A stretch of 64,000 bases of DNA from Flavobacterium collinsii. Its GTDB lineage: Bacteria > Bacteroidota > Bacteroidia > Flavobacteriales > Flavobacteriaceae. The notes under the pieces are model-generated. The model did not search any database, was not told the origin of the DNA, and was given only the letters and a program-made list of their open reading frames with translations. The position numbers and the translations under genes were made by a program. The DNA lies in the NCBI RefSeq assembly GCF_902804485.1, contig NZ_CADCST010000102.1, forward strand, positions 1 through 64,000, given 5' to 3'. Of this stretch, positions 1 to 64,000 are shown in pieces (position 1 is the stretch's first letter; each line of letters starts with the position of its first letter).

Positions 1-98
1 ATTGCGGCGGGGCTCACCTCTTCCCATCCCGAACAGAGTAGTTAAGCCCGCCTGCGCAGATGGTACTGCAGTTATGTGGGAGAGTATGTCGTCGCCTT
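1..98 (+). rRNA. rrf: 5S ribosomal RNA, 3' part
   Basis: The window opens inside a 5S rRNA. The signature CTCTTCCCATCCCGAACAGA at about 18-37, followed by GTTAAGCCCG and TGGTACTGC and ending near GTCGTCGCC, is the loop B to helix V part of a Bacteroidota 5S gene. The 5' end lies outside the window, and the 3' boundary is approximate. Its presence implies an rRNA operon immediately to the left. A strong terminator follows. Confidence 0.93.
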
Positions 99-104
99 TC
101 TTTT

Positions 105-136
105 TAAAACCCTATCCAAATCGGATAGGGTTTTTT
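105..136 (+). terminator. Terminator of the rRNA operon
   Basis: The inverted repeat AAACCCTATCC / GGATAGGGTTT with a short AAATC loop, followed by a T run, sits seven bases after the 5S rRNA. This is a classic intrinsic terminator for the rRNA transcript. Confidence 0.9.
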
Positions 137-320
137 GTTTTATAGCGCTTTTTAAATTCTTGCGTGCTTTGCGTAATGCTTTGCAAACTTTGCGGTAAAA
201 AACAGATCGCGGATTGTACTGATTCACTTCGTGAAAACGTGGATTAGAACGGATTTTTTTTGTTTATTTTTTATGTATTAGTTGCTAAGGGCTAGGTTGT
301 TTCTTTGAGATTAGGTATTT

Positions 321-567
321 GCTCTTTCAGAGCAATATTTACGCATAATACTCTTTAATATTAATAAGGGCTGAAAGCTCGAAAAGCAGAAAGCATAGTG
401 CGAAGCGCTATGAAATAAATAGAAATAATATCATTTTTCGCCCTGAAAGGGCAGAAGCCTCAACATAAAGAGAAGGATTTATATTATTTTGAATAGTATT
501 TCCTGGAAGAGATTGATTTTTGGTTATCGAAAACTAGTAAGAATTAGTTTTTTTGCCCTTTCAGGGC
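321..567. repeat. REP-like palindromic repeat cluster
   Basis: Three short palindromes lie in this gene-free stretch: GCTCTTTCAGAGC at 321-333, GCCCTGAAAGGGC at 440-452 and its inverted version GCCCTTTCAGGGC at 555-567. They resemble bacterial interspersed palindromic elements. The whole 137-916 interval contains no convincing gene, only this cluster and the repeat at 598-715. Confidence 0.55.
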
Positions 568-597
568 TTTTTCTTTCAGGTACTCTTTCTATCGTTG

Positions 598-715
598 ACT
601 GCGTTAGGGATGGCAGCGGTATCCTTTTGTGATAGCTGACATTTTCTTAAATCAGTTAAAACTTCTATCACAAAAGATTTAGCGTACAGCCCGACCCGAA
701 GGGAAACGCCATACT
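598..715 (+). repeat. Dispersed intergenic repeat with long hairpin (copy 1)
   Basis: The core has a perfect 12-bp inverted repeat, CTTTTGTGATAG (624-635) / CTATCACAAAAG (665-676), flanked by GCGTTAGGGATGGCAGC on the left and TAGCG...CAGCCCGACC on the right. The flanks match a second element, inverted, at about 8320-8437. This indicates a family of non-coding repeats whose outer arms are conserved and whose inner hairpin varies. Confidence 0.55.
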
Positions 716-916
716 TATTTTTATGAACTTCGTTTTTGTTAAAATATGGGCAATTTTGGTTTTTTAAGTTGTTATAATGGAGTTGTTGTTTTTGATTGAT
801 TTATTGCTCAGATTTTAGTTTTGTGTGCAATAATGATCTTTGGTATTGTGTGGAGTAAAAAAGTGCCTGAAATCTTCTATTTTGCATGATTGTGTTTTTT
901 GTAAAACTATATCGGT

Positions 917-1378
917 TTAAATAGTCACGTTGTAGCCTACTTTTACTTTGTCCATTATTACATGAGTGTAGAAATGCTTAACATTTGGGTTGTCCATAAG
1001 CCATTTTTTAGCAAACGATTCATAATGCTGCATGTTTTCTGCATTTACAATAATGACAAAATCATAAGTGCCGGTTACAAAATAACATTGCATCACTTCG
1101 TTGCATTTTCGCATTGAAGCCTTGAATTTTTCTAAAGCTTTTGAATTTCCGTCCTCTAGAATAATATCTACGACACAGGTAATTGTTAAGCCTATAACAC
1201 TTGGTGATATAATGGAGATATCTGCTTCTATTATTTTGTTTTCTCTCAATCTGGTTAGTCTTCTTTGTACCGCCGAACCACTTAGATTTACTAAGTCTCC
1301 AAGTTCTTGCGTGGTCATTTTATTATTTTCTTGTACCAGTTGTAGCAGTTTTTTATCGTATTCGTCTAGTGGTTGCAT
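917..1378 (-). CDS. Lrp/AsnC family transcriptional regulator
   Basis: A 153-residue protein of the size typical for Lrp/AsnC regulators. Residues about 5-60 form the helix-turn-helix (YDKKLLQLVQENNKMTTQEL then SGSAVQRRLTRLRENKII). Residues about 68-145 are the ligand-binding RAM domain, with the VTGTYDFVIIV strand typical of the family. These proteins bind amino acids and control metabolic genes, often including themselves. The gene is transcribed away from the class V aminotransferase at 1536, and the 157-bp divergent gap probably holds shared control elements. The specific ligand cannot be read from the sequence. Confidence 0.92.
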   Translation of the reverse strand: MQPLDEYDKKLLQLVQENNKMTTQELGDLVNLSGSAVQRRLTRLRENKIIEADISIISPSVIGLTITCVVDIILEDGNSKALEKFKASMRKCNEVMQCYFVTGTYDFVIIVNAENMQHYESFAKKWLMDNPNVKHFYTHVIMDKVKVGYNVTI

Positions 1379-1535
1379 TTTTTACCCGATTTTCTTGTAA
1401 AATTAACTTAAATCAATCATTTATCGTGTTGATTTGCAGAAATAAAGCAGCTCTATCTAAGTAGTTTTGTCTTGTGATCTTCTAGTTAAAGTAGGATGTG
1501 TCACAGAGTTTAAAAATGAATTTGAATGCTAATAA

Positions 1536-2768
1536 ATGATACAAATGAAAAAAATACAAAGTGTTTTTTCAATCGATGAGATTGAAAAGTTTAGAAGTGA
1601 AACTGTGGGATGTCGTACTGTGAGCCATCTTAATAATGCAGGAGCGAGTCTTATGCCGGATGTGGTGACTATGACTATTTTGGAGCATATAAAATTGGAA
1701 TCGGAAATTGGGGGTTATGAGGCAGCCGCATTAAAAGCAGATGAAATATTGCAATTTTACGTGCAGGCTGGAAAATTGATTAATTGTAATCCGTCGAATA
1801 TTGCTTTTACTGCAAGTGCTACAGATTCCTATACGCGAGCGTTGTCTTCTATTCCGTTTTGTTCTGGTGATATTATATTGACGGATAATGATGATTTTAT
1901 TTCGAATCAAATTCAGTTTATTTCATGTCAAAAACGATTTGGAATAAAAATAGTACGGATAAAAAATGCTGAAATCGGAGGAGTAGATTTGAATGATTTA
2001 GAAGAAAAGTTATTTACTCTTAAACCAAAATTACTGGCTATAACGCATATTCCTACGAATTCGGGATTGGTTCAGTCTGTTAAAAGCATAGGTGAGATAT
2101 ACAGTCGTTATATAAAAGAATATAGTGATAGAACCTGGTATATTCTCGATGCTTGCCAGTCTGCAGGTCAGATGAAGCTGGATGTTGAAGAATTAGAATG
2201 TGATTTTTTGAGTATAACCATCAGGAAATTTTTGAGGGGTCCTCGTGGCAGTGGCTTTCTTTATATTTCGGACAGGGCTTTAAAATTTGGACTTGAGCCA
2301 TTGTTTATTGATATGAGAGGTGCTGATTGGGTTGAAAAGGATGAATATAAGCAGCAGCCCGATGCGAGACGTTTTGAAGATTGGGAGTTTGCCTATGCAC
2401 TTGTTCTTGGAAGTAAAGTGGCTATTGAATATTGTTTGAATATAGGTGAGGATAGAATTTGGCAGCAGATACAAGTGTTGTCGAAATATATGAGAAATGA
2501 ATTGTCAAAAAATCCTAAGGTTAGGGTTTTGGATAAAGGACCTGAGTTGGGCGCATTGGTCACTTTTACGGTTGAAGATTCACAGCCAGGATTTATCCTT
2601 GATGAACTGCTGAGAAGAAAAATTAATGTTGTTCCGAGTTTTCGAAATTTTGCAGTTATCGATTTTGATGAAAAAGGAGTGGAGTGGGCTATTAGGGTAT
2701 CTCCGCATTATTACAATACTTTTGAAGAAGTTGATTTGCTTATCAAGGCTGTAGAGGAAATTGTGTAA
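1536..2768 (+). CDS. Class V aminotransferase (cysteine desulfurase-like fold)
   Basis: A 410-residue PLP enzyme. HLNNAGASLMP (31-41) resembles the N-terminal substrate loop of NifS/isopenicillin-epimerase-like proteins. ILDACQSAGQ (203-212) supplies the Asp that binds the PLP pyridine nitrogen. The Lys in SITIRKFLRGPRGSGFLY (K231) is the expected Schiff-base lysine. No Cys-containing desulfurase loop is evident, so an aminotransferase, lyase or epimerase role on an amino acid is more likely than Fe-S sulfur supply. A second ATG at 1545 (MKKIQS) is an equally good start. The divergent Lrp-type neighbour suggests amino-acid-dependent control. Exact substrate unknown. Confidence 0.85.
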   Translation: MIQMKKIQSVFSIDEIEKFRSETVGCRTVSHLNNAGASLMPDVVTMTILEHIKLESEIGGYEAAALKADEILQFYVQAGKLINCNPSNIAFTASATDSYTRALSSIPFCSGDIILTDNDDFISNQIQFISCQKRFGIKIVRIKNAEIGGVDLNDLEEKLFTLKPKLLAITHIPTNSGLVQSVKSIGEIYSRYIKEYSDRTWYILDACQSAGQMKLDVEELECDFLSITIRKFLRGPRGSGFLYISDRALKFGLEPLFIDMRGADWVEKDEYKQQPDARRFEDWEFAYALVLGSKVAIEYCLNIGEDRIWQQIQVLSKYMRNELSKNPKVRVLDKGPELGALVTFTVEDSQPGFILDELLRRKINVVPSFRNFAVIDFDEKGVEWAIRVSPHYYNTFEEVDLLIKAVEEIV

Positions 2769-2799
2769 ATGCGATTTTTGAAGAAAAATTGGCGCAAAA

Positions 2800-2830
2800 A
2801 AAAACTCCTTAAGAAATTAAGGAGTTTCTT
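2800..2830. terminator. Bidirectional terminator hairpin
   Basis: AAACTCCTTaagAAATTAAGGAGTTT with A/T tracts on both sides, 35 bp after the aminotransferase stop. It could end that gene on the + strand and the accessory genes that read leftwards on the - strand. Confidence 0.75.
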
Positions 2831-2952
2831 GGTGGGCTGTCAGGGACTGCAATCGAACACTTAATTCCAATTTTGACATTTTTTGAAAAACTAAAATAAA
2901 GCATTTTGTAAACGTCTTTGCGGTTGTGGCTGTTGTGGAGTTGTGAAACGAA

Positions 2953-3033
2953 TATTTTGGGCTTAATGTGAATCTGTAAAAACGATAGTAATTCCGCTAA
3001 ATCCCAAAATAGAAAATAACGACTGTTAGGTGC
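2953..3033 (-). repeat. attC-like imperfect palindrome 3' of the ATPase gene
   Basis: On the - strand, the ATPase gene is followed directly by GCACCTAAC (3025-3033), which fits the integron R'' box RYYYAAC. Further downstream, TATTTTGGG (- strand of 3003-3011) and its complement at 2953-2961 form a 9-bp stem, as in the folded bottom strand of attC sites. GCACCTAAC is also the exact inverted repeat of GTTAGGTGC just upstream of the same gene. The far boundary of this site is not clear (perhaps near GACGTTTAC, ~2913). Confidence 0.4.
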
Positions 3034-3041
3034 GGTACTTT

Positions 3042-4487
3042 TTACACCTTATCGATTGTGTCAATTAACAAAGTGATATATCGTTTTAATTCTTCAATGT
3101 CAATTGCTAAATCTCTTGTATTTCCAGTCGAATGATGATAACTTTTAGTATAATCATTAAGTTCAATAATATCATCAACAATTGTGTGTAATCGATATAG
3201 TCTCATTCCTAATGTTGATTTTCTAATAAGTTCAATTATATCTCCTAGCCAAATATTGTTTGGAATTAAATCAAAATATTTAGATTTAAAAACGCCTTCT
3301 AAAACAGGTCTTATGCATCGAATAACTTCTCTTTTATCACTTTCAGAATTCCCCCCTGATTTTAAATACTCTTTAATTATTTCAATATCCTTTTGAGTAC
3401 TAGTTAAAAACTCCGAATTGATGTCGTATTTATTTAAGGAACTAGTTATTCCATCGTTTTCTATTTTGAGAGTAATTTGGTCAATAAAAGAACATTTGTC
3501 GCTAAAATCTGCAGTAAATGCTAAATCGTGTGATAGTAAAATAAACTGTACAGAAGAATTAGCAATTTTTGCTAGCTGATAAATTGTAGCATTTCTTCTC
3601 GAATAATCAAAACTAGATAATGGGTCGTCAAAAACAATTATTTTATCAGATACACCTAAAATTTCCAAACGGGCAAGAAAAAAACATAAAGCAACTGTAC
3701 TTTTATCTCCTTCACTCATTGAGTATCTTGCATTCCCTATTTTTGAGTTTGGATTTGGGTTGGCAAAAACTACTTGTTCGTTGTATACTTCAAAAACTGG
3801 AAATATTCGAAATTTTTCAAAATCACTAGTGTTTTTAAGATATGAAAAATTTTTTAAACTTATGTAAGAAGTGAATTTTGATAGATATTTATTAACAAGT
3901 TCAACGTGTTCATTATAAATAGGTTCTGTGTAATTATTGAACTCATTCATTATTTCATCAAGTGCAGTTTGAACAAGCTTGATTTTTTCTTTTAATTCAG
4001 AATTTGATTTGTCTTTTGAAAGTCTTTTTAAATGTAGGTCTTTTTTACTAATTAGTGGTTTCATTTTATTCCTGAACTCTCCTCCTTTGTTTTCAAATAG
4101 TAACTTATACAAATTGGTTTTATTCTGTTTTGTTCCATAAGAACCTGCAAAAAGATAATCTTCTATATAATTAATATCAAATACTTCAATTTTTAGATTA
4201 TGATTACTCCATTTTTCCTCTTCCAAAGTAACAAGATTAGCACCATTGGAAACTTTGATTTTAACTTTTGGTGGGTTATTTGTTCCAAACGTCTTCTTAT
4301 AATTAATTAAATCAAGATTGTTTTTGGAAAGGGATTTTAATATTGTTGCTAGAGTAGTTTTTCCAGAACCATTTGGTGCATAGATAATATTTAACTTCTT
4401 TAACAAACCATTCCAATCTTGCGTTCCTTGAAATCTAAAATTAACAAAGTGCCCAATATTGGAAATTTCAATTATTTTTTCAATCAT
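3042..4487 (-). CDS. ABC-type AAA ATPase (AAA_13-like), possible PrrC/RloC-like effector
   Basis: A 481-residue protein with a complete split ABC-type ATPase: Walker A APNGSGKTT (37-45), signature-like SMSEGDKS (256-263), Walker B IIVFDDP (283-289) and switch LSHD (318-321). The ~210-residue insert between Walker A and the signature has a short coiled coil (150-200). The C-terminal ~115 residues carry IRPVLEG (R393, E397) and later H434 and YHH (450-452). An Arg-x3-Glu plus His set is the arrangement known for the anticodon nuclease domain of PrrC/RloC, so an RNA-cleaving effector is possible, but this is inference. The gene lies alone between 9-bp inverted repeats, with the start codon 17 bp from one boundary, like an integron cassette. 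No membrane segment or signal peptide. Confidence 0.75.
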   Translation of the reverse strand: MIEKIIEISNIGHFVNFRFQGTQDWNGLLKKLNIIYAPNGSGKTTLATILKSLSKNNLDLINYKKTFGTNNPPKVKIKVSNGANLVTLEEEKWSNHNLKIEVFDINYIEDYLFAGSYGTKQNKTNLYKLLFENKGGEFRNKMKPLISKKDLHLKRLSKDKSNSELKEKIKLVQTALDEIMNEFNNYTEPIYNEHVELVNKYLSKFTSYISLKNFSYLKNTSDFEKFRIFPVFEVYNEQVVFANPNPNSKIGNARYSMSEGDKSTVALCFFLARLEILGVSDKIIVFDDPLSSFDYSRRNATIYQLAKIANSSVQFILLSHDLAFTADFSDKCSFIDQITLKIENDGITSSLNKYDINSEFLTSTQKDIEIIKEYLKSGGNSESDKREVIRCIRPVLEGVFKSKYFDLIPNNIWLGDIIELIRKSTLGMRLYRLHTIVDDIIELNDYTKSYHHSTGNTRDLAIDIEELKRYITLLIDTIDKV

Positions 4488-4503
4488 CTTTTTTTTGTGT
4501 ATT

Positions 4504-4639
4504 GCACCTAACGTTCTGGTGCTACAGCAGATTTAGGATTAAATTAAGCCATTCTTAGTATTTGCCAAATTATTCAAATACAAAACCATTTTTCCATTTA
4601 GCCAATTGCCCTAATCCGTTGTAGTAGCTGTTATGCGAG
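4504..4639 (-). repeat. attC-like recombination site between the protease and ATPase genes
   Basis: Read on the - strand, this 136-bp block starts CTCGCATAAC AGCTACTACA and ends TGTAGCACCAGAACGTTAGG. It shows an R''-like box GCATAAC, a GCTAC-containing L''/L' pair, internal complementary blocks (ATTAGG / CCTAAAT, AATT) and an R'-like box GTTAGGT (GTTRRRY). This matches the architecture and size of long attC sites. The stop codon TAA of the protease lies inside GCATAAC, which is common for cassettes. Identification is by pattern only; no integrase gene is present in the window. Confidence 0.5.
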
Positions 4640-5347
4640 GTTTTGTTTCGATTTAATATATCCTTTTTCAACAAGTTCTTTAACAGTAATCATTTTGTTT
4701 TTTTCTTTAACTTCCAAATTTAATATAAAATCAATTGGAGTTATAAATGATATTGGTTCTTCATCTTCAGCAAGTGAGTATCCACTAGAATTCACTCCAA
4801 CTATGAAGCTGTTTTTAAAAACCGGACCTCCACTTGCTCCACTATCAACTTTCATATTTGTTTGATAGCAACGGTTTCTTACAACTGGTGAGCCATCTTC
4901 ATGAAAATCGATTATTTTGCCTTCAGAGAATCTTCTAGTAAAAGTAAATTCTACCTCTGATTCGTTTAAATCTTCTCTTTCAGTGTTAGGAAAAGCTAAA
5001 GTGTATATTTCATCATCATTTTTTAAAGATTCAAAATCAATATTACAATATTTTGAGATATCAGCTTTAAAATTTTTATCTTCTATCCGTTTATCACCTA
5101 AAAGACCAATCATAATGTCTGCATTTGGATGTACAACTATTTGTTTTATAGGTCTGATATATGCTTGTCCACTTTCTGATTCATGAGCACTATACAATGT
5201 TTTCTCAGTTTTTTTGTCACTGTCCATAAAAACATGTTTTGCAGAAATAAAAGCTCCAACTGGATTTATAAAAAAACCAGTACCTAAGCATTTCCAAATC
5301 TTTTTTTCTGGATCAAATGTTATTAAAGGAAAAATTTCTTCTTTCAT
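4631..5347 (-). CDS. Trypsin-like serine protease
   Basis: A 238-residue protein with a full chymotrypsin-fold triad: H38 in GAFISAKHVF, D77 in HPNADIMIG and S172 in DSGASGGPVF. No signal peptide is visible, so it should act in the cytoplasm. C-terminal tail about 40 residues (VKELVEKGYIKSKQ). It is the first of two genes on the - strand in a small island, each bounded by its own inverted repeat (TTATGCGAG 4631-4639 / CTCGCATAA 5366-5374). Cytoplasmic trypsin-like proteases are known as effectors or activators in several bacterial defence systems, but a role here is inference. It could also be a quality-control peptidase. Confidence 0.85.
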   Translation of the reverse strand: MKEEIFPLITFDPEKKIWKCLGTGFFINPVGAFISAKHVFMDSDKKTEKTLYSAHESESGQAYIRPIKQIVVHPNADIMIGLLGDKRIEDKNFKADISKYCNIDFESLKNDDEIYTLAFPNTEREDLNESEVEFTFTRRFSEGKIIDFHEDGSPVVRNRCYQTNMKVDSGASGGPVFKNSFIVGVNSSGYSLAEDEEPISFITPIDFILNLEVKEKNKMITVKELVEKGYIKSKQNLA

Positions 5348-5365
5348 AATTTAGGTTCTAAAAAT

Positions 5366-5374
5366 CTCGCATAA
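5366..5374 (-). other. Cassette boundary repeat upstream of the protease
   Basis: CTCGCATAA is the perfect inverted copy of TTATGCGAG at 4631-4639. The pairing stops exactly at the next base (G5375 faces G4630), which is the position where an integron integrase cuts (between G and TT of GTTRRRY). The start codon is 19 bp away, matching the short 5' leaders of gene cassettes. Confidence 0.45.
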
Positions 5375-5564
5375 GTTATATATTCACGCTACTTTATGTC
5401 GGATATCTAACTCATTTGGGATGTATATAGGAGACAAAAGCAAGCAAAAAATTTTACAGTAGTACATAAAAACAAAATACTACGATTGCTATTTTTTAAT
5501 AAACGGGAATTTATTTTTAGACGAGAAAATTAAACGGGGTAATTTGTGAAATATGACAACAAAA

Positions 5565-5600
5565 AAACAACGCCATTGGAATTCAATGGCGTTGTTTGTC
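5565..5600 (-). terminator. Terminator after tRNA-Val
   Basis: AACAACGCCATTG gaatt CAATGGCGTTGTT is a strong hairpin directly 3' of the tRNA on the - strand, followed by an A/T-rich tract. Confidence 0.85.
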
Positions 5601-5606
5601 TTTGTG

Positions 5607-5681
5607 TGGGCGATGAGGGGTTCGAACCCCCGACCCCCTCGGTGTAAACGAGGTGCTCTGAACCAGCTGAGCTAATCGCCC
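5607..5681 (-). tRNA. tRNA-Val (UAC)
   Basis: A 75-nt cloverleaf read on the - strand: acceptor arms GGGCGAT/ATCGCCC, D-arm GCTCAGCTGGTTCAGAGC, anticodon loop TTTACAC giving anticodon UAC, and T-arm GGGGGTTCGAACCCC. The discriminator base is A; CCA is not encoded. It bounds the accessory island on its right, so it could mark an integration hotspot. Confidence 0.95.
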
Positions 5682-5859
5682 TATTTTACTAGGTCGCTAT
5701 CGTTTGTGATTGCGAGTGCAAATATACGCTAGTTTTTGAGTTCTGCAAAGAAAATGGAATAAAAAATAGAACTTTTTTTTTAATAAATTATATCTGGCTG
5801 TTTATGAATTTGTTATTAAATTTATTTTTTTAAAGTTTTTTTATTCCATGAAGCTTTGT

Positions 5860-7086
5860 TTATCCTAAAGGCAATTCAGCAACAACAAAAGTACTTCCGC
5901 CAACATAGATAAAGTCATTTTTTGAGGCATTTTTCTTCGCTGCGGTAAAAGCATGTGCTACGGACTCATAATTTTCTCCGGATAAATCGTGTTTTTTAGC
6001 CGCGTCATTTAAAATTTCAGTGCTCAAACCTCTGGAGGAATTTGGGCTGCAGAAATAATAGCGTGCATTTTTAGGAAAAAGCGGAAGAATTGAATCGAGG
6101 TCTTTGTCGTTTACAACTCCCAAAACGATATGTAAATTTTCAAAAATTTCTTTCTGAATCTGTTTCATTACAACGGCTAACCCATGTTTGTTGTGCGCTG
6201 TATCGCAGATGATTTTTGGGTTTTCTCCCAGTTGCTGCCATCTTCCCTGTAAACCGGTATTTTTTACAACTTGTAATAAACCATTTTTTAGGTTTTCATC
6301 CGAGATCTTAAATTTGTTTTGAGTATTTAAAATGGCAATGGTTTGCTGCACTGTTTTTTTATTGTGAAACTGATAATCGCCAATTAAATCAGAGGGGAAA
6401 ACTTCTGTCACTAAATCGGAAGCAAAATAAATTGGAGCTTCATTTTCTTTAGCTTTACTCATAAATACAGGCTGAGTTTCGGAGGTATATTCTCCAATGA
6501 TAACAGGAACATGTGGTTTTATGATACCTGCTTTTTCGCCGGCAATTGCAGCGGGTGTATTTCCTAAAAACTGAGTATGGTCTAAATCGATGTTGGTAAT
6601 AACGGATATTAAGGGGGTGATAATGTTGGTAGCATCGAGCCTTCCGCCAAGGCCGACTTCGATAATAGCAATATCTGTTTTTTCTGAGGTAAAATAATCG
6701 AAGGCCAATCCAACAGACATTTCAAAGAAGCTCATATCATTGGCTTCAAAAAAACTTTTGTGTTTGGCTACAAATTGGCAGACAAAATCTTCGGAAATTT
6801 CCTGACCGTTAATCTTTATTCGTTCTCTAAAATCTTTGAGATGTGGAGAAGTGTATAGCCCTACTTTATATCCCGCCTCCTGCAAAACCGAAGCCAACAT
6901 GTGCGAGGTTGATCCTTTACCATTGGTTCCGGCAACGTGAATGCATTTTAACTGGTCTTGAGGATTGTCAAGATGTGCCGCCAGTAACTTAATATTGGTC
7001 AGATCTTCTTTGTATGCCGAAGCGCCCTGAAGTTGATACATTGGGAGTTGATTAAACATCCAGTTTGTGGTTTCCTGATAGTTCAT
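5860..7086 (-). CDS. folC: Bifunctional folylpolyglutamate synthase / dihydrofolate synthase
   Basis: A 408-residue Mur-ligase-superfamily enzyme adding glutamate to dihydropteroate and to reduced folates in the cytoplasm. The ATP-binding P-loop HVAGTNGKGST lies at ~50-60, followed by GLYTSPHLKDFRERI (76-90), characteristic of FolC. IIEVGLGGRLDATN (~140-153) is the metal/substrate loop, and CDTAHNKHG (~295) is in the C-terminal domain. Length is normal. It is transcribed away from exbB, with a 131-bp divergent gap. Confidence 0.95.
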   Translation of the reverse strand: MNYQETTNWMFNQLPMYQLQGASAYKEDLTNIKLLAAHLDNPQDQLKCIHVAGTNGKGSTSHMLASVLQEAGYKVGLYTSPHLKDFRERIKINGQEISEDFVCQFVAKHKSFFEANDMSFFEMSVGLAFDYFTSEKTDIAIIEVGLGGRLDATNIITPLISVITNIDLDHTQFLGNTPAAIAGEKAGIIKPHVPVIIGEYTSETQPVFMSKAKENEAPIYFASDLVTEVFPSDLIGDYQFHNKKTVQQTIAILNTQNKFKISDENLKNGLLQVVKNTGLQGRWQQLGENPKIICDTAHNKHGLAVVMKQIQKEIFENLHIVLGVVNDKDLDSILPLFPKNARYYFCSPNSSRGLSTEILNDAAKKHDLSGENYESVAHAFTAAKKNASKNDFIYVGGSTFVVAELPLG

Positions 7087-7217
7087 TTAATTGAGATAAA
7101 ATAGTTGTGTATTGAAATAATTTTCGTTTTTTTTAGTTTTATAAGAGAGCGAAAATTATCTTTATTGCAAATTTCAAATATTTTTTAGAATTAATTATTA
7201 AAAACAAGAATTAATAT

Positions 7218-7910
7218 ATGTTTAGTTTCATTCAATTACAAACAGATACCATTGCAAACGCATCTAACGTAGTTATCGAAAAAATCGCACCCAATACCGA
7301 AATCTCTGTTTTAGGATTTATCTTAAAAGGAGGTTTTTTTCTGATTCCAATTGCCATTTTATTGTTTTATACTTTTTATGTAATTATAGAACGCTACTTA
7401 TACATTAGCAAAGCTTCTAAAATTGATAGTCGATTGATGCAAGATGTTGGTGATAAACTAAACGCCGGTAATATAGAATTGGCCAGAACTATTGTTGAGA
7501 GAAGTAATACTGCGGCCGGAAATATTTTGAAAGAAGGTGTTTTGGTTATTGGAAGACCAATTGCTGAAATTGAATCCAATATGGACCGTGCTGCCGATAT
7601 TGAAATTGGTGAAATGGAAAGACGTTTGGGACATCTGGGGCTTATTGCCGGGATCGCTCCAACACTTGGTTTTATTGGAACTATTTCAGGAGTAATTAAA
7701 ATTTTCTATAGTATTTCTGTTACTGAAAATATTAGTATCGGAAATATTTCGGGAGGTTTATATGAGAAAATGATTAGTTCGGGTTCGGGATTAATTGTGG
7801 GAATTATTGCGTATAGTGCCTACCATTTACTGAACGGAAAAATTGATGATTTCGCTTTAAAAATTCAAAAACAAATATTAGAATTTGTCAATATAATTCA
7901 AAGAGCATAA
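7218..7910 (+). CDS. exbB: MotA/TolQ/ExbB proton channel family protein
   Basis: A 230-residue inner-membrane protein with three predicted membrane segments: ~32-52 (LGFILKGGFFLIPIAILLFY), ~140-162 and ~175-200. The conserved channel block LGHLGLIAGIAPTLGFIGTISGVI (~136-160) is the family signature. With ExbD it uses the proton gradient to energise TonB-dependent outer-membrane transport. It lies 3 bp upstream of exbD in a two-gene operon; a TonB-type protein is on the opposite strand nearby. Confidence 0.9.
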   Translation: MFSFIQLQTDTIANASNVVIEKIAPNTEISVLGFILKGGFFLIPIAILLFYTFYVIIERYLYISKASKIDSRLMQDVGDKLNAGNIELARTIVERSNTAAGNILKEGVLVIGRPIAEIESNMDRAADIEIGEMERRLGHLGLIAGIAPTLGFIGTISGVIKIFYSISVTENISIGNISGGLYEKMISSGSGLIVGIIAYSAYHLLNGKIDDFALKIQKQILEFVNIIQRA

Positions 7911-7913
7911 GAT

Positions 7914-8309
7914 ATGTCAATTAAGAGAAAAAGAAGATTTCATGCCGAGGTGGCAACTTCATCATTAAGTGATATTATGTTTTTCCTGCTGTTGTTTTTT
8001 CTTATTATTTCAACGCTTGCAAATCCTAATGTTATTAAAATGACATTGCCGAAAGCGAAAGCAAATGAAAAAACAAATAAACAGTTGATTAGTTTGTCTG
8101 TTACCGAAGATAAAAAATTCTACATAGACAAAGTTCCGGTTGAATTTGATGCTTTGGAAACAACTTTAATGTCAAAAATAGGAGCAGACAAACAGCAAAC
8201 CGTTGTAGTTCGAATTCCATTTAATCTTCAGGTTCAAGATTTAGTTGATGTATTGCAGATCGGAGTGAAGAACAATTTGAAGTTTGTAATTGCTACGAGT
8301 CCAAAGTAA
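7914..8309 (+). CDS. exbD: ExbD/TolR family biopolymer transport protein
   Basis: A 131-residue protein with the expected layout: short cytoplasmic N-terminus, one membrane helix (~19-38, SDIMFFLLLFFLIISTLA) with the essential Asp at the helix start, then a periplasmic domain. LPKAKANEKT follows the helix as in ExbD/TolR. It partners the ExbB-like protein upstream (3-bp gap). Confidence 0.9.
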   Translation: MSIKRKRRFHAEVATSSLSDIMFFLLLFFLIISTLANPNVIKMTLPKAKANEKTNKQLISLSVTEDKKFYIDKVPVEFDALETTLMSKIGADKQQTVVVRIPFNLQVQDLVDVLQIGVKNNLKFVIATSPK

Positions 8310-8319
8310 GATTATCCTT

Positions 8320-8437
8320 TAGGGCGTGACCACAATAAAAAAATGGGCTATTCGACATGACGTTGATTTGCCCATTTTTTTATTGAGGTCGGGCTATCCG
8401 CGCTACTTCGGTAGCTTGCTTCTATCCCTCACGCGGA
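8320..8437 (-). repeat. Dispersed intergenic repeat with long hairpin (copy 2)
   Basis: A perfect 16-bp inverted repeat, CAATAAAAAAATGGGC (8333-8348) / GCCCATTTTTTTATTG (8370-8385), is followed by GTCGGGCTATCCGCGCTA and CTTCTATCCCTCACGC. Read on the - strand these flanks match the flanks of the element at 598-715 (GCGT-AGGGAT-G-AGC and TAGCG--AGCCCGACC). The hairpin could also terminate exbBD. Confidence 0.5.
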
Positions 8438-8441
8438 AAAA

Positions 8442-8558
8442 AGAGAATAAAGAATAAAGAATAAAGAATAAAGAATAAAGAGTAAAGAATAAAGAGTAAA
8501 GAATAAAGAGTAAAGAATAAAGAGTAAAGAATAAAGAGTAAAGAATAAAGAGTAAAGT
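8442..8558. repeat. Heptanucleotide tandem repeat (AGAATAA / AGAGTAA)
   Basis: About 16 consecutive 7-bp units. The first ones are AGAATAA; after that AGAGTAA and AGAATAA alternate regularly, giving a 14-bp higher-order unit. It is intergenic between the exbD and tonB 3' ends. With the hairpin repeat before it and the hairpin at 8770, it fills the 524-bp gap, which holds no gene. Confidence 0.9.
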
Positions 8559-8769
8559 AGAAAAGGATAGGTTAAAGAAAAAGTAGTCATTGATTATGTC
8601 CTTTCGAGAAACAAAGTAATCTCGCTAATATAGGGAGAATAACATAATCTTGTCATTTCCATCGAAGAGAGAAATTACAATCAGTCATCAACAAAGATTG
8701 ACTTTTGCTTGTGGAATTTCTAGTGCGATTTCTGTCGTCGCTCGAAATTGACAAACCAGATAAAACATA

Positions 8770-8803
8770 TAAAAGGCTTTCTGAATAATCAGAAAGCCTT
8801 TTA
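8770..8803 (-). terminator. Terminator of tonB
   Basis: AAAAGGCTTTCTG aataat CAGAAAGCCTTTT is a near-perfect hairpin 30 bp after the TonB-type gene on the - strand. It works in either direction. Confidence 0.85.
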
Positions 8804-8833
8804 TAATTCGTGTAAATCTGTGTAATTCGTGTT

Positions 8834-9733
8834 CTAATTCAAACTAAAATTGTAAATAATTTTTCCGGTTTGTTTTGCGGGTGCGTCGCTGTCAGCATCC
8901 CATTTTGTATTCATTGCTGCAATCTTGGCTTGATCTAATAAGCATCTTGCTGTATTGGTTGTTCCTTTAATTCCCGGAGTCGCACTGATTGTTTTTCCGT
9001 TTTGATCCACTGTGATTTCAACAACAACTTTTCCTTCTTCATTACAAGTATATTTTGGTGCAGGTTTAGACAATGCTTTTCGGGTTCCTAAAGAATATCC
9101 TGATCCGCCGCCAGAGCCTCCGCCGCTTCCGGGGCCATAACCGCTTCCTGTACCAATTCCATTTCCGGTTCCGTTACCACCGCCGGTTCCTCCTCCGGAG
9201 CCACCTGTACCATAGTATCCGTTAGAACTTAGGCTTCCGTTTGCTTTTCCTTTGTTTCCTGCTGCTTTATCATCACCATCACCACCTTTGTTTGATCCTT
9301 TTAAAATACTGGACAAAGCATCGTTGGTAGAATTAGAAACTTTTGGTTTTTCAGGAATCGGTTTTGTTTCAGGTTTTACAACGGGTGTTGGTTTTTTAGA
9401 CTTTTCTTTGGTTGGAATTACGACACTTTCGTCAGTTGTTGTATTTTCCTGAGTTAGAATTGCTTCGTCAGGTGTTGCTTTTGCCGGAGTTTGTTTTGCT
9501 TCGTTTTTTACATTTAAAACTTCACTTTTATAATTTGCTCCCGAACCTAAATCGCTGTCTCCAAAGTTTACAGTAACACCACCACCGCCTCCGCCACTAG
9601 CAAGTGCGACATTGTTTTCGGGATTGTAAGGAGGCCAAAAACGTATAAAAAATAAAAGCAAGAGTAAAAAGGCATAAATGGCCGTTGATATTAGTAAAGA
9701 TTTCTTTTTATCTGAAGAATCCGTAAAAGTCAT
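8834..9733 (-). CDS. TonB-type energy transducer
   Basis: A 299-residue protein. One membrane helix lies at ~12-30 (LLISTAIYAFLLLLLFFIRFW). A Lys/Pro/Glu-rich periplasmic linker follows (~95-145), then a very Gly-rich stretch (~170-215, GTGGGNGTGNGIGTGSG), and a C-terminal domain (~225-299) with KVVVEITVDQNGKTISATPG and a final beta strand IIYNFSLN, as in TonB. It should span the periplasm and couple the ExbB/ExbD motor, encoded 524 bp away on the other strand, to outer-membrane receptors. The last domain is shorter than E. coli TonB, as usual in Bacteroidota. Confidence 0.85.
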   Translation of the reverse strand: MTFTDSSDKKKSLLISTAIYAFLLLLLFFIRFWPPYNPENNVALASGGGGGGVTVNFGDSDLGSGANYKSEVLNVKNEAKQTPAKATPDEAILTQENTTTDESVVIPTKEKSKKPTPVVKPETKPIPEKPKVSNSTNDALSSILKGSNKGGDGDDKAAGNKGKANGSLSSNGYYGTGGSGGGTGGGNGTGNGIGTGSGYGPGSGGGSGGGSGYSLGTRKALSKPAPKYTCNEEGKVVVEITVDQNGKTISATPGIKGTTNTARCLLDQAKIAAMNTKWDADSDAPAKQTGKIIYNFSLN

Positions 9734-9817
9734 TTTGATTCCGGGTTTTGTAATTGTATTAAATAAAAACGTTTAAAAGTACTAAAAATTGTTTACAATG
9801 AAAGTGTGGTATAGAAT

Positions 9818-9912
9818 TTAACCGCAAGGTTTGCCAAGGTTTACGCAAAGTTTGCAAAGCTGTTTTTTAATCTCGCAATGTCGCAAAGCTGCAGAGTTTA
9901 AAAGAAAAATTT
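9818..9912. repeat. Short dispersed repeat rich in GCAAAGTTTGCAAAG
   Basis: AACCGCAAGGTTTGCCAAGG, ACGCAAAGTTTGCAAAGC and TCGCAATGTCGCAAAGC occur here. An inverted counterpart (GCTTTGCAAACTTTGCGG) lies at about 169-193. It is an intergenic repeat of unknown role upstream of the tonB-type gene. Confidence 0.5.
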
Positions 9913-9987
9913 AAAAAAGTAGAACTTTGCGACTTCGTGAGGAATAAATTAGTGTACTTTGTGTAAAGCCGTAGTGGTTGAACAAAA

Positions 9988-10018
9988 AAAAACGAGCCAA
10001 ATTATTTGGCTCGTTTAG
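9988..10018 (-). terminator. Terminator of the dehydrogenase gene
   Basis: AAACGAGCCAAAT tATTTGGCTCGTTT hairpin with a long T tract on the - strand, 19 bp after the stop codon of the gene at 10037. Confidence 0.9.
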
Positions 10019-10036
10019 AATAAAAGTATAGAGAAA

Positions 10037-11263
10037 TTATACTAATTGTTTCAATGCAATTTCAAAAGCAGTTGCACTGATATTTGTTTTTGCTGAATTT
10101 AAAGTGTGGGCTTTAACAATTGCATTTTTTATGATTTCTGAAGTATCATTAAAAATATCCTCATCTGTCATTTGAACTTTTTTCTCCATGAAATAAGCAA
10201 AAACTCTTGCCATTCCACAGTTTGAAATGAAATCAGGAATCAAACTTACTTTACGATCAACTTCTTCCATAATAGAACCGAAGAAAATTTCTTTGTCGGC
10301 AAAAGGAACGTTGGCTCCACATGAGATAACTTCTAATCCATTAGCGATTAAGCTGTCGATTTGGGCTTGTGTTACCAATCTTGAAGCTGCGCAAGGGGTG
10401 AAAATTTCGGCACCGATCGTCCAGATTTTGGTGTTGATTTCTTCAAATGGAATCATATTGTCGGCAACCAATTTGTTTCCGTCTTTATTTAAAAATAAAG
10501 TTCTAATTTCTTCAAATGAAAACCCTTCTTCTTTTATTAGCCCTCCGTCACGGTCAATAATTCCGATTACTTTTGCGCCCATTTCAGCCAGATAGAAAGC
10601 GGCAGCCGAACCTACATTTCCAAATCCCTGTACAATTGCCTTTTTACCTTTGATGTCTCCACCGTAAGTGGCATAGAAATGACGAGCTGCTTCGGCAACA
10701 CCATAACCGGTAATCATGTCGGCAACCGTATATTTTCGGGTTACATCAGGAGAGAACTTTGGGTTTTCGATTACTTTGATAACACCCTGACGCAATTGTC
10801 CGATTCTATTAATTTTATCCGCTTCGGTTGGTTTGAAATGTCCGTTGAAAACACCTTCTTGCGGGTGCCATACACCACATTCTTCGGTCATTGGAATTAC
10901 TTCGTGAATTTCGTCTACATTTAAATCTCCACCAGTTCCGTAGTAACTTTTTAATAAAGGAGAAACTGCTTTGTACCAACGTTGTAAAACGCCTTTTTTA
11001 CGTGGATCATTCGGGTCAAAGTTTATTCCGGATTTAGCACCTCCAATTGCAGGTCCGGAAACTGAAAATTTAACCTCCATGGTTTTGGCCAATGATAAAA
11101 CTTCATTCATATCTAAGCCTTTTCTCATTCTTGTTCCTCCACCAGCAGCTCCACCGCGTAGTGAATTGATAACAGTCCATCCTTCGGCTTCTGTTTCGGA
11201 ATCTTTCCAGTTAAAAACAATTTCAGGTGCTTTATTTTCAAATTGCTGTAATAAATCTTTCAT
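10037..11263 (-). CDS. Glu/Leu/Phe/Val dehydrogenase
   Basis: A 408-residue NAD(P)-dependent amino-acid dehydrogenase, interconverting an amino acid and its 2-oxo acid with ammonia. RGGAAGGGTRMRKG (~36-49), VSGPAIGGAKSGINFDP (~67-83, containing the catalytic Lys) and YYGTGGDLNVDE (~105-116) are family signatures. The Rossmann motif VQGFGNVGSAAAFYL lies at ~211-225. Length fits either glutamate or leucine dehydrogenase, and I cannot choose between them without alignment. It stands alone between two terminators. Confidence 0.88.
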   Translation of the reverse strand: MKDLLQQFENKAPEIVFNWKDSETEAEGWTVINSLRGGAAGGGTRMRKGLDMNEVLSLAKTMEVKFSVSGPAIGGAKSGINFDPNDPRKKGVLQRWYKAVSPLLKSYYGTGGDLNVDEIHEVIPMTEECGVWHPQEGVFNGHFKPTEADKINRIGQLRQGVIKVIENPKFSPDVTRKYTVADMITGYGVAEAARHFYATYGGDIKGKKAIVQGFGNVGSAAAFYLAEMGAKVIGIIDRDGGLIKEEGFSFEEIRTLFLNKDGNKLVADNMIPFEEINTKIWTIGAEIFTPCAASRLVTQAQIDSLIANGLEVISCGANVPFADKEIFFGSIMEEVDRKVSLIPDFISNCGMARVFAYFMEKKVQMTDEDIFNDTSEIIKNAIVKAHTLNSAKTNISATAFEIALKQLV

Positions 11264-11349
11264 TTTGTTGAGATATGTTTAGTTTGCGTAAAAGTATAAA
11301 ATAGAATAATGCGAATAATGTATCTCCTATCAAATTTTATCAAACAAAA

Positions 11350-11385
11350 AAAAGAAGGCCGAAAACAATGCGTTTCCGGCCTTAG
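11350..11385 (-). terminator. Terminator of the chalcone-isomerase-like gene
   Basis: AAGGCCG gaaaacaatgcgtttc CGGCCTT with T-rich sequence after it on the - strand. It lies 21 bp after the stop of the gene at 11406. Confidence 0.85.
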
Positions 11386-11405
11386 AATTTTACAAATTTC
11401 ACAAA

Positions 11406-11981
11406 TTATATTCCTAACAAGTGTTTTTTAAGTGTTTCGTCAACTGGTTTATCTGAAAGCCAGATTCCGAATAATGCTTTTTTGAAATCAAATCCAGGGA
11501 TTTTTCCTTTCAAAACTTCATTTTTGTACACATTGACTGTTTGGTCAAGTGGGTTGTAAGCGAGAACAAATACATCCTTTTCTGTAATCATATCACTTAG
11601 GAAAGTTTTAAATTCCTCTATTCGAGGTCGCAATTCAGCAAGATTGCTTCCTGTAGATTTTTCGAAACCTGCATTCATAGCTTTAGTCAATTTGCTTGAA
11701 GAAACCATTGAAGAAGTAATTTCAATCCGGATTGCCATTTCGGTATCACTGTCAATAATAAATTGTGGATCCTGGCTTAGCTGCGATAAATATAAGGCTT
11801 GAACATAAACTTCCAACCACATTTTTGATCTGCCTCCAGCACCGTTAAGTTGTAAACTTTTGCCTTGAAATTCAATTTTTCTGGGAACAGTAACGCCATT
11901 CACATCAAGCTGAGTCTGGGCTGAAACGGTTGAGAATTGTATACTAAAAAGGAATGTAAGTAGAAGTAAACTTTTTTTCAT
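11406..11981 (-). CDS. Chalcone isomerase-like secreted protein
   Basis: A 191-residue protein with a signal peptide (MKKSLLLLTFLFSIQFSTVSAQ, cut after ~21), so periplasmic or outer-envelope. The remainder (VTVPRKIEFQGKSLQLNGAG, then WLEVYVQALYL) matches the bacterial chalcone-isomerase-like family, which shares the CHI fold but is generally not a flavonoid enzyme. C-terminal IWLSDKPVDETLKKHLLG is typical. Function unknown; a fatty-acid-binding role is one idea from the fold family. It is a single gene with its own terminator. Confidence 0.82.
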   Translation of the reverse strand: MKKSLLLLTFLFSIQFSTVSAQTQLDVNGVTVPRKIEFQGKSLQLNGAGGRSKMWLEVYVQALYLSQLSQDPQFIIDSDTEMAIRIEITSSMVSSSKLTKAMNAGFEKSTGSNLAELRPRIEEFKTFLSDMITEKDVFVLAYNPLDQTVNVYKNEVLKGKIPGFDFKKALFGIWLSDKPVDETLKKHLLGI

Positions 11982-12472
11982 GTTTTATGGAAATTATAAT
12001 TATTGAGCAAAAATAATGTTAATTTATCAATTTTATAGCGTTCTTAAATATGTTTTTTTTGACTCAATTTTGCTTTTTTTGTTTGTATAGGATTAGTAAT
12101 CAAATTAGTAAGAGTTGTTTTACGGGAAGCCGTATATTTTAAGAGTTGTTTAATCTTTTGAACAACTAAACTTTACTAAAATTTTAGCAATCGTACTTTT
12201 TTGATCCTGTATTTTATTCTTGTTTTTTAGAGTAATGATTGCAAATTTGATGCATGTTACGCTAAATTTTTAAGATTATAACGAAAACGTTATCGTAATT
12301 ATTGCCGATCTAGTAAATTTATATGCGCGCATTGTTAAACTCACTTTTAAAATTTATCTTTGGGAGCCTTTTTACAAAAAAGGCAATTCAAAAAAACAAA
12401 ACAAAAATAACCGTCATCTTAATTTCGATATTTTAAATCGGGTTAAGCTGAGAAAAATAAAACAGGATAATT
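11982..12472. other. 491-bp intergenic region, no gene seen
   Basis: AT-rich gap between two divergently transcribed genes. The only structure found is a weak hairpin GCCTTTTTAC/AAAAAAGGC near 12367-12385. No open frame with coding character was found. It presumably holds the promoters of both neighbours. Confidence 0.6.
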
Positions 12473-13615
12473 ATGGATTTTAATCTTACCGAAGAACATT
12501 TAATGATTCAACAAGCTGCAAGAGATTTTGCTCAAAACGAATTGCTGCCAGGTGTTATTGAACGTGACGAAAAACAAATTTTTCCAACAGAACAAATTAA
12601 AAAAATGGGGCAACTAGGATTCATGGGAATGATGGTTGATCCTAAATATGGCGGAAGTGGATTGGATGCAATTTCTTATGTACTTGCTATGGAAGAAATC
12701 TCGAAAGTAGACGCATCAGCTTCTGTAGTTATGTCTGTAAATAACTCGCTAGTTTGTTGGGGACTGCAAGAATTTGGGACCGAAGAACAAAAACAAAAAT
12801 ATTTACCAGGTTTAGCATCAGGAGAAATTCACGGAGCATTTTGCTTAAGTGAGCCTGAAGCTGGTAGTGATGCTACTTCGCAAAAAACTACTGCGATTGA
12901 TATGGGAGATCATTATTTGGTAAACGGAACAAAAAACTGGATTACAAACGGAAACACAGCATCAGTTTATTTGGTGATTGCGCAAACAGATTCGGAGAAA
13001 AGGCATAAAGGAATTAATGCTTTGATTATGACTAAAGATATGCCGGGCTTCTCTATTGGACCAAAAGAACAAAAAATGGGAATCCGTGGTTCTGATACAC
13101 ACTCTTTGATGTTTAGTGATGTAAAAGTTCCTAAAGAAAATAGAATTGGTGAAGACGGTTTCGGATTTAAATTTGCAATGAAAACACTTGCAGGTGGTCG
13201 TATCGGAATTGCTTCTCAGGCTTTAGGAATTGCGTCAGGAGCTTATGAACTGGCTTTGAAATATTCTAAAGAACGTAAGGCTTTTGGTACTGAAATTTGC
13301 AACCACCAGGCTATTGCTTTTAAACTAGCAGATATGGCAGTTAATATTGAAGCAGCGCGTCATTTGTGTATGAAGGCAGCTTGGGATAAAGACCAACATA
13401 AAAATTACGATGTAAGTGGTGCAATGGCAAAATTATTTGCTTCACAAGTGGCGATGGATACAGCTGTTGAGGCGGTTCAGATTCATGGAGGTAATGGTTA
13501 TGTAAAAGAGTACCATGTAGAGCGTTTCATGCGTGATGCAAAAATAACCCAAATTTACGAAGGAACTTCAGAGATTCAGAAAATTGTAATTTCGAGAGCT
13601 GTTATTGCAGGATAA
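12473..13615 (+). CDS. Acyl-CoA dehydrogenase (short-chain/butyryl type)
   Basis: A 380-residue flavoenzyme that oxidises acyl-CoA to trans-2-enoyl-CoA with FAD. All domains are present: N-terminal helices (1-115), beta domain with FCLSEPEAGSDA (~122-133) and NGTKNWITNG (~151-160) binding FAD, and C-terminal helical domain with RKAFG and QIHGGNGY. The catalytic Glu lies in QIYEGTSEIQ near the C-terminus. Length and motifs are those of short-chain (butyryl-CoA) dehydrogenases. It is a single gene followed by a terminator. Confidence 0.93.
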   Translation: MDFNLTEEHLMIQQAARDFAQNELLPGVIERDEKQIFPTEQIKKMGQLGFMGMMVDPKYGGSGLDAISYVLAMEEISKVDASASVVMSVNNSLVCWGLQEFGTEEQKQKYLPGLASGEIHGAFCLSEPEAGSDATSQKTTAIDMGDHYLVNGTKNWITNGNTASVYLVIAQTDSEKRHKGINALIMTKDMPGFSIGPKEQKMGIRGSDTHSLMFSDVKVPKENRIGEDGFGFKFAMKTLAGGRIGIASQALGIASGAYELALKYSKERKAFGTEICNHQAIAFKLADMAVNIEAARHLCMKAAWDKDQHKNYDVSGAMAKLFASQVAMDTAVEAVQIHGGNGYVKEYHVERFMRDAKITQIYEGTSEIQKIVISRAVIAG

Positions 13616-13638
13616 ATTTCTTAGAAGAATAGATAATT

Positions 13639-13678
13639 AAAACCCTTTCAGACTACTCAATGTCTGAAGGGGTTTTTG
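13639..13678 (+). terminator. Terminator of acyl-CoA dehydrogenase
   Basis: AAACCCTTTCAGAC tactcaat GTCTGAAGGGGTTTTT, 25 bp after the stop codon. Confidence 0.92.
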
Positions 13679-13720
13679 TTTGGATTTTAATTTCGTTATA
13701 TTTACAGAAATAAACTTTTT

Positions 13721-14398
13721 ATGTACGAAGATTTAAAATACTGGTATTTACGAGACCATAAATTGTTTAGAACTTTGAGTTACTCACAGATTAAACAATT
13801 GTGCATTATCACAGGTTTTAAAAAAGCGTCAAAAGGAGAAATCATTTACTTCTCTACTTCAGATTTGCCGCGTATCTTTTTGCTTAAAAAAGGAAATATT
13901 AAAATTGTATCTATCGATGAAGAAGGTAACGAAACCATAAAAGATATCATTCAGAAGGGAGATTTGTTTGGAGAACTGACTTTGGAAACAGATGCTAAGA
14001 ATGAAGAATATGCAAAAGTGCTTTCAGACGATGTTGCTATTTGTAGTTTTCTAATGTCGGATTTTGAAGATTTATTGTTAAGAAATCCAACTCTGGCACT
14101 TTCATATACCAAATTTGTTGGTTTGAAAATGAAACGTATCAAAAACAGCTACGCTAATTTAATTTCTAAAGATGCAAAAACCAGATTGTATCAGTTTCTT
14201 AAAGACTGGGCAGAAAAGGAAGGAACTGCAGATGGAAATTCTGTAACGATTGAAAATTACTTAACACAAAATGATATTGCCCAAATCATTTGTACTTCCA
14301 GACAAACCGCGACCCAGTTGTTAAACGAAATGGAAACGAATGAACTGATACATTACAATAGAAAAGAAATTATTATTGTGGATATTACCAAAATTTAG
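13721..14398 (+). CDS. Crp/Fnr family transcriptional regulator
   Basis: A 225-residue regulator with an N-terminal cyclic-nucleotide-binding-type beta barrel (~20-135; GDLFGELTLETD at ~80) and a C-terminal Crp-type winged helix (~150-220; LTQNDIAQIICTSRQTATQLLNEME is the recognition region). No cysteine cluster for an Fe-S centre as in Fnr is visible. A -7-like box TATATTTA lies about 20 bp before the start. It directly precedes the peroxiredoxin operon and may control it through the palindromes at 14415-14480. Confidence 0.88.
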   Translation: MYEDLKYWYLRDHKLFRTLSYSQIKQLCIITGFKKASKGEIIYFSTSDLPRIFLLKKGNIKIVSIDEEGNETIKDIIQKGDLFGELTLETDAKNEEYAKVLSDDVAICSFLMSDFEDLLLRNPTLALSYTKFVGLKMKRIKNSYANLISKDAKTRLYQFLKDWAEKEGTADGNSVTIENYLTQNDIAQIICTSRQTATQLLNEMETNELIHYNRKEIIIVDITKI

Positions 14399-14414
14399 TT
14401 ATTTTTGGCTAAGT

Positions 14415-14480
14415 GTAAATTAGCCGACATTTACCTTTTTCATACTACCGTAATTTTACATTATCAAATTAAGATGTAAA
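14415..14480 (+). promoter_or_regulatory. Two palindromic candidate operator sites
   Basis: GTAAAT-N8-ATTTAC (14415-14434) and TTTACAT-N12-ATGTAAA (14455-14480) both lie in the 92-bp gap between the Crp/Fnr regulator and the peroxiredoxin gene. Shared GTAAA/TTTAC half sites suggest one dimeric regulator. Assignment to the adjacent Crp/Fnr protein is inference. Confidence 0.35.
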
Positions 14481-14490
14481 GTTAAAAATT

Positions 14491-15087
14491 ATGAAAAAAT
14501 TATTTTTTATTGCTTTAGTAGCCTTAAGCACTGTGGCTGCTGCACAAAATTCGCTTCCCCAAATAGCGACCGATATTACTCCTTTATTAATAGGAGAGAA
14601 AATTCCAAATACCACATTAAAATCAGCTGAAAATGCAACGGTAAAAATCTCTGATTTGCTTGAAAAGAAAAAAGCGGTTTTAGTTTTCTATCGCGGCGGC
14701 TGGTGTCCTTATTGCAATATGCATCTTCAGGCGTTAGCTGAAGCAGAGAAACAAATTCTGGATCTTGGATACCAGATTATTGCAATAAGTCCTGATGCCC
14801 CGGAGAATTTAAAAATCACGGAAGAAAAAGATAAAGTAAAATATACTTTGCTTTCTGACTCAGAAGGTGAATTTGCGAAAGCAGTTGGAATTACTTATGC
14901 GGCTCCTGAAAACTATAAATCAGTAATTAACGTACATTCTAAAGGAGTCAATACAAGTTTTTTACCGGTTCCTTCTGTCTTTGTTATAAACCAAAATAGT
15001 GAGATTGCATTCGAATATATTGCTCCTGACTTTAAGCATCGTATTTCGACCGAATTGCTAGTTTCAGTATTAAAAAATTTAAAATAA
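14491..15087 (+). CDS. AhpC/TSA-type peroxiredoxin-like protein, exported
   Basis: A 198-residue thioredoxin-fold protein with a signal peptide (MKKLFFIALVALSTVAAAQ). YRGGWCPYCNMHL (~70-82) carries the active-site pair CPYC, typical of the peroxiredoxin-like AhpC/TSA subgroup. The domain continues with IIAISPDAPE and LLSDSEGEFAKAVG. Probably reduces peroxides or disulfides in the periplasm. First gene of a tightly packed run (7 bp to the next); preceded by two candidate operator palindromes. Confidence 0.87.
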   Translation: MKKLFFIALVALSTVAAAQNSLPQIATDITPLLIGEKIPNTTLKSAENATVKISDLLEKKKAVLVFYRGGWCPYCNMHLQALAEAEKQILDLGYQIIAISPDAPENLKITEEKDKVKYTLLSDSEGEFAKAVGITYAAPENYKSVINVHSKGVNTSFLPVPSVFVINQNSEIAFEYIAPDFKHRISTELLVSVLKNLK

Positions 15088-15094
15088 AAACAAG

Positions 15095-15553
15095 ATGAAA
15101 AAGCTGTTGTTTTTTGTATTGATTTTGGTTTCGGGTATTTCATTTGCTCAGAATGATGCGAAAAGAATAAGTCAGTACAATTTGGAAAATAAAGTAGCCA
15201 TTCAGAGCTACGATCCTGTCGCCTATTTTAGTCCAGGGAAAGCGATTAAAGGGAAGAATGAATTATCAGCTTCTTATCAGGGGGTGATTTATAAATTTTC
15301 TTCCAACGAAAATAAACAGGAATTTTTAAAAAATCCATCAAAGTATGAACCGCAGTATGGAGGCTGGTGTGCTTATGCTCTGGGAAGTTCAGGAGAAAAA
15401 GTCGAAATAAATCCTGAAACGTTTAAAATTATTGACGGTAAACTCTATTTGTTTTACAATGCCTTCTTTAATAATACCTTGAAAAGCTGGAATAAAAATC
15501 AGACCAATTTGAAGGCACAAGCGGATAATAACTGGAAAAAAATAAACAAGTAA
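15095..15553 (+). CDS. YHS domain-containing exported protein
   Basis: A 152-residue protein with a signal peptide (ends at ISFAQ, ~18). It contains a YHS-type block: SYDPVAYFSPGKAIKG then YKFSSNENKQEFLKNPSKYEPQYGGWCAYA. YHS domains are small metal-binding modules seen with redox proteins. The C-terminal part (KIIDGKLYLFYNAFFNNTLKSW) is typical for this exported family. Gap to both neighbours is under 8 bp. Confidence 0.85.
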   Translation: MKKLLFFVLILVSGISFAQNDAKRISQYNLENKVAIQSYDPVAYFSPGKAIKGKNELSASYQGVIYKFSSNENKQEFLKNPSKYEPQYGGWCAYALGSSGEKVEINPETFKIIDGKLYLFYNAFFNNTLKSWNKNQTNLKAQADNNWKKINK

Positions 15554-15558
15554 TAATA

Positions 15559-15951
15559 ATGATGATAAAATCAGAAAGAATAGTCTGGATTTTAAGGATT
15601 GTCGCAGCTGGAATTTTGTTGCAGACCTTGTTTTTTAAATTCAGCGGAGCAAAAGAAAGTATTTATATTTTCTCAACTTTAGGAATCGAGCCTTATGGAA
15701 GAATTGGCTCGGGAATAGTCGAATTGATTGTTGCCATTTTAATTTTAATTCCAAAAACAACATGGGTTGGTGCTTTGGGCGGATGTGGAGTGATGACCGG
15801 AGCTATTTTCTCTCACTTATTTGTTTTGGGAATTGTCGTTCAGAATGATGGTGGTTTTCTCTTCTTTTTGGCCACTATTACTTTACTATGTTGTCTAGGG
15901 TTACTTTATTTCAATAAAAATAAATTGTTTAATCTTCTAAATTTAAAATAG
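15559..15951 (+). CDS. DoxX-like membrane protein
   Basis: A 130-residue protein with four hydrophobic segments (~8-25, ~47-63, ~70-90, ~98-118). LRIVAAGILLQTLFFKFSGA and the Gly-rich third helix are typical of the DoxX/MauE-type four-helix family. In redox operons such proteins often accompany thiol or quinone chemistry, which fits its peroxiredoxin and YHS neighbours. Specific function unknown. Confidence 0.75.
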   Translation: MMIKSERIVWILRIVAAGILLQTLFFKFSGAKESIYIFSTLGIEPYGRIGSGIVELIVAILILIPKTTWVGALGGCGVMTGAIFSHLFVLGIVVQNDGGFLFFLATITLLCCLGLLYFNKNKLFNLLNLK

Positions 15952-15953
15952 CC

Positions 15954-16442
15954 ATGTTACTAAAATCAATACGTCACAATTTAGATGAACTCAATAATTT
16001 GTTGGGTCAATTATCTGATACGGATTATACAAAATCTTGTCCAGCTTTAAACAATTCAACAATTGGTGAGCATATGCGACACATACTTGAGATGTTTAAA
16101 TGTATGGAAAATGGTTACGATTCAGGGATTATCAATTATGATAACCGGGAACGAAATATGCGAATTCAAACCGAAACCGAGTATGCGAAAGAACTTATAG
16201 CGGAAATAAAAGCAGAACTGAAAAGCGAGAACAAAATTATGTATTTAGAACAGGTGATTGATGGGCTTTCACTTAGAATTCAGAGTAATTATTACAGAGA
16301 ACTGTTATATAATTTGGAGCATTGCATTCATCATCAGGCTTTGATAAAAGTTGCAGTTTTGCCGTTTAAGAATATTTTGGTCGATGAGAATTTTGGTGTA
16401 GCTCGTTCCACTATAGAATATCGTAAACAATGTGTACAGTAA
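15954..16442 (+). CDS. DinB-like helical bundle protein
   Basis: A 162-residue all-helical protein. NSTIGEHMRHILEMFKC (~33-49) and LLYNLEHCIHHQALIKV (~119-135) place His residues as in the metal-binding DinB/YfiT four-helix bundle. These proteins are putative metal-dependent thiol transferases or hydrolases. It starts 3 bp after the DoxX gene, and its 3' end overlaps the start of the NRDE gene by 13 bp in another frame, so the two are translationally linked. Confidence 0.8.
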   Translation: MLLKSIRHNLDELNNLLGQLSDTDYTKSCPALNNSTIGEHMRHILEMFKCMENGYDSGIINYDNRERNMRIQTETEYAKELIAEIKAELKSENKIMYLEQVIDGLSLRIQSNYYRELLYNLEHCIHHQALIKVAVLPFKNILVDENFGVARSTIEYRKQCVQ

Positions 16443-17140
16443 GTTTTGTCAATAATAACGGAGTTGTAATTATTACTTCAAATCGGGATGAAAAAGTAAT
16501 TCGTCCCGAAGCCATCGCGCCAAAAAATTATTGTCAGAATGGGAAAACCATTATGTATCCAAAAGATCCAAAAGCAGGAGGGACTTGGTTTGCAGTGGAT
16601 AAAAACGGAAGTATAATGGTACTTTTGAATGGGGGAATAGAGAAACACCGCTCTCTGTTTCCGTATCGAAAAAGCAGGGGACTGGTTGCTTTGGATATTA
16701 TTTCCAGTACATCGCCTAAGGACTTTTGGAATGAAATTAATCTGGAAGATATCGAGCCCTTTACGTTGGTTTTGTATCAGGGTGGGGCATTGTATGAATT
16801 GATTTGGGATGGCCTTGTCAAAATAAAGACAGCGTTAGAATCTTCTAAAAACCACATCTGGTCATCAGTTACTCTGTATCCTGAAGAAATTAGAAAGAGA
16901 CGCTCCAACTGGTTTTTTGATTTTTTGAAAGACAAAGAGGAAATCTCTGCAGCGGATATGTTAGATTTTCATCGAAACACCCAAAATGATGATTCTGAAA
17001 ACGGTTTGATCATTAACCGAGAAAATGTTCTGAAAACGCTGAGCGTAACTCAGGTTGTAATTAAGCAGAACAAAGGAGCTATGAGATATTATGATTTAAT
17101 TAGAGCAGAAGACTTTTCGACTTCTTTTATAAGTATTTAA
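16430..17140 (+). CDS. NRDE (TANGO2-like) family protein
   Basis: A 236-residue protein starting MCTVSF, with the family-typical Cys at position 2 that may become N-terminal in an Ntn-hydrolase fold. TSNRDEKVIRPEA (~16-28) contains the name-giving NRDE motif, followed by DPKAGGTWFAVDKNG and VLLNGG. Homologues such as TANGO2 are implicated in haem or lipid handling; the bacterial role is unclear. The start codon lies inside the end of the DinB-like gene. Confidence 0.88.
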   Translation: MCTVSFVNNNGVVIITSNRDEKVIRPEAIAPKNYCQNGKTIMYPKDPKAGGTWFAVDKNGSIMVLLNGGIEKHRSLFPYRKSRGLVALDIISSTSPKDFWNEINLEDIEPFTLVLYQGGALYELIWDGLVKIKTALESSKNHIWSSVTLYPEEIRKRRSNWFFDFLKDKEEISAADMLDFHRNTQNDDSENGLIINRENVLKTLSVTQVVIKQNKGAMRYYDLIRAEDFSTSFISI

Positions 17141-17150
17141 ACCAGTAAAG

Positions 17151-18185
17151 ATGAAATTACTTTTTCATAGAATAAGCAATTGGGAGTATTGGCCTTTTAA
17201 GGTGCTTTACGTTCCTATCTATTTTCTTTGGGCCTACTATGCTGTCAAAGCGAGATCGGTATTTTTCTTTAATGCGTCCAATCCGAAGATAAAAAACGGC
17301 GGATTTATAATGGAGAGCAAAAAACAAATATATGATTTGCTTCCTAAAGAATGTTATCCAAATACTATTTTGATTCGGGAGTGTACAGGTTTAGAAAAGA
17401 TTGTCGAAAAGATAATAGAAAGCAGCATGTATTTTCCTTTAATAGCTAAACCTGATATTGGTTTACGTGGTTCCGGTGTGAAAAAAATCAGAAATGTATT
17501 GGAGTTGAGTGAATATGCCAGAAAAGCAAATTTTGATTTTTTATTGCAGGATCTCATTCCATTTAAAAATGAAGTCGGGATTTTTTATGTACGTCATCCG
17601 CATCAAAAAGAGGGGATAATTACTGGAATCGTTTCGAAAGAATTTTTAATTGTTACCGGTGACGGTGTTTCGACTATCGAAGATTTGATTTGTAAAACAC
17701 CAAGATTTCAATTGCAGCTCGAAGTTTTAAAGGAGGAATATGGTAATCAATTGCAGAAGATTTTACCACAGGGTGAAAGTATAAATTTAGTGCCTTTTGG
17801 GAATCACGCGCGAGGAGCAAAATTCCTGGACGGAAGCGATTGGATTACACCACAACTGACAGCGACGATTGATGAAATTGCTAAGAAGGTTCCCGAGTTT
17901 TACTTCGGACGCTTTGATATCATGTACAATACTTTTGAAGAACTAGAGCGCGGAGAGCAATTTCAGGTCGTAGAACTAAATGGAGCGGCAAGTGAACCCA
18001 CACACATTTACGATCCCAAACACTCGGTATGGTTTGCCTGGAAAGAACTGGCGAGACACATTACGTATATGTACGAAATCAGTGCTGAAAATCATAAAAA
18101 AGGAGTTCCGTATCTCGATTATAAAGTGGGCATTCGGGAATATAAATTGCATTTGGCGCAAAACAGTAAGATTGTAAATTTTTAG
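17151..18185 (+). CDS. ATP-grasp domain protein (D-Ala-D-Ala ligase-like)
   Basis: A 344-residue protein with an N-terminal hydrophobic stretch (~15-33, FKVLYVPIYFLWAYYAV). ATP-grasp features follow: PLIAKPDIGLRGSGVKKI (~94-111), FLLQDLIPFKNEVGIFYVRHP (~126-146), and FGRFDIMYNT...FQVVELNGAASEPTHIYDP (~245-280) with the Mg-binding E/N pair. These enzymes join a carboxylate to an amine through an acyl phosphate. The membrane-like N-terminus is unusual for a peptidoglycan ligase, and the substrate is unknown. 2-bp gap to the next gene. Confidence 0.75.
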   Translation: MKLLFHRISNWEYWPFKVLYVPIYFLWAYYAVKARSVFFFNASNPKIKNGGFIMESKKQIYDLLPKECYPNTILIRECTGLEKIVEKIIESSMYFPLIAKPDIGLRGSGVKKIRNVLELSEYARKANFDFLLQDLIPFKNEVGIFYVRHPHQKEGIITGIVSKEFLIVTGDGVSTIEDLICKTPRFQLQLEVLKEEYGNQLQKILPQGESINLVPFGNHARGAKFLDGSDWITPQLTATIDEIAKKVPEFYFGRFDIMYNTFEELERGEQFQVVELNGAASEPTHIYDPKHSVWFAWKELARHITYMYEISAENHKKGVPYLDYKVGIREYKLHLAQNSKIVNF

Positions 18186-18187
18186 AA

Positions 18188-18847
18188 ATGAAAAGAATAA
18201 AAAATATCTCAGTAGGATTTTTGGTGAGTTTCATCGGATCGATTCCATTGGGGTATTTGAATTTAGTAGGTTTGGAGATTTACTCAAAATCGGGGCTCAT
18301 TAACCTGGTCCTTTTTTTGTTCGGGGTCATTTTTGTTGAAACTTTTGTGATTTATTTCACTCTAATTTTTGCCAGACAACTGATTCGCAATAAAAAATTG
18401 ATGAAGATGATTGATTTTTTTGCGGTTGGATTTATGTTTGTTCTCGCTTTTCTTTTCTATTGCGGTTTTAATAATCAGACAGCAAAATCTAATGATGCTT
18501 TACAGGAGTATTTAATGTACTCGCCATTTGTGATTGGAGTTGTTTTAAATTGCTTTAATTTTTTACAGCTGCCTTTCTGGACCAGTTGGAACCTATATTT
18601 GCTTAACGGAGAGTATATTACAATAGAAAGAAAGTTAAAATATTATTATATTGCAGGAACTTTGATTGGTATTTTTTTTGGGATGTTGAGCCTGATTATA
18701 ATTTTACAGGCTTTTTTTGCAAAAAACAATCCATTGTCAAAGTATGTAATGCCTGTATTTATTCCGGTTTTTTTCATTGTGTTGGGAAGTGTTCAGGTGT
18801 TTAAAGTGTATAAAAAATATTTTAAATCAACTGTTTTAGAAGTTTAA
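18188..18847 (+). CDS. LysE-like multi-helix membrane protein
   Basis: A 219-residue integral membrane protein with about six helices. The N-terminal FLVSFIGSIPLGYLNLVGLEIYSKSGL resembles the LysE/RhtB exporter start (G-x-x-P-G). Hydrophobic blocks at ~7-27, 37-62, 74-93, 113-135, 150-176 and 188-208. Probably an amino-acid or small-molecule exporter; family assignment is moderate. Last gene of the tightly spaced run starting at 14491. Confidence 0.65.
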   Translation: MKRIKNISVGFLVSFIGSIPLGYLNLVGLEIYSKSGLINLVLFLFGVIFVETFVIYFTLIFARQLIRNKKLMKMIDFFAVGFMFVLAFLFYCGFNNQTAKSNDALQEYLMYSPFVIGVVLNCFNFLQLPFWTSWNLYLLNGEYITIERKLKYYYIAGTLIGIFFGMLSLIIILQAFFAKNNPLSKYVMPVFIPVFFIVLGSVQVFKVYKKYFKSTVLEV

Positions 18848-18875
18848 TTGCTAAAGCACATTTAAATCCTCATTT

Positions 18876-19853
18876 ATGAAAAAACGTTACTTTCTGCTGC
18901 TTCCGTTTGTTTTTTTAGCCTGTAAATCGAATCCTTCCGTAGCTACAGTTTCTCCGGCAACTGATTCAAAACCTATTGAAGTTACTTATAAAGTCAAGGA
19001 ATCTGAGGTGTCTGATTTCCTGAAAAAGCTGTCTTCAGATGAGATGGAAGGCCGTGAAACCGGAACAAAAGGAATCGAGAAAGCGGCCGTTTTTTTAGAA
19101 GACTTCTTCAAACAAAACAAAGTGAAACCTTATTTTGTTTCCTACAGAGATACCCTCACCAATTTTAAAACACCGGCCTATAATATTGTTGGAGTTATAG
19201 AAGGAACAGATCCGGTGCTGAAAAAAGAATTCGTGGTATTAAGTGCACATTACGATCATATCGGACTGGAGAAAAAACAACAGCCGGATGTCGTTTTTAA
19301 TGGTGCTAATGATGATGCGTCGGGAGTAACGGCAGTTTCGGAGCTGGCAAAGTATTTTAGCGAAACAAAATCGAACAAACGCAGTATTCTTTTTGTGTTT
19401 TTTGCAGGAGAAGAAAAAGGATTATTAGGGTCTAAAAGTTTGGTGCAAAAACTTAAAAAGCAAAATTTTAACTTGTACATACAATTGAATATCGAAATGA
19501 TTGGTGTGCCAATGAAACGTGATTATCTGGCTTATATTACCGGTTTTGATAAAAGTAATATGGCCCAAAAAATAAACGAGTATACCGGTAAAAAAACAAT
19601 CGGGTTCTTGCCTAAAGAAGCCGAATATAAATTGTTTTATAGATCGGATAACTTTTCTTTTTATGAGGCATTTAAAAAACCATGTCAGTCCATAAGTACT
19701 TTTGATTTTGAAAATTTCGACTTTTATCACCATGTTTCAGATGAATTTAAGGTAATGGATATTCCGCATATGACCTCTTTTATTCAGGAATTTTTGCCGG
19801 CCGTAACTAAAATTACGATTACACCAACGGAAGAAATTACAATGAATAATTAA
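18876..19853 (+). CDS. M28 family zinc aminopeptidase, lipoprotein
   Basis: A 325-residue protein with a lipoprotein signal peptide ending FLAC (Cys16), so lipid-anchored in the envelope. M28 di-zinc motifs are present: VLSAHYDHIG (first His), NGANDDASGV (bridging Asp), FAGEEKGLLGS (catalytic Glu pair), NIEMIG (Asp/Glu ligand) and FYHHVSDE (last His). The fold removes N-terminal amino acids from peptides. It follows the LysE-like gene after 28 bp. Confidence 0.93.
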   Translation: MKKRYFLLLPFVFLACKSNPSVATVSPATDSKPIEVTYKVKESEVSDFLKKLSSDEMEGRETGTKGIEKAAVFLEDFFKQNKVKPYFVSYRDTLTNFKTPAYNIVGVIEGTDPVLKKEFVVLSAHYDHIGLEKKQQPDVVFNGANDDASGVTAVSELAKYFSETKSNKRSILFVFFAGEEKGLLGSKSLVQKLKKQNFNLYIQLNIEMIGVPMKRDYLAYITGFDKSNMAQKINEYTGKKTIGFLPKEAEYKLFYRSDNFSFYEAFKKPCQSISTFDFENFDFYHHVSDEFKVMDIPHMTSFIQEFLPAVTKITITPTEEITMNN

Positions 19854-19888
19854 TCTGTCATTTTATTCGATTTGCTTATTTTTGCTTT

Positions 19889-20566
19889 ATGAAAAATATT
19901 ATTGTTACCGGAACCAGTCGTGGAATTGGTTACGAATTAGCATTGCAGTTTGCCAATGCAGGTCATCAGGTTCTGGCAATTTCCAGAAAAGTACCGACTA
20001 CACTTTTAGAACATCAAAATATTAGCTGTTTGTCTGTTGATCTGGCAGATGAAGCGGCTTTGGCGGAAGTAGATCAGTTTCTTTCTTCCTCCTGGAAAAG
20101 GGTGGATGCAGTGGTACATAATGCCGGTGCGTTGTTGTTAAAACCTTTTGCCGAAACCACTCAGGCTGATTTTGAAAGTATTTATAAAGTGAATGTTTTT
20201 GCTGTTGCTAACTTAACGCGTATTTGTCTTCCTTATCTTCAAAATGGTAGCCATGTGGTAACCATTAGTTCTATTGGAGGGGTAAGAGGAAGTCTGAAAT
20301 TCGCAGGTCTGGCAGCTTATAGTTCCAGTAAAGGAGCTGTAATTACTTTGACTGAATTATTGGCGGAAGAATACAAAGAAAGAGGGATTTCATTTAATGT
20401 GCTGGCTCTGGGTTCTGTTCAGACAGAAATGTTAAACGAAGCTTTCCCGGGTTATCAGGCGCCAATTTCTGCCGAAGGAATGGCAACCTACATCAATGAT
20501 TTTACACTCAACGGAAATAAATATTTCAACGGAAAGGTGCTGGAAGTTTCATCTACTAATCCGTAG
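19889..20566 (+). CDS. SDR family oxidoreductase
   Basis: A 225-residue short-chain dehydrogenase. The NAD(P)-binding TGTSRGIGYELA lies at ~6-17, VVHNAGAL at ~72-79, and the catalytic set is Ser in TISSIGG with YSSSKGA (Tyr-x3-Lys) at ~148-154. C-terminal GSVQTEML is typical. Only 225 residues, so a compact form. A perfect Bacteroidota-type -7 box TATTTTTG at 19877-19884 lies only 5 bp before the ATG, which would give an almost leaderless mRNA if used. Substrate unknown. Confidence 0.9.
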   Translation: MKNIIVTGTSRGIGYELALQFANAGHQVLAISRKVPTTLLEHQNISCLSVDLADEAALAEVDQFLSSSWKRVDAVVHNAGALLLKPFAETTQADFESIYKVNVFAVANLTRICLPYLQNGSHVVTISSIGGVRGSLKFAGLAAYSSSKGAVITLTELLAEEYKERGISFNVLALGSVQTEMLNEAFPGYQAPISAEGMATYINDFTLNGNKYFNGKVLEVSSTNP

Positions 20567-20593
20567 TTAATTATGAATTATGAATTTTGAGTT

Positions 20594-20956
20594 ATGAGTG
20601 AAAGTATTATTAAAATTAAAAGTTTTGAATTAGCTGTTAAAGGAGTTAATTTTTATAAATATTTAATTTCTGAAAAGAAAGAATTTATAATGAGTAAACA
20701 ATTTTTACGTTCTGTTACTTCAGTAGGAGCAAATGTTCGTGAAGCTATTAATGCACAAAGTAAAGCTGACTTCATACATAAATTATCAATTTCTCAAAAA
20801 GAGTGCGACGAGTCCCTGTATTGGTTAGAGCTTTTACGGGCAACTGATTATGTTTCTATTACAGAGTTTGAATCCATGCATAATCCATGTACAGAAGTGC
20901 TGAAAATTATCAAAAGCATCCTAATTACATCAAAAAAGAACTTGAATGGGAATTAA
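20594..20956 (+). CDS. Four helix bundle protein (S23/23S rRNA-IVP family)
   Basis: A 120-residue protein with the family pattern: IKIKSFELAVKGVNFYKYL, QFLRSVTSVGANVREAINAQSKADF (~38-62), LSISQKECDESLYWLELL. These proteins form pentameric four-helix bundles and were first found in 23S rRNA intervening sequences; in Bacteroidota they occur widely as free genes. Function unknown. The gene sits between AT-rich inverted repeats (ATTATGAATTATGAATTTTG at 20570-20589; TTATAATTCATAATTAT at 20968-20984), as if it were a small insertion between the SDR and SprT genes. Confidence 0.88.
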   Translation: MSESIIKIKSFELAVKGVNFYKYLISEKKEFIMSKQFLRSVTSVGANVREAINAQSKADFIHKLSISQKECDESLYWLELLRATDYVSITEFESMHNPCTEVLKIIKSILITSKKNLNGN

Positions 20957-20985
20957 TAACTCATACTTTATAATTCATAATTATT

Positions 20986-21582
20986 TTGAGCGAAACTTTA
21001 GCTAAATACATACCGGAGCATGCCGTAAAGCCTGTTTTTGATTTGATTGTTGCCAATCAGGTTCATCTGAAAATTGTCAATGAGCGTCAGACGCGTCATG
21101 GTGATTACAGAAGAGGGCCAAGCGGTAAGCATGAAATTACGGTAAATGCGAGTTTGAATAAATATCGCTTTTTGATTACGCTCATTCATGAGATTTCGCA
21201 TTTGGTTGCCTTTGAGAAGTTTGGAAGAAATATAAAACCGCATGGGAATGAATGGAAGTTTACTTTTCAAAGGATGATGGTTCCTTTTATTCGTCCCGAA
21301 ATTTTCCCGGGTTCATTATTGCCTTTGTTGGCAAGGCATTTTAAGAATCCTTCGGCTAGCAGTGATACCGATACCACTTTATCTTTGGCCTTAAAACAAT
21401 ACGATGCCGCCAACGATAAGAGCTATATTTTTGAAATTCCCTACGGAAGTGTATTCAGGATTAAAAACGGTAAAGTATTCAAGAAATTGGCCGTCAGAAC
21501 CAAGCGTTTTGAATGTATTGAAATTAGCTCGGGAAAAACATATTTATTTAATCCAAATGCTGAAGTGGAGCTAATGCATTAA
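20986..21582 (+). CDS. SprT-like zinc metalloprotease-type protein
   Basis: A 198-residue protein with the zinc motif LITLIHEISHLVAF (~64-77, HExxH) and a downstream HGNEWKFTFQRMM, as in SprT/Spartan-like domains. No N-terminal signal. The start is TTG (20986, MSETLAKYIPEH), preceded by TATTTTGAGCG; no ATG gives the full conserved start. The four-helix gene just upstream begins similarly (ATGAGTGAAAG), so an insertion event may have altered this start. Probable protein-quality or DNA-protein-crosslink role by family, unproven. Confidence 0.82.
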   Translation: MSETLAKYIPEHAVKPVFDLIVANQVHLKIVNERQTRHGDYRRGPSGKHEITVNASLNKYRFLITLIHEISHLVAFEKFGRNIKPHGNEWKFTFQRMMVPFIRPEIFPGSLLPLLARHFKNPSASSDTDTTLSLALKQYDAANDKSYIFEIPYGSVFRIKNGKVFKKLAVRTKRFECIEISSGKTYLFNPNAEVELMH

Positions 21583-21640
21583 GAAGGAAATTCCAAATTT
21601 CAAATTCCAAACTCCAATTTCTCTGGAAAACTCAATAAAA

Positions 21641-21683
21641 AAATTCCAAATTCCAACTGCATCAGTATTGGAATTTGGAATTT
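21641..21683. terminator. Bidirectional terminator
   Basis: AAATTCCAAATTCCAA (21641-21656) and TTGGAATTTGGAATTT (21668-21683) form a 16-bp perfect stem with an 11-nt loop and T/A runs on both sides. It separates convergent sprT-like and mlaF-like genes. Confidence 0.88.
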
Positions 21684-21706
21684 CTTTTTTTTGGAATTTT
21701 TAAGCC

Positions 21707-22468
21707 TTATTCTTTCAAATAAGCCTCTCTTACTTTTTTAAACAGATTTGAAGAGTAAACGAATTTTACAATCGCTTCGTTATCGGTTCTAAAAATTTCT
21801 TCTTTAGTTCCTTGCCAGGCCTTAATACCTTTTTTCAGGAATACGATATTCTCACCAATTTCCATTACTGAGTTCATATCGTGGGTGTTGATCACCGTTG
21901 TAATATTATATTCTTCTGTGATTTCTTTGATTAGATTGTCGATCAAAGTAGAAGTATTTGGATCTAAACCTGAGTTTGGTTCATCACAAAATAAGTACTT
22001 TGGATTGTTCACAATCGCGCGTGCAATTGCAACACGTTTTTGCATTCCTCCCGAAATTTCAGAAGGTAATTTTTTATGTGCATCAACTAAGTTTACTCTT
22101 TCCAGAACAAAATCAACACGTTCTTTGATTTTTGCCTTATTGTCGTTGGTAAACATTTTTAAGGGGAATGCCACATTTTCTTCAACGGTCATTGAATCAA
22201 ACAAAGCACTTCCTTGAAAAACCATGCCTATTTCAGTTCTTAACTCTCTTTTTTCATCGGGATCCAGTTCTGAATAAACGCGGCCATCAAATTCAATAGT
22301 TCCATTATCGGGAGTATGAATTCCTAACAGACTTTTTAATAAAACTGTTTTTCCGGATCCACTCTGTCCAATAATCAGGTTAGTTTTTCCAGTTTCAAAA
22401 ACTGTCGAAACACCTTTCAGAACTTTGCTGTCGCCAAATGATTTTTCTAAATTTTTTACTTCTATCAT
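21707..22468 (-). CDS. MlaF-like ABC transporter ATP-binding protein
   Basis: A 253-residue ATPase: Walker A IIGQSGSGKTVLLKSL (~32-47), Q-loop MVFQGSALFDSMTVEENVAFP, signature ISGGMQKRVAIARAI (~139-153), Walker B YLFCDEPNSGLDP and switch His in VINTHDM. The sequence around the Q-loop and signature fits the MlaF/Ttg2A subgroup, which drives phospholipid transport between the two membranes. It overlaps the permease gene by 4 bp (ATGA). Confidence 0.9.
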   Translation of the reverse strand: MIEVKNLEKSFGDSKVLKGVSTVFETGKTNLIIGQSGSGKTVLLKSLLGIHTPDNGTIEFDGRVYSELDPDEKRELRTEIGMVFQGSALFDSMTVEENVAFPLKMFTNDNKAKIKERVDFVLERVNLVDAHKKLPSEISGGMQKRVAIARAIVNNPKYLFCDEPNSGLDPNTSTLIDNLIKEITEEYNITTVINTHDMNSVMEIGENIVFLKKGIKAWQGTKEEIFRTDNEAIVKFVYSSNLFKKVREAYLKE

Positions 22469-23214
22469 GATCCTAGTAACAATTGTGTTAGTATATAATT
22501 AAAAAGAATGATTGAAACCGAAGTCCAAACAAACGATACTGTACTGGCTTTACCTACCTCAAGGGCACCACCTTTCATATAATAACCGTGAAAAGAAGGT
22601 ATGGTAGCCAACAGCATGGCAAATATTAAAGTTTTAATAAAAGCATAAGTGATGTGAAAAGGAATGAATTCCATTTGAGCACCAATAATGAAGTCATTAC
22701 TTGTGGTAAAGCCTCCGTAAACACCAGCAAGCCATCCTCCAAAAATTCCTAAAAACATACTGATTCCGATTACAAAAGGATACAATAGTAAAGCAATAAT
22801 TTTAGGAAAAACCAGGTAGTTAAGAGAGTTTACACCCATAACTTCCAACGCATCGATTTGTTCTGTAACACGCATAGTACCGATACTTGAGGTGATAAAG
22901 GAACCCATTTTTCCGGCCATAATTACCGAAATAAAAGTAGGAGCGAACTCTAAAATCACGGACTGACGTGTAGCAAAACCAATTAAATATTTTGGGATTA
23001 ACGGATTAGTTAAGTTTAAAGCGGTTTGAATCGCAACAACACCTCCAACAAAGAAAGAGATAAAACAAACAATACCTAAAGAGTCTATAATTAAATCATC
23101 AATTTCTTTGAAAATTAATTGTCGCATAACAGGCCATTTGGTCTGTTTATTGAAAATCTCTTTCAGCATTAAAAAATATCTCCCGATTTGGGATAAGTAA
23201 CGAATTAGCATCAT
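22465..23214 (-). CDS. MlaE-like ABC transporter permease
   Basis: A 249-residue membrane protein with the MlaE family block GGVVAIQTALNLTNPLIPKYLIGFATRQSVILEFAPTFISVIMAGKMGSFITSSIGTMRVTEQIDALEVMGV (~57-125), here cited only by its ends, and about five helices. It pairs with the ATPase immediately downstream. The MCE-domain (MlaD) partner is not in this window. A second ATG at 23211 is possible as start. Confidence 0.9.
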   Translation of the reverse strand: MMLIRYLSQIGRYFLMLKEIFNKQTKWPVMRQLIFKEIDDLIIDSLGIVCFISFFVGGVVAIQTALNLTNPLIPKYLIGFATRQSVILEFAPTFISVIMAGKMGSFITSSIGTMRVTEQIDALEVMGVNSLNYLVFPKIIALLLYPFVIGISMFLGIFGGWLAGVYGGFTTSNDFIIGAQMEFIPFHITYAFIKTLIFAMLLATIPSFHGYYMKGGALEVGKASTVSFVWTSVSIILFNYILTQLLLGS

Positions 23215-23294
23215 AGTTTTACAAATATTGGCTAAGGTAAAAAGAAGTTATGAGTTTTGGGGTATGAGTTAAGTCTTTTCGGTTGTTTTCCGGA

Positions 23295-24143
23295 TCAAAT
23301 TAACTTTTCTTTCATTTTTTGAAAGCGATAATTCCTAATAAATTTAGCTTGTTCAGGGGTAACCAGTAGTGGCGTTTTGGCTCTTTTTGCTTTCCAGAAT
23401 CCTTGGATATAATCAAAAAAAAGGAGCGGTTTTTTCTTCATCATGGCCAATTTGGCCGATGCGATTGCCGTAATCCAGAAGCCGTATCCTAAAGTAAAAA
23501 AAGCTTCACCTTGCTTGTATCGGGCTGTTTTGTTATAATTTGCACCTGTTGGTTTAAGATGTTTTACGTGCAAAGAAGAGTCAGTAACAATCTTCCATCC
23601 GTAATATTTACAAAGTAATTCGTCTACAGTATCCCAGCCCATAGCAGGTTTTAAACCTCCAATTTGCTCGAAAGCAGCTTTGCGATACGCTTTTAATGCT
23701 CCGCGAATATGATCTTTGTCGGTAAGATTTTCGAGAATCCAGTCGCCATTTTTTTCAATGTAACAGAAACCACCCGCCATTCCAATTTTTGAATCAGATT
23801 GAAAATGGGTAATAATCGTTTCGAAGTAATTGGTAGGAAAAATGAGATCACCATCTATTTTTACAATAATATCATATTCTGAATCCAAAGTTTCAAAACC
23901 TTTTTGAAAAGCCTGAATAACTTTGCTTCCGGGCATATGAATCGCATCTGACGTTTTATTTACAATAGAAATAAAAGGATGGTCTTTTGCAAAACCCAAT
24001 ACAATTTCTTCTGTCCTATCCGTTGAGTTGTCATTTACCACTACAATTTTTGAAGGTAAAACAGTTTGTGAAATCAAAGACTGTAATGTCAAGCCAATTA
24101 AATCTTGTTCGTTGTGAGCCGGAATGACGATGTAATACTTCAT
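23295..24143 (-). CDS. Glycosyltransferase family 2
   Basis: A 282-residue GT-A enzyme from the ATG at 24143 (MKYYIVIPAHNEQDLIG). An upstream ATG at 24179 would add 12 residues encoded inside the terminator-like repeat and is less likely. Motifs: VVVNDNSTDRT, IIVKIDGDLIFP (metal-binding DxD-like D-G-D), WDTVDELLCKYYGWK. No membrane segment is obvious. Probably builds an envelope polysaccharide or glycolipid. Acceptor unknown. Confidence 0.85.
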   Translation of the reverse strand: MKYYIVIPAHNEQDLIGLTLQSLISQTVLPSKIVVVNDNSTDRTEEIVLGFAKDHPFISIVNKTSDAIHMPGSKVIQAFQKGFETLDSEYDIIVKIDGDLIFPTNYFETIITHFQSDSKIGMAGGFCYIEKNGDWILENLTDKDHIRGALKAYRKAAFEQIGGLKPAMGWDTVDELLCKYYGWKIVTDSSLHVKHLKPTGANYNKTARYKQGEAFFTLGYGFWITAIASAKLAMMKKKPLLFFDYIQGFWKAKRAKTPLLVTPEQAKFIRNYRFQKMKEKLI

Positions 24144-24171
24144 AATTTTTAATTTAAATTCCAATTCTTTA

Positions 24172-24219
24172 AATTCCAAATTCCAATCAAAACGTGCTTA
24201 ATTGGAATTTGGATTTTTT
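24172..24219 (-). terminator. Terminator-like hairpin between methyltransferase and GT2
   Basis: ATTCCAAATTCCAAT (24172-24186) and ATTGGAATTTGGATTTTT (~24202-24219) form a ~14-bp stem. Same sequence family as the hairpin at 21641. Confidence 0.65.
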
Positions 24220-24235
24220 TTATTGGAATTTGACT

Positions 24236-24763
24236 TTAGGCTTTTATTTTTTCCGCGACAACAATATAATATCTTGGCGTGAAATATCTTAGTAAAGGTC
24301 TGAATCCAAACTTTTTTACGGGATGTGTAAATTTTTGGCGGTCGGTTATTTTCCAGCCTGTTTTTTCTAAAAGCCAGTCCAGTTGCCAGTCTTCAAATTC
24401 ATGATAATGTCTGTCCCACATATCGGTCTTAGAACGATACGCCGATGAAAACCATAAACGCAACGGAATTGATATTAACAACTTGTCACATTTTACGTTT
24501 TGTAAAATTGTGTAAGGATTTAGTAAGTGCTCGAAGATTTCAAATGCGGTAAAAACAGTATATTCTTCCGTTTGCAAAGCCGTTTGATCGTTGTCTAAAT
24601 CTTCGCCTTTTGTATTTTTTACAGTGTAGCCATTTTCTTCCATTATTTTAGAGAATGGATTTGATACGCCAAAATCAAAAATGGTTTCTGATGTTTTAAC
24701 GTGTTTTTGTAAAAACTCTAAAGTAAGTTTGAATCTTTTATTCGGAAACGTTTTTTCGTACAT
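24236..24763 (-). CDS. Class I SAM-dependent methyltransferase-like protein
   Basis: A 175-residue protein. SETIFDFGVSNPFSKIMEENG (~31-51) occupies the place of motif I but lacks the usual GxGxG. FTAFEIFEHLLNP (~71-83) fits the post-I/motif II region and LLISIPL motif III. C-terminal FRPLLRYFTPRYYIV. Short for the family. Acceptor unknown; the position beside a GT2 suggests glycan or lipid modification. Confidence 0.65.
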   Translation of the reverse strand: MYEKTFPNKRFKLTLEFLQKHVKTSETIFDFGVSNPFSKIMEENGYTVKNTKGEDLDNDQTALQTEEYTVFTAFEIFEHLLNPYTILQNVKCDKLLISIPLRLWFSSAYRSKTDMWDRHYHEFEDWQLDWLLEKTGWKITDRQKFTHPVKKFGFRPLLRYFTPRYYIVVAEKIKA

Positions 24764-24823
24764 AGTCGCTGCGAGGAACGAAACAATCTCTCGTTCTTGA
24801 TTTATAATTAGGGCACAAATATA

Positions 24824-24862
24824 CTAAAAAAGTCCGCATCTTATAATGCGGACTTTTTTAGT
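24824..24862 (-). terminator. Terminator of the KAS III gene
   Basis: AAAAAAGTCCGCAT cttata ATGCGGACTTTTTT, on the - strand downstream of the gene ending at 24973. Confidence 0.88.
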
Positions 24863-24865
24863 GTT

Positions 24866-24972
24866 CAGTCTCAGTCTTAGTCTCAGTCTCAGTCTCAGTC
24901 TCAGTCTCAGTCTCAGTCTCAGTATTCAGTCTCAGTATTCAGTTGACTGTGAACTGCGACTGTGAACTGCGA
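24866..24972. repeat. TCAGTC tandem hexamer array
   Basis: About ten near-perfect hexamers (TCAGTC/TCAGTA), followed by TGACTGTGAACTGCGACTG-type sequence that runs up to the KAS III stop codon. Similar repeats occur at 49995-50122, 50640-50712 and 56987-57030. Confidence 0.85.
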
Positions 24973-26031
24973 CTAATACCTGTAAACAAATGCATTGATA
25001 TTCATTCCTGCTCCGACAGAGGCAAAAATGACAACATCTCCTTTGTTTATTTCATGATTTTCCAGTTTACCCTGAATCAATAAGTCGTATAGGGTAGGCA
25101 CTGTAGCAACGCTGGAGTTTCCTAAGTCATGAATGCACATTGGCATAACATTTTCAGGAGGTGTTTTGTCGTATAGTTTATAGAATCGGGCAATAATTGC
25201 CTCGTCCATTTTTTCGTTGGCCTGATGAATCAGAATTTTTTTGACTTCATCGATAGCGATTCCACTTTTATCTAAGCAGCTTTTCATAGCACATGGAACT
25301 TGACTTAAGGCGAATTCGTATATCTTACGTCCGTACATTTTGATGTATTTAATGTCCGGATCTAAATCAGGGTTGTATGATTTTCCAAAGTATAGGTAGT
25401 TAGCTTCCTCATTGGCAAAAGTAGCACTCTCGTAAGATAACAACCCGGCTTCATCATCAGAAGCTTCTAAAATTGAAGCACCTGCTCCATCAGAGTAAAT
25501 CATCGAATCGCGATCGTGATCGTCAACCACTCTTGAAAGGGTTTCGGCACCAATTACTAAAACTCTTTTTGCCATACCAGATTTTATAAAAGCATTCGCT
25601 TGCAGAACACCTTCAATCCACCCTGGGCACCCAAAAAGAATATCGTAAGCGACACATTTCGGGTTTTTAATATTTAATTTGTTTTTTACACGTGTTGCTA
25701 AACTCGGTAAAATATCAGTTTGATGTGTTCCTGATTTTACATCGCCAAAGTTATGCGCAAAAATAATGTAATCTAAAGTTTCGCGATCGATCTTCGCATT
25801 TTCAAGCGCTCTTTCGGCAGCAAAAAAAGCAAGATCAGATGAGGTATGATGGTCTTCGGCGTAGCGGCGATTTTCGATTCCGGTAATGCCTTTAAATTTT
25901 TTTATTACAACTTCGTTAGGGTAACCAAAAGGAGTTCCGTCTTCATTTAAAAAAACATGATCGCCAAAGTCAGTATTGCTTACTTCTTTATTAGGAATGT
26001 AACTTCCTATACCTATTATTTTTATTTTCAT
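24973..26031 (-). CDS. 3-oxoacyl-ACP synthase III family protein
   Basis: A 352-residue thiolase-fold condensing enzyme from ATG 26031 (MKIKIIGIGSYIPNKEVSN). A longer frame to 26109 exists, but its first 26 residues do not look like the family. Active-site Cys in YDILFGCPGWIEG, His in LIHQANEKM and Asn in HDLGNSSVATVP give the C-H-N triad of KAS III. This family primes fatty acid or aryl-polyene-like chains from acyl-CoA. It could be a second FabH or a specialised ketosynthase; the C-P-G variation around the Cys differs from the common A-A-C-A-G of housekeeping FabH. Confidence 0.87.
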   Translation of the reverse strand: MKIKIIGIGSYIPNKEVSNTDFGDHVFLNEDGTPFGYPNEVVIKKFKGITGIENRRYAEDHHTSSDLAFFAAERALENAKIDRETLDYIIFAHNFGDVKSGTHQTDILPSLATRVKNKLNIKNPKCVAYDILFGCPGWIEGVLQANAFIKSGMAKRVLVIGAETLSRVVDDHDRDSMIYSDGAGASILEASDDEAGLLSYESATFANEEANYLYFGKSYNPDLDPDIKYIKMYGRKIYEFALSQVPCAMKSCLDKSGIAIDEVKKILIHQANEKMDEAIIARFYKLYDKTPPENVMPMCIHDLGNSSVATVPTLYDLLIQGKLENHEINKGDVVIFASVGAGMNINAFVYRY

Positions 26032-26296
26032 TATTCCTTTATTGTCCGGTAAATTTATTGCTAAAGTATAAATAAAATCATGATAACTATCATAAAAAAT
26101 ACTATGCACGCATATAATTGTGGAATAGTAATTTTTTGCGACATATATTGTTTATTTTCTAATGAATTTTAGATTTTATCGAGATTTCAAACGTTTGCGA
26201 TTGAGGGTATATTGGCTTGCTTTTGTTAATTAAAACAGAAATTTTTTTGATTTGTTACAAATGAAACATAAGTACGAAAAAGTGTTTGAAATAGAA

Positions 26297-26327
26297 AACC
26301 CGACGGTTTTGAAACCTGTCGGGTTTG
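26297..26327 (-). terminator. Terminator of gcvP
   Basis: AACCCGAC ggttttgaaacct GTCGGGTT, 29 bp after the gcvP stop on the - strand, followed by TTTTC. Confidence 0.8.
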
Positions 26328-26355
26328 AGTATGTATGTAAAGAAAAATTTATTTC

Positions 26356-29205
26356 TTAGTTTTCCATGTAAGCTTCAATAGGAGCACAGCTACATACTAA
26401 GTTTCGGTCACCGTATGCATCGTCTACACGACGAACTGATGGCCAGAATTTATTGTCAGCAATATACTCTAATGGGTAAGCTGCTTTTTCTCTCGAATAA
26501 GGGAAATCCCAAGTATCATTAGTTAACATTGCTAATGTATGAGGTGCATTTTTTAATACATTATTTTTATCATCTGCTGTTGCAGCTTCGATTTCTTTTC
26601 TAATTGAAATTAGAGCGTCACAGAAACGATCTAACTCTGCTAAATCTTCAGATTCTGTAGGTTCAATCATTAGAGTTCCGGCAACCGGGAAAGAAACTGT
26701 AGGAGCGTGGAAACCATAATCCATTAAACGCTTTGCGATGTCACCAACTTCAATTCCGTTTTCTTTAAACGAACGGCAATCTAAGATCATTTCGTGAGCA
26801 GCTCTTCCGCATTCTCCTGTATAAAGAATTGGGTAGTGTCCTTCGAAACGAGTTTTCATGTAGTTCGCGTTTAGGATAGCGTGCTCTGTAGCACTTTTTA
26901 ATCCTTCAGCTCCCATCATTGTGATGTAACCGTAAGAGATTAAGCATACTAAAGCTGATCCGTAAGGTGCAGATGAAATAGCTGTAATAGCTTGTTCACC
27001 GCCTACTTTTAAGATTGGGTTTGTTGGTAAAAATGGAACTAGTTTTTCGTTCACACAAATTGGTCCAACTCCAGGTCCACCACCACCGTGAGGAATAGCG
27101 AATGTTTTGTGTAAGTTTAAGTGACAAACGTCAGCACCAATTGTAGCAGGGTTAGTTAATCCAACCTGAGCATTCATATTAGCACCATCCATATATACTA
27201 ATCCGCCATTATCGTGGATTAATTTCGTGATTTCAATGATTGAAGATTCGAAAACTCCGTGAGTAGAAGGATAGGTTACCATTAAACAAGATAAATCATC
27301 TTTGTGTTCAATCGCTTTTTCTCTTAAATCTTCTACATCAATATTTCCTTCCGGAGTCGTTTTAGTAACGATGATTTTCATTCCGGCCATAGCTGCAGAA
27401 GCAGGATTGGTTCCGTGAGCTGATGAAGGAATTAAACATACATTACGGTGACTATCGCCTCTTGATAAATGGTAAGCACGGATAGCCATTAAACCTGCAT
27501 ACTCTCCCTGAGCTCCTGAATTAGGCTGCAATGTTGTTCCGGCAAATCCGGTAATTACATTTAATTGCTGCTCTAATTTTTTAAGCATTGTGATATAACC
27601 TTCAGCTTGTTCTACTGGTGCAAAAGGGTGAATGCTGTTCCAGTTTGGCATTGACAACGGTAACATTTCTGAAGCTGCGTTTAATTTCATTGTACAAGAA
27701 CCTAATGAAATCATAGAGTGATTTAAGGATAAATCTTTACGCTCTAACTTTTTGATGTAACGCATCAACTGACTTTCTGAATGATGATTGTTGAATACAT
27801 CATGTGTTAAGAAAGGAGACGTTCTTTCTAATGAAGCCGGTAACTGACTTGCCGCAGATAATTCAGAAACGGTAAAAGTTTCTTTTCCTAAAGCTTCAGC
27901 AAAAATGGAAATAATTTGGTTGATGTCCGCAATTGAAGTCGTTTCGTTAAATGAAATCGAAATGGATTCGGCATCAGGATAGAAGAAGTTTACTTCGTTT
28001 TTCTCCGCAACAGCTTTTACTTTTTGAGCGTCAGCTTTTACTAAAATAGTATCAAAGTAAGCAGTGTTGGTTTGGTAAACGCCTAACTTATTTAAAGCTT
28101 CAGCAGCAGTAACTGCAGATGAGTGAACTTTGTTTGCAATGTATTGTAATCCTTTTGGACCGTGATAAACCGCGTACATTCCAGCCATAACAGCCAATAA
28201 AACCTGAGCGGTACAAATATTTGAAGTTGCTTTTTCACGTTTAATGTGCTGCTCACGAGTTCCTAATGCCATACGTAAAGCACGGTTTCCGTTTACATCG
28301 ATAGATACTCCGATGATACGACCCGGCATAGATCGTTTGTATTCTTCTTTAGTTGCGAAGAAAGCGGCGTGAGGACCACCATAGCCCATTGGTACACCAA
28401 AACGTTGTGAAGTTCCAACTACTACAGCTGCGCCCATTTCTCCAGGAGAAGTTAAAGCGGCTAACGATAAAATATCGGCAGCAAAGGCAACTTTGATTTC
28501 ATTTTCTTTTGCTTTCGCAACAAAAGCACTATAATCGTTTACCTGACCATATTTTCCTGGGTATTGTAAAATAGCTCCGAAAAATTCATTTGAGAAATCA
28601 AATGTTTCGTGGTTTCCAACTACTAATTCAATTCCGATAGGAGTCGAACGCGTTTGTAGTATGGATAAAGTCTGTGGTAAAATTTCTTCAGAAACGAAGA
28701 ATTTGTTTGTATTGTTTTTCTTTTGGTCACGTGTACGAACGTCAAATAGTAACGCCATTGCTTCTGCAGCAGCAGTTCCTTCATCTAATAAAGAAGCATT
28801 TGCGATTTCCATCCCTGTTAATTCAATAACTGTAGTCTGGAAATTTAAAATAGCTTCAAGACGACCTTGAGCAATTTCAGCCTGATAAGGAGTATAAGCA
28901 GTGTACCATCCTGGATTCTCAAAAATATTTCTTTGAATTGGAGCCGGAACGATAGTTGGATGATAACCCAAACCAATATATGATTTGAATACTTTATTTT
29001 TCTTTCCTAATTGCTGAATATGGTTTGCGAATTCGTACTCCGTCATCGCAGGGTCTAAGTTTAAGGGTGCTTTTAGACGAATGTCATCCGGAAGGGTTTC
29101 ATAAACAAGTTGTTCGATCGATTCAACTCCAATAGTCTGTAACATGTGTTGAAGATCTGTTTCTCTTGGACCAATGTGTCTTAAAGCAAAAGCATCTGTT
29201 TTCAT
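26356..29205 (-). CDS. gcvP: Glycine dehydrogenase (decarboxylating), P-protein
   Basis: A 949-residue single-chain P-protein of the glycine cleavage system. It decarboxylates glycine with PLP and passes the aminomethyl group to the lipoyl H-protein. N-terminal half starts MKTDAFALRHIGPRE. The PLP lysine lies in HLNLHKTFAIPHGGGGPGVG in the C-terminal half (~residue 705). Length is full. A -7-like box TAATTTTG lies ~25-45 bp upstream of the start. Single gene with its own terminator. Confidence 0.97.
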   Translation of the reverse strand: MKTDAFALRHIGPRETDLQHMLQTIGVESIEQLVYETLPDDIRLKAPLNLDPAMTEYEFANHIQQLGKKNKVFKSYIGLGYHPTIVPAPIQRNIFENPGWYTAYTPYQAEIAQGRLEAILNFQTTVIELTGMEIANASLLDEGTAAAEAMALLFDVRTRDQKKNNTNKFFVSEEILPQTLSILQTRSTPIGIELVVGNHETFDFSNEFFGAILQYPGKYGQVNDYSAFVAKAKENEIKVAFAADILSLAALTSPGEMGAAVVVGTSQRFGVPMGYGGPHAAFFATKEEYKRSMPGRIIGVSIDVNGNRALRMALGTREQHIKREKATSNICTAQVLLAVMAGMYAVYHGPKGLQYIANKVHSSAVTAAEALNKLGVYQTNTAYFDTILVKADAQKVKAVAEKNEVNFFYPDAESISISFNETTSIADINQIISIFAEALGKETFTVSELSAASQLPASLERTSPFLTHDVFNNHHSESQLMRYIKKLERKDLSLNHSMISLGSCTMKLNAASEMLPLSMPNWNSIHPFAPVEQAEGYITMLKKLEQQLNVITGFAGTTLQPNSGAQGEYAGLMAIRAYHLSRGDSHRNVCLIPSSAHGTNPASAAMAGMKIIVTKTTPEGNIDVEDLREKAIEHKDDLSCLMVTYPSTHGVFESSIIEITKLIHDNGGLVYMDGANMNAQVGLTNPATIGADVCHLNLHKTFAIPHGGGGPGVGPICVNEKLVPFLPTNPILKVGGEQAITAISSAPYGSALVCLISYGYITMMGAEGLKSATEHAILNANYMKTRFEGHYPILYTGECGRAAHEMILDCRSFKENGIEVGDIAKRLMDYGFHAPTVSFPVAGTLMIEPTESEDLAELDRFCDALISIRKEIEAATADDKNNVLKNAPHTLAMLTNDTWDFPYSREKAAYPLEYIADNKFWPSVRRVDDAYGDRNLVCSCAPIEAYMEN

Positions 29206-29340
29206 ATAGTAGTAAAAGTGTTGTTTTTTAGTCGCGCAAAATTAAGTATTAATAATAATTTATTGCACATTTTTAACTTCATTTTTTATGAAATTTTCAA
29301 TTAAAGATATGGTTTGTTAATAATTGATTAGATTTGAATA

Positions 29341-30153
29341 ATGAAAGTGTTAAAGTACATATTAGATTTTTACCTGAATGGCAGTATTCATGTGGCTTTA
29401 TCATGTTACGCACTCATTCGTATTACTTTTCATGTGTTTCATATTCAGTACGATGAGTCAATGGCTTTGTTTGGTTTTTTTGGAACAATTGTGGGGTATA
29501 ATTTTGTTAAATACGATGTTTTGGTTCGTGTTCAGAAGAAAACAATTGGTAACCAATTGAAAATTATTGCAGTTTTGAGTTTTATTTCACTGATATTAGT
29601 GGGGTATTATTTTTTTCAGTTGAAACGAATTACTCAAATTATTTCGATTGTAATTTTTCTGATAACGGCACTTTATACCCTTCCGTTTTTCCCGAATAGA
29701 AGGAATGCACGAAATTGGGCAGGCGTAAAAATTTATATTGTCGCAGTTTGCTGGGTGGGAGCGACGCTGGTTTTACCGTTAATAAATGCAGGAATTCCGT
29801 TTACCAGTGACTTTTTTATAAAATGCATTCAGCGTTTCATTTTGGTTTTTGTTCTGGTTTTGGTTTTTGAAATTATTGATCTGGCCAATGACGATCCACA
29901 TTTGCAAACGGTTCCGCAAACAATAGGAGTAAAGCGAACCAAAATTTTGGGACTCTTGTTGCTAATTCCTTTTTGGAGCTTAGAAGTTTTTGTTTCTACT
30001 TTTAATTATCATGATGCTTTTATCAATTTGATCATGGTTCTCATACTCATGTTGTTTATTGTGTTTGCAAATCCAAATCGGTCCAAATATTATACTTCAT
30101 TTTGGGTGGAAAGCGTACCGATATTTTGGTGGCTGATGACTGTATTTTTATAA
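29341..30153 (+). CDS. UbiA-like polytopic membrane protein
   Basis: A 270-residue protein with about eight membrane helices. VLVFEIIDLANDDPHLQTVPQTIGVKRTKILG (~179-210) has the spacing of the second Asp-rich motif and following loop of UbiA prenyltransferases. The first Asp-rich loop (NDxxDxxxD) is not clearly present; FVKYDVLVRVQKKT is the corresponding place. Probably a diverged UbiA-like protein without proven transferase activity. Followed by a small membrane protein after a 20-bp gap. Confidence 0.6.
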   Translation: MKVLKYILDFYLNGSIHVALSCYALIRITFHVFHIQYDESMALFGFFGTIVGYNFVKYDVLVRVQKKTIGNQLKIIAVLSFISLILVGYYFFQLKRITQIISIVIFLITALYTLPFFPNRRNARNWAGVKIYIVAVCWVGATLVLPLINAGIPFTSDFFIKCIQRFILVFVLVLVFEIIDLANDDPHLQTVPQTIGVKRTKILGLLLLIPFWSLEVFVSTFNYHDAFINLIMVLILMLFIVFANPNRSKYYTSFWVESVPIFWWLMTVFL

Positions 30154-30173
30154 ATTATATAATTAAAATATTT

Positions 30174-30584
30174 ATGAAAGAAGGAGAACAAGAAATAATA
30201 TACTTCTTAAGATTTCGATTTACGTTTCTACAGTTTTTAGCATTGTTTTTTGGGTGGAATTTCTTTATCTGTTTTATTTGGCCGGTTATGATTGACTCCT
30301 ATTTTGGAGTTACAATTTTTGTCTGCGCTTTTTCTTTGGTATTTGCAATTGCAGTAAATAATTCGCTGGCTTTACTTTTATTAATATTATTTCATATCAA
30401 TAAGAGTATTGTAATTTTTTATCAGCGGGTAATGCTTTTTATTAGTGCTTATTTAGGCACTTGTGTTTTTAGTTGGTTTATGCCGCCTATGAGTATTTAT
30501 GTTTTTCTTGAACATTTATTTATTAATACACTTACTATTTTTTTGTATTATACAATGGCAATGAAAGGAACTAATAATGATTAA
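30174..30584 (+). CDS. Small integral membrane protein, function unknown
   Basis: From ATG 30174 (MKEGEQEIIYFLRF), 136 residues with about four hydrophobic helices (~18-35, 42-66, 78-95, 108-128). An upstream start at 30102 would overlap the previous gene by 50 bp and is unlikely. No family recognised. The 3' end overlaps the convergent SRPBCC gene by 14 bp. Confidence 0.65.
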   Translation: MKEGEQEIIYFLRFRFTFLQFLALFFGWNFFICFIWPVMIDSYFGVTIFVCAFSLVFAIAVNNSLALLLLILFHINKSIVIFYQRVMLFISAYLGTCVFSWFMPPMSIYVFLEHLFINTLTIFLYYTMAMKGTNND

Positions 30585-31032
30585 TAATTTCAGAATTTTG
30601 CTTTAGAATTTTATTTCTTTCTAAAAGGAAATTAGTAAGGTGTTTTTTCAAAAAGAAGTAGTCAAATAGTTTTCCGAACAGTCCAAAAGGAGTTTCGTAA
30701 TGCAGTTTGTCTTTCATGATAGTAAATCCTTCTTTTTCTTCAAAAAAATGTTCATGCTTAAATGATTTGAATTTTCCTTCCTCCATTTCATCTGTAAAGT
30801 AATCGTAAAAATGCATTGTCGTTATTCTGCTTTTATGGGTAAGGTAAAAGCCGAAGTGTTTTCCTCGCCAGGTTACGGTTTCACCAAGATTTATTAAACC
30901 GGAAGTTATCCCTGCAATTGCGACCTCACTTGTTTTGCTGGCAGACTGTTGATGAACGTCAATGTTTCGGGCAGCATCGAAAACTATTTTTTGTGGTGCT
31001 TTTATTCGGGTTGTAAGGTTTAGGGCTGTCAT
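30571..31032 (-). CDS. SRPBCC family protein
   Basis: A 153-residue START/Bet v1-like domain protein. TTRIKAPQKIVFDAARNIDVHQ at the start, WRGKHFGFYLTHKSRITTM in the middle and GLFGKLFDYFFLKKHLTNFLLERN at the end match the common bacterial cell-division-inhibitor-like SRPBCC group next to TIGR01777 epimerases. Such domains bind hydrophobic ligands. The TIGR01777-type epimerase gene lies 515 bp upstream on the same strand. Confidence 0.82.
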   Translation of the reverse strand: MTALNLTTRIKAPQKIVFDAARNIDVHQQSASKTSEVAIAGITSGLINLGETVTWRGKHFGFYLTHKSRITTMHFYDYFTDEMEEGKFKSFKHEHFFEEKEGFTIMKDKLHYETPFGLFGKLFDYFFLKKHLTNFLLERNKILKQNSEIINHY

Positions 31033-31050
31033 TTGCGGTGTTAATTGTTT

Positions 31051-31490
31051 AGTCCCTACGGGACATTTTTTAGGTTAGAGATATGAGCGTTACCGATATG
31101 TAATCTCTCCGAGATTAATTGACTTGGTAAAGTCCCTACGGGACATTTTTTTAGGTTTGGGATATGAGGGTTACTGATATGTAATCTCTCCGAGATTAAT
31201 TGACTTAGTAAAGTCCCTACGGGACATTTTGTCTAGAAAGGATACATTATCATTATATTACTCCTAAGGAAGCAGTTTCACGGATTGAAGCGTAACGATT
31301 AATTAAAATTAAATAGATGGGCGAATTAATCTCGGAGAGATTACAGATTGGTAAAAAAGTTACTCCGCTCCGAAAAACTGTCCCGTAGGGACTATACCTA
31401 ACTTAGCGCATAAGTTGGCTCCGTTAGGAGTAATATCTTGGTAAAAAAGTTATTCCACCCCTGAGAATGTCCCGTAGGGACTATACCAGA
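31051..31490. repeat. Composite palindromic repeat array (mosaic element)
   Basis: Three AGTCCCTACGGGAC palindromes at 31051, 31131 and 31212 are spaced 80-81 bp. Between them, TAATCTCTCCGAGATTA occurs at 31101 and 31182. The right half holds inverted material: CTCGGAGAGATTA (~31331), GTCCCGTAGGGACT at 31380 and 31469, and TTAGGAGTAATA (31424) facing TATTACTCCTAA (~31255). The 515-bp gap between the SRPBCC and epimerase genes is nearly filled by this element and has no gene. Confidence 0.85.
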
Positions 31491-31547
31491 TTTAGCACAG
31501 AGTGATTTTCGTAGCTTTTTTGGTTTCAGTACGCCACTTTGGTTCTT

Positions 31548-32456
31548 TTAGGATAAGAGATTTTGGAAAGCCGAATCAATATTTTCAAACTTAAACTTAA
31601 AATCTTTTTCTAAAAGTCGTTTCGGAATTACATTTCTGCTCTTTAAAACCAATTCAGTTTCAGTTCGAATGAAAAAAGATCCGATTTCCAGAAAGAAGGT
31701 ATTGAGTGGAATTCCAAAAGGAAAACCAACTGCTTTTTGTAGCTTCTTCATAAAATCAATATTGGGTATGGGACTTGGCGATACAATATTTATAACACCG
31801 GTTATTTCTTTTTCAAGGATAAATTCGATTGCATTTGCAAAATCATCTTCGTGAATCCAACTTATAAATTGATTTCCTTTTCCTTGTTTTCCTCCAAAGC
31901 CAATTTTAGCCAAAGTTTTTAACGGAATAAAAGCACCGCCTTTTTTGCCCAGAACGATTGAAGTCCTCAAGGAGGTTTTTAATGTCTTGGGAGTTTTGGT
32001 TTTAAAAAAGGCTTTCTCCCAGGAAAGAGCAACATTTATAGAAAAATCATTTCCTATTTCTCCTTCTGTTTCATCCATTTGTTTATCGCGAGAAAATCGG
32101 TAAATGGTAGCAGTAGAGGAGTTCAACCAGTGTTTTGGAGGGTTTTTGCATTTTAAAACAGCTTCGTTTAAAATTTTGGTACTTTCGATTCTGGACAGTA
32201 AAATTTCTTTTTTATTCTTTTGGGTGTAACGACAATCAACAGATTTTCCTGCAAGGTTAATTAATGCCGTTGCATGTTCCAGTTCATTTTCCCAACCCGA
32301 AAAAGTTTTGGCATTCCAGTTTACATATTTGATACCATCAATGATTTGAGATTTTCCACGGGTCAGAATTACGATTTCTTCAAATTTGTTTTTGAAATGA
32401 TTGACCAAAACCTGACCTAGAAATCCTGTCCCGGCTGCGATTATAAGTTTATTCAT
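31548..32456 (-). CDS. TIGR01777-type NAD-dependent epimerase
   Basis: A 302-residue Rossmann-fold extended SDR. LIIAAGTGFLGQVLVNHF (~4-21) is the nucleotide-binding motif with GxGxxG-like spacing. ALINLAGKSVDCRYTQKNKKEIL (~86-108) and WLNSSTATIYRF (~135-146) are hallmarks of the TIGR01777/SulA-homologue family. C-terminal DUF1731-like segment (VLKSRNVIPKRLLEKDFKFKF) present. Its real substrate is unknown in most species. It appears to lie in the leftward transcription unit with DCC1, DUF2071 and a membrane protein. Confidence 0.9.
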   Translation of the reverse strand: MNKLIIAAGTGFLGQVLVNHFKNKFEEIVILTRGKSQIIDGIKYVNWNAKTFSGWENELEHATALINLAGKSVDCRYTQKNKKEILLSRIESTKILNEAVLKCKNPPKHWLNSSTATIYRFSRDKQMDETEGEIGNDFSINVALSWEKAFFKTKTPKTLKTSLRTSIVLGKKGGAFIPLKTLAKIGFGGKQGKGNQFISWIHEDDFANAIEFILEKEITGVINIVSPSPIPNIDFMKKLQKAVGFPFGIPLNTFFLEIGSFFIRTETELVLKSRNVIPKRLLEKDFKFKFENIDSAFQNLLS

Positions 32457-32560
32457 GTTTGAGTGTTTTTAACCAAGAATTACACGAATTATTTTTTGCG
32501 AAAGTAATCAGGTAAAAAAGCATTTCGCAAAAATTCATGAAATTTGTGGGACTAACATAA

Positions 32561-33379
32561 TTAGTTCAAAATTAATAATAAAGCAATTATTCGATACAAT
32601 ATCCAGGTAAGGCAAAGATATTTTGGAAGTTTTAAAATTTTGATTCTTCTAAAATGTTCTTTAAACATAATAAAAACTGTTATCCCAAACCAAGCCAGAA
32701 CTAAAAGATCAGGAATATTTGCAAATTGATTTGCGATCAAAATGGGTAATAGGATGAGTGAGCCCATTAAAGAAACGGTCATTAAATTTCCAATATAATT
32801 GAGAAAAGTCTTTTGATCTGTTTTTAGCATAAACATACTTTGAAATACAATTTGACCTAAGGTTAAAACAGCCTCCCTCAAAATAGTGGTTTGGGGCAGA
32901 ATTGAAATCAAATTGGAATATTGGAACAATACGAATGTCGTTATTGTTGAGGCAAATGCTATAAAGAGAAAACGATAGCTGTAATTATAATCGGGGGTGC
33001 ATTGTAATTTGTTTTCTTCCTTTATTTCTCCGGGAATTATCACTTTTCTGTTGTAAGAAACAAAAGAATATAGTTTTCTCAGTATGAAATGAACAGGTTT
33101 TATCTTTCCCATTTTTTCAATCCACGGAAATGAATATCCTATAACTTTCAGTAAACTGTCGACACCATAAAGTACTGTTTTGGTTGTATTATCGATTAAC
33201 GCAATTTCATTTGGTGCACGTTTGAGATCCACAAAATTTTGTTCCTCTTCCGATAACTGACAATATGATTTTCTTCCGTTTTGATCTAACATACCGCTTT
33301 TTACAAAGCCGGTAGTGTACAAGTTGCAAAGCGGACAATCTTCATCGTAAAGTAAGGTTTGGTTTTCTAGCGTTTTCAT
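32561..33379 (-). CDS. DCC (DUF393) thiol-oxidoreductase-like membrane protein
   Basis: A 272-residue protein. Residues 1-120 are a DUF393 domain: LLYDEDCPLCNLYTTGFVKS (~9-28) carries the DxxCPxC motif, and VDSLLKVIGYSFPW follows. Residues ~130-270 form about five membrane helices, a fusion of DCC domain to a membrane unit. A redox function on thiols is inferred from CPLC. Part of the leftward operon controlled by the GbsR-type regulator. Confidence 0.82.
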   Translation of the reverse strand: MKTLENQTLLYDEDCPLCNLYTTGFVKSGMLDQNGRKSYCQLSEEEQNFVDLKRAPNEIALIDNTTKTVLYGVDSLLKVIGYSFPWIEKMGKIKPVHFILRKLYSFVSYNRKVIIPGEIKEENKLQCTPDYNYSYRFLFIAFASTITTFVLFQYSNLISILPQTTILREAVLTLGQIVFQSMFMLKTDQKTFLNYIGNLMTVSLMGSLILLPILIANQFANIPDLLVLAWFGITVFIMFKEHFRRIKILKLPKYLCLTWILYRIIALLLILN

Positions 33380-33408
33380 GTTTTCTGGTTTTAAAGGTTT
33401 GGAATTGA

Positions 33409-34146
33409 TTAGTACATTTCTTCTAAAATGGGAATGATTTGCAGTTTTCTTTTATTTTGAACAGTAATTTCTGAACCTTTAGCTAAGAAAACTGAAGCAG
33501 GTTTTGCATTTTGAAGAAACTGAAAATCCTTTCCGTATGTTTTTTGAAAATCGATATCAATATTGTGATTTAAAACTTCGAATTGTTCCCATCTCGGATG
33601 TTGCACTTCATACTCAAAAGTCGTTTCTTCATCAATTTTGGTATATCCGAAATAATGCTCTGTAATGAATTCTGCTTCAGAATCAACATCAATCTCGGTT
33701 AAATTTCTTTTAGTCTCCAGCTGAATTGTATTCCATTTTTCTTCCTTTTTCCATTGATAGATGAAAATAGTACTGTTCTCGTTATCAATAATGCTGTGAT
33801 TCATTTTTTGAGTTTCATAATGTTCCTGATACAAAGTATTGGCCATATAAGTGATAACTTTTTTAGGAACAATTTCTTTTATGAAAACAACGCCGCGTTT
33901 CCATTCTCCATTTTCAAAACGTTTTACATAGAACCTTAAATTAACTTCTTCAAAATTGATATGAAACGGAACTTTTAATCCTAAAACTTTTGTGTTTTTA
34001 AACATGAAACCAACTAAACTCACATAACATTTGTTGTTCCAGATATCTATTTCAGTTCCGCCGGGAATATATTTTTCTAAAATTTCAGCATCAATTTCGT
34101 AATTAAAAAGGGCTAAGTTTTTCCATTCTGCTTTTAAGAAATTCAT
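33409..34146 (-). CDS. DUF2071 family protein (YqjF-like)
   Basis: A 245-residue protein. MNFLKAEWKNLALFNYEIDAEILEKYIPGGTEID at the start, here recognised by WKNLALFNY and the Pro-Gly turn, then CYVSLVGFMFKNTKVLGLKVPFH and NLRFYVKR are the conserved DUF2071 blocks. Soluble, function unknown. It overlaps the upstream gene by 4 bp (ATGA), so translation is coupled. Confidence 0.85.
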   Translation of the reverse strand: MNFLKAEWKNLALFNYEIDAEILEKYIPGGTEIDIWNNKCYVSLVGFMFKNTKVLGLKVPFHINFEEVNLRFYVKRFENGEWKRGVVFIKEIVPKKVITYMANTLYQEHYETQKMNHSIIDNENSTIFIYQWKKEEKWNTIQLETKRNLTEIDVDSEAEFITEHYFGYTKIDEETTFEYEVQHPRWEQFEVLNHNIDIDFQKTYGKDFQFLQNAKPASVFLAKGSEITVQNKRKLQIIPILEEMY

Positions 34147-34481
34147 AGGTTTTCTTTTTTATAGATTAGTACTGAAAGATAGATAGCCAGTAAGGGAGGA
34201 ACAGCCAGTAAAAAATTATTCAATATTTGATAGATGCGGAAATACGAAGAGATAAAGTATACGGCAAAATATAAAAGAACTCCAATTATATAGATTTGAA
34301 GATATCGGTTGTGAGGTTCTTTAAGGATCATTTTTATTCCAATTAAAACCTGAATAATACCAGTAAGAATAGTGGAAAGCAAAGAAAAAAAGAAAGCGCC
34401 TTCTTTAGCAATAGGATAAGTGATTAAAATTAAAAACGGAAGTCCTACGGCAAAAGTGTTGAGTTGTTTTATAGTTTTCAT
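34143..34481 (-). CDS. Small four-helix membrane protein
   Basis: A 112-residue protein with four hydrophobic segments (~10-24, 28-50, 62-79, 88-106). No family recognised. It is the first gene of the leftward operon with DUF2071 and probably the DCC and epimerase genes. A perfect palindrome AAACTTTCA-N8-TGAAAGTTT lies 16 bp upstream of its start and is identical to one upstream of the regulator gene. Confidence 0.7.
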   Translation of the reverse strand: MKTIKQLNTFAVGLPFLILITYPIAKEGAFFFSLLSTILTGIIQVLIGIKMILKEPHNRYLQIYIIGVLLYFAVYFISSYFRIYQILNNFLLAVPPLLAIYLSVLIYKKENL

Positions 34482-34497
34482 AATTATTGTTTGTTTT

Positions 34498-34523
34498 AAA
34501 CTTTCAGAAAAAAATGAAAGTTT
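34498..34523 (-). promoter_or_regulatory. Candidate GbsR-type operator 1
   Basis: AAACTTTCA (34498-34506), 8-nt spacer, TGAAAGTTT (34515-34523). Identical in half sites and spacing to the site at 35078-35103. It is positioned to control the operon beginning at 34481. Confidence 0.75.
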
Positions 34524-34548
34524 TGATTAAATTTTTTTAGTTTGAAGG

Positions 34549-35052
34549 TTACTTCATAATTTTCAGGACTAGTCGCCCTAACCAGTTTTCATTGAATTCC
34601 GTCATTTTGTCTAACATATTATCTGCTTTTAAAACAAAATCATACAATTTAGTAGTTTGATCTACAAAGTGTTTTTCTTCTGCGGAATCTTTTGCATCGA
34701 TTGTCGAAACTTCTTTTAAAATTTTAAGAGCGGGTTTGATTTCCCTTTTGCTTCTTTCTCTTGAAATTTTAACGGCTAATTCGTCCAGATCTTTTTCAGC
34801 AGTAAAAAATTCTCTTCTTTCTCCGGCTTTGTATTCTTTATAAACAATTCCCCAATCCATTAAAGCTCTAAGGTTCATGCTCGCGTTTCCTCTCGAAATT
34901 TGCAATTCGTCCATTATATCTTCCATAGAAACAGGCTCATTCGAAACCATTAATAAAGCATGGATTTGTGCCATGGTTTTATTAATCCCCCATTGAGAAC
35001 CTAATGCTCCCCAGGTTTGTACGAACTTATTTTTTGCTTCTTTGAATTCCAT
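34549..35052 (-). CDS. GbsR/MarR family transcriptional regulator
   Basis: A 167-residue protein. The winged helix covers ~10-90: FVQTWGALGSQWGINKTMAQIHALLMVSNEP is the GbsR-type start, MEDIMDELQISRGNASMNLRAL is the recognition helix region and VYKEYKAGERREFF the wing. C-terminal helices (~95-165) probably dimerise. It lies head-to-tail with the operon it probably controls, with matching palindromes upstream of itself and of that operon, indicating autoregulation. Ligand unknown. Confidence 0.88.
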   Translation of the reverse strand: MEFKEAKNKFVQTWGALGSQWGINKTMAQIHALLMVSNEPVSMEDIMDELQISRGNASMNLRALMDWGIVYKEYKAGERREFFTAEKDLDELAVKISRERSKREIKPALKILKEVSTIDAKDSAEEKHFVDQTTKLYDFVLKADNMLDKMTEFNENWLGRLVLKIMK

Positions 35053-35077
35053 GAAACAAATGTAAGTAAAAGTTTTT

Positions 35078-35103
35078 AAACTTTCAAAAATAAATGAAAG
35101 TTT
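35078..35103 (-). promoter_or_regulatory. Candidate GbsR-type operator 2
   Basis: AAACTTTCA (35078-35086), 8-nt spacer, TGAAAGTTT (35095-35103), 25 bp upstream of the regulator gene. Second copy of the same palindrome, consistent with autoregulation. The rest of the 35053-35383 gap holds a candidate -7 box and the leader described next. Confidence 0.75.
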
Positions 35104-35210
35104 GTTTGATGAAGTTTTTTAAGAATTATCTTATGTCTTATTTTTAGGTGTTTTATGACAGATAATTCTCATTTTATAACATTTTTTCTCCCACATCTTC
35201 ATATCTAAAA

Positions 35211-35218
35211 TAGATTTG
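35211..35218 (+). promoter_or_regulatory. Candidate -7 promoter box of the peptide cluster
   Basis: TAGATTTG matches the Bacteroidota -7 consensus TAnnTTTG. It lies ~70 bp upstream of leader copy A. No clear TTTG -33 box is seen, so this is tentative. Confidence 0.3.
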
Positions 35219-35287
35219 ATATAGAAAATTAATGAAAAATTATTTTCTAAGTTGTTCATTATCAGATGATGAATTGAGTTTATTACT

Positions 35288-35370
35288 GTGGAGCAGAACC
35301 CACTAAAAAAAACGAGCTGTTTCGCACAGTAAAACGCGAAGGCGGATCTGAAAAGCCTTATGAGTAGGAC
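35288..35370 (+). ncRNA. Conserved structured 5' leader, copy A
   Basis: Contains hairpin GTGG-AGCAGAAC-CCAC (35288-35303), an A-rich linker, an extra hairpin CTGT-TTCGC-ACAG (35317-35329), then GGCGGATCTGAAAAGCC and TTATGAGTAGGA. The first 29 nt are identical to copy B at 44916, and the 3' block is shared with copies B and C. The element precedes the first gene of the cluster. An open frame starting at ATG 35360 begins inside the motif, so the real start is more likely 35384. Unknown RNA motif; could be a riboswitch or translational control element. Confidence 0.5.
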
Positions 35371-35383
35371 AAAAACTATTATT

Positions 35384-36040
35384 ATGCAAGCAATACCTGT
35401 AAAAGTTAAAAATGTGAAAGTCTACCCTTACATTGATTGGAATGGTGGAGGGATTGGACCTGTTATTCTTCCTGTTATCGAAGGAGCCAGCGGAACTTAC
35501 GCGGTTGGAACACTTGGAAGATCTGTATTCTACAATCTTGATTTAGCCCCTGAAAAATCTAGTATTGGTATACATCAGAGATATTTAGCAACTGGAGAGA
35601 CTGAAGATGGTACTCCATTTACAACTCCATGGATGTATAGCACAAGCACAACTGGTGACATAGAGTTCGGAAGAACCATAACAATAGGGGTAAGAGAATC
35701 TGAAGCTATTAATGTTGGAAGCATACCTCCTTATATTGTATTAGGGCCACTTACAAATATTACAGTAACTCAGATACTTCCGGCGCCAGCAATTGGAGAG
35801 AGAATAATAATTGAAAATGGTTCGGGTAATATTATTGCTACCAGAACTGGTACTCCTCATGAAATGGGAGTTGATGTAATTGAAGGTAACCGTTTAGGAA
35901 GATTAAGAGCAGGATTGAAAAACATCATGATTACTGGGAAAAACAAAGATGGCCAAACAGTGACTATCGGGCATCTGACTTGTTTGGATCCAAATGAACC
36001 AGCTCTTTTTTTACAGCAATTTGGACCTAGTGAACATTAA
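35384..36040 (+). CDS. Beta-rich protein of unknown function, first gene of the peptide cluster
   Basis: A 218-residue protein from ATG 35384 (MQAIPVKVKNVKVYPYIDWN). An ATG at 35360 would add eight residues but sits in the conserved leader, so I prefer the shorter form. The sequence is rich in Gly, Ile and Thr with predicted beta strands, no signal peptide and only one Cys. It begins with charged VKVKNVKVYPY and contains repeated GP/P-I patterns (GIGPVILPVIEG, PPYIVLGPL). No family recognised. It is followed by two DUF1843-like peptides and may be a structural or carrier partner. Confidence 0.75.
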   Translation: MQAIPVKVKNVKVYPYIDWNGGGIGPVILPVIEGASGTYAVGTLGRSVFYNLDLAPEKSSIGIHQRYLATGETEDGTPFTTPWMYSTSTTGDIEFGRTITIGVRESEAINVGSIPPYIVLGPLTNITVTQILPAPAIGERIIIENGSGNIIATRTGTPHEMGVDVIEGNRLGRLRAGLKNIMITGKNKDGQTVTIGHLTCLDPNEPALFLQQFGPSEH

Positions 36041-36089
36041 AAAAGATTAATCCTCAAACGAAACAAATAATAACTAAAAAATAATAGCT

Positions 36090-36266
36090 ATGGGAGTAAT
36101 CATGCCTTATGGTGTTGCTATCAGAGAAGCTCTGGTTTCTAATGATCTGGCCAAGATGGAAGCTATTGCCAAACAAGCGAAGCAAACCATAAAAGATCAG
36201 GGAGATCTGACAGTTGCTTTACTGGACTTGTTAGACGCGATAGATTCTTTAAAGAAGAAAAAATAA
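36090..36266 (+). CDS. DUF1843-like small peptide 1 (candidate precursor peptide)
   Basis: 58 residues: MGVIMPYGVAIREALVSNDL then AKMEAIAKQAKQTIKDQ, GDLTVALLDLLDAIDSLKKK. It resembles DUF1843 proteins (MPYGVAI-EAI-SGDL-KM pattern). All helical, no Cys, Lys-rich C-terminus. It is a close paralogue of the peptide encoded at 36340, and both lie just upstream of a radical SAM/SPASM enzyme, the typical place of a ribosomal precursor peptide. The 49-bp gap from the previous gene lacks the leader motif. Confidence 0.82.
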   Translation: MGVIMPYGVAIREALVSNDLAKMEAIAKQAKQTIKDQGDLTVALLDLLDAIDSLKKKK

Positions 36267-36268
36267 TC

Positions 36269-36319
36269 TGACTTGTACAGAAAAACAAGGGGGTATCTGA
36301 AAAACCTAAAGAGTAGGAA
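36269..36319 (+). ncRNA. Conserved structured 5' leader, copy C
   Basis: Hairpin CTTGT-ACAGAAAA-ACAAG (36271-36288) has an 8-nt loop with CAGAA like copies A and B, but a different stem sequence that still pairs. GGGGGTATCTGAAAAACC and TAAAGAGTAGGA follow, as in the other copies. It lies between the two small peptide genes, right after the stop of the first. Confidence 0.5.
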
Positions 36320-36339
36320 CAACTAAAAAACAAAATATT

Positions 36340-36513
36340 ATGGCAACAGTACTTTACGGAGTGGGAATCAGAGAAGCGATTGCTTCAAATGATTTAGAAA
36401 AAATGGTTGCAGTGGCTGAACAAGCTAAGAAAACCATAAGAGAACAAAAAGATTTGCATGTAGCATTGGTAGAATTGCTTGATGCAATTGATGCCTTGAA
36501 AAAGAAAAGGTAA
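36340..36513 (+). CDS. DUF1843-like small peptide 2 (candidate precursor peptide)
   Basis: 57 residues: MATVLYGVGIREAIASNDLE then KMVAVAEQAKKTIREQ, KDLHVALVELLDAIDALKKK. It shares YGV-IREA, SNDL-KM, AVA-QAK-TI and DL-VAL-LLDAID-LKKK with peptide 1, so it arose by duplication. It is preceded by leader copy C and followed by a strong hairpin before the radical SAM gene, which would favour high peptide and low enzyme expression. Confidence 0.82.
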   Translation: MATVLYGVGIREAIASNDLEKMVAVAEQAKKTIREQKDLHVALVELLDAIDALKKKR

Positions 36514-36516
36514 TCT

Positions 36517-36560
36517 AAAAAAGACGGTTTATCAAGTTTTACTTCTTAAACCGTCTTTTA
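36517..36560 (+). terminator. Attenuator/terminator hairpin between peptides and maturase
   Basis: AAAAGACGGTTTA - 16-nt loop - TAAACCGTCTTTT, a 13-bp stem followed by AATTAATTG, only 4 bp after peptide 2. It probably limits read-through into the radical SAM gene. Confidence 0.75.
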
Positions 36561-36590
36561 ATTAATTGTCAAACCGTAAATAAAACTAAG

Positions 36591-38021
36591 ATGGATACTA
36601 TTAAGACTTCGACACGATACAGAGTAAGAGATGATTATGAAACAGCTACTCCGGTTCATGTAGTATGGGAAATTACTTTAGCATGTAATTTGAAATGCTC
36701 GCATTGCGGATCAAGAGCTGGAAAAGTAAGACCGGGAGAACTAACTACAGAACAATGTTTTGATGTTATTGATAGTCTTAAACGTCTTGGTACAAGAGAA
36801 ATTTCCATTATAGGCGGGGAAGCTTTTTTAAGAAAAGACTGGATTGAGATTATCGAAAGAATACATCAAAGCGGAATCGAATGTTCGATGCAGTCCGGTG
36901 CTTATAATTTAAACGAGGAACGAATCATTAGTGCAAAAAAAGCAGGAATAAATAATATAGGTGTTTCCATTGATGGAATGCCGGATACTCACAATAAAAT
37001 AAGAGGAAGAAGAGATTCTTTTGAACATGCCGTTAATTGCTTGGCACTCCTAAAAAAACACAACATAACTTCTAGTGTAAATACAGTAATTACAAAAAGA
37101 AGCAAAAATGAGATGAATGAGCTTTTGGATGTTTTGATTGAAAATAATGTAAAAAACTGGCAGATTCAACTTGCTGTTGCTATGGGGAATGCCGTTGATC
37201 ACTCAGACGAATTGATCGTTCAGCCTTATGAATTAATTGATTTTTACGATGACCTCATCGTGATCTACAGAAAAGCCTTAGCGCATAATATTTTAATACA
37301 GGCCGGAAATAACATTGGTTATTTTGGACCGTATGAACACATTTGGAGACAAGGCAATGAAAAATATTATACAGGATGTTCGGCTGGACATACAGGAATA
37401 GGGATTGAGGCAGATGGAAAAATAAAAGGCTGCCCATCATTACCAACAAGTGCCTATACGGGAGGAAATGTAAAAGATATGGCTCTGGAAGATATCTGGA
37501 AATATAGCGAAGAAATGGTTTTCTCCAGATATAGAAATAAAGAAGAATTATGGGGTGGCTGTAAAGGCTGCTATTATGAATCTTCTTGTCTGGCAGGCTG
37601 TACCTGGACAAGCCATGTGCTGTTTGGCAAGAGAGGAAACAATCCTTTTTGCCATCATCGTGCTCTGGAATTAAAGAAGAAAGGCCTTAAGGAACGAATA
37701 AGAAAAATACAGGAAGCACCAGGCGAATCTTTCGATATGGGACTTTTTGAAATTATAGTGGAAGACGAAAACGGAGTAATCGTAGAAATACAATCCCCAA
37801 CTAGTGAAGCTCCAATTCAGGTTACTGGCCCTATTGCCAGAGTACCAAGAATTCCTAAAGCACTGAAGTTATGCAATGGATGTGATAATTATGTTTATGA
37901 AGAAGAAGAGGTTTGCAGTTTTTGCAATAGCGAGGTGAAAAAAGTAAACGAGGAATATGCCGCTAAAATGGAAGCCGCAAAACGCTCGCTGGAAAAACTG
38001 GAATTCCTAATGATGAAATAA
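36591..38021 (+). CDS. Radical SAM/SPASM peptide-modifying enzyme with C-terminal zinc ribbon
   Basis: A 476-residue protein. Radical SAM motif CNLKCSHC (C32, C36, C39) binds the SAM-cleaving 4Fe-4S cluster, and GGEAFLRKDW (~77-86) is the SAM-binding motif. SPASM domain (~255-370) has CSAGHTGIGIEADGKIKGCP and CKGC..SSCLAGC..NPFC cysteines for auxiliary clusters. An extra C-terminal CNGC..CSFC pair (C428, C431, C442, C445) looks like a zinc ribbon. I recall maturases of this type named for GDL-motif peptides that match DUF1843. It lies directly after two such peptides and probably modifies them. It overlaps nothing; the next gene starts after 1 bp. Confidence 0.88.
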   Translation: MDTIKTSTRYRVRDDYETATPVHVVWEITLACNLKCSHCGSRAGKVRPGELTTEQCFDVIDSLKRLGTREISIIGGEAFLRKDWIEIIERIHQSGIECSMQSGAYNLNEERIISAKKAGINNIGVSIDGMPDTHNKIRGRRDSFEHAVNCLALLKKHNITSSVNTVITKRSKNEMNELLDVLIENNVKNWQIQLAVAMGNAVDHSDELIVQPYELIDFYDDLIVIYRKALAHNILIQAGNNIGYFGPYEHIWRQGNEKYYTGCSAGHTGIGIEADGKIKGCPSLPTSAYTGGNVKDMALEDIWKYSEEMVFSRYRNKEELWGGCKGCYYESSCLAGCTWTSHVLFGKRGNNPFCHHRALELKKKGLKERIRKIQEAPGESFDMGLFEIIVEDENGVIVEIQSPTSEAPIQVTGPIARVPRIPKALKLCNGCDNYVYEEEEVCSFCNSEVKKVNEEYAAKMEAAKRSLEKLEFLMMK

Positions 38022-38022
38022 A

Positions 38023-38601
38023 ATGGAGCAGTTAAAAAATATTCAATCCGAAATTGAGCAGTTCTCGCATCATATTGAAGAAGGTTTAAGTCTGTCGGAA
38101 ATTACCATTAAGTACGGTTTAAATTCTTACCGGTATGGATCTTCCAGTTTTTTAGATGACCTTTTCGATCCGATTTCCATCACAGACAAAACCGTATTTT
38201 ATGATTTAGGTTCTGGTTACGGAAATATTATTTTATACGGTGCGATACAATATCCAAATGTTCAGTTTAAAGGAATAGAAATTCTTGAAGAGCGAAATAA
38301 AGTTTGTGTTGATTTAATCGAAAAAGAAGGAATCACTAATGTTACGGCCATTTGTGGCGATCTCTTAAAGGCTGATATTTCTGATGGCAATGTTTTTTAT
38401 CTCTACAATCCTCTTCATGATTTCCAATACGCTGAATTATTAGACAAACTCTATCAGGTTTCTTTGAAGAAAGACATTATAGTAATTGCAGAATCCCATT
38501 GCAGTTCTTTTGACGAAGCCGATTGGCTGGAACAATATTATCTTAAAGATATTGATGTCATCAGAAAAATTAAATATTACTGCTCTAAACCGGCTCATTA
38601 A
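38023..38601 (+). CDS. SAM-dependent methyltransferase (DOT1-like fold)
   Basis: A 192-residue class I methyltransferase. VFYDLGSGYGNIILYGAIQYP (~57-77) is motif I (DLGSGxG), FKGIEILEERNKVC (~82-95) the ribose-binding acidic motif, ICGDLLKADI motif II and VFYLYNPLHDF (~126-136) motif IV-like. Best similarity by eye is to DOT1/KMT4-like SAM-binding proteins. It starts one base after the radical SAM stop, so it is co-translated and is probably a tailoring enzyme. Confidence 0.82.
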   Translation: MEQLKNIQSEIEQFSHHIEEGLSLSEITIKYGLNSYRYGSSSFLDDLFDPISITDKTVFYDLGSGYGNIILYGAIQYPNVQFKGIEILEERNKVCVDLIEKEGITNVTAICGDLLKADISDGNVFYLYNPLHDFQYAELLDKLYQVSLKKDIIVIAESHCSSFDEADWLEQYYLKDIDVIRKIKYYCSKPAH

Positions 38602-38658
38602 AACCCACCAAACTAATAATAGAAATCAAATCAATTAATAATTTAAATCAAAAGAGTT

Positions 38659-39471
38659 ATGGCTAGTTTAAGTTCAATTATTCTTCCGGTTCTTGAAGGG
38701 ATGGAGGAATCACATTTAAAAGATCAATTATTAAAATTTCTGCCAAATCAGGAGGAATCATTTTCAAAAATTGAAAAAAGTTTTAATCAGTTGACTTCTA
38801 AAGTTCAGGATAAAGATCGTTTACAGCGTTTTTTTCATAGTTGGAGCCAAACCAATAACAGTGCAATGACAGTTGCCGGAATCAGCAACCGTATGACAAT
38901 GCTGGTCCATAAAAATCAACCTATTGGAGATGAAAAAGCATTATTACAGTCTATCACCAGTTTAAATAGAATTGTTGATGAAGATCTGGCAGTTGTGGGC
39001 AGAATTTTACATTCACAAATGTTTTACACCATGGCAACTACAATTTGTACTGATGATGATTGGCTTTCACGCCGCTATTTAAATCAAAGTGCCAGTGATT
39101 TTAAAAAATGGAAAGATCAAAATTCATTGCGAAATAAAGACATCATGATCGCTTTGCTGACCACTTTGATACATGAAATTTATACGCATGGAGAAGTAGA
39201 ATTGATATTACCAAAATTCCAATCCTGGCTCATTAATGCTTATGGTTACACCGAAGAAGAATGCGATAAAACACTGGCCTGGATAAGCGTTCATTGTGGA
39301 CCAACGGAGAAAAATCATTTCTTTTTTGCGGTTAGTTCCATTTTTCACTATGCTAAGGCAATGAATATCAATCTTGAATCGTATGATCTTGAAGTAATTG
39401 TTAACGACTATTTAGCTAAAAAATCAGCTGTTATGGTAGATCTTTTGGAGGTTGAAGAATTGAGTTTTTAA
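38659..39471 (+). CDS. TenA/heme-oxygenase-like fold protein (possible diiron oxidase)
   Basis: A 270-residue all-helical protein. TLIHEIYTHGEVELI (~171-185) and WISVHCGPTEKNHFFFAV (~207-224) place Glu, His and acidic residues in the rough positions of metal ligands of CADD/PqqC-type heme-oxygenase-like diiron oxidases. The helix-1 ligand set is not clearly recognised. If correct, it would oxidise the peptide or another metabolite. No signal peptide or membrane segment. Family assignment is tentative. Confidence 0.5.
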   Translation: MASLSSIILPVLEGMEESHLKDQLLKFLPNQEESFSKIEKSFNQLTSKVQDKDRLQRFFHSWSQTNNSAMTVAGISNRMTMLVHKNQPIGDEKALLQSITSLNRIVDEDLAVVGRILHSQMFYTMATTICTDDDWLSRRYLNQSASDFKKWKDQNSLRNKDIMIALLTTLIHEIYTHGEVELILPKFQSWLINAYGYTEEECDKTLAWISVHCGPTEKNHFFFAVSSIFHYAKAMNINLESYDLEVIVNDYLAKKSAVMVDLLEVEELSF

Positions 39472-39520
39472 ATCCACATACCAAAACTACTTATTACAAA
39501 AAAATAAACTTCAACGCCGT

Positions 39521-40747
39521 ATGTCAAAAATTAAGCTGCAACGAAATCAAGCTGATAAACAGGAAAAATGGAATCAGTTGTTTTTTGAATATTTTCAAAA
39601 GGGTAACATTTTACACAGAGATTCTTTTGCCAATTCCTCGGTAGTCCTTCATCCGGAGTACAATGGAGAAATGGATCGCTTGTGCGCTGTTTTAAGCAAA
39701 GCCTCTAAAGCAATTGTTTTAAATTATTTTGAAGACAGTCGAATTCGGAACTATTATCAACTGGATAATGACCTTGAAGGTATATTGAAAAAAAGTAATA
39801 GCCAGACCTATAATCAGGGCTTTTATCGCCCTGATTTTTTATATGATACAAACGATCAGCCTAAGATTTGTGAAATAGGGGCACGATATCCGCTAAACGG
39901 CTGGATGATTAGTTATTATTCACAATTGATACACAATCGCACCAATTCGCATAATGAAAAAGTGCATATCAGCGGTACCGATTTAGAAAATCTTATCGAC
40001 GATCTTTCCCATCGGTTTGCTCCCCATCGAAAAGTAGCGCTCATTCACGATGATGAAAAAGGCAGCGATATTTTTAATGCTCAAAGAGAATTAGCAAAAT
40101 TAGATATTGAGCTAATTTCTGCAAAACCTCAGGACCTCATCATTTCAAATAATTTAATATCGGTAAACGGAGTAGCGGTTTCGCAATTTATACTGGAAAT
40201 GGATCGGGAAGAACTAAAAAAAATCAGTCCCGACGTACTGGATAAATTAATCGAAGAAAATAGTTACTTCAATGATATTCGGACCTTAATCTTAATTCAT
40301 GACAAAAGAGTTCTGGCCGTAATGTATGATGCTCAGATCATGCAGGATTATTTGAGTGAGGAAGACTATAGCTTTTTGAGAAATTATCTCATCCCGAGTT
40401 TTGTTATTACGGATCCTGCGGACTGTGATGCTTTTACAGATACAGAGCAAAACCTGATTTTAAAACTAAATAGCGGCGGAAGAGGAATTGGGGCTTACGT
40501 AAAAAGTGATTGTACCAACGAAAACTGGAATAGGATTGTCCGAGAAAATTGGGACAAATACCTGATTCAGCATTTTGTGGATCAGAAAGAGTTTAACGAT
40601 ACCGAAAACAATCGCCAGATCTATTTAGTTGGGATGTTGCTGTGTAAAGACGACAAAACTTACGGGTCCGGCATATTTAGGGGATCTGACGAATCGGTTG
40701 TGAATGTACATCAGGGGAGAGCCTTAATTTATCCAATAGCTCAGTAG
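39521..40747 (+). CDS. ATP-grasp-like ligase of unknown substrate
   Basis: A 408-residue protein. LYDTNDQPKICEIGARYPLNGW (~108-129) and LILKLNSGGRGIGAYVKSD (~312-330) are the likely substrate and ATP P-loop-like parts of an ATP-grasp or circularly permuted ATP-grasp fold, and WDKYLIQHFVDQKEF (~346-360) resembles the following strand. Usual chemistry is ATP-dependent amide bond formation. The next gene follows after 7 bp. The assignment depends on motif reading only. Confidence 0.55.
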   Translation: MSKIKLQRNQADKQEKWNQLFFEYFQKGNILHRDSFANSSVVLHPEYNGEMDRLCAVLSKASKAIVLNYFEDSRIRNYYQLDNDLEGILKKSNSQTYNQGFYRPDFLYDTNDQPKICEIGARYPLNGWMISYYSQLIHNRTNSHNEKVHISGTDLENLIDDLSHRFAPHRKVALIHDDEKGSDIFNAQRELAKLDIELISAKPQDLIISNNLISVNGVAVSQFILEMDREELKKISPDVLDKLIEENSYFNDIRTLILIHDKRVLAVMYDAQIMQDYLSEEDYSFLRNYLIPSFVITDPADCDAFTDTEQNLILKLNSGGRGIGAYVKSDCTNENWNRIVRENWDKYLIQHFVDQKEFNDTENNRQIYLVGMLLCKDDKTYGSGIFRGSDESVVNVHQGRALIYPIAQ

Positions 40748-40754
40748 TAAAAGT

Positions 40755-41669
40755 ATGAAACATACAGTTGTTATACCGCTTTACAATAAAGAGGCGTATG
40801 TCTATGATACGATTCGTTCTCTGGCTTTTCAGGATAAAAAAGCAGCACAAGTCGTCATAATCGATGATTTTAGTACGGACCAGAGTCTTGCCAATCTCAA
40901 AGAGGCACTCTCCTTTTTTGCGCCACAATTTCTACAAACAAAGGTTCAAATTATTGAATTAAAAGAGAACAAAGGTCCCGGAAACGCAAGAAATATGGGA
41001 ATCGAATTGGCAACAGGAGACCTGATTAGTTTTTTGGATGCCGATGATTGTTATGTGTCTTCCTGTTTACGCGATGTCAGTACGATTATGGAGAAGGAGA
41101 ATATAGATGTTTTGGTTCTTGGAATTTTACTTGTTCCGTCTAATTATTATATGCCAAACATTAAATCCTTTGAAAAAGAATTGATTTCCCTTTCGAATGA
41201 TTTGTTTATAATGCCTTATCCCTTGCACACCGTTAGTTCTCCCGATTTTATTATGGGTGTTGGGAGCAATGTGGTGGTTCGGAAAAACCGGTTGACGAAC
41301 ATCCGTTACGAGGTTGATGTTTCTTTAAATGAAGGAATCGATTTTTGGTATCGCGTTTTAAAAAATACGCCTGCATCGTCACGGGTCGGTTTATTGAATA
41401 AAACTTGTATCGAAGTACGGGAGGTTGACGGCAGTTTGTCCCGGATTCGTTATTTGACCTGGAAAGAATTAGAGATTCCCGTTTCAATACTACGATATCG
41501 GGAAAGTACCAATCGATACGATCAGCAATTAATGGGAATGTTGTCCCAAAGATGGTTGTCCCACGCTATGAAACGATTACCCTCCTTGAAGGAAAAAGGC
41601 TTGTTTCTCTTTCATCATTGCAGACTCTTGATTAAGAACAGCTACTATTTAAAAACACGAAGTAAATAA
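40755..41669 (+). CDS. Glycosyltransferase family 2
   Basis: A 304-residue GT-A protein: TVVIPLYNKEAYVYDTIRSL (~4-23), VVIIDDFSTDQS (~33-44), KGPGNARNMGIELATGDLI (~74-92) and the metal-binding SFLDADD (~93-99). It is near the start of the string in this cluster, 7 bp after the ATP-grasp-like gene. No membrane helices. It may glycosylate the cluster's peptide or a lipid; unproven. Confidence 0.88.
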   Translation: MKHTVVIPLYNKEAYVYDTIRSLAFQDKKAAQVVIIDDFSTDQSLANLKEALSFFAPQFLQTKVQIIELKENKGPGNARNMGIELATGDLISFLDADDCYVSSCLRDVSTIMEKENIDVLVLGILLVPSNYYMPNIKSFEKELISLSNDLFIMPYPLHTVSSPDFIMGVGSNVVVRKNRLTNIRYEVDVSLNEGIDFWYRVLKNTPASSRVGLLNKTCIEVREVDGSLSRIRYLTWKELEIPVSILRYRESTNRYDQQLMGMLSQRWLSHAMKRLPSLKEKGLFLFHHCRLLIKNSYYLKTRSK

Positions 41670-41678
41670 AAACACCTC

Positions 41679-42878
41679 ATGATGTCCCCAGTTTGTATTC
41701 CTGCCAAAATTGATCACGCTGTATTTCAAAATTATTTTGAATTGGTGAAACAGAATCCTTTATACATCGAATTCTACAAAGGAAATGACTTTGCAGCAGG
41801 AGCCCCTATGTTAAGTAAAAAAGAGTTAACGCCAATTTTAAATACAAATTTTAAACTTCAGAATGAAAAAACGGGGGTATATCTGGTACGCTCAGGCGGA
41901 AGCACTCAAAAGCCTTTGGTATTTCCGGTCGATATACAGGAAAATCACAATCAGCGTCTTGCACTGGCATCTGAACTTACTAAGAACAACTTTTTTACGC
42001 CTGAAACAATTGCCCTGAACATTTTTGGTTATTCTGATATGTACCGTACAGCGGCCATTATGGATGACATTTTAGAAAAATGCCAGGCAACTACTTTAGC
42101 CTTAAGTGCACATGCCAGTTATGAAGATATGGAGCAGGCGGTCCATCATTTTAAACCAAATTTTATATTTGGAACTCCTTCAAAACTATTATGTTTTGCT
42201 CAGTATTTAAAAGAGAACAACAGAAAAACAGAGATCGAAAATTTATTTTATGCAGGTGAGTTTTTAAGACCTAACACACAAAAGTTTTTACAAAAAATGC
42301 TCGGTTTTCAACAAGTTTATTCCATGTATGGCTCTGCCGAAACCGGAATTTGGGCCTGGTCGCATTGTACTAAAACCCCCTCTTTATTTTCGGTTATTAA
42401 TGGTGTTATTGTTGAAATTATAAATCCAGATGAAAACGGATACGGCACACTTGCGATTACCAATACCTTCCGCAAAAGATTTCCGGTTTTCAGATATGCA
42501 ATTGGCGACTTAGGCCGATGGGTGGAGCTGGAGGGGAAGTCTTTTCTCGAACTGAAATCCAGAGAAACCAAATCATTTATAGTTTGTGAGCAGCATTACG
42601 ATTTAGACGAATTTCTTTTGTTGACAAGTGAGACCGATGCTTTTCAGATTCAACTGTCGACGAATGCCTCTTTTAAGGAAGTAGTTAGAATGTTAATGGT
42701 GCAAAATGTTTCGGAAGATAAAAGACAGGATTTTATCAGTGAAAAATGTGCAGCATTAAAAAAACTACTCAACTACGAGGAATGGTGTATGGAAGTTGAG
42801 GTTCTGCTGGTTAACGCAGCAGATCTGTACATCGATCCCAATACAACTAAAACACCTGTACTCTTAGATTTGAGATGA
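41679..42878 (+). CDS. PaaK-like adenylate-forming enzyme
   Basis: A 399-residue member of the ANL-like phenylacetate-CoA ligase / PaaK group. VYLVRSGGSTQKPLVFP (~67-83) is the phosphate-binding loop, FGTPSKLLCFAQYL follows, YSMYGSAETGIWAW (~210-223) is the adenine-binding motif and FRYAIGDLGRW (~269-279) the ribose-binding Asp. The C-terminal domain is short. It should activate a carboxylate as an acyl-AMP. No thioester carrier domain is attached. 9-bp gap after GT2. Confidence 0.8.
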   Translation: MMSPVCIPAKIDHAVFQNYFELVKQNPLYIEFYKGNDFAAGAPMLSKKELTPILNTNFKLQNEKTGVYLVRSGGSTQKPLVFPVDIQENHNQRLALASELTKNNFFTPETIALNIFGYSDMYRTAAIMDDILEKCQATTLALSAHASYEDMEQAVHHFKPNFIFGTPSKLLCFAQYLKENNRKTEIENLFYAGEFLRPNTQKFLQKMLGFQQVYSMYGSAETGIWAWSHCTKTPSLFSVINGVIVEIINPDENGYGTLAITNTFRKRFPVFRYAIGDLGRWVELEGKSFLELKSRETKSFIVCEQHYDLDEFLLLTSETDAFQIQLSTNASFKEVVRMLMVQNVSEDKRQDFISEKCAALKKLLNYEEWCMEVEVLLVNAADLYIDPNTTKTPVLLDLR

Positions 42879-43135
42879 TTTTTTAGGAATCACTTTCTTT
42901 CATTGGCTTTCAAAAAATAGTTCTATTCCATTGATTACTTGCTTTATGGATAAAAAAACCAGTCTCATGACATTTTTTTATTTAAGACTTGATAAGCATT
43001 GTAATTTTATTCGGCAAAATAAAAAATGATGATTTTAAAAGGCTATTTGTAACACAATCAGCAAGATACAATCTCCGATAAAAAAATCTGAATAAAGCAA
43101 AGAATAAAAAATAACAACCCCAAAAACTAATTACC

Positions 43136-44965
43136 ATGAAAGATTTATCCTCTTCCACGTCAACCTGCGTGGATCCGATCCCAGATTCGAGATACCCTGT
43201 TTTGGAGCCTTTTTCTGGCCAGAAACCCCGACTTCCACAATTTTGGAAATGTACCTGTGTACTTCACCCTTTTAGCCCCCCACAAAGTAACAGCACCCCC
43301 GCGGACCTAGCGAGTCCATTTTTTGAAATTTGTACAGCCACTGTTTATTATGCAGAAGGGCTTGGATTAAATGCTCTGCTGGTAGGCAGTTCCGGAAGAA
43401 GATGGTGGTACAGAGTTACCCCAACTCAAACGGAAGTATCTACAGATGGAACTCGTTATACTCCTATAAATCTGGGCTGGAGAATTCCAACTACAGATTG
43501 GTTTGGAAACGCAACCGATAAAGCTAAATGTTCAGGAACCAGTTACCTAAACTGGATGAAAGCACAGAAAGTAGACTGGTGGAAAATTCCGGTGGGCAAT
43601 AGCAACCCGTCACCTGCTACCTGGATGTGGTTTGATCATGGTACTAATTTTCCGGTACGTCTTATGTTCGGGCAAGGGCCTGTTGCAAGGCCTGGTCTGG
43701 GAGATGTTAATCAGCTGGCACTTTTTCAAATGTTTTCATTCACCTATTTTTCCAATTTTGACCGCTTACCAAGCAATCCGTTAAACAACCCTTTGGTGCC
43801 TCCGGTAGTAGAAGGTTTCTCTTTTGGTAACCCGAACCGATACAACCTGTTTACCTGGAATACCAATTTTGGAATGAGCGTTTTTATGACACCGGTCAAC
43901 TCAGCATTCAATCCGCTGCCTACAAGAGTTTTATACAATTGGAGAGATGCGTCACAATATAAGGTTTCATCAGATAGAAGTCAGAGTACACTGATGAAAT
44001 ATACGTACAATACCACGAACCCCTTTACTGCCCAGCAAGCCCTTCTTACAGGACCTACCCCGGCAGGAATAACACCACCGCCAAACAGTGGTAACGGTTT
44101 CTTAATTAATTATGTTGGAGACAAAATAACAGAAGCTATTGGTTTTGCAAGGTTTCCATTTCCGCAGCAGCCGCCAAACTGGGTTCAGATTCCGGCAGTA
44201 AAAGGCAGCATTCAGGCAACCATTATCAGTAATCCTGTACTTTGTCCGGGTAACAGAGTGACGGTTGTAGGAGTATTATTTCCGCCTTCAGGGAATAACT
44301 ACCCAGATTCTACCTATCTGTGGACCTGGTACAGCCCCTTAGATCCAACCGGAAACAGCAGCCGTCCGATAACCTTTATGCAATCACAATCAGGTGTAGG
44401 TTTAGGAACCAGTCTTGCTCTGGCAGATTACTTTGATTATGAAGAATTCAGAACGCCAATTCCGCCTTGCAATTTTGCAGTGCCGCCAGTCGATTTTACA
44501 GTAAAAGCAAAACCTGTTTCAGGTACAGACTCCTATCCATGGCTTAACACAGGTGTTCGACTGAATGAGAAGAGAGTGGCCACCATCAAGTATGTGGATG
44601 GTTTGTGGACGGCAAATCCAAATATCAACAACGGCCAGTTATACAATTCAGCCGGAAACCCAACTTTTATTGAAGCCAAACCCGGATATGCACTTCCAGG
44701 TAAAAACGAAGGTGCACTTATAGGTAAAGTAGGAGACACCGTTTTCTTAATCGGACTGGGAGCAAGCACGCCACCGGGTGTTGTTGGAACATTGGAATTA
44801 TGCATCAACGATGATTTGAAAGGAAAGTATGGCGCCGGTCTGACAGACAATAAAGGAGAGGTAAATGTGAAAATAAGCGTTGAAGCTCCCGGAACAAAAA
44901 TAAAGTTGAATAAAAGTGGAGCAGAACCCACTAAAAAAAACGAGGCGGTCTCTGAAAAGCCATAA
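43136..44965 (+). CDS. Large protein with C-terminal PA-IL-lectin-like domain
   Basis: A 609-residue protein without a signal peptide or helices. The first ~480 residues are Trp/Pro/Asn-rich with many aromatic motifs (RRWWYRVTP, KVDWWKIPVGN), family unknown. Residues ~485-590 (YPWLNTGVRLNEKRVATIKY, then ANPNIN, EAKPGYALPGKNEGALIG, KVGDTVFLIG) match the galactose-binding LecA/PA-IL-like domain. The last ~17 codons are encoded by leader copy B (44916-44974), whose stop is inside the motif. 257-bp gap before it, gene-free. GC appears somewhat higher than in its neighbours. Confidence 0.75.
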   Translation: MKDLSSSTSTCVDPIPDSRYPVLEPFSGQKPRLPQFWKCTCVLHPFSPPQSNSTPADLASPFFEICTATVYYAEGLGLNALLVGSSGRRWWYRVTPTQTEVSTDGTRYTPINLGWRIPTTDWFGNATDKAKCSGTSYLNWMKAQKVDWWKIPVGNSNPSPATWMWFDHGTNFPVRLMFGQGPVARPGLGDVNQLALFQMFSFTYFSNFDRLPSNPLNNPLVPPVVEGFSFGNPNRYNLFTWNTNFGMSVFMTPVNSAFNPLPTRVLYNWRDASQYKVSSDRSQSTLMKYTYNTTNPFTAQQALLTGPTPAGITPPPNSGNGFLINYVGDKITEAIGFARFPFPQQPPNWVQIPAVKGSIQATIISNPVLCPGNRVTVVGVLFPPSGNNYPDSTYLWTWYSPLDPTGNSSRPITFMQSQSGVGLGTSLALADYFDYEEFRTPIPPCNFAVPPVDFTVKAKPVSGTDSYPWLNTGVRLNEKRVATIKYVDGLWTANPNINNGQLYNSAGNPTFIEAKPGYALPGKNEGALIGKVGDTVFLIGLGASTPPGVVGTLELCINDDLKGKYGAGLTDNKGEVNVKISVEAPGTKIKLNKSGAEPTKKNEAVSEKP

Positions 44966-44974
44966 GAGTAAGAA
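44916..44974 (+). ncRNA. Conserved structured 5' leader, copy B
   Basis: First 29 nt identical to copy A (hairpin GTGG-AGCAGAAC-CCAC, then A-rich linker to ACGAG), then GGCGGTCTCTGAAAAGCC and ATAAGAGTAAGA. It overlaps the last codons of the upstream 609-residue gene, yet sits 20 bp before the DUF1842-like start. The sequence is therefore both coding and a candidate leader. Confidence 0.5.
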
Positions 44975-44993
44975 AAATCTAAATCAAAAAGTT

Positions 44994-45407
44994 ATGTCAA
45001 ATTTATTAGCAGGTGCTTATTTAGCAAAAGGCACAATCGGAAATGTTGGAACACCAGGTGCTCCAGTTGCATCATTTAGTTTAGTTGTTGTACCGTCACA
45101 ACATTCAGTTACAGGTACAGTAGTAATTACTCAGGCGGTAGCTGGTCCTGACAGCCATATCGTGGTTCAGGTAAGAGGTAAAATTTATCCAACAGGATTT
45201 GGTGAAGTGACTCAGGTAGTTAGTTTACAAGGACAATATGTTCAGTCTTTCCCTCCTCCGGCAATTGGAGCTTTTTTAGCAGACTTTGATGCTCATTTAG
45301 CTATCGATAATGGATGGAACGGAACAGGTGGGTTCTCTTACTACGAGCACACTGTTACAAAAGCACCGGTAAAGGCAGCAAAGAATCTGAAAGAGGAATT
45401 GGCTTAG
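44994..45407 (+). CDS. DUF1842-like protein
   Basis: A 137-residue protein from ATG 44994 (MSNLLAGAYLAKGTIGNVGT). A longer frame from 44916 would start inside the leader and is rejected. TPGAPVASFSLVVVPSQHSVTGTVVITQAVAGPDSHI fits the DUF1842 pattern (read by pieces: ASFSLVVVP, TGTVVITQA). It ends in a Lys-rich tail. DUF1842 and DUF1843 proteins are, as far as I recall, genomic neighbours, which supports the reading of the peptides. Function unknown; possibly a structural or binding partner. Confidence 0.72.
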   Translation: MSNLLAGAYLAKGTIGNVGTPGAPVASFSLVVVPSQHSVTGTVVITQAVAGPDSHIVVQVRGKIYPTGFGEVTQVVSLQGQYVQSFPPPAIGAFLADFDAHLAIDNGWNGTGGFSYYEHTVTKAPVKAAKNLKEELA

Positions 45408-45486
45408 GAATAAAATTCTCTCCAAACAATTCTATACAGGAATTTTGAAAATCTGCAAAAAAAATTTCTGGACCAATTAGATATAA

Positions 45487-45518
45487 GAGATCGCCTGCTT
45501 TAGGCGATCTTTTTTATT
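45487..45518 (+). terminator. Terminator after the DUF1842-like gene
   Basis: AGATCGCCTgcttTAGGCGATCTTTTTTATT, 80 bp after the stop codon. Confidence 0.92.
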
Positions 45519-45574
45519 CCTTCAAAAAAGCTGCTTTTTTGAATAACCCTACAAATCAAAAACAAAACAAAACA

Positions 45575-47044
45575 ATGAAAAAAAAACAGATTATTATTGC
45601 CCTGCTGCTTGTTGCGATCGCAGCCAGTCTTGGGGTGTTTTTCTACTACAAGAACAACGAAAAAGGAGTGGATGGAGTTTATGCTACCAGTGCGGCGCCT
45701 GATTCTTGTGAATGCGAGACCAGTTGGTTTCCTCACGAGCAAACACCTGCACCAAAAGAAGGTGACGGCAGTCCATTTGACTCAGACAATACTACCAATT
45801 GTGATTTTCACCAATGGTCCTGGCAGAAATTTTTGTGGGTAACCAAGCCGTTGCCAAGCGGGAATCCTTTTTTCATAGATTCGCTGGATATTGTAAGTCC
45901 GGAAATGGAGGATGTTGCACCACAGCTGGGAATAAAACTAACCTTGAGTTCCATTAATCAGGCAGGTTTCAAAGGGGTACTGCTTTCTAATCCTAAATTT
46001 AATAAGGTTGCGGACACAGTGTATTATTCGATTCACGTGAATAAACTGCTCAAAGACAAAGCCATTTCGGCTGCCTCTTTAATCAACAATGGAAAATTGC
46101 CCGTTTCAAATTCAGAGACCTTTCCGGTTGGGGCTTTAGAACTAAAAGTCTCCTGGATCAGTATCGATGCTATTGTTAAAGAACAGCAAAAAGATTATTT
46201 TACAACTACTGCAGCCGTTAAAAACAGCAAAGGACAATACGTTAAAAAAACGATGGCACTGTTAGGAATGCATGTGGTTGGAATTGTAAAAAATCATCCT
46301 GAGTTTATTTGGGCCACTTTTGAACATAAGGATATGGCACCTGTTTACGATAAGAAAAACAATTTGGTAACCTCAGCAACTGAAAAGTTGTTTTATGAAA
46401 AAGGTACCGAAAAAGATATCAACGGCATCCGATGGTTACGAGGGGCCACTTCGCCGGTTCTTCCTAACAAAGCATTTATTCTTTATGAATATGGAGTGCC
46501 TAAGGATTTAAACACAGGCGACTTTATGGCAACAAGTCAAAAAGAGCCTGCTAATTTTAATAATATTGAGAATATCAATAAATGTGTGGACTCTAAATTG
46601 AAAGATGTTTTTAGAAATTATTTTTACAATGGCTCTGTATGGCTGGATTTTGACGGAGTTTCTCCTGAAGATCAGGTGAAAACACTTGTAACAAAAAACA
46701 TTTCAAGCGCAATTCCGGGTGCATTAGCCAGAGGTTCTGTAAATCTGGCGAACATTACGATGGAAACTTATACGCAGACTTTTCAGGATGACATACATAA
46801 GATTAATAGTGGCACTTTGGTAAGTTGTTTTTATTGTCATCAGGCTTCCAACAGTGACAAAACACGACCTGGCAAATCACCTTTGTTTTTAAGTCATTTG
46901 TTTGCCGATTATTTACAATTTACAAAACCGGCAGGCACTGCTAAGAATGCGAATGTTCTGGGTATCTCACGCGAGAGACGTATTCAGGAGATCGATGCAG
47001 CGAAAATGGATCAGCTTGAAGAATTTATTAAAGCTACGAAGTAA
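45575..47044 (+). CDS. Membrane-anchored protein with one CxxCH haem motif
   Basis: A 489-residue protein from ATG 45575 (MKKKQIIIALLLVAIAASLG). N-terminal membrane anchor ~5-24, rest outside the cytoplasm. CFYCH (418-422) is a c-type haem attachment motif near the C-terminus. SCECETSWF (~37-45) and CDFHQWSWQKFLWVTKP give a Cys/Trp-rich N-terminal region that may carry another metal or disulfide. A terminator separates it from the DUF1842-like gene, so membership in the cluster is likely but not certain. Its redox role is inferred. Confidence 0.72.
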   Translation: MKKKQIIIALLLVAIAASLGVFFYYKNNEKGVDGVYATSAAPDSCECETSWFPHEQTPAPKEGDGSPFDSDNTTNCDFHQWSWQKFLWVTKPLPSGNPFFIDSLDIVSPEMEDVAPQLGIKLTLSSINQAGFKGVLLSNPKFNKVADTVYYSIHVNKLLKDKAISAASLINNGKLPVSNSETFPVGALELKVSWISIDAIVKEQQKDYFTTTAAVKNSKGQYVKKTMALLGMHVVGIVKNHPEFIWATFEHKDMAPVYDKKNNLVTSATEKLFYEKGTEKDINGIRWLRGATSPVLPNKAFILYEYGVPKDLNTGDFMATSQKEPANFNNIENINKCVDSKLKDVFRNYFYNGSVWLDFDGVSPEDQVKTLVTKNISSAIPGALARGSVNLANITMETYTQTFQDDIHKINSGTLVSCFYCHQASNSDKTRPGKSPLFLSHLFADYLQFTKPAGTAKNANVLGISRERRIQEIDAAKMDQLEEFIKATK

Positions 47045-47060
47045 TAGCTGATTTTATAGT

Positions 47061-47103
47061 AAAAAAAGAGGAGGTTTCACCATTGTGAAATTTCTTCTTT
47101 TTG
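47061..47103 (+). terminator. Terminator of the cytochrome-like gene
   Basis: AAAGAGGAGGTTTCAC catt GTGAAATTTCTTCTTTTT imperfect hairpin followed by T run. Confidence 0.7.
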
Positions 47104-47154
47104 CTTTTAAGGGATTAAAAATCAGTAGTACTGAAAAAGGAAACGTTGGTCTCC

Positions 47155-47814
47155 CTATCTTTTATCTTCTTTAGAATAATTGGAAACCCTGTTTATGTCA
47201 ATTGGATTTCCTAAAAAGCGAGGCTCACGATTTCTCATTAGATCAAAAAAAGATTTGAAAATAGAACCGTATTCCCGAAAAGTCACGTATTTATAACCCA
47301 GATACTCTCCTTTATTCGCAGAAAAACCAACCGATTTTATGCCAAGTTTTACGCCGATATAAATAGCCCGGTTCAAATGATATTTCTGCGAAACGAGAGT
47401 AGCACTTTTCACCTTGAAAATATGTTTAGCACGATACATGGTCGAGTACGTATCGAAACCCGCATAATCGACGTAGATTTTAGTTGTATCAACTCCGTGT
47501 TTGTAACAGTAATTTTTCATGACTGTTAGCTCATCATATTCATCACGGCCATTATCACCGGAAAGTAGAATCTTCTCTATTTTGTGTGTTTGGTACAATA
47601 GAATCCCGGCGTCCAGACGGTCTTTTAGATATTTGCTGGGCTGATTTCCATTGATTCCGGCCCCGAAAATAATTCCCACCTCATTTTTTGGAAGAGGAGT
47701 TGTAGTAGAATAAATCAAATCATCAGTGGATGATTTTACATATAGATTCACAGAAACGATTACAATAACCCCAAGGATAGAAAGGTAAATTAGGTTTTTG
47801 AGAAGTTTTTTCAC
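47155..47814 (-). CDS. SanA/YdcF-like (DUF218) membrane protein
   Basis: A 219-residue protein with one N-terminal membrane helix (~8-26). EVGIIFGAGINGNQPSKYLKDRLDAG, LLSGDNGRDEYDELTVMKNY and LVSQKYHLNRAIYI are the ElyC/SanA/YdcF-type conserved blocks. Homologues affect envelope permeability and vancomycin tolerance at high temperature in enterobacteria. Single gene, convergent with the cluster. Confidence 0.88.
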   Translation of the reverse strand: MKKLLKNLIYLSILGVIVIVSVNLYVKSSTDDLIYSTTTPLPKNEVGIIFGAGINGNQPSKYLKDRLDAGILLYQTHKIEKILLSGDNGRDEYDELTVMKNYCYKHGVDTTKIYVDYAGFDTYSTMYRAKHIFKVKSATLVSQKYHLNRAIYIGVKLGIKSVGFSANKGEYLGYKYVTFREYGSIFKSFFDLMRNREPRFLGNPIDINRVSNYSKEDKR

Positions 47815-47896
47815 TTTGAATTTCTAAGATTAAGGTTAAAAGAATTGTGAAGATAAGTAAATTTATCTTTGGTGTTTGTGTTCGGATCGAATCAAA

Positions 47897-47924
47897 AAAA
47901 CCGAAGTATTCCTACCTCGGTTTT
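47897..47924 (-). terminator. Terminator of the M3 peptidase gene
   Basis: AAAACCGA agtattcctacc TCGGTTTT, 35 bp beyond the M3 peptidase stop on the - strand. Confidence 0.6.
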
Positions 47925-47958
47925 AAGTATATCGTATACTCTAATAAGTCTAATACTC

Positions 47959-49986
47959 TTAAAGTAATCCTGCTCTTTTCAATAAAGCTTCGGGTTTTGG
48001 TTCCTGACCTCTAAAACGTTTGTATAAAATCATAGGATGTTCTGTTCCTCCTTTTGAAAGTACATTGTCTTTGAATTTTGTTGCGACTTCATGATTGAAG
48101 ATACCGTTTTCCTGAAAATATTCAAAAGCATCAGCGTCCAGGACTTCAGCCCACTTGTAACTGTAGTATCCAGAAGAATATCCACCCTGAAAAATATGTG
48201 AAAAAGCAGTACTCATTGCATTTTCTTTTACATCAGGGTACAATTGTGTGTTGGCAAATTGTTCTGTTTCGAAAGTTTTTAAATCGGTGATGTTTGTTGG
48301 GTCTTGTCCGTGCCATGCCATATCCAGTAATCCAAAACTTAGTTGACGTAAAGTAGCGAGACCTTCCTGAAAACTAGCACTTTCTTTTATTTTCTGAACA
48401 TATTCAATTGGGATAATTTCCCCTGTTTCGTAATGATTCGCAAACAAAGCCAAAGCTTCCGGCTCGTAACACCAGTTTTCCATTATCTGACTTGGTAATT
48501 CTACAAAATCCCAAAACACCGAAGTACCGGATAAACTTGGATAAGTTGTGTTGGCTAACATTCCGTGTAAACCATGACCAAATTCATGGAATAAAGTAGT
48601 AACTTCATTAAAAGTCAATAACGAAGGTTTTGTTTCTGTAGGTTTTGTAAAGTTACAAACGTTTGAAATATGGGGTCTTTCGTTTACACCTTCTTTTATA
48701 GATTGTGATTTGAAAGAGGTCATCCACGCACCATTTCTTTTTCCTTTTCTTGGGAAAAAATCCGCATAGAAAATCGAAACTAAATTGTTATCTGCATCGG
48801 TTACTTCGTATGTTGTAACTTCTTCATGATACTTGTCGATATCAAAAACTTCGGTAAACGTTAATCCGTATAATTTTTTGGCAACAGTAAAAGCTCCGTT
48901 TAAAACTTTTTCTAATTGGAAGTAAGGTTTCAGTTTTTCATCATCTAAATTAAAAAGCTGCTGTTTTAATTTTTCAGAATAGTAAGCACCATCCCATTTT
49001 TCTAACTGCTCGATTCCATCCAGCTCTTTAGCGAAAGTCGTTAATTCAGCAAATTCTTTTTGAGCTGCCGGTTTGGCTTTTGCTAGTAAATCGTTGAGAA
49101 AAGAGAAAACTCTTTCCGGACTCTCGGCCATTCTTTCCTCGAGAACAAAATGTGCATGGGTTTTATAACCCAACAAATTGGCTCTTTCATAACGAAGTTT
49201 GGCGATTTTCAGGACATTTTCCTGATTGTCAAATTCGTTATTTTGGAAAGCTTTTGCTCCAAAGGCAATCGCCATTTTTTTACGTAACTCGCGATTGTCG
49301 GCATAAGTCAAAAACGGAATATAACTAGGATGATCTAAGGTGAAGATCCAGCCTTCCTTTTCCTGGCTTTTCGCTAACAATCTTGCGGCTTCGATAGTTC
49401 CTTCCGGTAAACCTGCCAGATCTTTTTCATTTGTTAAATGCAATTCGAAAGCATTGGTCTCGGCCAAAACATTTTCGCCAAATTGCAGACTTAGTCTTGA
49501 CAATTCTTTATCGATTTCGCGTAAGCTTTCTTTTTTGTCCTCAGGTAAGTTGGCTCCGTTTCTTGAAAAACTTTTATATTTTTTATCTAAAAGCGTAGTT
49601 TGCTCCGGATTTAAATTCAGCTTTTCTTTTTGATCATAAACAGTTTTAATTTTAGCAAATAATGCCGCATTTAAGGTAATGTCGTTTCCGAATTCTGAAA
49701 GCAAAGGAGAAACTTCCTGCGCAATTTTTTGCATCTCATCACTTGTTTCTGCCGAATTCAAATTGAAGAAAATACTGGAAAGACGATCCAGGACATCACC
49801 TGTAAAATCCATCGCTACCACTGTGTTCTCAAAAGTGGGCGCCTCCGGATTGTTTACGATCGCATCAATTTCAGCTTTAGCCAAAGCAATTCCTTCGTTA
49901 AAAGCAGGAACATAATCTTCGATTTTAATTTGCGAAAAGGGTGCTGTATTGTGTTTGGTGTCGAAATGTTGTGTTAAGATGCTCAT
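47959..49986 (-). CDS. M3 family oligopeptidase (Dcp-like)
   Basis: A 675-residue zinc metallopeptidase. Active-site FHEFGHGLHGML (HExxH, two-thirds through) followed by FVELPSQIMENW with the third ligand Glu is the M3A signature. Start FDTKHNTAPFSQIKIEDYVPAF is typical of peptidyl-dipeptidase Dcp/oligopeptidase A. No signal peptide, so cytoplasmic or released. It cleaves short peptides. Confidence 0.95.
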   Translation of the reverse strand: MSILTQHFDTKHNTAPFSQIKIEDYVPAFNEGIALAKAEIDAIVNNPEAPTFENTVVAMDFTGDVLDRLSSIFFNLNSAETSDEMQKIAQEVSPLLSEFGNDITLNAALFAKIKTVYDQKEKLNLNPEQTTLLDKKYKSFSRNGANLPEDKKESLREIDKELSRLSLQFGENVLAETNAFELHLTNEKDLAGLPEGTIEAARLLAKSQEKEGWIFTLDHPSYIPFLTYADNRELRKKMAIAFGAKAFQNNEFDNQENVLKIAKLRYERANLLGYKTHAHFVLEERMAESPERVFSFLNDLLAKAKPAAQKEFAELTTFAKELDGIEQLEKWDGAYYSEKLKQQLFNLDDEKLKPYFQLEKVLNGAFTVAKKLYGLTFTEVFDIDKYHEEVTTYEVTDADNNLVSIFYADFFPRKGKRNGAWMTSFKSQSIKEGVNERPHISNVCNFTKPTETKPSLLTFNEVTTLFHEFGHGLHGMLANTTYPSLSGTSVFWDFVELPSQIMENWCYEPEALALFANHYETGEIIPIEYVQKIKESASFQEGLATLRQLSFGLLDMAWHGQDPTNITDLKTFETEQFANTQLYPDVKENAMSTAFSHIFQGGYSSGYYSYKWAEVLDADAFEYFQENGIFNHEVATKFKDNVLSKGGTEHPMILYKRFRGQEPKPEALLKRAGLL

Positions 49987-49994
49987 TTTTTTAG

Positions 49995-50122
49995 TTTTCA
50001 GTCTCAGTCTCAGTAAGCAGTGCGAACTAAGACTAAAGAGTTTATTTTTTTTGAGTATTCAGTTTCAGTTCTCAGTTTCAGTTCTCAGTGCTTACTGTGA
50101 CTGAGAACTGAGACTAAGAACT
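49995..50122. repeat. CAGTCTCAGT / CAGTTTCAGTTCT repeat tract
   Basis: Contains CAGTCTCAGTCTCAGT, AGTTTCAGTTCTCAG and, inverted, ACTGAGAACTGAGACTAAGA. Same family as the array at 24866 and shorter runs at 50640-50712 and 56987-57030. Confidence 0.75.
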
Positions 50123-50603
50123 ATTTAAGACTTTCAGCTGCTTTATTAACTGCAGCTTTTAATTCTTCTTTATAGGAAATAATAGTATCAAGCACTTTTT
50201 TATCATGGCTTCCAATGATTTGTGCCGCTAAAATTCCGGCATTCTTGGCTCCGTTTAAAGCTACTGTCGCGACAGGAACTCCGCCAGGCATTTGAAGAAT
50301 CGATAAAACCGAATCCCAACCGTCAATAGAGTTACTTGACTTCACTGGAACTCCAATTACGGGAAGTGGCGACATTGAAGCAACCATTCCAGGTAAGTGT
50401 GCAGCTCCTCCAGCCCCGGCAATAATTACCGAAATACCGCGAGTGTGTGCATTTTTACTGAAATCGAACAACTTTTCAGGCGTTCTGTGTGCCGAAACGA
50501 TATCTACTTCAACTTCAATATTAAATTGTTTTAAGATGTCGATCGCATCCTGCATGACTGGCATGTCGGAGATACTTCCCATTATGATGGCTACTTTGCT
50601 CAT
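50121..50603 (-). CDS. purE: N5-carboxyaminoimidazole ribonucleotide mutase
   Basis: A 160-residue class I PurE converting N5-CAIR to CAIR in purine synthesis. IIMGSISDMPVMQDAIDIL (~5-23), SAHRTPEKLF (~42-51; catalytic His) and AGAGGAAHLPGMVASMSPLPVIGVPV (~65-90, here by its ends AGAGGAAHLP and PVIGVPV) are family blocks. It follows purK on the same strand with a ~105-bp repeat-rich gap. Confidence 0.96.
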   Translation of the reverse strand: MSKVAIIMGSISDMPVMQDAIDILKQFNIEVEVDIVSAHRTPEKLFDFSKNAHTRGISVIIAGAGGAAHLPGMVASMSPLPVIGVPVKSSNSIDGWDSVLSILQMPGGVPVATVALNGAKNAGILAAQIIGSHDKKVLDTIISYKEELKAAVNKAAESLK

Positions 50604-50707
50604 TTTATTTTTTGTTTCAGGTTTTTTTGTTTCAGGTTTCAGACTGTTGACTGCGACTGAAAACTGCTTATTCTACTTCAGGTTTTTATGGTGACTGTAA
50701 ACTGCGA

Positions 50708-51856
50708 CTACTCACTAATGACTCTAATCGTATTTTTAACGTCCTCAGCAATTCTTCTGGCTTCAGACATGTCTTCATTTACAATTGTTACGTGGCCCAT
50801 TTTTCGGAAAGGACGTGTTTCTTTTTTACCGTAAATATGTGGGGTAACGCCGTTCCATCCCAGGATAGTTTCGATGTTTTCATAAACAACATCTCCCGAA
50901 TAACCTTCTGCCCCCACTAAATTAACCATAATTCCGGCAACTTTACTATCGGTATTTCCTAACGGAAGATCCAGAATAGCACGCAAGTGATTTTCGAATT
51001 GTGAGGTGTAGCTGGCTTCAATGGAGTAATGCCCTGAATTGTGCGGACGTGGAGCAACTTCATTTACTAAAACTTCATCGTCGTTAGTTTGAAACATTTC
51101 GACTGCCAAGAGGCCAACATGATTGAACTTTTCCGAAACATTTAAAGCGATAGCTCTGGCTTTTTCGGCTACTTTCTCATCAATTCTGGCTGGACAGATT
51201 ACATATTCAACCTGATTGGCTTCCGGGTGAAACTCCATTTCAACAACCGGATATGTTTTAATTTCTCCTGATGGATTTCGGCATACGATAACCGCTAATT
51301 CGTTTTTAAACGGAATCATCGTTTCAGCAATACATTCTACATTTGGAAGATGGTCTAAGTCAGAAGTCTGACGAATTATTTTTACACCATTTCCGTCGTA
51401 ACCAAATTCAGTGCATTTCCACACGAATGGTAATTTCAGTTCCTGGATTTTAGCTTTTAGACTTTCTAAATTTTCAAATCGCTCAAAGGGTGCTGTTGGG
51501 ATATTGTGATCTGCGTAGAATTGTTTCTGAATCCCTTTGTTTTGAATTCCTTTTAAGGTTTTTGGAGAAGGATAGATTTTTAAACCTTCATTCTCTAACT
51601 GTGTCAGGGCTTCAAGATTGACCAATTCGATTTCAAAAGTCAGAACATCAACTTGCTTTCCAAAATTATAAACTGTTTCATAATCCATTAAATCACCTTG
51701 AAAGAATTTATTGCAGGCAATTTTACTGGGAGCCTCATCACTTGGATCGAGGACATAAGTTTGGATGTCAAATTTTCGGGTGTCGAACAAAAGCATTTTG
51801 CCTAATTGTCCGCCGCCTAATATTCCTAATTTAAAATCAGAAGAAAAATAATTCAT
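50708..51856 (-). CDS. purK: 5-(carboxyamino)imidazole ribonucleotide synthase
   Basis: A 382-residue ATP-grasp enzyme from ATG 51856 (MNYFSSDFKLGILGGGQLGK). The frame is open 231 bp further up, but that part runs through a 27-bp inverted repeat and is not PurK-like. GILGGGQLGKML is the N-terminal motif, FVWKCTEFGYDGNGVKI the ATP-grasp loop, NEVAPRPHNSGHY (~265-277) the C-terminal metal site. It makes N5-CAIR for PurE, encoded next. Confidence 0.95.
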   Translation of the reverse strand: MNYFSSDFKLGILGGGQLGKMLLFDTRKFDIQTYVLDPSDEAPSKIACNKFFQGDLMDYETVYNFGKQVDVLTFEIELVNLEALTQLENEGLKIYPSPKTLKGIQNKGIQKQFYADHNIPTAPFERFENLESLKAKIQELKLPFVWKCTEFGYDGNGVKIIRQTSDLDHLPNVECIAETMIPFKNELAVIVCRNPSGEIKTYPVVEMEFHPEANQVEYVICPARIDEKVAEKARAIALNVSEKFNHVGLLAVEMFQTNDDEVLVNEVAPRPHNSGHYSIEASYTSQFENHLRAILDLPLGNTDSKVAGIMVNLVGAEGYSGDVVYENIETILGWNGVTPHIYGKKETRPFRKMGHVTIVNEDMSEARRIAEDVKNTIRVISE

Positions 51857-51946
51857 TGTAGTTGTGTTTTTGCAAAGATACTTTTTAATCTTTTTTTTGC
51901 CATGAATTTCACGAATTTCATGAGATATAGAATGAGAATATTTTTT

Positions 51947-52031
51947 TGCCACGAATTCCCCGAATTTCCCCGAATCAAAAGTTTTCAGAAGGAGTGCGAA
52001 AAAATCGGGGAAATTCGGGGAATTCGTGGCA
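51947..52031. repeat. 27-bp perfect inverted repeat
   Basis: Arms 51947-51973 (TGCCACGAATTCCCCGAATT...) and 52005-52031 are perfect complements with a 31-nt loop. A shorter related pair (CGCCACGAATT / AATTCGTGGCG) is at 60511-60550. Lies between purK and the HEAT-like gene; could be a REP-like element or terminator. Confidence 0.9.
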
Positions 52032-52133
52032 TATAAAAAACTTTTAATCTGTGGCGAAAAAAATAAACGAAAAGCATGCAATCCCAATGATTTTAAGGAT
52101 TCTCAAAGTTGCAATTGAAATTCTATGACAAGA

Positions 52134-52688
52134 TTATTTTTCTATTTTCTTCAAAACCTCTTTGGCAACGGCTTTGTAGGCTGCCGAATGATCACCATAA
52201 TCTTTATTCAGAATAATTTGCAGCTCAGGATGTATCCAGTCGTAATGATTGCCTAGAACATACAAAGTTCTGATCGAATAGGCTTTTGTAGCCACTTTTA
52301 TATCATTGATGAGCCAGTCAAATGAAGCTTCTATACAATCTTGCAGATTCGTTTCAGAAAGTGAAATGCCGTTTTCTGTTTTTTTATAATGCTCTTTTAC
52401 AAGTAACTGAATCACCTTTGCAATAGGACGAATAGCACTTTCGTCTTTTAAAATCTTAAGATTGGAACAGAAAAAATCAAGATGAGGCTGCAGCCAGATC
52501 AATTCTTCGTAAGAAACAAATTCCAGAATCCAACAGGCTTTGTGATTGTTTTTGTCTGACGGAGAAAAACAAATCGTAACAAGTTCTTTAAATAACGAGT
52601 GGTTTTCTAAAACCTCTTTAGCAACATTAAGACGATTTTCTCTATAAGCTTTTACGTAATCTAATTTTGTTTGTAATTCAGAAGACAT
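52134..52688 (-). CDS. HEAT-like helical-repeat protein, function unknown
   Basis: A 184-residue all-helical protein with repeated motifs such as HKACWILEFVSYEELIWLQP and ATKAYSIRTLYVLGNHYDW, suggesting HEAT/ARM-type helices. No enzyme motif is visible. Probably a scaffold-type cytoplasmic protein; common in Flavobacteriaceae as an uncharacterised ORF. Single gene. Confidence 0.7.
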   Translation of the reverse strand: MSSELQTKLDYVKAYRENRLNVAKEVLENHSLFKELVTICFSPSDKNNHKACWILEFVSYEELIWLQPHLDFFCSNLKILKDESAIRPIAKVIQLLVKEHYKKTENGISLSETNLQDCIEASFDWLINDIKVATKAYSIRTLYVLGNHYDWIHPELQIILNKDYGDHSAAYKAVAKEVLKKIEK

Positions 52689-52786
52689 TTTGATGGGTTT
52701 AATACAGGTCTAAAATAAGTAATTTAATGTAATAGTTTTGTAATAATTTATAGGAAGCCCTAAAGAGAATAGCGAGACAAAGAGAA

Positions 52787-52812
52787 TTTCCAGACCATAA
52801 CCAGTCTGGAAA
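52787..52812 (-). terminator. Terminator-like hairpin
   Basis: TTTCCAGAC cataacca GTCTGGAAA, 39 bp after the dehydrogenase stop on the - strand. No long T run. Confidence 0.5.
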
Positions 52813-52850
52813 TAGAGTTGCATTATTTAGGGAAACCTTAAATTTTGAAT

Positions 52851-54125
52851 TTATTTTTTATAGCTAACTTTCCAAATCGTATTCCCACTGTCATCATTGA
52901 CTAAAAGAGATCCGTCTTGCATTACTGTTACAGCAACCGGGCGGCCATAAACTTCTGCTTTGTCAGCATTCGCGATAAAACCGGTTAAAAAATCTTCGGG
53001 TTTTCCTGAAGGCTTTCCATTGGAAAAAGGAATAAATGCAACTTTATATCCGGAAATTTTGGCACGATTCCATGACCCGTGCTGTCCCACAAAAGCTCCG
53101 TTTTTGTATTTTTCAGGAAAAGTACTTTTAGTATAAAAAGCCAATCCTAAAGAAGCAGTATGAGCACCAACAGGAACATCGGGTACAATAGCTTTAGCGA
53201 CCAAATCTTTGCGTTCTCCTTTCATTCGAGGGTCAGGAATGTTTCCATAGTAGGAGTAAGGCCAGCCATAAAAACCACCTCTTTTTACAGAGGTGATGTA
53301 ATCAGGAACTAAGTCGTCGCCCAATTCATCACGTTCATTAACTGCTGTCCAAAGTTCTTTGTTTACAGGATTCCAATCCATTCCAACAGGGTTTCTGATT
53401 CCCGATGCGTAAATCTTCTCACCAGTTCCGTCAGGATTAATTTCTAAAATGGCGGCACGACGCACTTCTTTATCCATTCCGTTTTCACCTACGTTACTTC
53501 CGGAACCAACCGATACATAGATTTTTGTTTCTTCAGGATTTGAAATAATATTTCGGGTCCAGTGATTGTTATAACCTCCAGCCGGAAGTTCAAGGATTTT
53601 TGTCCCTGGGGTTTCTAATTTTAAAGGATTGTTTTTATAAGGATAACGGTATAGGCCATCTGTGTTGGCAACATAAAAAAAGTCTTTGAGAATTAACATT
53701 CCAAAGGGTCTGTTGAGGTCTTTTAGAAAAACTTCCCGAGTCTCGAATTTTCCGTCTTTATCTTTATCCCGAAGAATTATAATTTGATTTTTGCTCGTTC
53801 TGGTTCCGCTCTCGACTACAAAAATATCATTGTTTGGAGCGATATAAGTCCAGCGAGGATTTTCAAAACCGTCGGCAAACTTTGTAACGGTAAAGCCTTC
53901 AGGTGCTTTTGGTGTTTGTCCTTCCGGCCATTTAAGTACCTTACTGCTGTTTGTTTTCGATTCGGTTGCATAGGGCGGTGGTAAAACGAGATCCCCAATA
54001 GCGGTTTTTACAATAGTTGGAGGCTGTGAGGATAAAGCATCTTTCTTTTCTTTTTTTACCTGCCCGTTGCAGGCTGTTAAGGAGGTTAACAGTAAAAGCG
54101 AAAGGAATTGCGTGGTAATTTTCAT
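52851..54125 (-). CDS. PQQ-type glucose/sorbosone dehydrogenase-like lipoprotein
   Basis: A 424-residue protein with a lipoprotein signal (LLLLTSLTACNGQ, Cys19). The rest is a soluble-glucose-dehydrogenase/sorbosone-dehydrogenase beta propeller: FENPRWTYIAPNNDIFVVESG (~89-109), GMDWNPVNKELWTAVNERDELGDDLVPDYIT, HGSWNRAKISGYKVAFIPF. Predicted to oxidise a sugar at the cell surface or periplasm; PQQ binding is assumed from the family, not shown. Confidence 0.87.
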   Translation of the reverse strand: MKITTQFLSLLLLTSLTACNGQVKKEKKDALSSQPPTIVKTAIGDLVLPPPYATESKTNSSKVLKWPEGQTPKAPEGFTVTKFADGFENPRWTYIAPNNDIFVVESGTRTSKNQIIILRDKDKDGKFETREVFLKDLNRPFGMLILKDFFYVANTDGLYRYPYKNNPLKLETPGTKILELPAGGYNNHWTRNIISNPEETKIYVSVGSGSNVGENGMDKEVRRAAILEINPDGTGEKIYASGIRNPVGMDWNPVNKELWTAVNERDELGDDLVPDYITSVKRGGFYGWPYSYYGNIPDPRMKGERKDLVAKAIVPDVPVGAHTASLGLAFYTKSTFPEKYKNGAFVGQHGSWNRAKISGYKVAFIPFSNGKPSGKPEDFLTGFIANADKAEVYGRPVAVTVMQDGSLLVNDDSGNTIWKVSYKK

Positions 54126-54277
54126 GGTGGTTTGGGGTTAAGGTTTTAAAATCCAGTAATTTAATAAAATAAGGTCTTTTTTAAAGAAAAGATTTCTAAA
54201 TATTAAGTGATATTTAACATTCTTAAAAAAATATGTGTGCAGTATATTTTGATACTTACAGTTTGGTTGTAATTCTG

Positions 54278-54285
54278 TATCTTTG
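54278..54285 (+). promoter_or_regulatory. Candidate -7 box of hpt
   Basis: TATCTTTG fits TAnnTTTG exactly, 25 bp before the ATG. An upstream TTTG at 54262-54265 is close to but shorter than the usual spacing. Confidence 0.4.
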
Positions 54286-54310
54286 CGCATTATTTTAAAT
54301 GTAAAAAATA

Positions 54311-54841
54311 ATGATACAACTTCACGATAAACAATTTGTTCCGTTTATTTCGGCCAAAGAAATTGATTTTGCTTTAACTAAAATAGTGGCACAGGTAGAA
54401 GATGATTTTGGAGACGATACCCCAATTTTTATTGGTGTTTTAAATGGAGCATTTATGGTCGTTGCCGATTTTCTAAAAAAATATAAAAGTCTTTGCGAGG
54501 TTTCATTTATCAAAATGGCATCTTACGAAGGAATTGAAAGTACCAATACGGTAAAAGAATTAATTGGTATCAATCAGGATTTGTCGGGTAGAACCGTTAT
54601 TCTTATTGAAGATATTATTGATACTGGAAATACAATCGAAGAATTAAAACAATTGTTTAAACAGCAAAATGTAAAGCATTTTAAAATTGCGACTTTGTTT
54701 TTCAAACCGGAAGCTTATAAAAAAGACATCAAAATAGATTATATCGGAATCAGAATTCCAAATAAATTCATTGTAGGTTACGGATTGGACTACGATGGTT
54801 TAGGAAGAAATTTGCCTGAGGTTTATAAATTGGCAGAATAA
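54311..54841 (+). CDS. hpt: Hypoxanthine phosphoribosyltransferase
   Basis: A 176-residue purine salvage enzyme using PRPP. VILIEDIIDTGNTIEEL (~96-112) is the PRPP-binding loop. FIGVLNGAFMVVADF (~40-54) and FKPEAYK complete the pattern. It is followed after 74 bp by adk, on the same strand. C-terminal GYGLDYDGLGRNLPEVYKL is typical. Confidence 0.95.
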   Translation: MIQLHDKQFVPFISAKEIDFALTKIVAQVEDDFGDDTPIFIGVLNGAFMVVADFLKKYKSLCEVSFIKMASYEGIESTNTVKELIGINQDLSGRTVILIEDIIDTGNTIEELKQLFKQQNVKHFKIATLFFKPEAYKKDIKIDYIGIRIPNKFIVGYGLDYDGLGRNLPEVYKLAE

Positions 54842-54915
54842 ATTTAAACACACACAACTATATATTCATTTAAAACTTCTTATTAAAAATAGAAGTCACA
54901 ACACTCACTCATATT

Positions 54916-55488
54916 ATGATTAACATTGTTTTATTTGGAAAGCCGGGAGCAGGAAAAGGAACTCAGGCAGAATTTTTAAAAGAAAAGTACAAATTAACGC
55001 ACCTTTCAACAGGAGATATTTTTCGTTTTAATTTAAAAAATGATACAGATTTAGGTAAAAAAGCGAGGGTTTTTATGGATAATGGAGAATTAGTTCCTTG
55101 CGAAGTTACTACTGCAATGTTAATTGATGAGGTAAAAAAACATCCTGATACAGCGGGATTTTTGTTCGATGGTTATCCTAGAACTTTAGAACAGGCAGAA
55201 GCTTTGGATAAATTTTTACCAACAATTGGATCAAGTGTTACAGCAACTATTGCATTAGAAGCAGATGATGAAATTCTGGTAGCCCGTTTATTAGAAAGAG
55301 GAAAAACAAGTGGAAGAGTTGATGATCAGGACGAAGAGAAAATTCGTGTAAGATACCAGGAGTATAATGAAAAAACAGCTCCACTAATTGGATATTATAA
55401 AGAACAAAATAAGTTTCATGCCGTAAATGGTATTGGAACTATCGAGGAAATTACAGAGCGATTAACGTCAGTTATAGATAATTTGTAG
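54916..55488 (+). CDS. adk: Adenylate kinase
   Basis: A 190-residue short-type adenylate kinase, AMP + ATP to 2 ADP. IVLFGKPGAGKGTQAEFL (~4-21) is the P-loop. LSTGDIFRFN (~34-43), FDGYPRTLEQAE (~86-97; the Arg) and the LID-bordering RGKTSGRVDDQDEE. No zinc finger in the LID, as in other short Adk. Same strand as hpt, so linked purine metabolism. Confidence 0.96.
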   Translation: MINIVLFGKPGAGKGTQAEFLKEKYKLTHLSTGDIFRFNLKNDTDLGKKARVFMDNGELVPCEVTTAMLIDEVKKHPDTAGFLFDGYPRTLEQAEALDKFLPTIGSSVTATIALEADDEILVARLLERGKTSGRVDDQDEEKIRVRYQEYNEKTAPLIGYYKEQNKFHAVNGIGTIEEITERLTSVIDNL

Positions 55489-55701
55489 AAGCTTTTTCCA
55501 GCTGCCGTTTCATCCCGATTGCTATCGGGATTTCAAAAGAACTATTTTTCTTATCATAGAACAAGCTTCCAAGGGTTGCTGTTTTCTGGCAAGAAAAATT
55601 AGTTTTTTTTAAGACAAGGCTCTTTTGAGAGGTCTGAGACGCAATATTTAAGATTACAGATTATGTTGATGAGGACGATTATATAACGAATAAACCAAAA
55701 A

Positions 55702-56976
55702 TTGGAAATACTAATAATATTTTTTCTAATACTATTGAATGGTGTTTTCTCCATGTCAGAAATTGCATTGATTTCGGCCCGGAAAAACAGACTTGAAACT
55801 GCCGCAAAAAAAGGAAATAATAGTGCTAAGATAGCACTCGATTTGGCCAATTCTCCGAATAAGTTTTTATCAACCGTGCAAATCGGAATCACTTTAATCG
55901 GTATTTTGACCGGTATTTATAGTGGCGATAAAATAACAATGGATGTTGAGGTTTTTGTTAGCGGATTTGAGTTTTTAAAACCCTATGCGCATTCAGTTGC
56001 AGTGGGAATTGTTGTCGTAGTTTTGACATTTTTCTCTTTGGTTTTAGGAGAATTATTGCCAAAGCGAATTGGTTTAAATTATCCGGAGGCGATTGCAAAA
56101 ATGGTAGCGCTGCCAATGAAGACCATTTCGATAATTACGGCACCATTTATTTGGCTGCTTACTTCTTCGACTGATTTTTTATTGAATGTTTTTCAAATTA
56201 AGCCAACCGCTGACGGTAAGGTAACGGAAGAAGAGATTAAAGCCATTATCAAAGAAGGAACTGAGGGTGGAGAAGTGCAGGAAATTGAACAGGACATTGT
56301 AGAACGTGTTTTTCATATTGGGGATCGAAAAGTAAACTCACTGATGACACACCGTAAATCGGTAGATATGCTGCCTTTCAATGCAGATAAAACAAAGATC
56401 AAGGAATTGGTTTTGCAGGATTTGCATACCGTTTATCCGGTCTATAGAGACAACTACGATGATATCGTGGGGGTTGTAAGTTTAAAGAATATATTTGCAA
56501 ATATCGAAAGCGAACATTTTGAGTTGGCAGGAATTATGATAGATGCACCTTATTTAATGGAACAGACAACAGCATACAAAGCATTGGAGAATTTCAAAAA
56601 AACGGGAATTCATTATGCTTTAGTTTCTGATGAATATGGTGTTTTTCAAGGGATTATTACTTTGAATGACATTTTGGAAGCTTTAGTAGGAGATGCATCT
56701 GATTTTTATAAAGACGAATTTCAATTAATTGAAAGAGAAGACGGTTCATGGTTGGTTGACGGACATTATTCGTTACATGACTTCTTAACCTATTTTGAGT
56801 TAGACGAATTAACAAACGATTACGAAGTAAATACCGTAAGCGGAATGATTATGACAGAGCTTTCGCATATTCCAAAAGAAGGAGAAAAATTAATCTGGCA
56901 AAAATTTGTGCTGGAAGTAATTGATATGGATGGCGTAAAGATTGATAAAGTGCTGGTAAAAGCGCTTAAAGAATAA
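55702..56976 (+). CDS. CNNM/CBS-pair transporter-like membrane protein (HlyC/CorC family)
   Basis: A 424-residue protein with TTG start at 55702 (MEILIIFFLILLNGVFSMSE); no earlier ATG is seen in frame. Membrane DUF21/CNNM domain ~1-195 with ARKNRLETAAKKGNNSAK. CBS pair ~205-330 (DMLPFNADKTKIKELVLQDLHTVYPVYRDNYDDIVGVVSLKNIF seen by parts). HlyC/CorC transporter-associated domain ~345-424. Related proteins export magnesium or cobalt; exact ion unknown. Confidence 0.88.
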   Translation: MEILIIFFLILLNGVFSMSEIALISARKNRLETAAKKGNNSAKIALDLANSPNKFLSTVQIGITLIGILTGIYSGDKITMDVEVFVSGFEFLKPYAHSVAVGIVVVVLTFFSLVLGELLPKRIGLNYPEAIAKMVALPMKTISIITAPFIWLLTSSTDFLLNVFQIKPTADGKVTEEEIKAIIKEGTEGGEVQEIEQDIVERVFHIGDRKVNSLMTHRKSVDMLPFNADKTKIKELVLQDLHTVYPVYRDNYDDIVGVVSLKNIFANIESEHFELAGIMIDAPYLMEQTTAYKALENFKKTGIHYALVSDEYGVFQGIITLNDILEALVGDASDFYKDEFQLIEREDGSWLVDGHYSLHDFLTYFELDELTNDYEVNTVSGMIMTELSHIPKEGEKLIWQKFVLEVIDMDGVKIDKVLVKALKE

Positions 56977-57119
56977 AAAAAATAGTTTTCAGTCTCAGTT
57001 TTCAGTCTCAGTTTGGTACTGGAAAATGCGACTGCAACGGAAAGATAAATAAAATAGAATTTAGAAATAGAAGCTAGAGAAATCTAAAATCTAAAATCTA
57101 AAATCTGAAATTCAGAAAA

Positions 57120-58121
57120 ATGACAGAAGGAAATTTTGTAGATTATGTTAAGATTTATGTTTCGTCCGGTAAGGGAGGAAAAGGATCTACGCATTTACAT
57201 AGAGAGAAATTTATTGAAAAAGGAGGCCCGGACGGAGGAGATGGTGGTCGCGGAGGGCATGTGTATTTAGTGGGAAATAAAGGACTTTGGACGTTATTTC
57301 ATCTAAAGTTTGCACGACATATTAAAGCAGGTCACGGTGGAGACGGTGGAGGAGATCGCAGTACTGGTGCTGATGGAGATGATAAATTTATTGAAGTGCC
57401 TTTAGGAACCGTTGTAAAAGACAAAGAAACCGGAGAAACTTTATTCGAAATTACCGAAGACGGTGAAAAGAGAATTCTATCAAAAGGAGGAAAAGGAGGT
57501 TTAGGAAACTGGCACTTTAGAAGTTCAACCAATCAGACACCGCGTTATGCTCAGCCAGGTTTGCCGGGTGTAGAGATGGATGTAATTTTGGAGCTTAAAG
57601 TATTGGCAGATGTTGGTTTAGTAGGTTTTCCAAATGCCGGAAAATCGACTTTACTGTCTGTTTTGACTTCAGCGAAACCAAAAATTGCCGACTATCCTTT
57701 TACAACCTTAAAACCAAACTTAGGAATCGTTGCATACAGAGATTATCAATCGTTTGTAATTGCAGACATTCCTGGAATTATTGAAGGTGCTGCTGAAGGA
57801 AAAGGATTAGGTCATTACTTTTTGCGTCATATCGAGCGTAACTCAACATTATTGTTTTTAGTTCCGGTTGATACACCGGATATTAAAGCAGAGTACGATA
57901 TTTTGGTAAACGAATTAACCAAGTACAATCCTGAAATGTTAGACAAAGAACGTCTTTTAGTAATCTCGAAATGTGATATGCTGGATGACGAACTTAAAGC
58001 CGAATTGAAAACGGAATTAGATGTCGCTTTCAAGGATATTCCATACATGTTTATCTCATCTGTGGCCCAACAAGGGTTAACGGATTTAAAAGATAAGCTT
58101 TGGAAGATGCTTAATGACTAA
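57120..58121 (+). CDS. obgE: GTPase Obg
   Basis: A 333-residue GTPase in ribosome assembly and stress response. Glycine-rich Obg domain (1-158) with [17 protein letters not shown] and [17 protein letters not shown] domain: [15 protein letters not shown] (G1, ~167-181), [12 protein letters not shown] (G2), [10 protein letters not shown] (G3), SKCDM (G4, ~281-285) and the Ser G5 motif. The C-terminal OCT extension is absent, as in many Bacteroidota. Confidence 0.97.
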
Positions 58122-58139
58122 AAAAAATACAATTTGTAA

Positions 58140-58174
58140 AAAAGGTGTTCTGAAAAACAGAGCACCTTTTTTGT
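58140..58174 (+). terminator. Terminator of obgE
   Basis: AAAGGTGTTCTG aaaaa CAGAGCACCTTTTTT, about 20 bp after the stop. Confidence 0.9.
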
Positions 58175-58296
58175 TTTATATAATGTTAAATTCGTAATGA
58201 AATGCTAAAAATTTGCTGAGATATTTAATTTCAGGATGGACTGCAATAATATAATTATGAAAATGAGTTATATTCGCGTCACTTAAACAAAATAAC

Positions 58297-60441
58297 ATGA
58301 AAAAAATAGTTTTATTCTTGACCATGTGTCTGATGGCTTTTCCTGTAAGGGCTGACGAAGGAATGTGGTTTTTGATGTTTATCGAAAGATTGAACCATAG
58401 AGATATGGAAAAAATGGGCTTGCAATTGACAGCCGAAGAAATTTACAGTATCAACAATCATAGTTTAAAAGATGCTATTGTACAATTTAACGGAGGTTGT
58501 ACTGCAGAAATCGTTTCTAAAGAGGGATTGGTTTTAACAAATCACCACTGTGGTTACAATGCAATTGCAGAACTTTCTTCAGCAGAACAAAATTATTTGA
58601 AAGACGGTTTTTGGGCAAAACAAAGAAGTGCCGAAATGAAACCGAAATCACTATACGTGCGTTTCTTTGTACGTATGGACGATGTTTCTAAAAGAATTTT
58701 ATCAAAAGTAAACGATAAAATGACTGAGACTGAAAGAAACAAAGCGATTCAGCAAGAAATTGCTTTGATCGAAAAGGAAAATAACGAAGGCGGAAAATAT
58801 ACCGTTTCTGTTCGTCCTTTCTTTCAGGGAAATGAATATTACTATTTCGTTTACCAGGATTATACAGACGTTCGTTTAGTAGGAACGCCACCTGAAAGTG
58901 TTGGTAAATTTGGAGGAGATACTGACAACTGGGAATGGCCTCGTCAAACAGGTGATTTCTCTATGTTCAGAGTTTATGCAGATAAAGACGGAAATCCGGC
59001 AGCTTACTCTAAAGATAATGTGCCTTTGAAACCTAAACATTACTTACCTGTAAGTATTAAAGGGGTTAAAGAAAATGATTTTGCAATGATTTTAGGATAT
59101 CCTGGAAGAACAAACCGTTGGATGCCAGCTGGAGGAATTGAGCAAAATGTTAAGTTTGCTTACCCTGCATGGGTTGAAGGTGCTAAAACCGGAATGGATC
59201 AAATGAAAAAGTATATGGACAAAGATGCAACAGTTCGTTTGCAATATGCGTCTAAATATGCTTCTACAGCAAACTACTGGAAAAACCGTCAGGGTATGAT
59301 CGATGCTTTAACAAAAGCGGGGACAGCAGAGATTAAAGCGGCACAGGAAGATAAATTCTATGAGTGGGCTACTAAACCGGCTAACAAAGAAAAGTACGAG
59401 AATGTAATTCCAACAATTAATGATTATTACAGAGCTACGAATCTAAAAGCAATCCACGATAATTACTTAACACAGCTTTTGCGTACCTCAAATTATGCTG
59501 GTGGGCCGGCTAATTTAGGAAATGCACTGATCGCCTACTACAACGAAAACGACGCTAAAAAAGCAGAAATGTTGCCAAAGATCAACGCATTAATCGAAAG
59601 TATTTATGGTGAATTTTATGCACCTCTTGAAAAAGATGTCTTAACGGCACAGTTGAATTTATATGCTTCCAAAGCTGCTGAATATGGTTTAGCGACACAG
59701 ATTGCTAAAATGAAGTCAGAAAACAATGGTGATTTTACTGCTGATGTAGCAAAAGCAACTGAAATTAGTTATTTTACTTCTAAAGAAAAAGTATTGGCAT
59801 TTATGGCTAATCCTAAACCATTAGCGATTGTACACGATCCTTTGTATATTATTTCTAACGACTTAATGACAAAATTCCGTTCTAAAACAGACGATCAGTT
59901 GAAAGCCGATGATGGTTTTGCAAGCGCATACCGCAAATTGGTGGAAGGTTTAAGAGAATCTAAATTGAATGCAATTCAATATCCGGATGCTAACTCTACG
60001 TTGAGATTAACTTACGGAAAAGTAAGAGCGTTACCTGCTGATCCACGTAACGATGCTAAAATAAATAATTATACTACCATGGAAAGTATGGTGAAAAAGT
60101 ATAAAGCAGGAGATCAGGAATTTGATTTGCCAAAACGTTTATTAGAATTAAACAAAGCAAAAGACTTTGGGCAGTATGCTGATAAAGCAGGTTATATGCC
60201 GGTAAACTTCTTAACAGATAACGATATTACAGGTGGAAACTCAGGTTCTCCGGTATTAAACGGAAAAGGAGAATTAATTGGAGTTGCTTTTGACGGAAAC
60301 ATCGAAGCCATGGCTGGAGATGTTATTTTTGATTCTAAATTACAAAGAACAATTAACGTAGATATTCGTTACGTACTTTGGATTATTGACAAATACGCCG
60401 GAGCTAAAAACATTATCGACGAAATGACGATTATTAAATAA
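58297..60441 (+). CDS. S46 family dipeptidyl peptidase (DPP7/DPP11-like)
   Basis: A 714-residue exported serine peptidase, signal peptide ~1-19. Catalytic His84 in LTNHHCGYNAI and Ser651 in GGNSGSPVLNGKGELIG; conserved DTDNWEWPRQTGDFSMFRVY in the middle. Cuts dipeptides from peptide N-termini in the periplasm. The S1 pocket residue separating DPP7 from DPP11 cannot be assigned here without alignment. Terminator at 60464. Confidence 0.95.
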   Translation: MKKIVLFLTMCLMAFPVRADEGMWFLMFIERLNHRDMEKMGLQLTAEEIYSINNHSLKDAIVQFNGGCTAEIVSKEGLVLTNHHCGYNAIAELSSAEQNYLKDGFWAKQRSAEMKPKSLYVRFFVRMDDVSKRILSKVNDKMTETERNKAIQQEIALIEKENNEGGKYTVSVRPFFQGNEYYYFVYQDYTDVRLVGTPPESVGKFGGDTDNWEWPRQTGDFSMFRVYADKDGNPAAYSKDNVPLKPKHYLPVSIKGVKENDFAMILGYPGRTNRWMPAGGIEQNVKFAYPAWVEGAKTGMDQMKKYMDKDATVRLQYASKYASTANYWKNRQGMIDALTKAGTAEIKAAQEDKFYEWATKPANKEKYENVIPTINDYYRATNLKAIHDNYLTQLLRTSNYAGGPANLGNALIAYYNENDAKKAEMLPKINALIESIYGEFYAPLEKDVLTAQLNLYASKAAEYGLATQIAKMKSENNGDFTADVAKATEISYFTSKEKVLAFMANPKPLAIVHDPLYIISNDLMTKFRSKTDDQLKADDGFASAYRKLVEGLRESKLNAIQYPDANSTLRLTYGKVRALPADPRNDAKINNYTTMESMVKKYKAGDQEFDLPKRLLELNKAKDFGQYADKAGYMPVNFLTDNDITGGNSGSPVLNGKGELIGVAFDGNIEAMAGDVIFDSKLQRTINVDIRYVLWIIDKYAGAKNIIDEMTIIK

Positions 60442-60463
60442 TTCTGGTTTCTAAATAAAAATC

Positions 60464-60499
60464 AAAACCGACAGATTTCAAGAATCTGTCGGTTTTTTT
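60464..60499 (+). terminator. Terminator of the S46 peptidase
   Basis: AAAACCGACAGATTtcaagAATCTGTCGGTTTTTTT, 22 bp after the stop. Confidence 0.92.
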
Positions 60500-60510
60500 G
60501 TGCTTTTTTT

Positions 60511-60550
60511 CGCCACGAATTCACGGATTAATTAAATAAAATTCGTGGCG
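60511..60550. repeat. Short inverted repeat
   Basis: CGCCACGAATT (60511-60521) / AATTCGTGGCG (60540-60550). Related to the long inverted repeat at 51947-52031. Confidence 0.7.
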
Positions 60551-60612
60551 GAAATTCTTTGCAACATTCTTTTGAAATTTGGGATTTTATTTTTTGGAAT
60601 TTATTCAGGTTG

Positions 60613-63600
60613 TTAATTCACTTTTACTCTAATTCCTTTAGTATGACTTGTAAATTCTGGGGCATACATACTTTGAATTGTTGTAATCCCATTAGAGAAT
60701 TCTCCGCTGTTGTTTACTCTTATATCATATTCTATAACATAAGTTCCTTTATTGATTCGGTCAAAGAAAAAGTGAGTTGCTGCATCCTTTGTACTCATAT
60801 AGTAACCCAAACGATCTTTATACTGATATTGAGAAAGCACAGTTACGGGTTCAAAACAAGAAGCTCTCATGTCTTTTAAATGAATATATTCTGTGTCTTC
60901 TTTTGACGTAATGATTAATCGAACCGTAACTAAATCTCCGATTTTTAAAGAGTTTTTAGAAGTGATCTTTTCTAATTGATCTCCTTTTAATGTACTTTTC
61001 TTTAGATATAATTCCTTCGAAACGGATAGAACTGATCCTGAATTGGTTTTAATTTTATCCAAGTCTTCAAAGTACTGCCAGTAAGCTCCGCCAAATGCAG
61101 GGACTTTTGATTTGTTTTGAATAGTGATTGAAGCCATATCTTTTTTAACTTCATCGGCATTCCAGTTTAGTTTGATATAACCGGTTTCAGCTTCTTTTTC
61201 ATTTTCAGCCAATTTTTTAGTTAGAATTTTTTGGTCTCCTAATTTTATAACAGTATTGTCTTTTACAGTAAGCCAGTCTGTGCCTTGCATTAATAAAGTA
61301 TAAACAGCTTCGGTAGTAGATTTAGTCGTTGGCCAATTTTTGGTTTGTTTATTTTTTAATAGCCATACTTTCATTGCATCTACTGATTTGGTGTCCTGAT
61401 TTACTTCGGCGAAAGCCTCAATTAATAGAGATTGAGTTTCAATAGGTGCCTGATACCAATTCCAACCTGCTTTATTGGCAATCCAGTACATTCCCCAATC
61501 TTCGTTGTTTGAAGATGTTTCTTTAAGACTTTCTACTATTTTTTTAGCGGTTTCTTTTTCTCCAAAACGATTCAGAGTTAATGCAGCCAGTCCTTTTTCA
61601 TAAATAGAATAGTTTAGCCAATCTTTTTTAGCTGCTTCCAAATAAAGTTTGGTGGCTTTCTTTAAAGTGTCTGAAAGCGGATATTTCTCTAGATAAAAAC
61701 TTCTGGTATATAAATAATGAAGATCAGAATATGGGTTGATCCAAATTAGCTTTTCCGCAGGTTTTAAATCTTTGGTTCTGTTTTTATAGTATTCTAAAAA
61801 TTTATTGTCTAAAAACGGAATCCCCGTTTTTGCAATTTGGTCTATCTTATCGTCATCACTGGTTTTAGTCAACTTTGATAAATGACCTAAACCTGCCAGA
61901 ATATGTCTGGTAATGTATTCGCTTTCATCGCTTCCTTCAAACCATGAAAATCCTCCGGATGCTTTTTGTTTTTGTTTTAATTTTTCGAAAGTGACCTCTT
62001 GAGAAGTTTTCATTTTCTCCAGATCAAACAAAAGTGCAAGATTCTTTTTCTTTTCATCTTCGCTTTGCGCATCATTTAGCCACGGAGTTTCAGCAAGAAT
62101 AATCGATTTTAATTCTTCATTTTCTTCTAGTTTAGACGTTAGTTGTCCATTTTTTCTCCAATTTTCAAAAACAGTTGCAATCTTCGGATTATTTGAAATA
62201 ATCTCCGAAGCCAAAGCATTGGCATAAAAACGGGCAAAAGTTTGTTCCGCACATTCATGCTCGTACTCCATTAAATAAGGCAAAGATTGAATGGCTATCC
62301 AAGATGGATTCGAAGTATATTCGAATGTAAATTGGTGATTCTTTAAAGTTGTTGAATTGTTGTTTTTTAGGTTGTTAAACGTATATTCTTTTGTTGAGTT
62401 TTCACGAACCCAGATAGGAATACTCTCTGTAACAAGCATATTGTTTGTCAAAACCGGAAGCATGTTTTCTTCTCCATCAGAAAAATTACCTGATTTAGCC
62501 AGAATTTTATATTGAACGCCTTGCAAACCTTCTGGAACAGAAATCGTCCAGGTTGCGGTTGTATTTCCAAAAGCAGCGACATTAAAATTTCTAACATTTT
62601 TCGCGTTAAGCATTTTGGCGTCGATGGGCTGCATGGTTACAGCATCAAAAAATTGTAAACTGGCGATTCCGGTTTTTGCTTCGGCAGTAACATTCGAAAT
62701 TTTAGCACTAATTACTATAGTATCTTTTTCTCTGAGGTAGCGAGGGAAATTCGGCAGAACCATTAATTCCTTTTGAGTAATGACGCTTTTCTCTAAATAA
62801 CCGGAAACAGCATCTTTATTGTGAGCCAATAAACGAAGTTTCCAAGAAGTTAAAGCTTCCGGAGATGTAAAGTTGAAACTTACTTTTCCGGTAGAATCTG
62901 TTTTTAAATTAGGTAAAAAGAAAGCGGTTTCAGAAAGATTTTTTCTAGTTTTTACTTGTGTTAAGGCTTCTAAGGCTTTTTTGGTGGTAATGATTATGGC
63001 TCCGTTTACGGCTTTTCTTCCATAAAGTGCAGTTGCTATGTCGGCTTTTAATGTGTTAATTGAAATTATTTCTGAGGAGCTCAGATTTTTTACAGTTTCT
63101 TCGTTAGAAATTTCCCCATCAACTACATATAGTGTAGATTCACCCATAACCAAAGATGTCAACCCTTTTATTGTTTTTTTTCCAGTAATAAATTTAGTTT
63201 TATTGGTTTGAGAATATTCAGGTTTTATAAATTTTACTTGGTCAATTTTAACCGATTGTTCTGCAAGAATAGCAACGGGAGCTCCCGCTCCTACAGGTTC
63301 ATCAATGGTTAAAACAGCATCAGGATCTCCCTTAATCGTTTCGGTCCCTATTTTTTTGTCTCTAATCTCTACTCCGGTTATATGGAGCGAATCTCCGTAT
63401 CGACTATTATTGAAGCCAAAACCAAACCAGTTTAATTGTGTTTCTTCCTGAAAGTATTTATGCATATGTAATACTCTATTTATGTTTTTTAAATAAGAAT
63501 GCATTTTTTCGAAACCTAAACCTGATTTTATGTTTGATGTATTGTATCGGTAATTATTTAAATTTAAAATATTCCAGTCTCTTTTAGTAAATTGATCTAG

Positions 63601-64000
63601 TGAACTATCATACATTGAGGCTAGTACTTCGGCCTCAGTTTTTGTGTTAATTGATTTTAATTGAAACGACCACGTTTCATTACTTCCCGGTTCAATTTTA
63701 TTTCTAAAACTTTCTATTAGCAATTCTAGTTTAGATTCTTCTGTTTTTAAAGGTATTTCCAGCTCATCATTAAAAATTTCGTTCTCAAAAATGCTTTGAA
63801 AACTTAAGCGAATCGATTTTTCGAATTCTTTCTTTAAAGGAACTTTGATCGTTAGTTCATTATTTTCTATATGATATGTGTTTTCGAAATAGTTTAGATT
63901 ACCATAATTTCCGCTTGTAATAATATATAAATCGGGAATTACAGAAGAGAGCTTAATTTCGACAAAGCCATCTTTTTTAGGATCAGCGTTAATTTGTTCT
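60613..64000 (-). CDS. Alpha-2-macroglobulin family protein with plug-like insert, N-terminus beyond window
   Basis: The frame is open from 60613 to the right edge, so more than 1,120 residues are present and the start is outside. The first in-window start codon at 63723 (TTG) is not real. The thioester motif CAEQ is encoded at 62242-62253, followed by the helical TED region. MG-type beta domains (ALTSWKLRLLAHNKDAVSGYLEKSV) precede it. Around 62975-63145, LYVVDGEISNEETVKN, ALYGRKAVNGAIIITTKK look like a TonB-receptor plug (SusC type) segment. Such proteins trap proteases at the bacterial envelope. Plug insert is discussed separately. Confidence 0.87.
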   Translation of the reverse strand, partial: EQINADPKKDGFVEIKLSSVIPDLYIITSGNYGNLNYFENTYHIENNELTIKVPLKKEFEKSIRLSFQSIFENEIFNDELEIPLKTEESKLELLIESFRNKIEPGSNETWSFQLKSINTKTEAEVLASMYDSSLDQFTKRDWNILNLNNYRYNTSNIKSGLGFEKMHSYLKNINRVLHMHKYFQEETQLNWFGFGFNNSRYGDSLHITGVEIRDKKIGTETIKGDPDAVLTIDEPVGAGAPVAILAEQSVKIDQVKFIKPEYSQTNKTKFITGKKTIKGLTSLVMGESTLYVVDGEISNEETVKNLSSSEIISINTLKADIATALYGRKAVNGAIIITTKKALEALTQVKTRKNLSETAFFLPNLKTDSTGKVSFNFTSPEALTSWKLRLLAHNKDAVSGYLEKSVITQKELMVLPNFPRYLREKDTIVISAKISNVTAEAKTGIASLQFFDAVTMQPIDAKMLNAKNVRNFNVAAFGNTTATWTISVPEGLQGVQYKILAKSGNFSDGEENMLPVLTNNMLVTESIPIWVRENSTKEYTFNNLKNNNSTTLKNHQFTFEYTSNPSWIAIQSLPYLMEYEHECAEQTFARFYANALASEIISNNPKIATVFENWRKNGQLTSKLEENEELKSIILAETPWLNDAQSEDEKKKNLALLFDLEKMKTSQEVTFEKLKQKQKASGGFSWFEGSDESEYITRHILAGLGHLSKLTKTSDDDKIDQIAKTGIPFLDNKFLEYYKNRTKDLKPAEKLIWINPYSDLHYLYTRSFYLEKYPLSDTLKKATKLYLEAAKKDWLNYSIYEKGLAALTLNRFGEKETAKKIVESLKETSSNNEDWGMYWIANKAGWNWYQAPIETQSLLIEAFAEVNQDTKSVDAMKVWLLKNKQTKNWPTTKSTTEAVYTLLMQGTDWLTVKDNTVIKLGDQKILTKKLAENEKEAETGYIKLNWNADEVKKDMASITIQNKSKVPAFGGAYWQYFEDLDKIKTNSGSVLSVSKELYLKKSTLKGDQLEKITSKNSLKIGDLVTVRLIITSKEDTEYIHLKDMRASCFEPVTVLSQYQYKDRLGYYMSTKDAATHFFFDRINKGTYVIEYDIRVNNSGEFSNGITTIQSMYAPEFTSHTKGIRVKVN

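Follow-up and report, generated by a model that had tools for sequence, protein, structure and literature searches.

Spliceases of the PlpX type are the closest described systems to the locus considered here (papers given by PMC number are cited from the parts of their texts that were available). PlpX (WP_019503880.1) belongs to IPR026482, and its family is associated with Nif11 or nitrile-hydratase leaders and with the partner protein PlpY (PMC11002830). The PlpXY pair removes tyramine from natural MYG and LYG sites, with the leader dispensable for ketoamide formation (PMC10533398). Most tag insertions in FtsZ, LYG included, were not accepted by PlpXY in the same report, so that an XYG motif by itself is not sufficient to make a substrate. 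A second related system is the fungal E-64 pathway with the amide ligases Cp1B and Cp1D, where E-64 and its analogues are assembled from small precursors by an ATP-grasp ligase together with an enzyme of the ANL superfamily (PMC12568646).

The DUF1843 and DUF1842 genes rank with those most strongly induced by Burkholderia thailandensis in stationary phase and by Chromobacterium subtsugae during quorum sensing (PMC12322963, PMC12114271), and the crystal structure of a DUF1842-DUF1843 protein yielded no function (PMC10994174). Neither splicease nor tyramine terms were found by text search in the part of the DUF1843/DUF1842 literature that was covered, and among the matches listed, the literature on DUF1843, DUF1842, TIGR03913 and the GDL motif peptide does not overlap the splicease literature. 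A survey of splicease use, reportedly by Scott et al. in 2022 (Chem), may already cover the DUF1843 family.

Locus organization

The window, namely the whole 64,000-nucleotide stretch of Flavobacterium collinsii DNA that was analysed, carries a DUF1843/radical SAM/DUF1842 cluster at positions 35211-47044, and the ORF listing gave twelve same-strand ORFs there, the number claimed in a preliminary description of this DNA; all features given below lie on the + strand. The first gene, D42L (35384..36040), encodes a protein of approximately 218 aa with no family assigned. ORF calling placed its start at 35360; since that ATG falls inside a DUF805-like RNA element (35283..35374; 41.7 bits, under the gathering score of 51.1), the start is probably ATG 35384. 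D42L was considered as a DUF1842 relative and rejected (profile comparison, Prob 0.8).

The genes for DUF1843 peptide A (36090..36266, 58 aa) and peptide B (36340..36513, 57 aa) follow, with a DUF805b RNA element (36287..36319; 36.9 bits, gathering 35.6) upstream of peptide B. A terminator-like hairpin with a T-run (36519..36559) separates the peptide genes from the maturase gene, its folding energy, a single calculated value for 36517-36565, being -18.5 kcal/mol. The next six genes encode a radical SAM/SPASM maturase (36591..38021, 476 aa), a SAM-dependent methyltransferase (38023..38601), a protein of no assigned family (38659..39471), an ATP-grasp ligase (39521..40747), a GT2 glycosyltransferase (40755..41669) and an ANL-superfamily adenylating enzyme (41679..42878). 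The gaps of 1-10 bp formerly attributed to this stretch (36591-42878) hold for three of the five intergenic gaps (1, 7 and 9 bp) and fail for the two of 57 and 49 bp. Further downstream lie the genes for LEC (43136..44965, 609 aa), for a DUF1842 protein of 137 aa without a DUF1843 tail (44994..45407), preceded by a DUF805 RNA element (44911..44978; 69.9 bits, gathering 51.1), and for a protein assigned from its ORF and CxxCH motif (CFYCH), which has an N-terminal hydrophobic stretch and no assigned family (45575..47044). A domain scan of the twelve cluster genes and five flanking genes found no exporter or peptidase families, in agreement with the earlier remark that an exporter and a leader peptidase are absent.

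The maturase and its linkage to DUF1843

The maturase matches Radical_SAM and SPASM in Pfam, with a CxxxCxxC motif at residues 32/36/39 and seven more cysteines at 263-354 in the SPASM part. Its C-terminus carries a zinc-ribbon-like CxxC...CxxC at 428/431/442/445, so that the SPASM maturase with an extra zinc ribbon was correctly described. The ribbon recurs in 84 of 84 located maturase tails, the tail of L045, where the pattern was not found, being left out. Against NCBIfam, the window maturase scored 530.1 bits to TIGR03913, followed by TIGR04103 (419.2 bits) and the next family (160.7 bits); the best score is below the TIGR03913 trusted cut-off of 591.75, and the maturase of Aureibacter (Bacteroidota) scored 534.9 bits to the same model.

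The pairing recurs: a DUF1843 ORF was found in 84 of the 85 related loci, L072 being the only one with a related maturase and no DUF1843, and it is the gene immediately upstream of the maturase in 81. Mapped loci carry one to four DUF1843-bearing genes. Among 150 Burkholderiaceae genomes, DUF1843 and the maturase were both present in the same four, adjoining each other, one of the four (G1020) having served as the chosen centre. Weak PF08898 matches in three other Flavobacteriaceae (G066, G127 and G317), at 23.3-25 bits and lying within ORFs of 400-759 aa, were treated as doubtful; the translation of one of them (L012) resembles a segment of a long metabolic enzyme, and G127 and G317 gave no TIGR03913 match at E <= 1e-80. 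The genome of the window is therefore the only clear DUF1843 case among 397.

The DUF1843 peptides

Both peptides exceed the PF08898 cut-off of 23.3 bits (peptide A, 45.2; peptide B, 41.8), so that the two small paralogues are recognized as DUF1843 by the family model and the refuting condition set in the preliminary description, failure of that model on both, did not arise. Each contains an X-Tyr-Gly splice motif, Pro-Tyr-Gly (PYG) at residues 6-8 in peptide A and Leu-Tyr-Gly (LYG) at residues 5-7 in peptide B. After the removal of 13 duplicates from 212 DUF1843 domains, the Tyr was present in 198 of the 199 distinct domains, mostly as [L/P/M]-Tyr-[Gly/Ala], and its column has the lowest entropy of the whole domain. 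It is preceded by L (117), P (68), M (12) or A (1) and followed by G (111), A (82), M (4) or D (1) (n = 198); His replaces it in one paralogue (L046). Flavobacterium pectinovorum (L031) and Aquimarina (L042) have DUF1843 of the LYA type. These counts exclude L072 and the domain of L050, which was lost to an overlapping ORF. The 84/85 linkage, the matching presence in genomes and the near-invariant Tyr motif, all taken from sequence, strongly support the earlier proposal that the peptides are substrates of the SPASM enzyme.

The model of peptide A consists of three helices (pLDDT 75.2), with helix 1 starting from residue 6; a Foldseek search with the DUF1843 model gave no match at E <= 0.001, and no structural relative is claimed. 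Alignment A5 comprised 50 of 71 peptides and the two of the window. Ala after the Tyr (82/198) and Pro before it (68/198) lie outside the natural PlpXY sites named in the available part of PMC10533398, and peptide A has a Pro site.

Relationship to TIGR04103 systems

TIGR03913 and TIGR04103 each have the other as nearest family, by a wide margin (530/419 vs. 161 bits and 853/415 vs. 154 bits), and 102 columns are at least 95% the same in both. In the tree, the 106-row set with TIGR03913 and TIGR04103 was separated from three other radical SAM enzymes at 99, the TIGR04103 grouping having a support of only 74 with long branches. The mutual proximity and this separation favour a place for the maturase in the splicease branch. 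The PlpX sequence was in neither the comparison nor the tree, and the kinship to PlpX therefore runs through TIGR04103. We take this family to be the same as IPR026482, the PlpX family; a literature search found no text linking the two identifiers.

Of the 13 cyanobacterial TIGR04103 loci over the cut-off, 11 hold Nif11-type precursors with [LMP]YG cores (PLYGV-type), and at the other two the stretch read held no XYG precursor; such precursors also occur in the TIGR04103 locus of a Nostoc plasmid (L020). A degenerate pattern for a PlpA2-type core matched in 0 of 386 cyanobacterial genomes. When the Nif11 precursors were compared blindly with DUF1843 by hhalign, only 'pLYGv' was aligned (E 0.0012, Prob 19.5, nine columns). 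None of 100 column shuffles reached this E value (best 0.051), and masking of XYG removed the match (E 0.31).

A PlpY-like ORF, labelled from position and size and not from comparison with PlpY, follows 11 of the 14 TIGR04103 maturases, whereas none was found at E <= 10 in the 85 DUF1843 loci and the window. Fusion of PlpY as the maturase tail was rejected, as hhalign of the 11 PlpY-like ORFs against the 84 tails gave Prob 1.6. Nif11-like ORFs were likewise absent from the DUF1843 loci at E <= 1. The two kinds of system share mutually closest radical SAM/SPASM families, XYG substrates and the short PLYGV segment, but differ in that PlpX-type substrates have a Nif11 leader and a C-terminal core after GG, whereas the site here is N-terminal in a three-helix domain, about two in five of the DUF1843 sites are YA and not YG, and the DUF1843-linked maturase adds the C-terminal ribbon to a system in which no PlpY-like ORF was found. 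With other TIGR03913 systems, the window shares the adjoining DUF1843 gene and the ribbon; a DUF1843 domain often follows DUF1842 within one fused protein in Burkholderia, Pseudomonas and Chromobacterium, and in the window DUF1842 is separate. No stated product was found for this gene combination, as the preliminary description had said, but the pair itself was already named, as 'GDL motif peptide-associated' in TIGR03913 (NCBIfam) and in the available part of PMC12114271.

Accessory genes

The methyltransferase, GT2 (PF00535, 98.5 bits) and AMP-binding domains (PF00501, 31.6 bits, cut-off 29.9) were recovered by Pfam as anticipated. The methyltransferase gene is directly 3' of the maturase gene in 21 of the 85 related loci. 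The PaaK-like adenylating enzyme scored 55.5 bits to NF045666, below the cut-off of 300, and matched PDB 9s3l (1e-6). Pfam ATP-grasp models match the ligase weakly; among solved structures it is nearest to Cp1B of the E-64 pathway (7e-11 by single sequence, 2.4e-14 by profile, in two matched stretches), which upholds the assignment as ATP-grasp-like. The cluster therefore resembles the Cp1B/Cp1D system in having a Cp1B-related ATP-grasp ligase and an ANL enzyme together, the likeness of the latter to Cp1D being one of class; it differs in the PaaK-like type of the ANL enzyme, in that no Cp1A-type oxygenase was recognized, and in the presence of ribosomal peptides.

The DUF1842 protein expected here was confirmed (PF08896, 73.0 bits; PDB 8t0b, a DUF1842 protein, E 0.0012). 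Two other assignments found no support. The protein at 38659..39471, described as heme-oxygenase-like, has no credible relative in Pfam, NCBIfam or PDB, and its model, all-helical and of low confidence (pLDDT 39.5, from 13 closely similar sequences), decides neither way; LEC, described as lectin-tailed, has no Pfam match and no lectin among its four weak PDB matches. Among the 85 loci, Flavobacterium alone has the genes for the helical protein, the ATP-grasp ligase and the adenylating enzyme, LEC occurs in five, all Flavobacterium or congeners, and the CxxCH protein in 11. The structure alignment A2 used 12 of 14 loci (L022 and L023 left out); besides the window, A3 comprised 4 of 5 loci and A4 8 of 14.

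Discussion

These comparisons make it probable that DUF1843 is a family of splicease substrates and that a splicease system forms the core of the cluster, a type of chemistry absent from the preliminary description. What was observed is that DUF1843 is linked to the maturase, that the motif is near-invariant, that the two enzyme families are related and that the sister family has this motif beside it. The maturase would cut most of one Tyr from the backbone of the DUF1843 peptide, leaving a reactive keto group; the remainder of DUF1843, modelled as a small three-helix domain, would serve as a recognition scaffold and may stay attached. Protease inhibition has been reported for other spliceotides, and a protein or peptide with a ketoamide, which would inhibit proteases, is the probable product here. 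In Flavobacterium, this core is accompanied by linked genes for the methyltransferase, the Cp1B-type ATP-grasp ligase, the adenylating enzyme and the GT2, which may modify the product further; the remaining genes, read earlier as tailoring or export genes, may have such roles.

A different reaction at the same conserved Tyr, such as oxidative decarboxylation, a Tyr-centred C-C or C-O cross-link or epimerization, with XYG as a shared recognition site, appears unlikely. Several such reactions are known from radical SAM enzymes of RiPP pathways (PMC8326336), PlpY is missing, and Ala instead of Gly follows the Tyr in 82 of 198 sites; against this, both the closest enzyme family and the substrate motif are of the splicease type, and many columns are common with TIGR04103. 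It is highly improbable that DUF1843 is a self-assembly or shell module, as proposed by Beeby and Yeates, with a separate operon role for the radical SAM enzyme. That proposal originated in the repetition of DUF1843 paralogues within operons (PMC10994174), which the one to four genes per mapped locus match, but the Burkholderia protein formed no oligomers (PMC10994174), the near-invariant residue is a Tyr in a short stretch at the N-terminus, and the occurrence of the domain follows that of a single radical SAM family.

The splicease reading can be extended, with a fairly low probability, to one in which DUF1843 is no classical leader peptide but a permanent three-helix display domain whose N-terminal segment bears an alpha-ketoamide electrophile. 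The protein would stay whole without an exporter or leader peptidase; in Proteobacteria it would be fused to the DUF1842 barrel and abundant in stationary-phase or quorum-sensing cells, and in Flavobacterium the Cp1B-type ligase and ANL enzyme would elaborate the electrophile into a hybrid ribosomal/pseudopeptide protease inhibitor. If the splicease reading is true, a protein family that had no chemical role gains one, the range of splicease substrates extends to helical domains and to the tails of proteins, and enzymes without a PlpY requirement may serve protein labelling. With one residue and one mass change (-135 Da) predicted, a single co-expression experiment could test it; the calculated monoisotopic masses of the untagged peptides with Met would fall from 6280.46 to 6145.39 for peptide A and from 6301.50 to 6166.43 for peptide B. 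The cluster of Flavobacterium has, in addition, an amide ligase with a relative in a known cysteine protease inhibitor pathway.

There is a slightly less than even chance that the ATP-grasp, adenylating, GT2, helical and methyltransferase genes form a separate small-molecule pathway in the same cluster, which is compatible with a splicease core. Apart from the methyltransferase and stray GT2 matches, these genes are absent from DUF1843 loci outside Flavobacterium, Flavobacterium sp. KMS (L029) has kept the peptides and the maturase but lacks most of these genes, and E-64-type products are made by an ATP-grasp ligase plus an ANL enzyme (PMC12568646). Conversely, only 1 bp lies between the maturase and methyltransferase genes, and the order maturase, methyltransferase, helical protein, ATP-grasp and PAAK is kept in 14 loci. 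As for the GT2 in these 14 loci, it was not detected in L027, and an extra copy is present in L033, L034 and L036.

Results and Discussion

The preliminary description had counted twelve same-strand genes in the cluster, and twelve open reading frames (ORFs) were recovered on the plus strand from about 35384 to 47044. Its two DUF1843 peptides were borne out as well: peptide A (36090-36266, 58 aa) and peptide B (36340-36513, 57 aa) scored 45.2 and 41.8 bits against PF08898 (cut-off 23.3), and they are the only matches to this family in the whole 5.7-Mb assembly, while the single DUF1842 of the genome is the gene at 44994-45407. The gene after the peptides (36591-38021) encodes a 476-aa radical SAM/SPASM protein whose C-terminal part carries a CxxC...CxxC ribbon, here called the maturase; its nearest relative, from Flavobacterium sp. 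nzgw149, is 99% identical. The top NCBIfam family of the maturase is TIGR03913 (530.1 bits), followed by TIGR04103, "nif11-class peptide radical SAM maturase 3" (419.2 bits), and a third at 160.7 bits. A terminator-like hairpin lies between the peptide genes and the maturase gene, which would fit a higher expression of the peptides. Divergent from the cluster, a MarR/CudC-like regulator (34549-35052, minus strand; NF047500, 52 bits, below cut-off) could control it; a gene of equal length (167 aa) is located near the cluster in several relatives.

NCBIfam and one paper of 2025 already record the pairing of DUF1843 with this maturase. For its distribution, 84,980 species genomes were scanned once with an alignment of four maturases (window, Aureibacter and two Azospirillum), and 438 relatives were confirmed. 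The best 80 of the 438, three named plasmid loci and two congeners make up the 85 loci compared here, so that counts over them describe near relatives only. These loci belong to Bacteroidota, Acidobacteriota, Pseudomonadota, Cyanobacteriota and, in one case, Myxococcota. Profiles iterated from the window peptides found a DUF1843 ORF in 84 of the 85; since the exception (L072) is the sole Myxococcota locus, the pairing extends over four phyla. The gene immediately upstream of the maturase bears DUF1843 in 81/85 loci; a DUF1842 gene intervenes in L069 and L073, and in L050 the DUF1843 ORF is masked in the gene map by an overlapping ORF. DUF1842 was detected by profile search in 50 of the 85, and the common order in Pseudomonas, Burkholderia and Chromobacterium is DUF1843, two DUF1842-DUF1843 fusions and the maturase.

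In each of five genomes searched, DUF1843 matches were confined to one contig. Among 150 Burkholderiaceae genomes, DUF1843 and the maturase occurred in the same four and were adjacent in 4/4; as the draw was centred on one of these (G1020), in which both genes were known beforehand, the independent cases are three in 149. Neither was found in 14 control genomes. The system is rare in Flavobacteriaceae, where clear DUF1843 matches were obtained in the window's own genome only (n = 397), plus three doubtful ones, and the maturase was matched at E <= 1e-80 in 3 of 395 Bacteroidota, namely the window's genome and two of its genus.

Across 199 distinct DUF1843 domains, taken from 83 loci and the window, one column holds tyrosine in 198 and is the least variable of the domain after sequence weighting. 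The preceding residue is Leu (117), Pro (68), Met (12) or Ala (1), and the following one Gly (111), Ala (82), Met (4) or Asp (1); the window peptides carry MP-Y-G and VL-Y-G. The AlphaFold2 model built from 52 DUF1843 sequences consists of three helices (6-17, 20-37 and 41-57; mean pLDDT 75.2), with the tyrosine predicted at the start of helix 1, and Foldseek found no significant structural relative of this model. A study on a Burkholderia DUF1842-DUF1843 protein describes it as likely monomeric, with DUF1842 solved as a beta barrel and the DUF1843 tail not resolved (PMC10994174). Strong rises of DUF1842/DUF1843 genes are reported for stationary-phase B. thailandensis and quorum-sensing C. subtsugae (PMC12322963, PMC12114271).

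A comparable motif was observed beside the sister family. Of 244 cyanobacterial genomes, 18 matched TIGR04103 at E <= 1e-100, 13 of them over the cut-off, and within 1.5 kb on each side of these 13 a Nif11-type precursor whose core contains [LMP]YG, often twice, was found in 11 (PLYGV in nine, the list being read by eye); L119 and L122 had none. The genes are arranged likewise on the Nostoc plasmid p057_G, with the core ALYGLPPELF after GG and a 71-aa ORF of LPRS.W type overlapping the maturase end, a type present after 11/14 such maturases.

A blind alignment between the profile built from 12 Nif11 precursors and that of DUF1843 yielded a single local match, of nine columns ("p-i--pLYGv" / "----plYgv"; E 0.0012, Prob 19.5). 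None of 100 column-shuffled DUF1843 controls reached this value (best 0.051), and masking the three XYG columns raised E to 0.31. With eleven further alignments E ranged from 0.011 to 0.71, the lowest value coming from the DUF1842(-DUF1843) set, which matched at a PLYAV site of its own. The enzymes are related too: TIGR04103 and the DUF1843-linked maturases have 102 alignment columns that are the same to 95% or more in both families, and 42 of these are not common to three further radical SAM proteins. A quick tree (109 sequences) placed all 85 maturases linked to DUF1843, those of the window and of 84 loci, on one side of a branch supported at 97; the TIGR04103 rows grouped together with a support of 74 only, and the program warned of long branches.

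We take IPR026482 to be the InterPro entry of TIGR04103. PMC11002830 places PlpX in IPR026482 and names PlpY as its partner, the leaders being of the Nif11 or nitrile-hydratase type. The chemistry of this splicease, the excision of tyramine at XYG, is already known. Because of the enzyme kinship and the common near-invariant motif, we infer a splicease reaction for the DUF1843 maturases; the 71-aa ORF of p057_G would be PlpY, judging from position and size. A link between DUF1843 and splicease chemistry was not found in the literature searched, and may be present in Scott et al. 2022. Splicease products are reportedly protease inhibitors and the reaction widespread, as stated in PMC10373908, which cites Scott et al. 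2022, and in PMC11117315, and a similar product and function may be supposed for the DUF1843 system. Among the tags tried was GGPIRPLYGLPI; most insertions into FtsZ, that of this tag among them, were not accepted by PlpXY according to PMC10533398. The sole tyrosine exception, one of three L046 paralogues (L046:9589-9753), has LHA in place of LYA and would be a natural variant, not spliceable at Tyr, that is handy as a control. Elsewhere in the cluster, the 609-aa protein (43136-44965) has at its C-terminal end the stretch YGAGLTDN, identical in all five aligned sequences (window, L026, L027, L028 and L030) and preceded by K, L or I; this further XYG is possibly a splice site or a chance occurrence.

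Additional genes accompany this core in Flavobacterium. A methyltransferase lies immediately 3' of the maturase in 21/85 loci, of which 14 are from Flavobacterium or congeners, five from other Bacteroidota and two from cyanobacteria; L056 has a 22nd match, located upstream and on the opposite strand. The helical protein (38659-39471), ATP-grasp (39521-40747) and adenylating ANL (41679-42878) genes occur in 14/85, all Flavobacterium or congeners. Flavobacterium sp. KMS (L029) retains, of this set, only two DUF1843 peptides, the maturase, a GT2 and the CxxCH gene (45575-47044 in the window); no methyltransferase, helical, ATP-grasp, adenylating or DUF1842 gene was detected there, and therefore the core can stand without the added genes. 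The only clear PDB relative of the ATP-grasp protein is Cp1B (7e-11; 2.4e-14 with nine sequences), the pseudodipeptide ligase of E-64 synthesis, whose pathway also has the ANL-family amide synthetase Cp1D, as PMC12568646 describes. The Flavobacterium cluster likewise pairs an ATP-grasp with an ANL enzyme, and this pair may act on the peptide or make a separate molecule. No description of such a cassette with amide ligases was found in the literature on DUF1843, DUF1842, TIGR03913 or the GDL motif peptide. Three DUF1843 genes on plasmid pAT1 of Aureibacter are immediately preceded by a gene with the annotation rimK (L017:11643-13019); it is of the ATP-grasp family by name and gave no match to the window ATP-grasp, and its position suggests that such an enzyme may accompany the system more than once.

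Three DUF805-type RNA elements occur in the cluster, each just before a start: an Rfam DUF805 element at 44911-44978 (69.9 bits), which overlaps the 3' end of the 609-aa gene, before DUF1842; a DUF805b at 36287-36319 (36.9 bits, just over cut-off) before peptide B; and a sub-threshold DUF805 at 35283-35374 before the first gene. A literature search on the role of such elements was without result. The whole genome has seven DUF805 matches, including those at 35283 and 44911; other copies precede a DUF805-like gene (L007, by eye) and other genes. Six of seven Flavobacterium loci scanned contain the element: in L023, L028, L030 and L031, DUF1842 is the next gene, 14-19 bases past it, and in L035, as well as in L026 to judge from its likeness to the window, the called DUF1842 ORF overlaps it. 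The seventh, L029, has no DUF1842. Scans of six further Bacteroidota loci gave no DUF805 element. Far from the cluster, the window also carries a 5S rRNA (1-100), its 5' end cut by the window edge, and a Flavo-1 sRNA (592-700).
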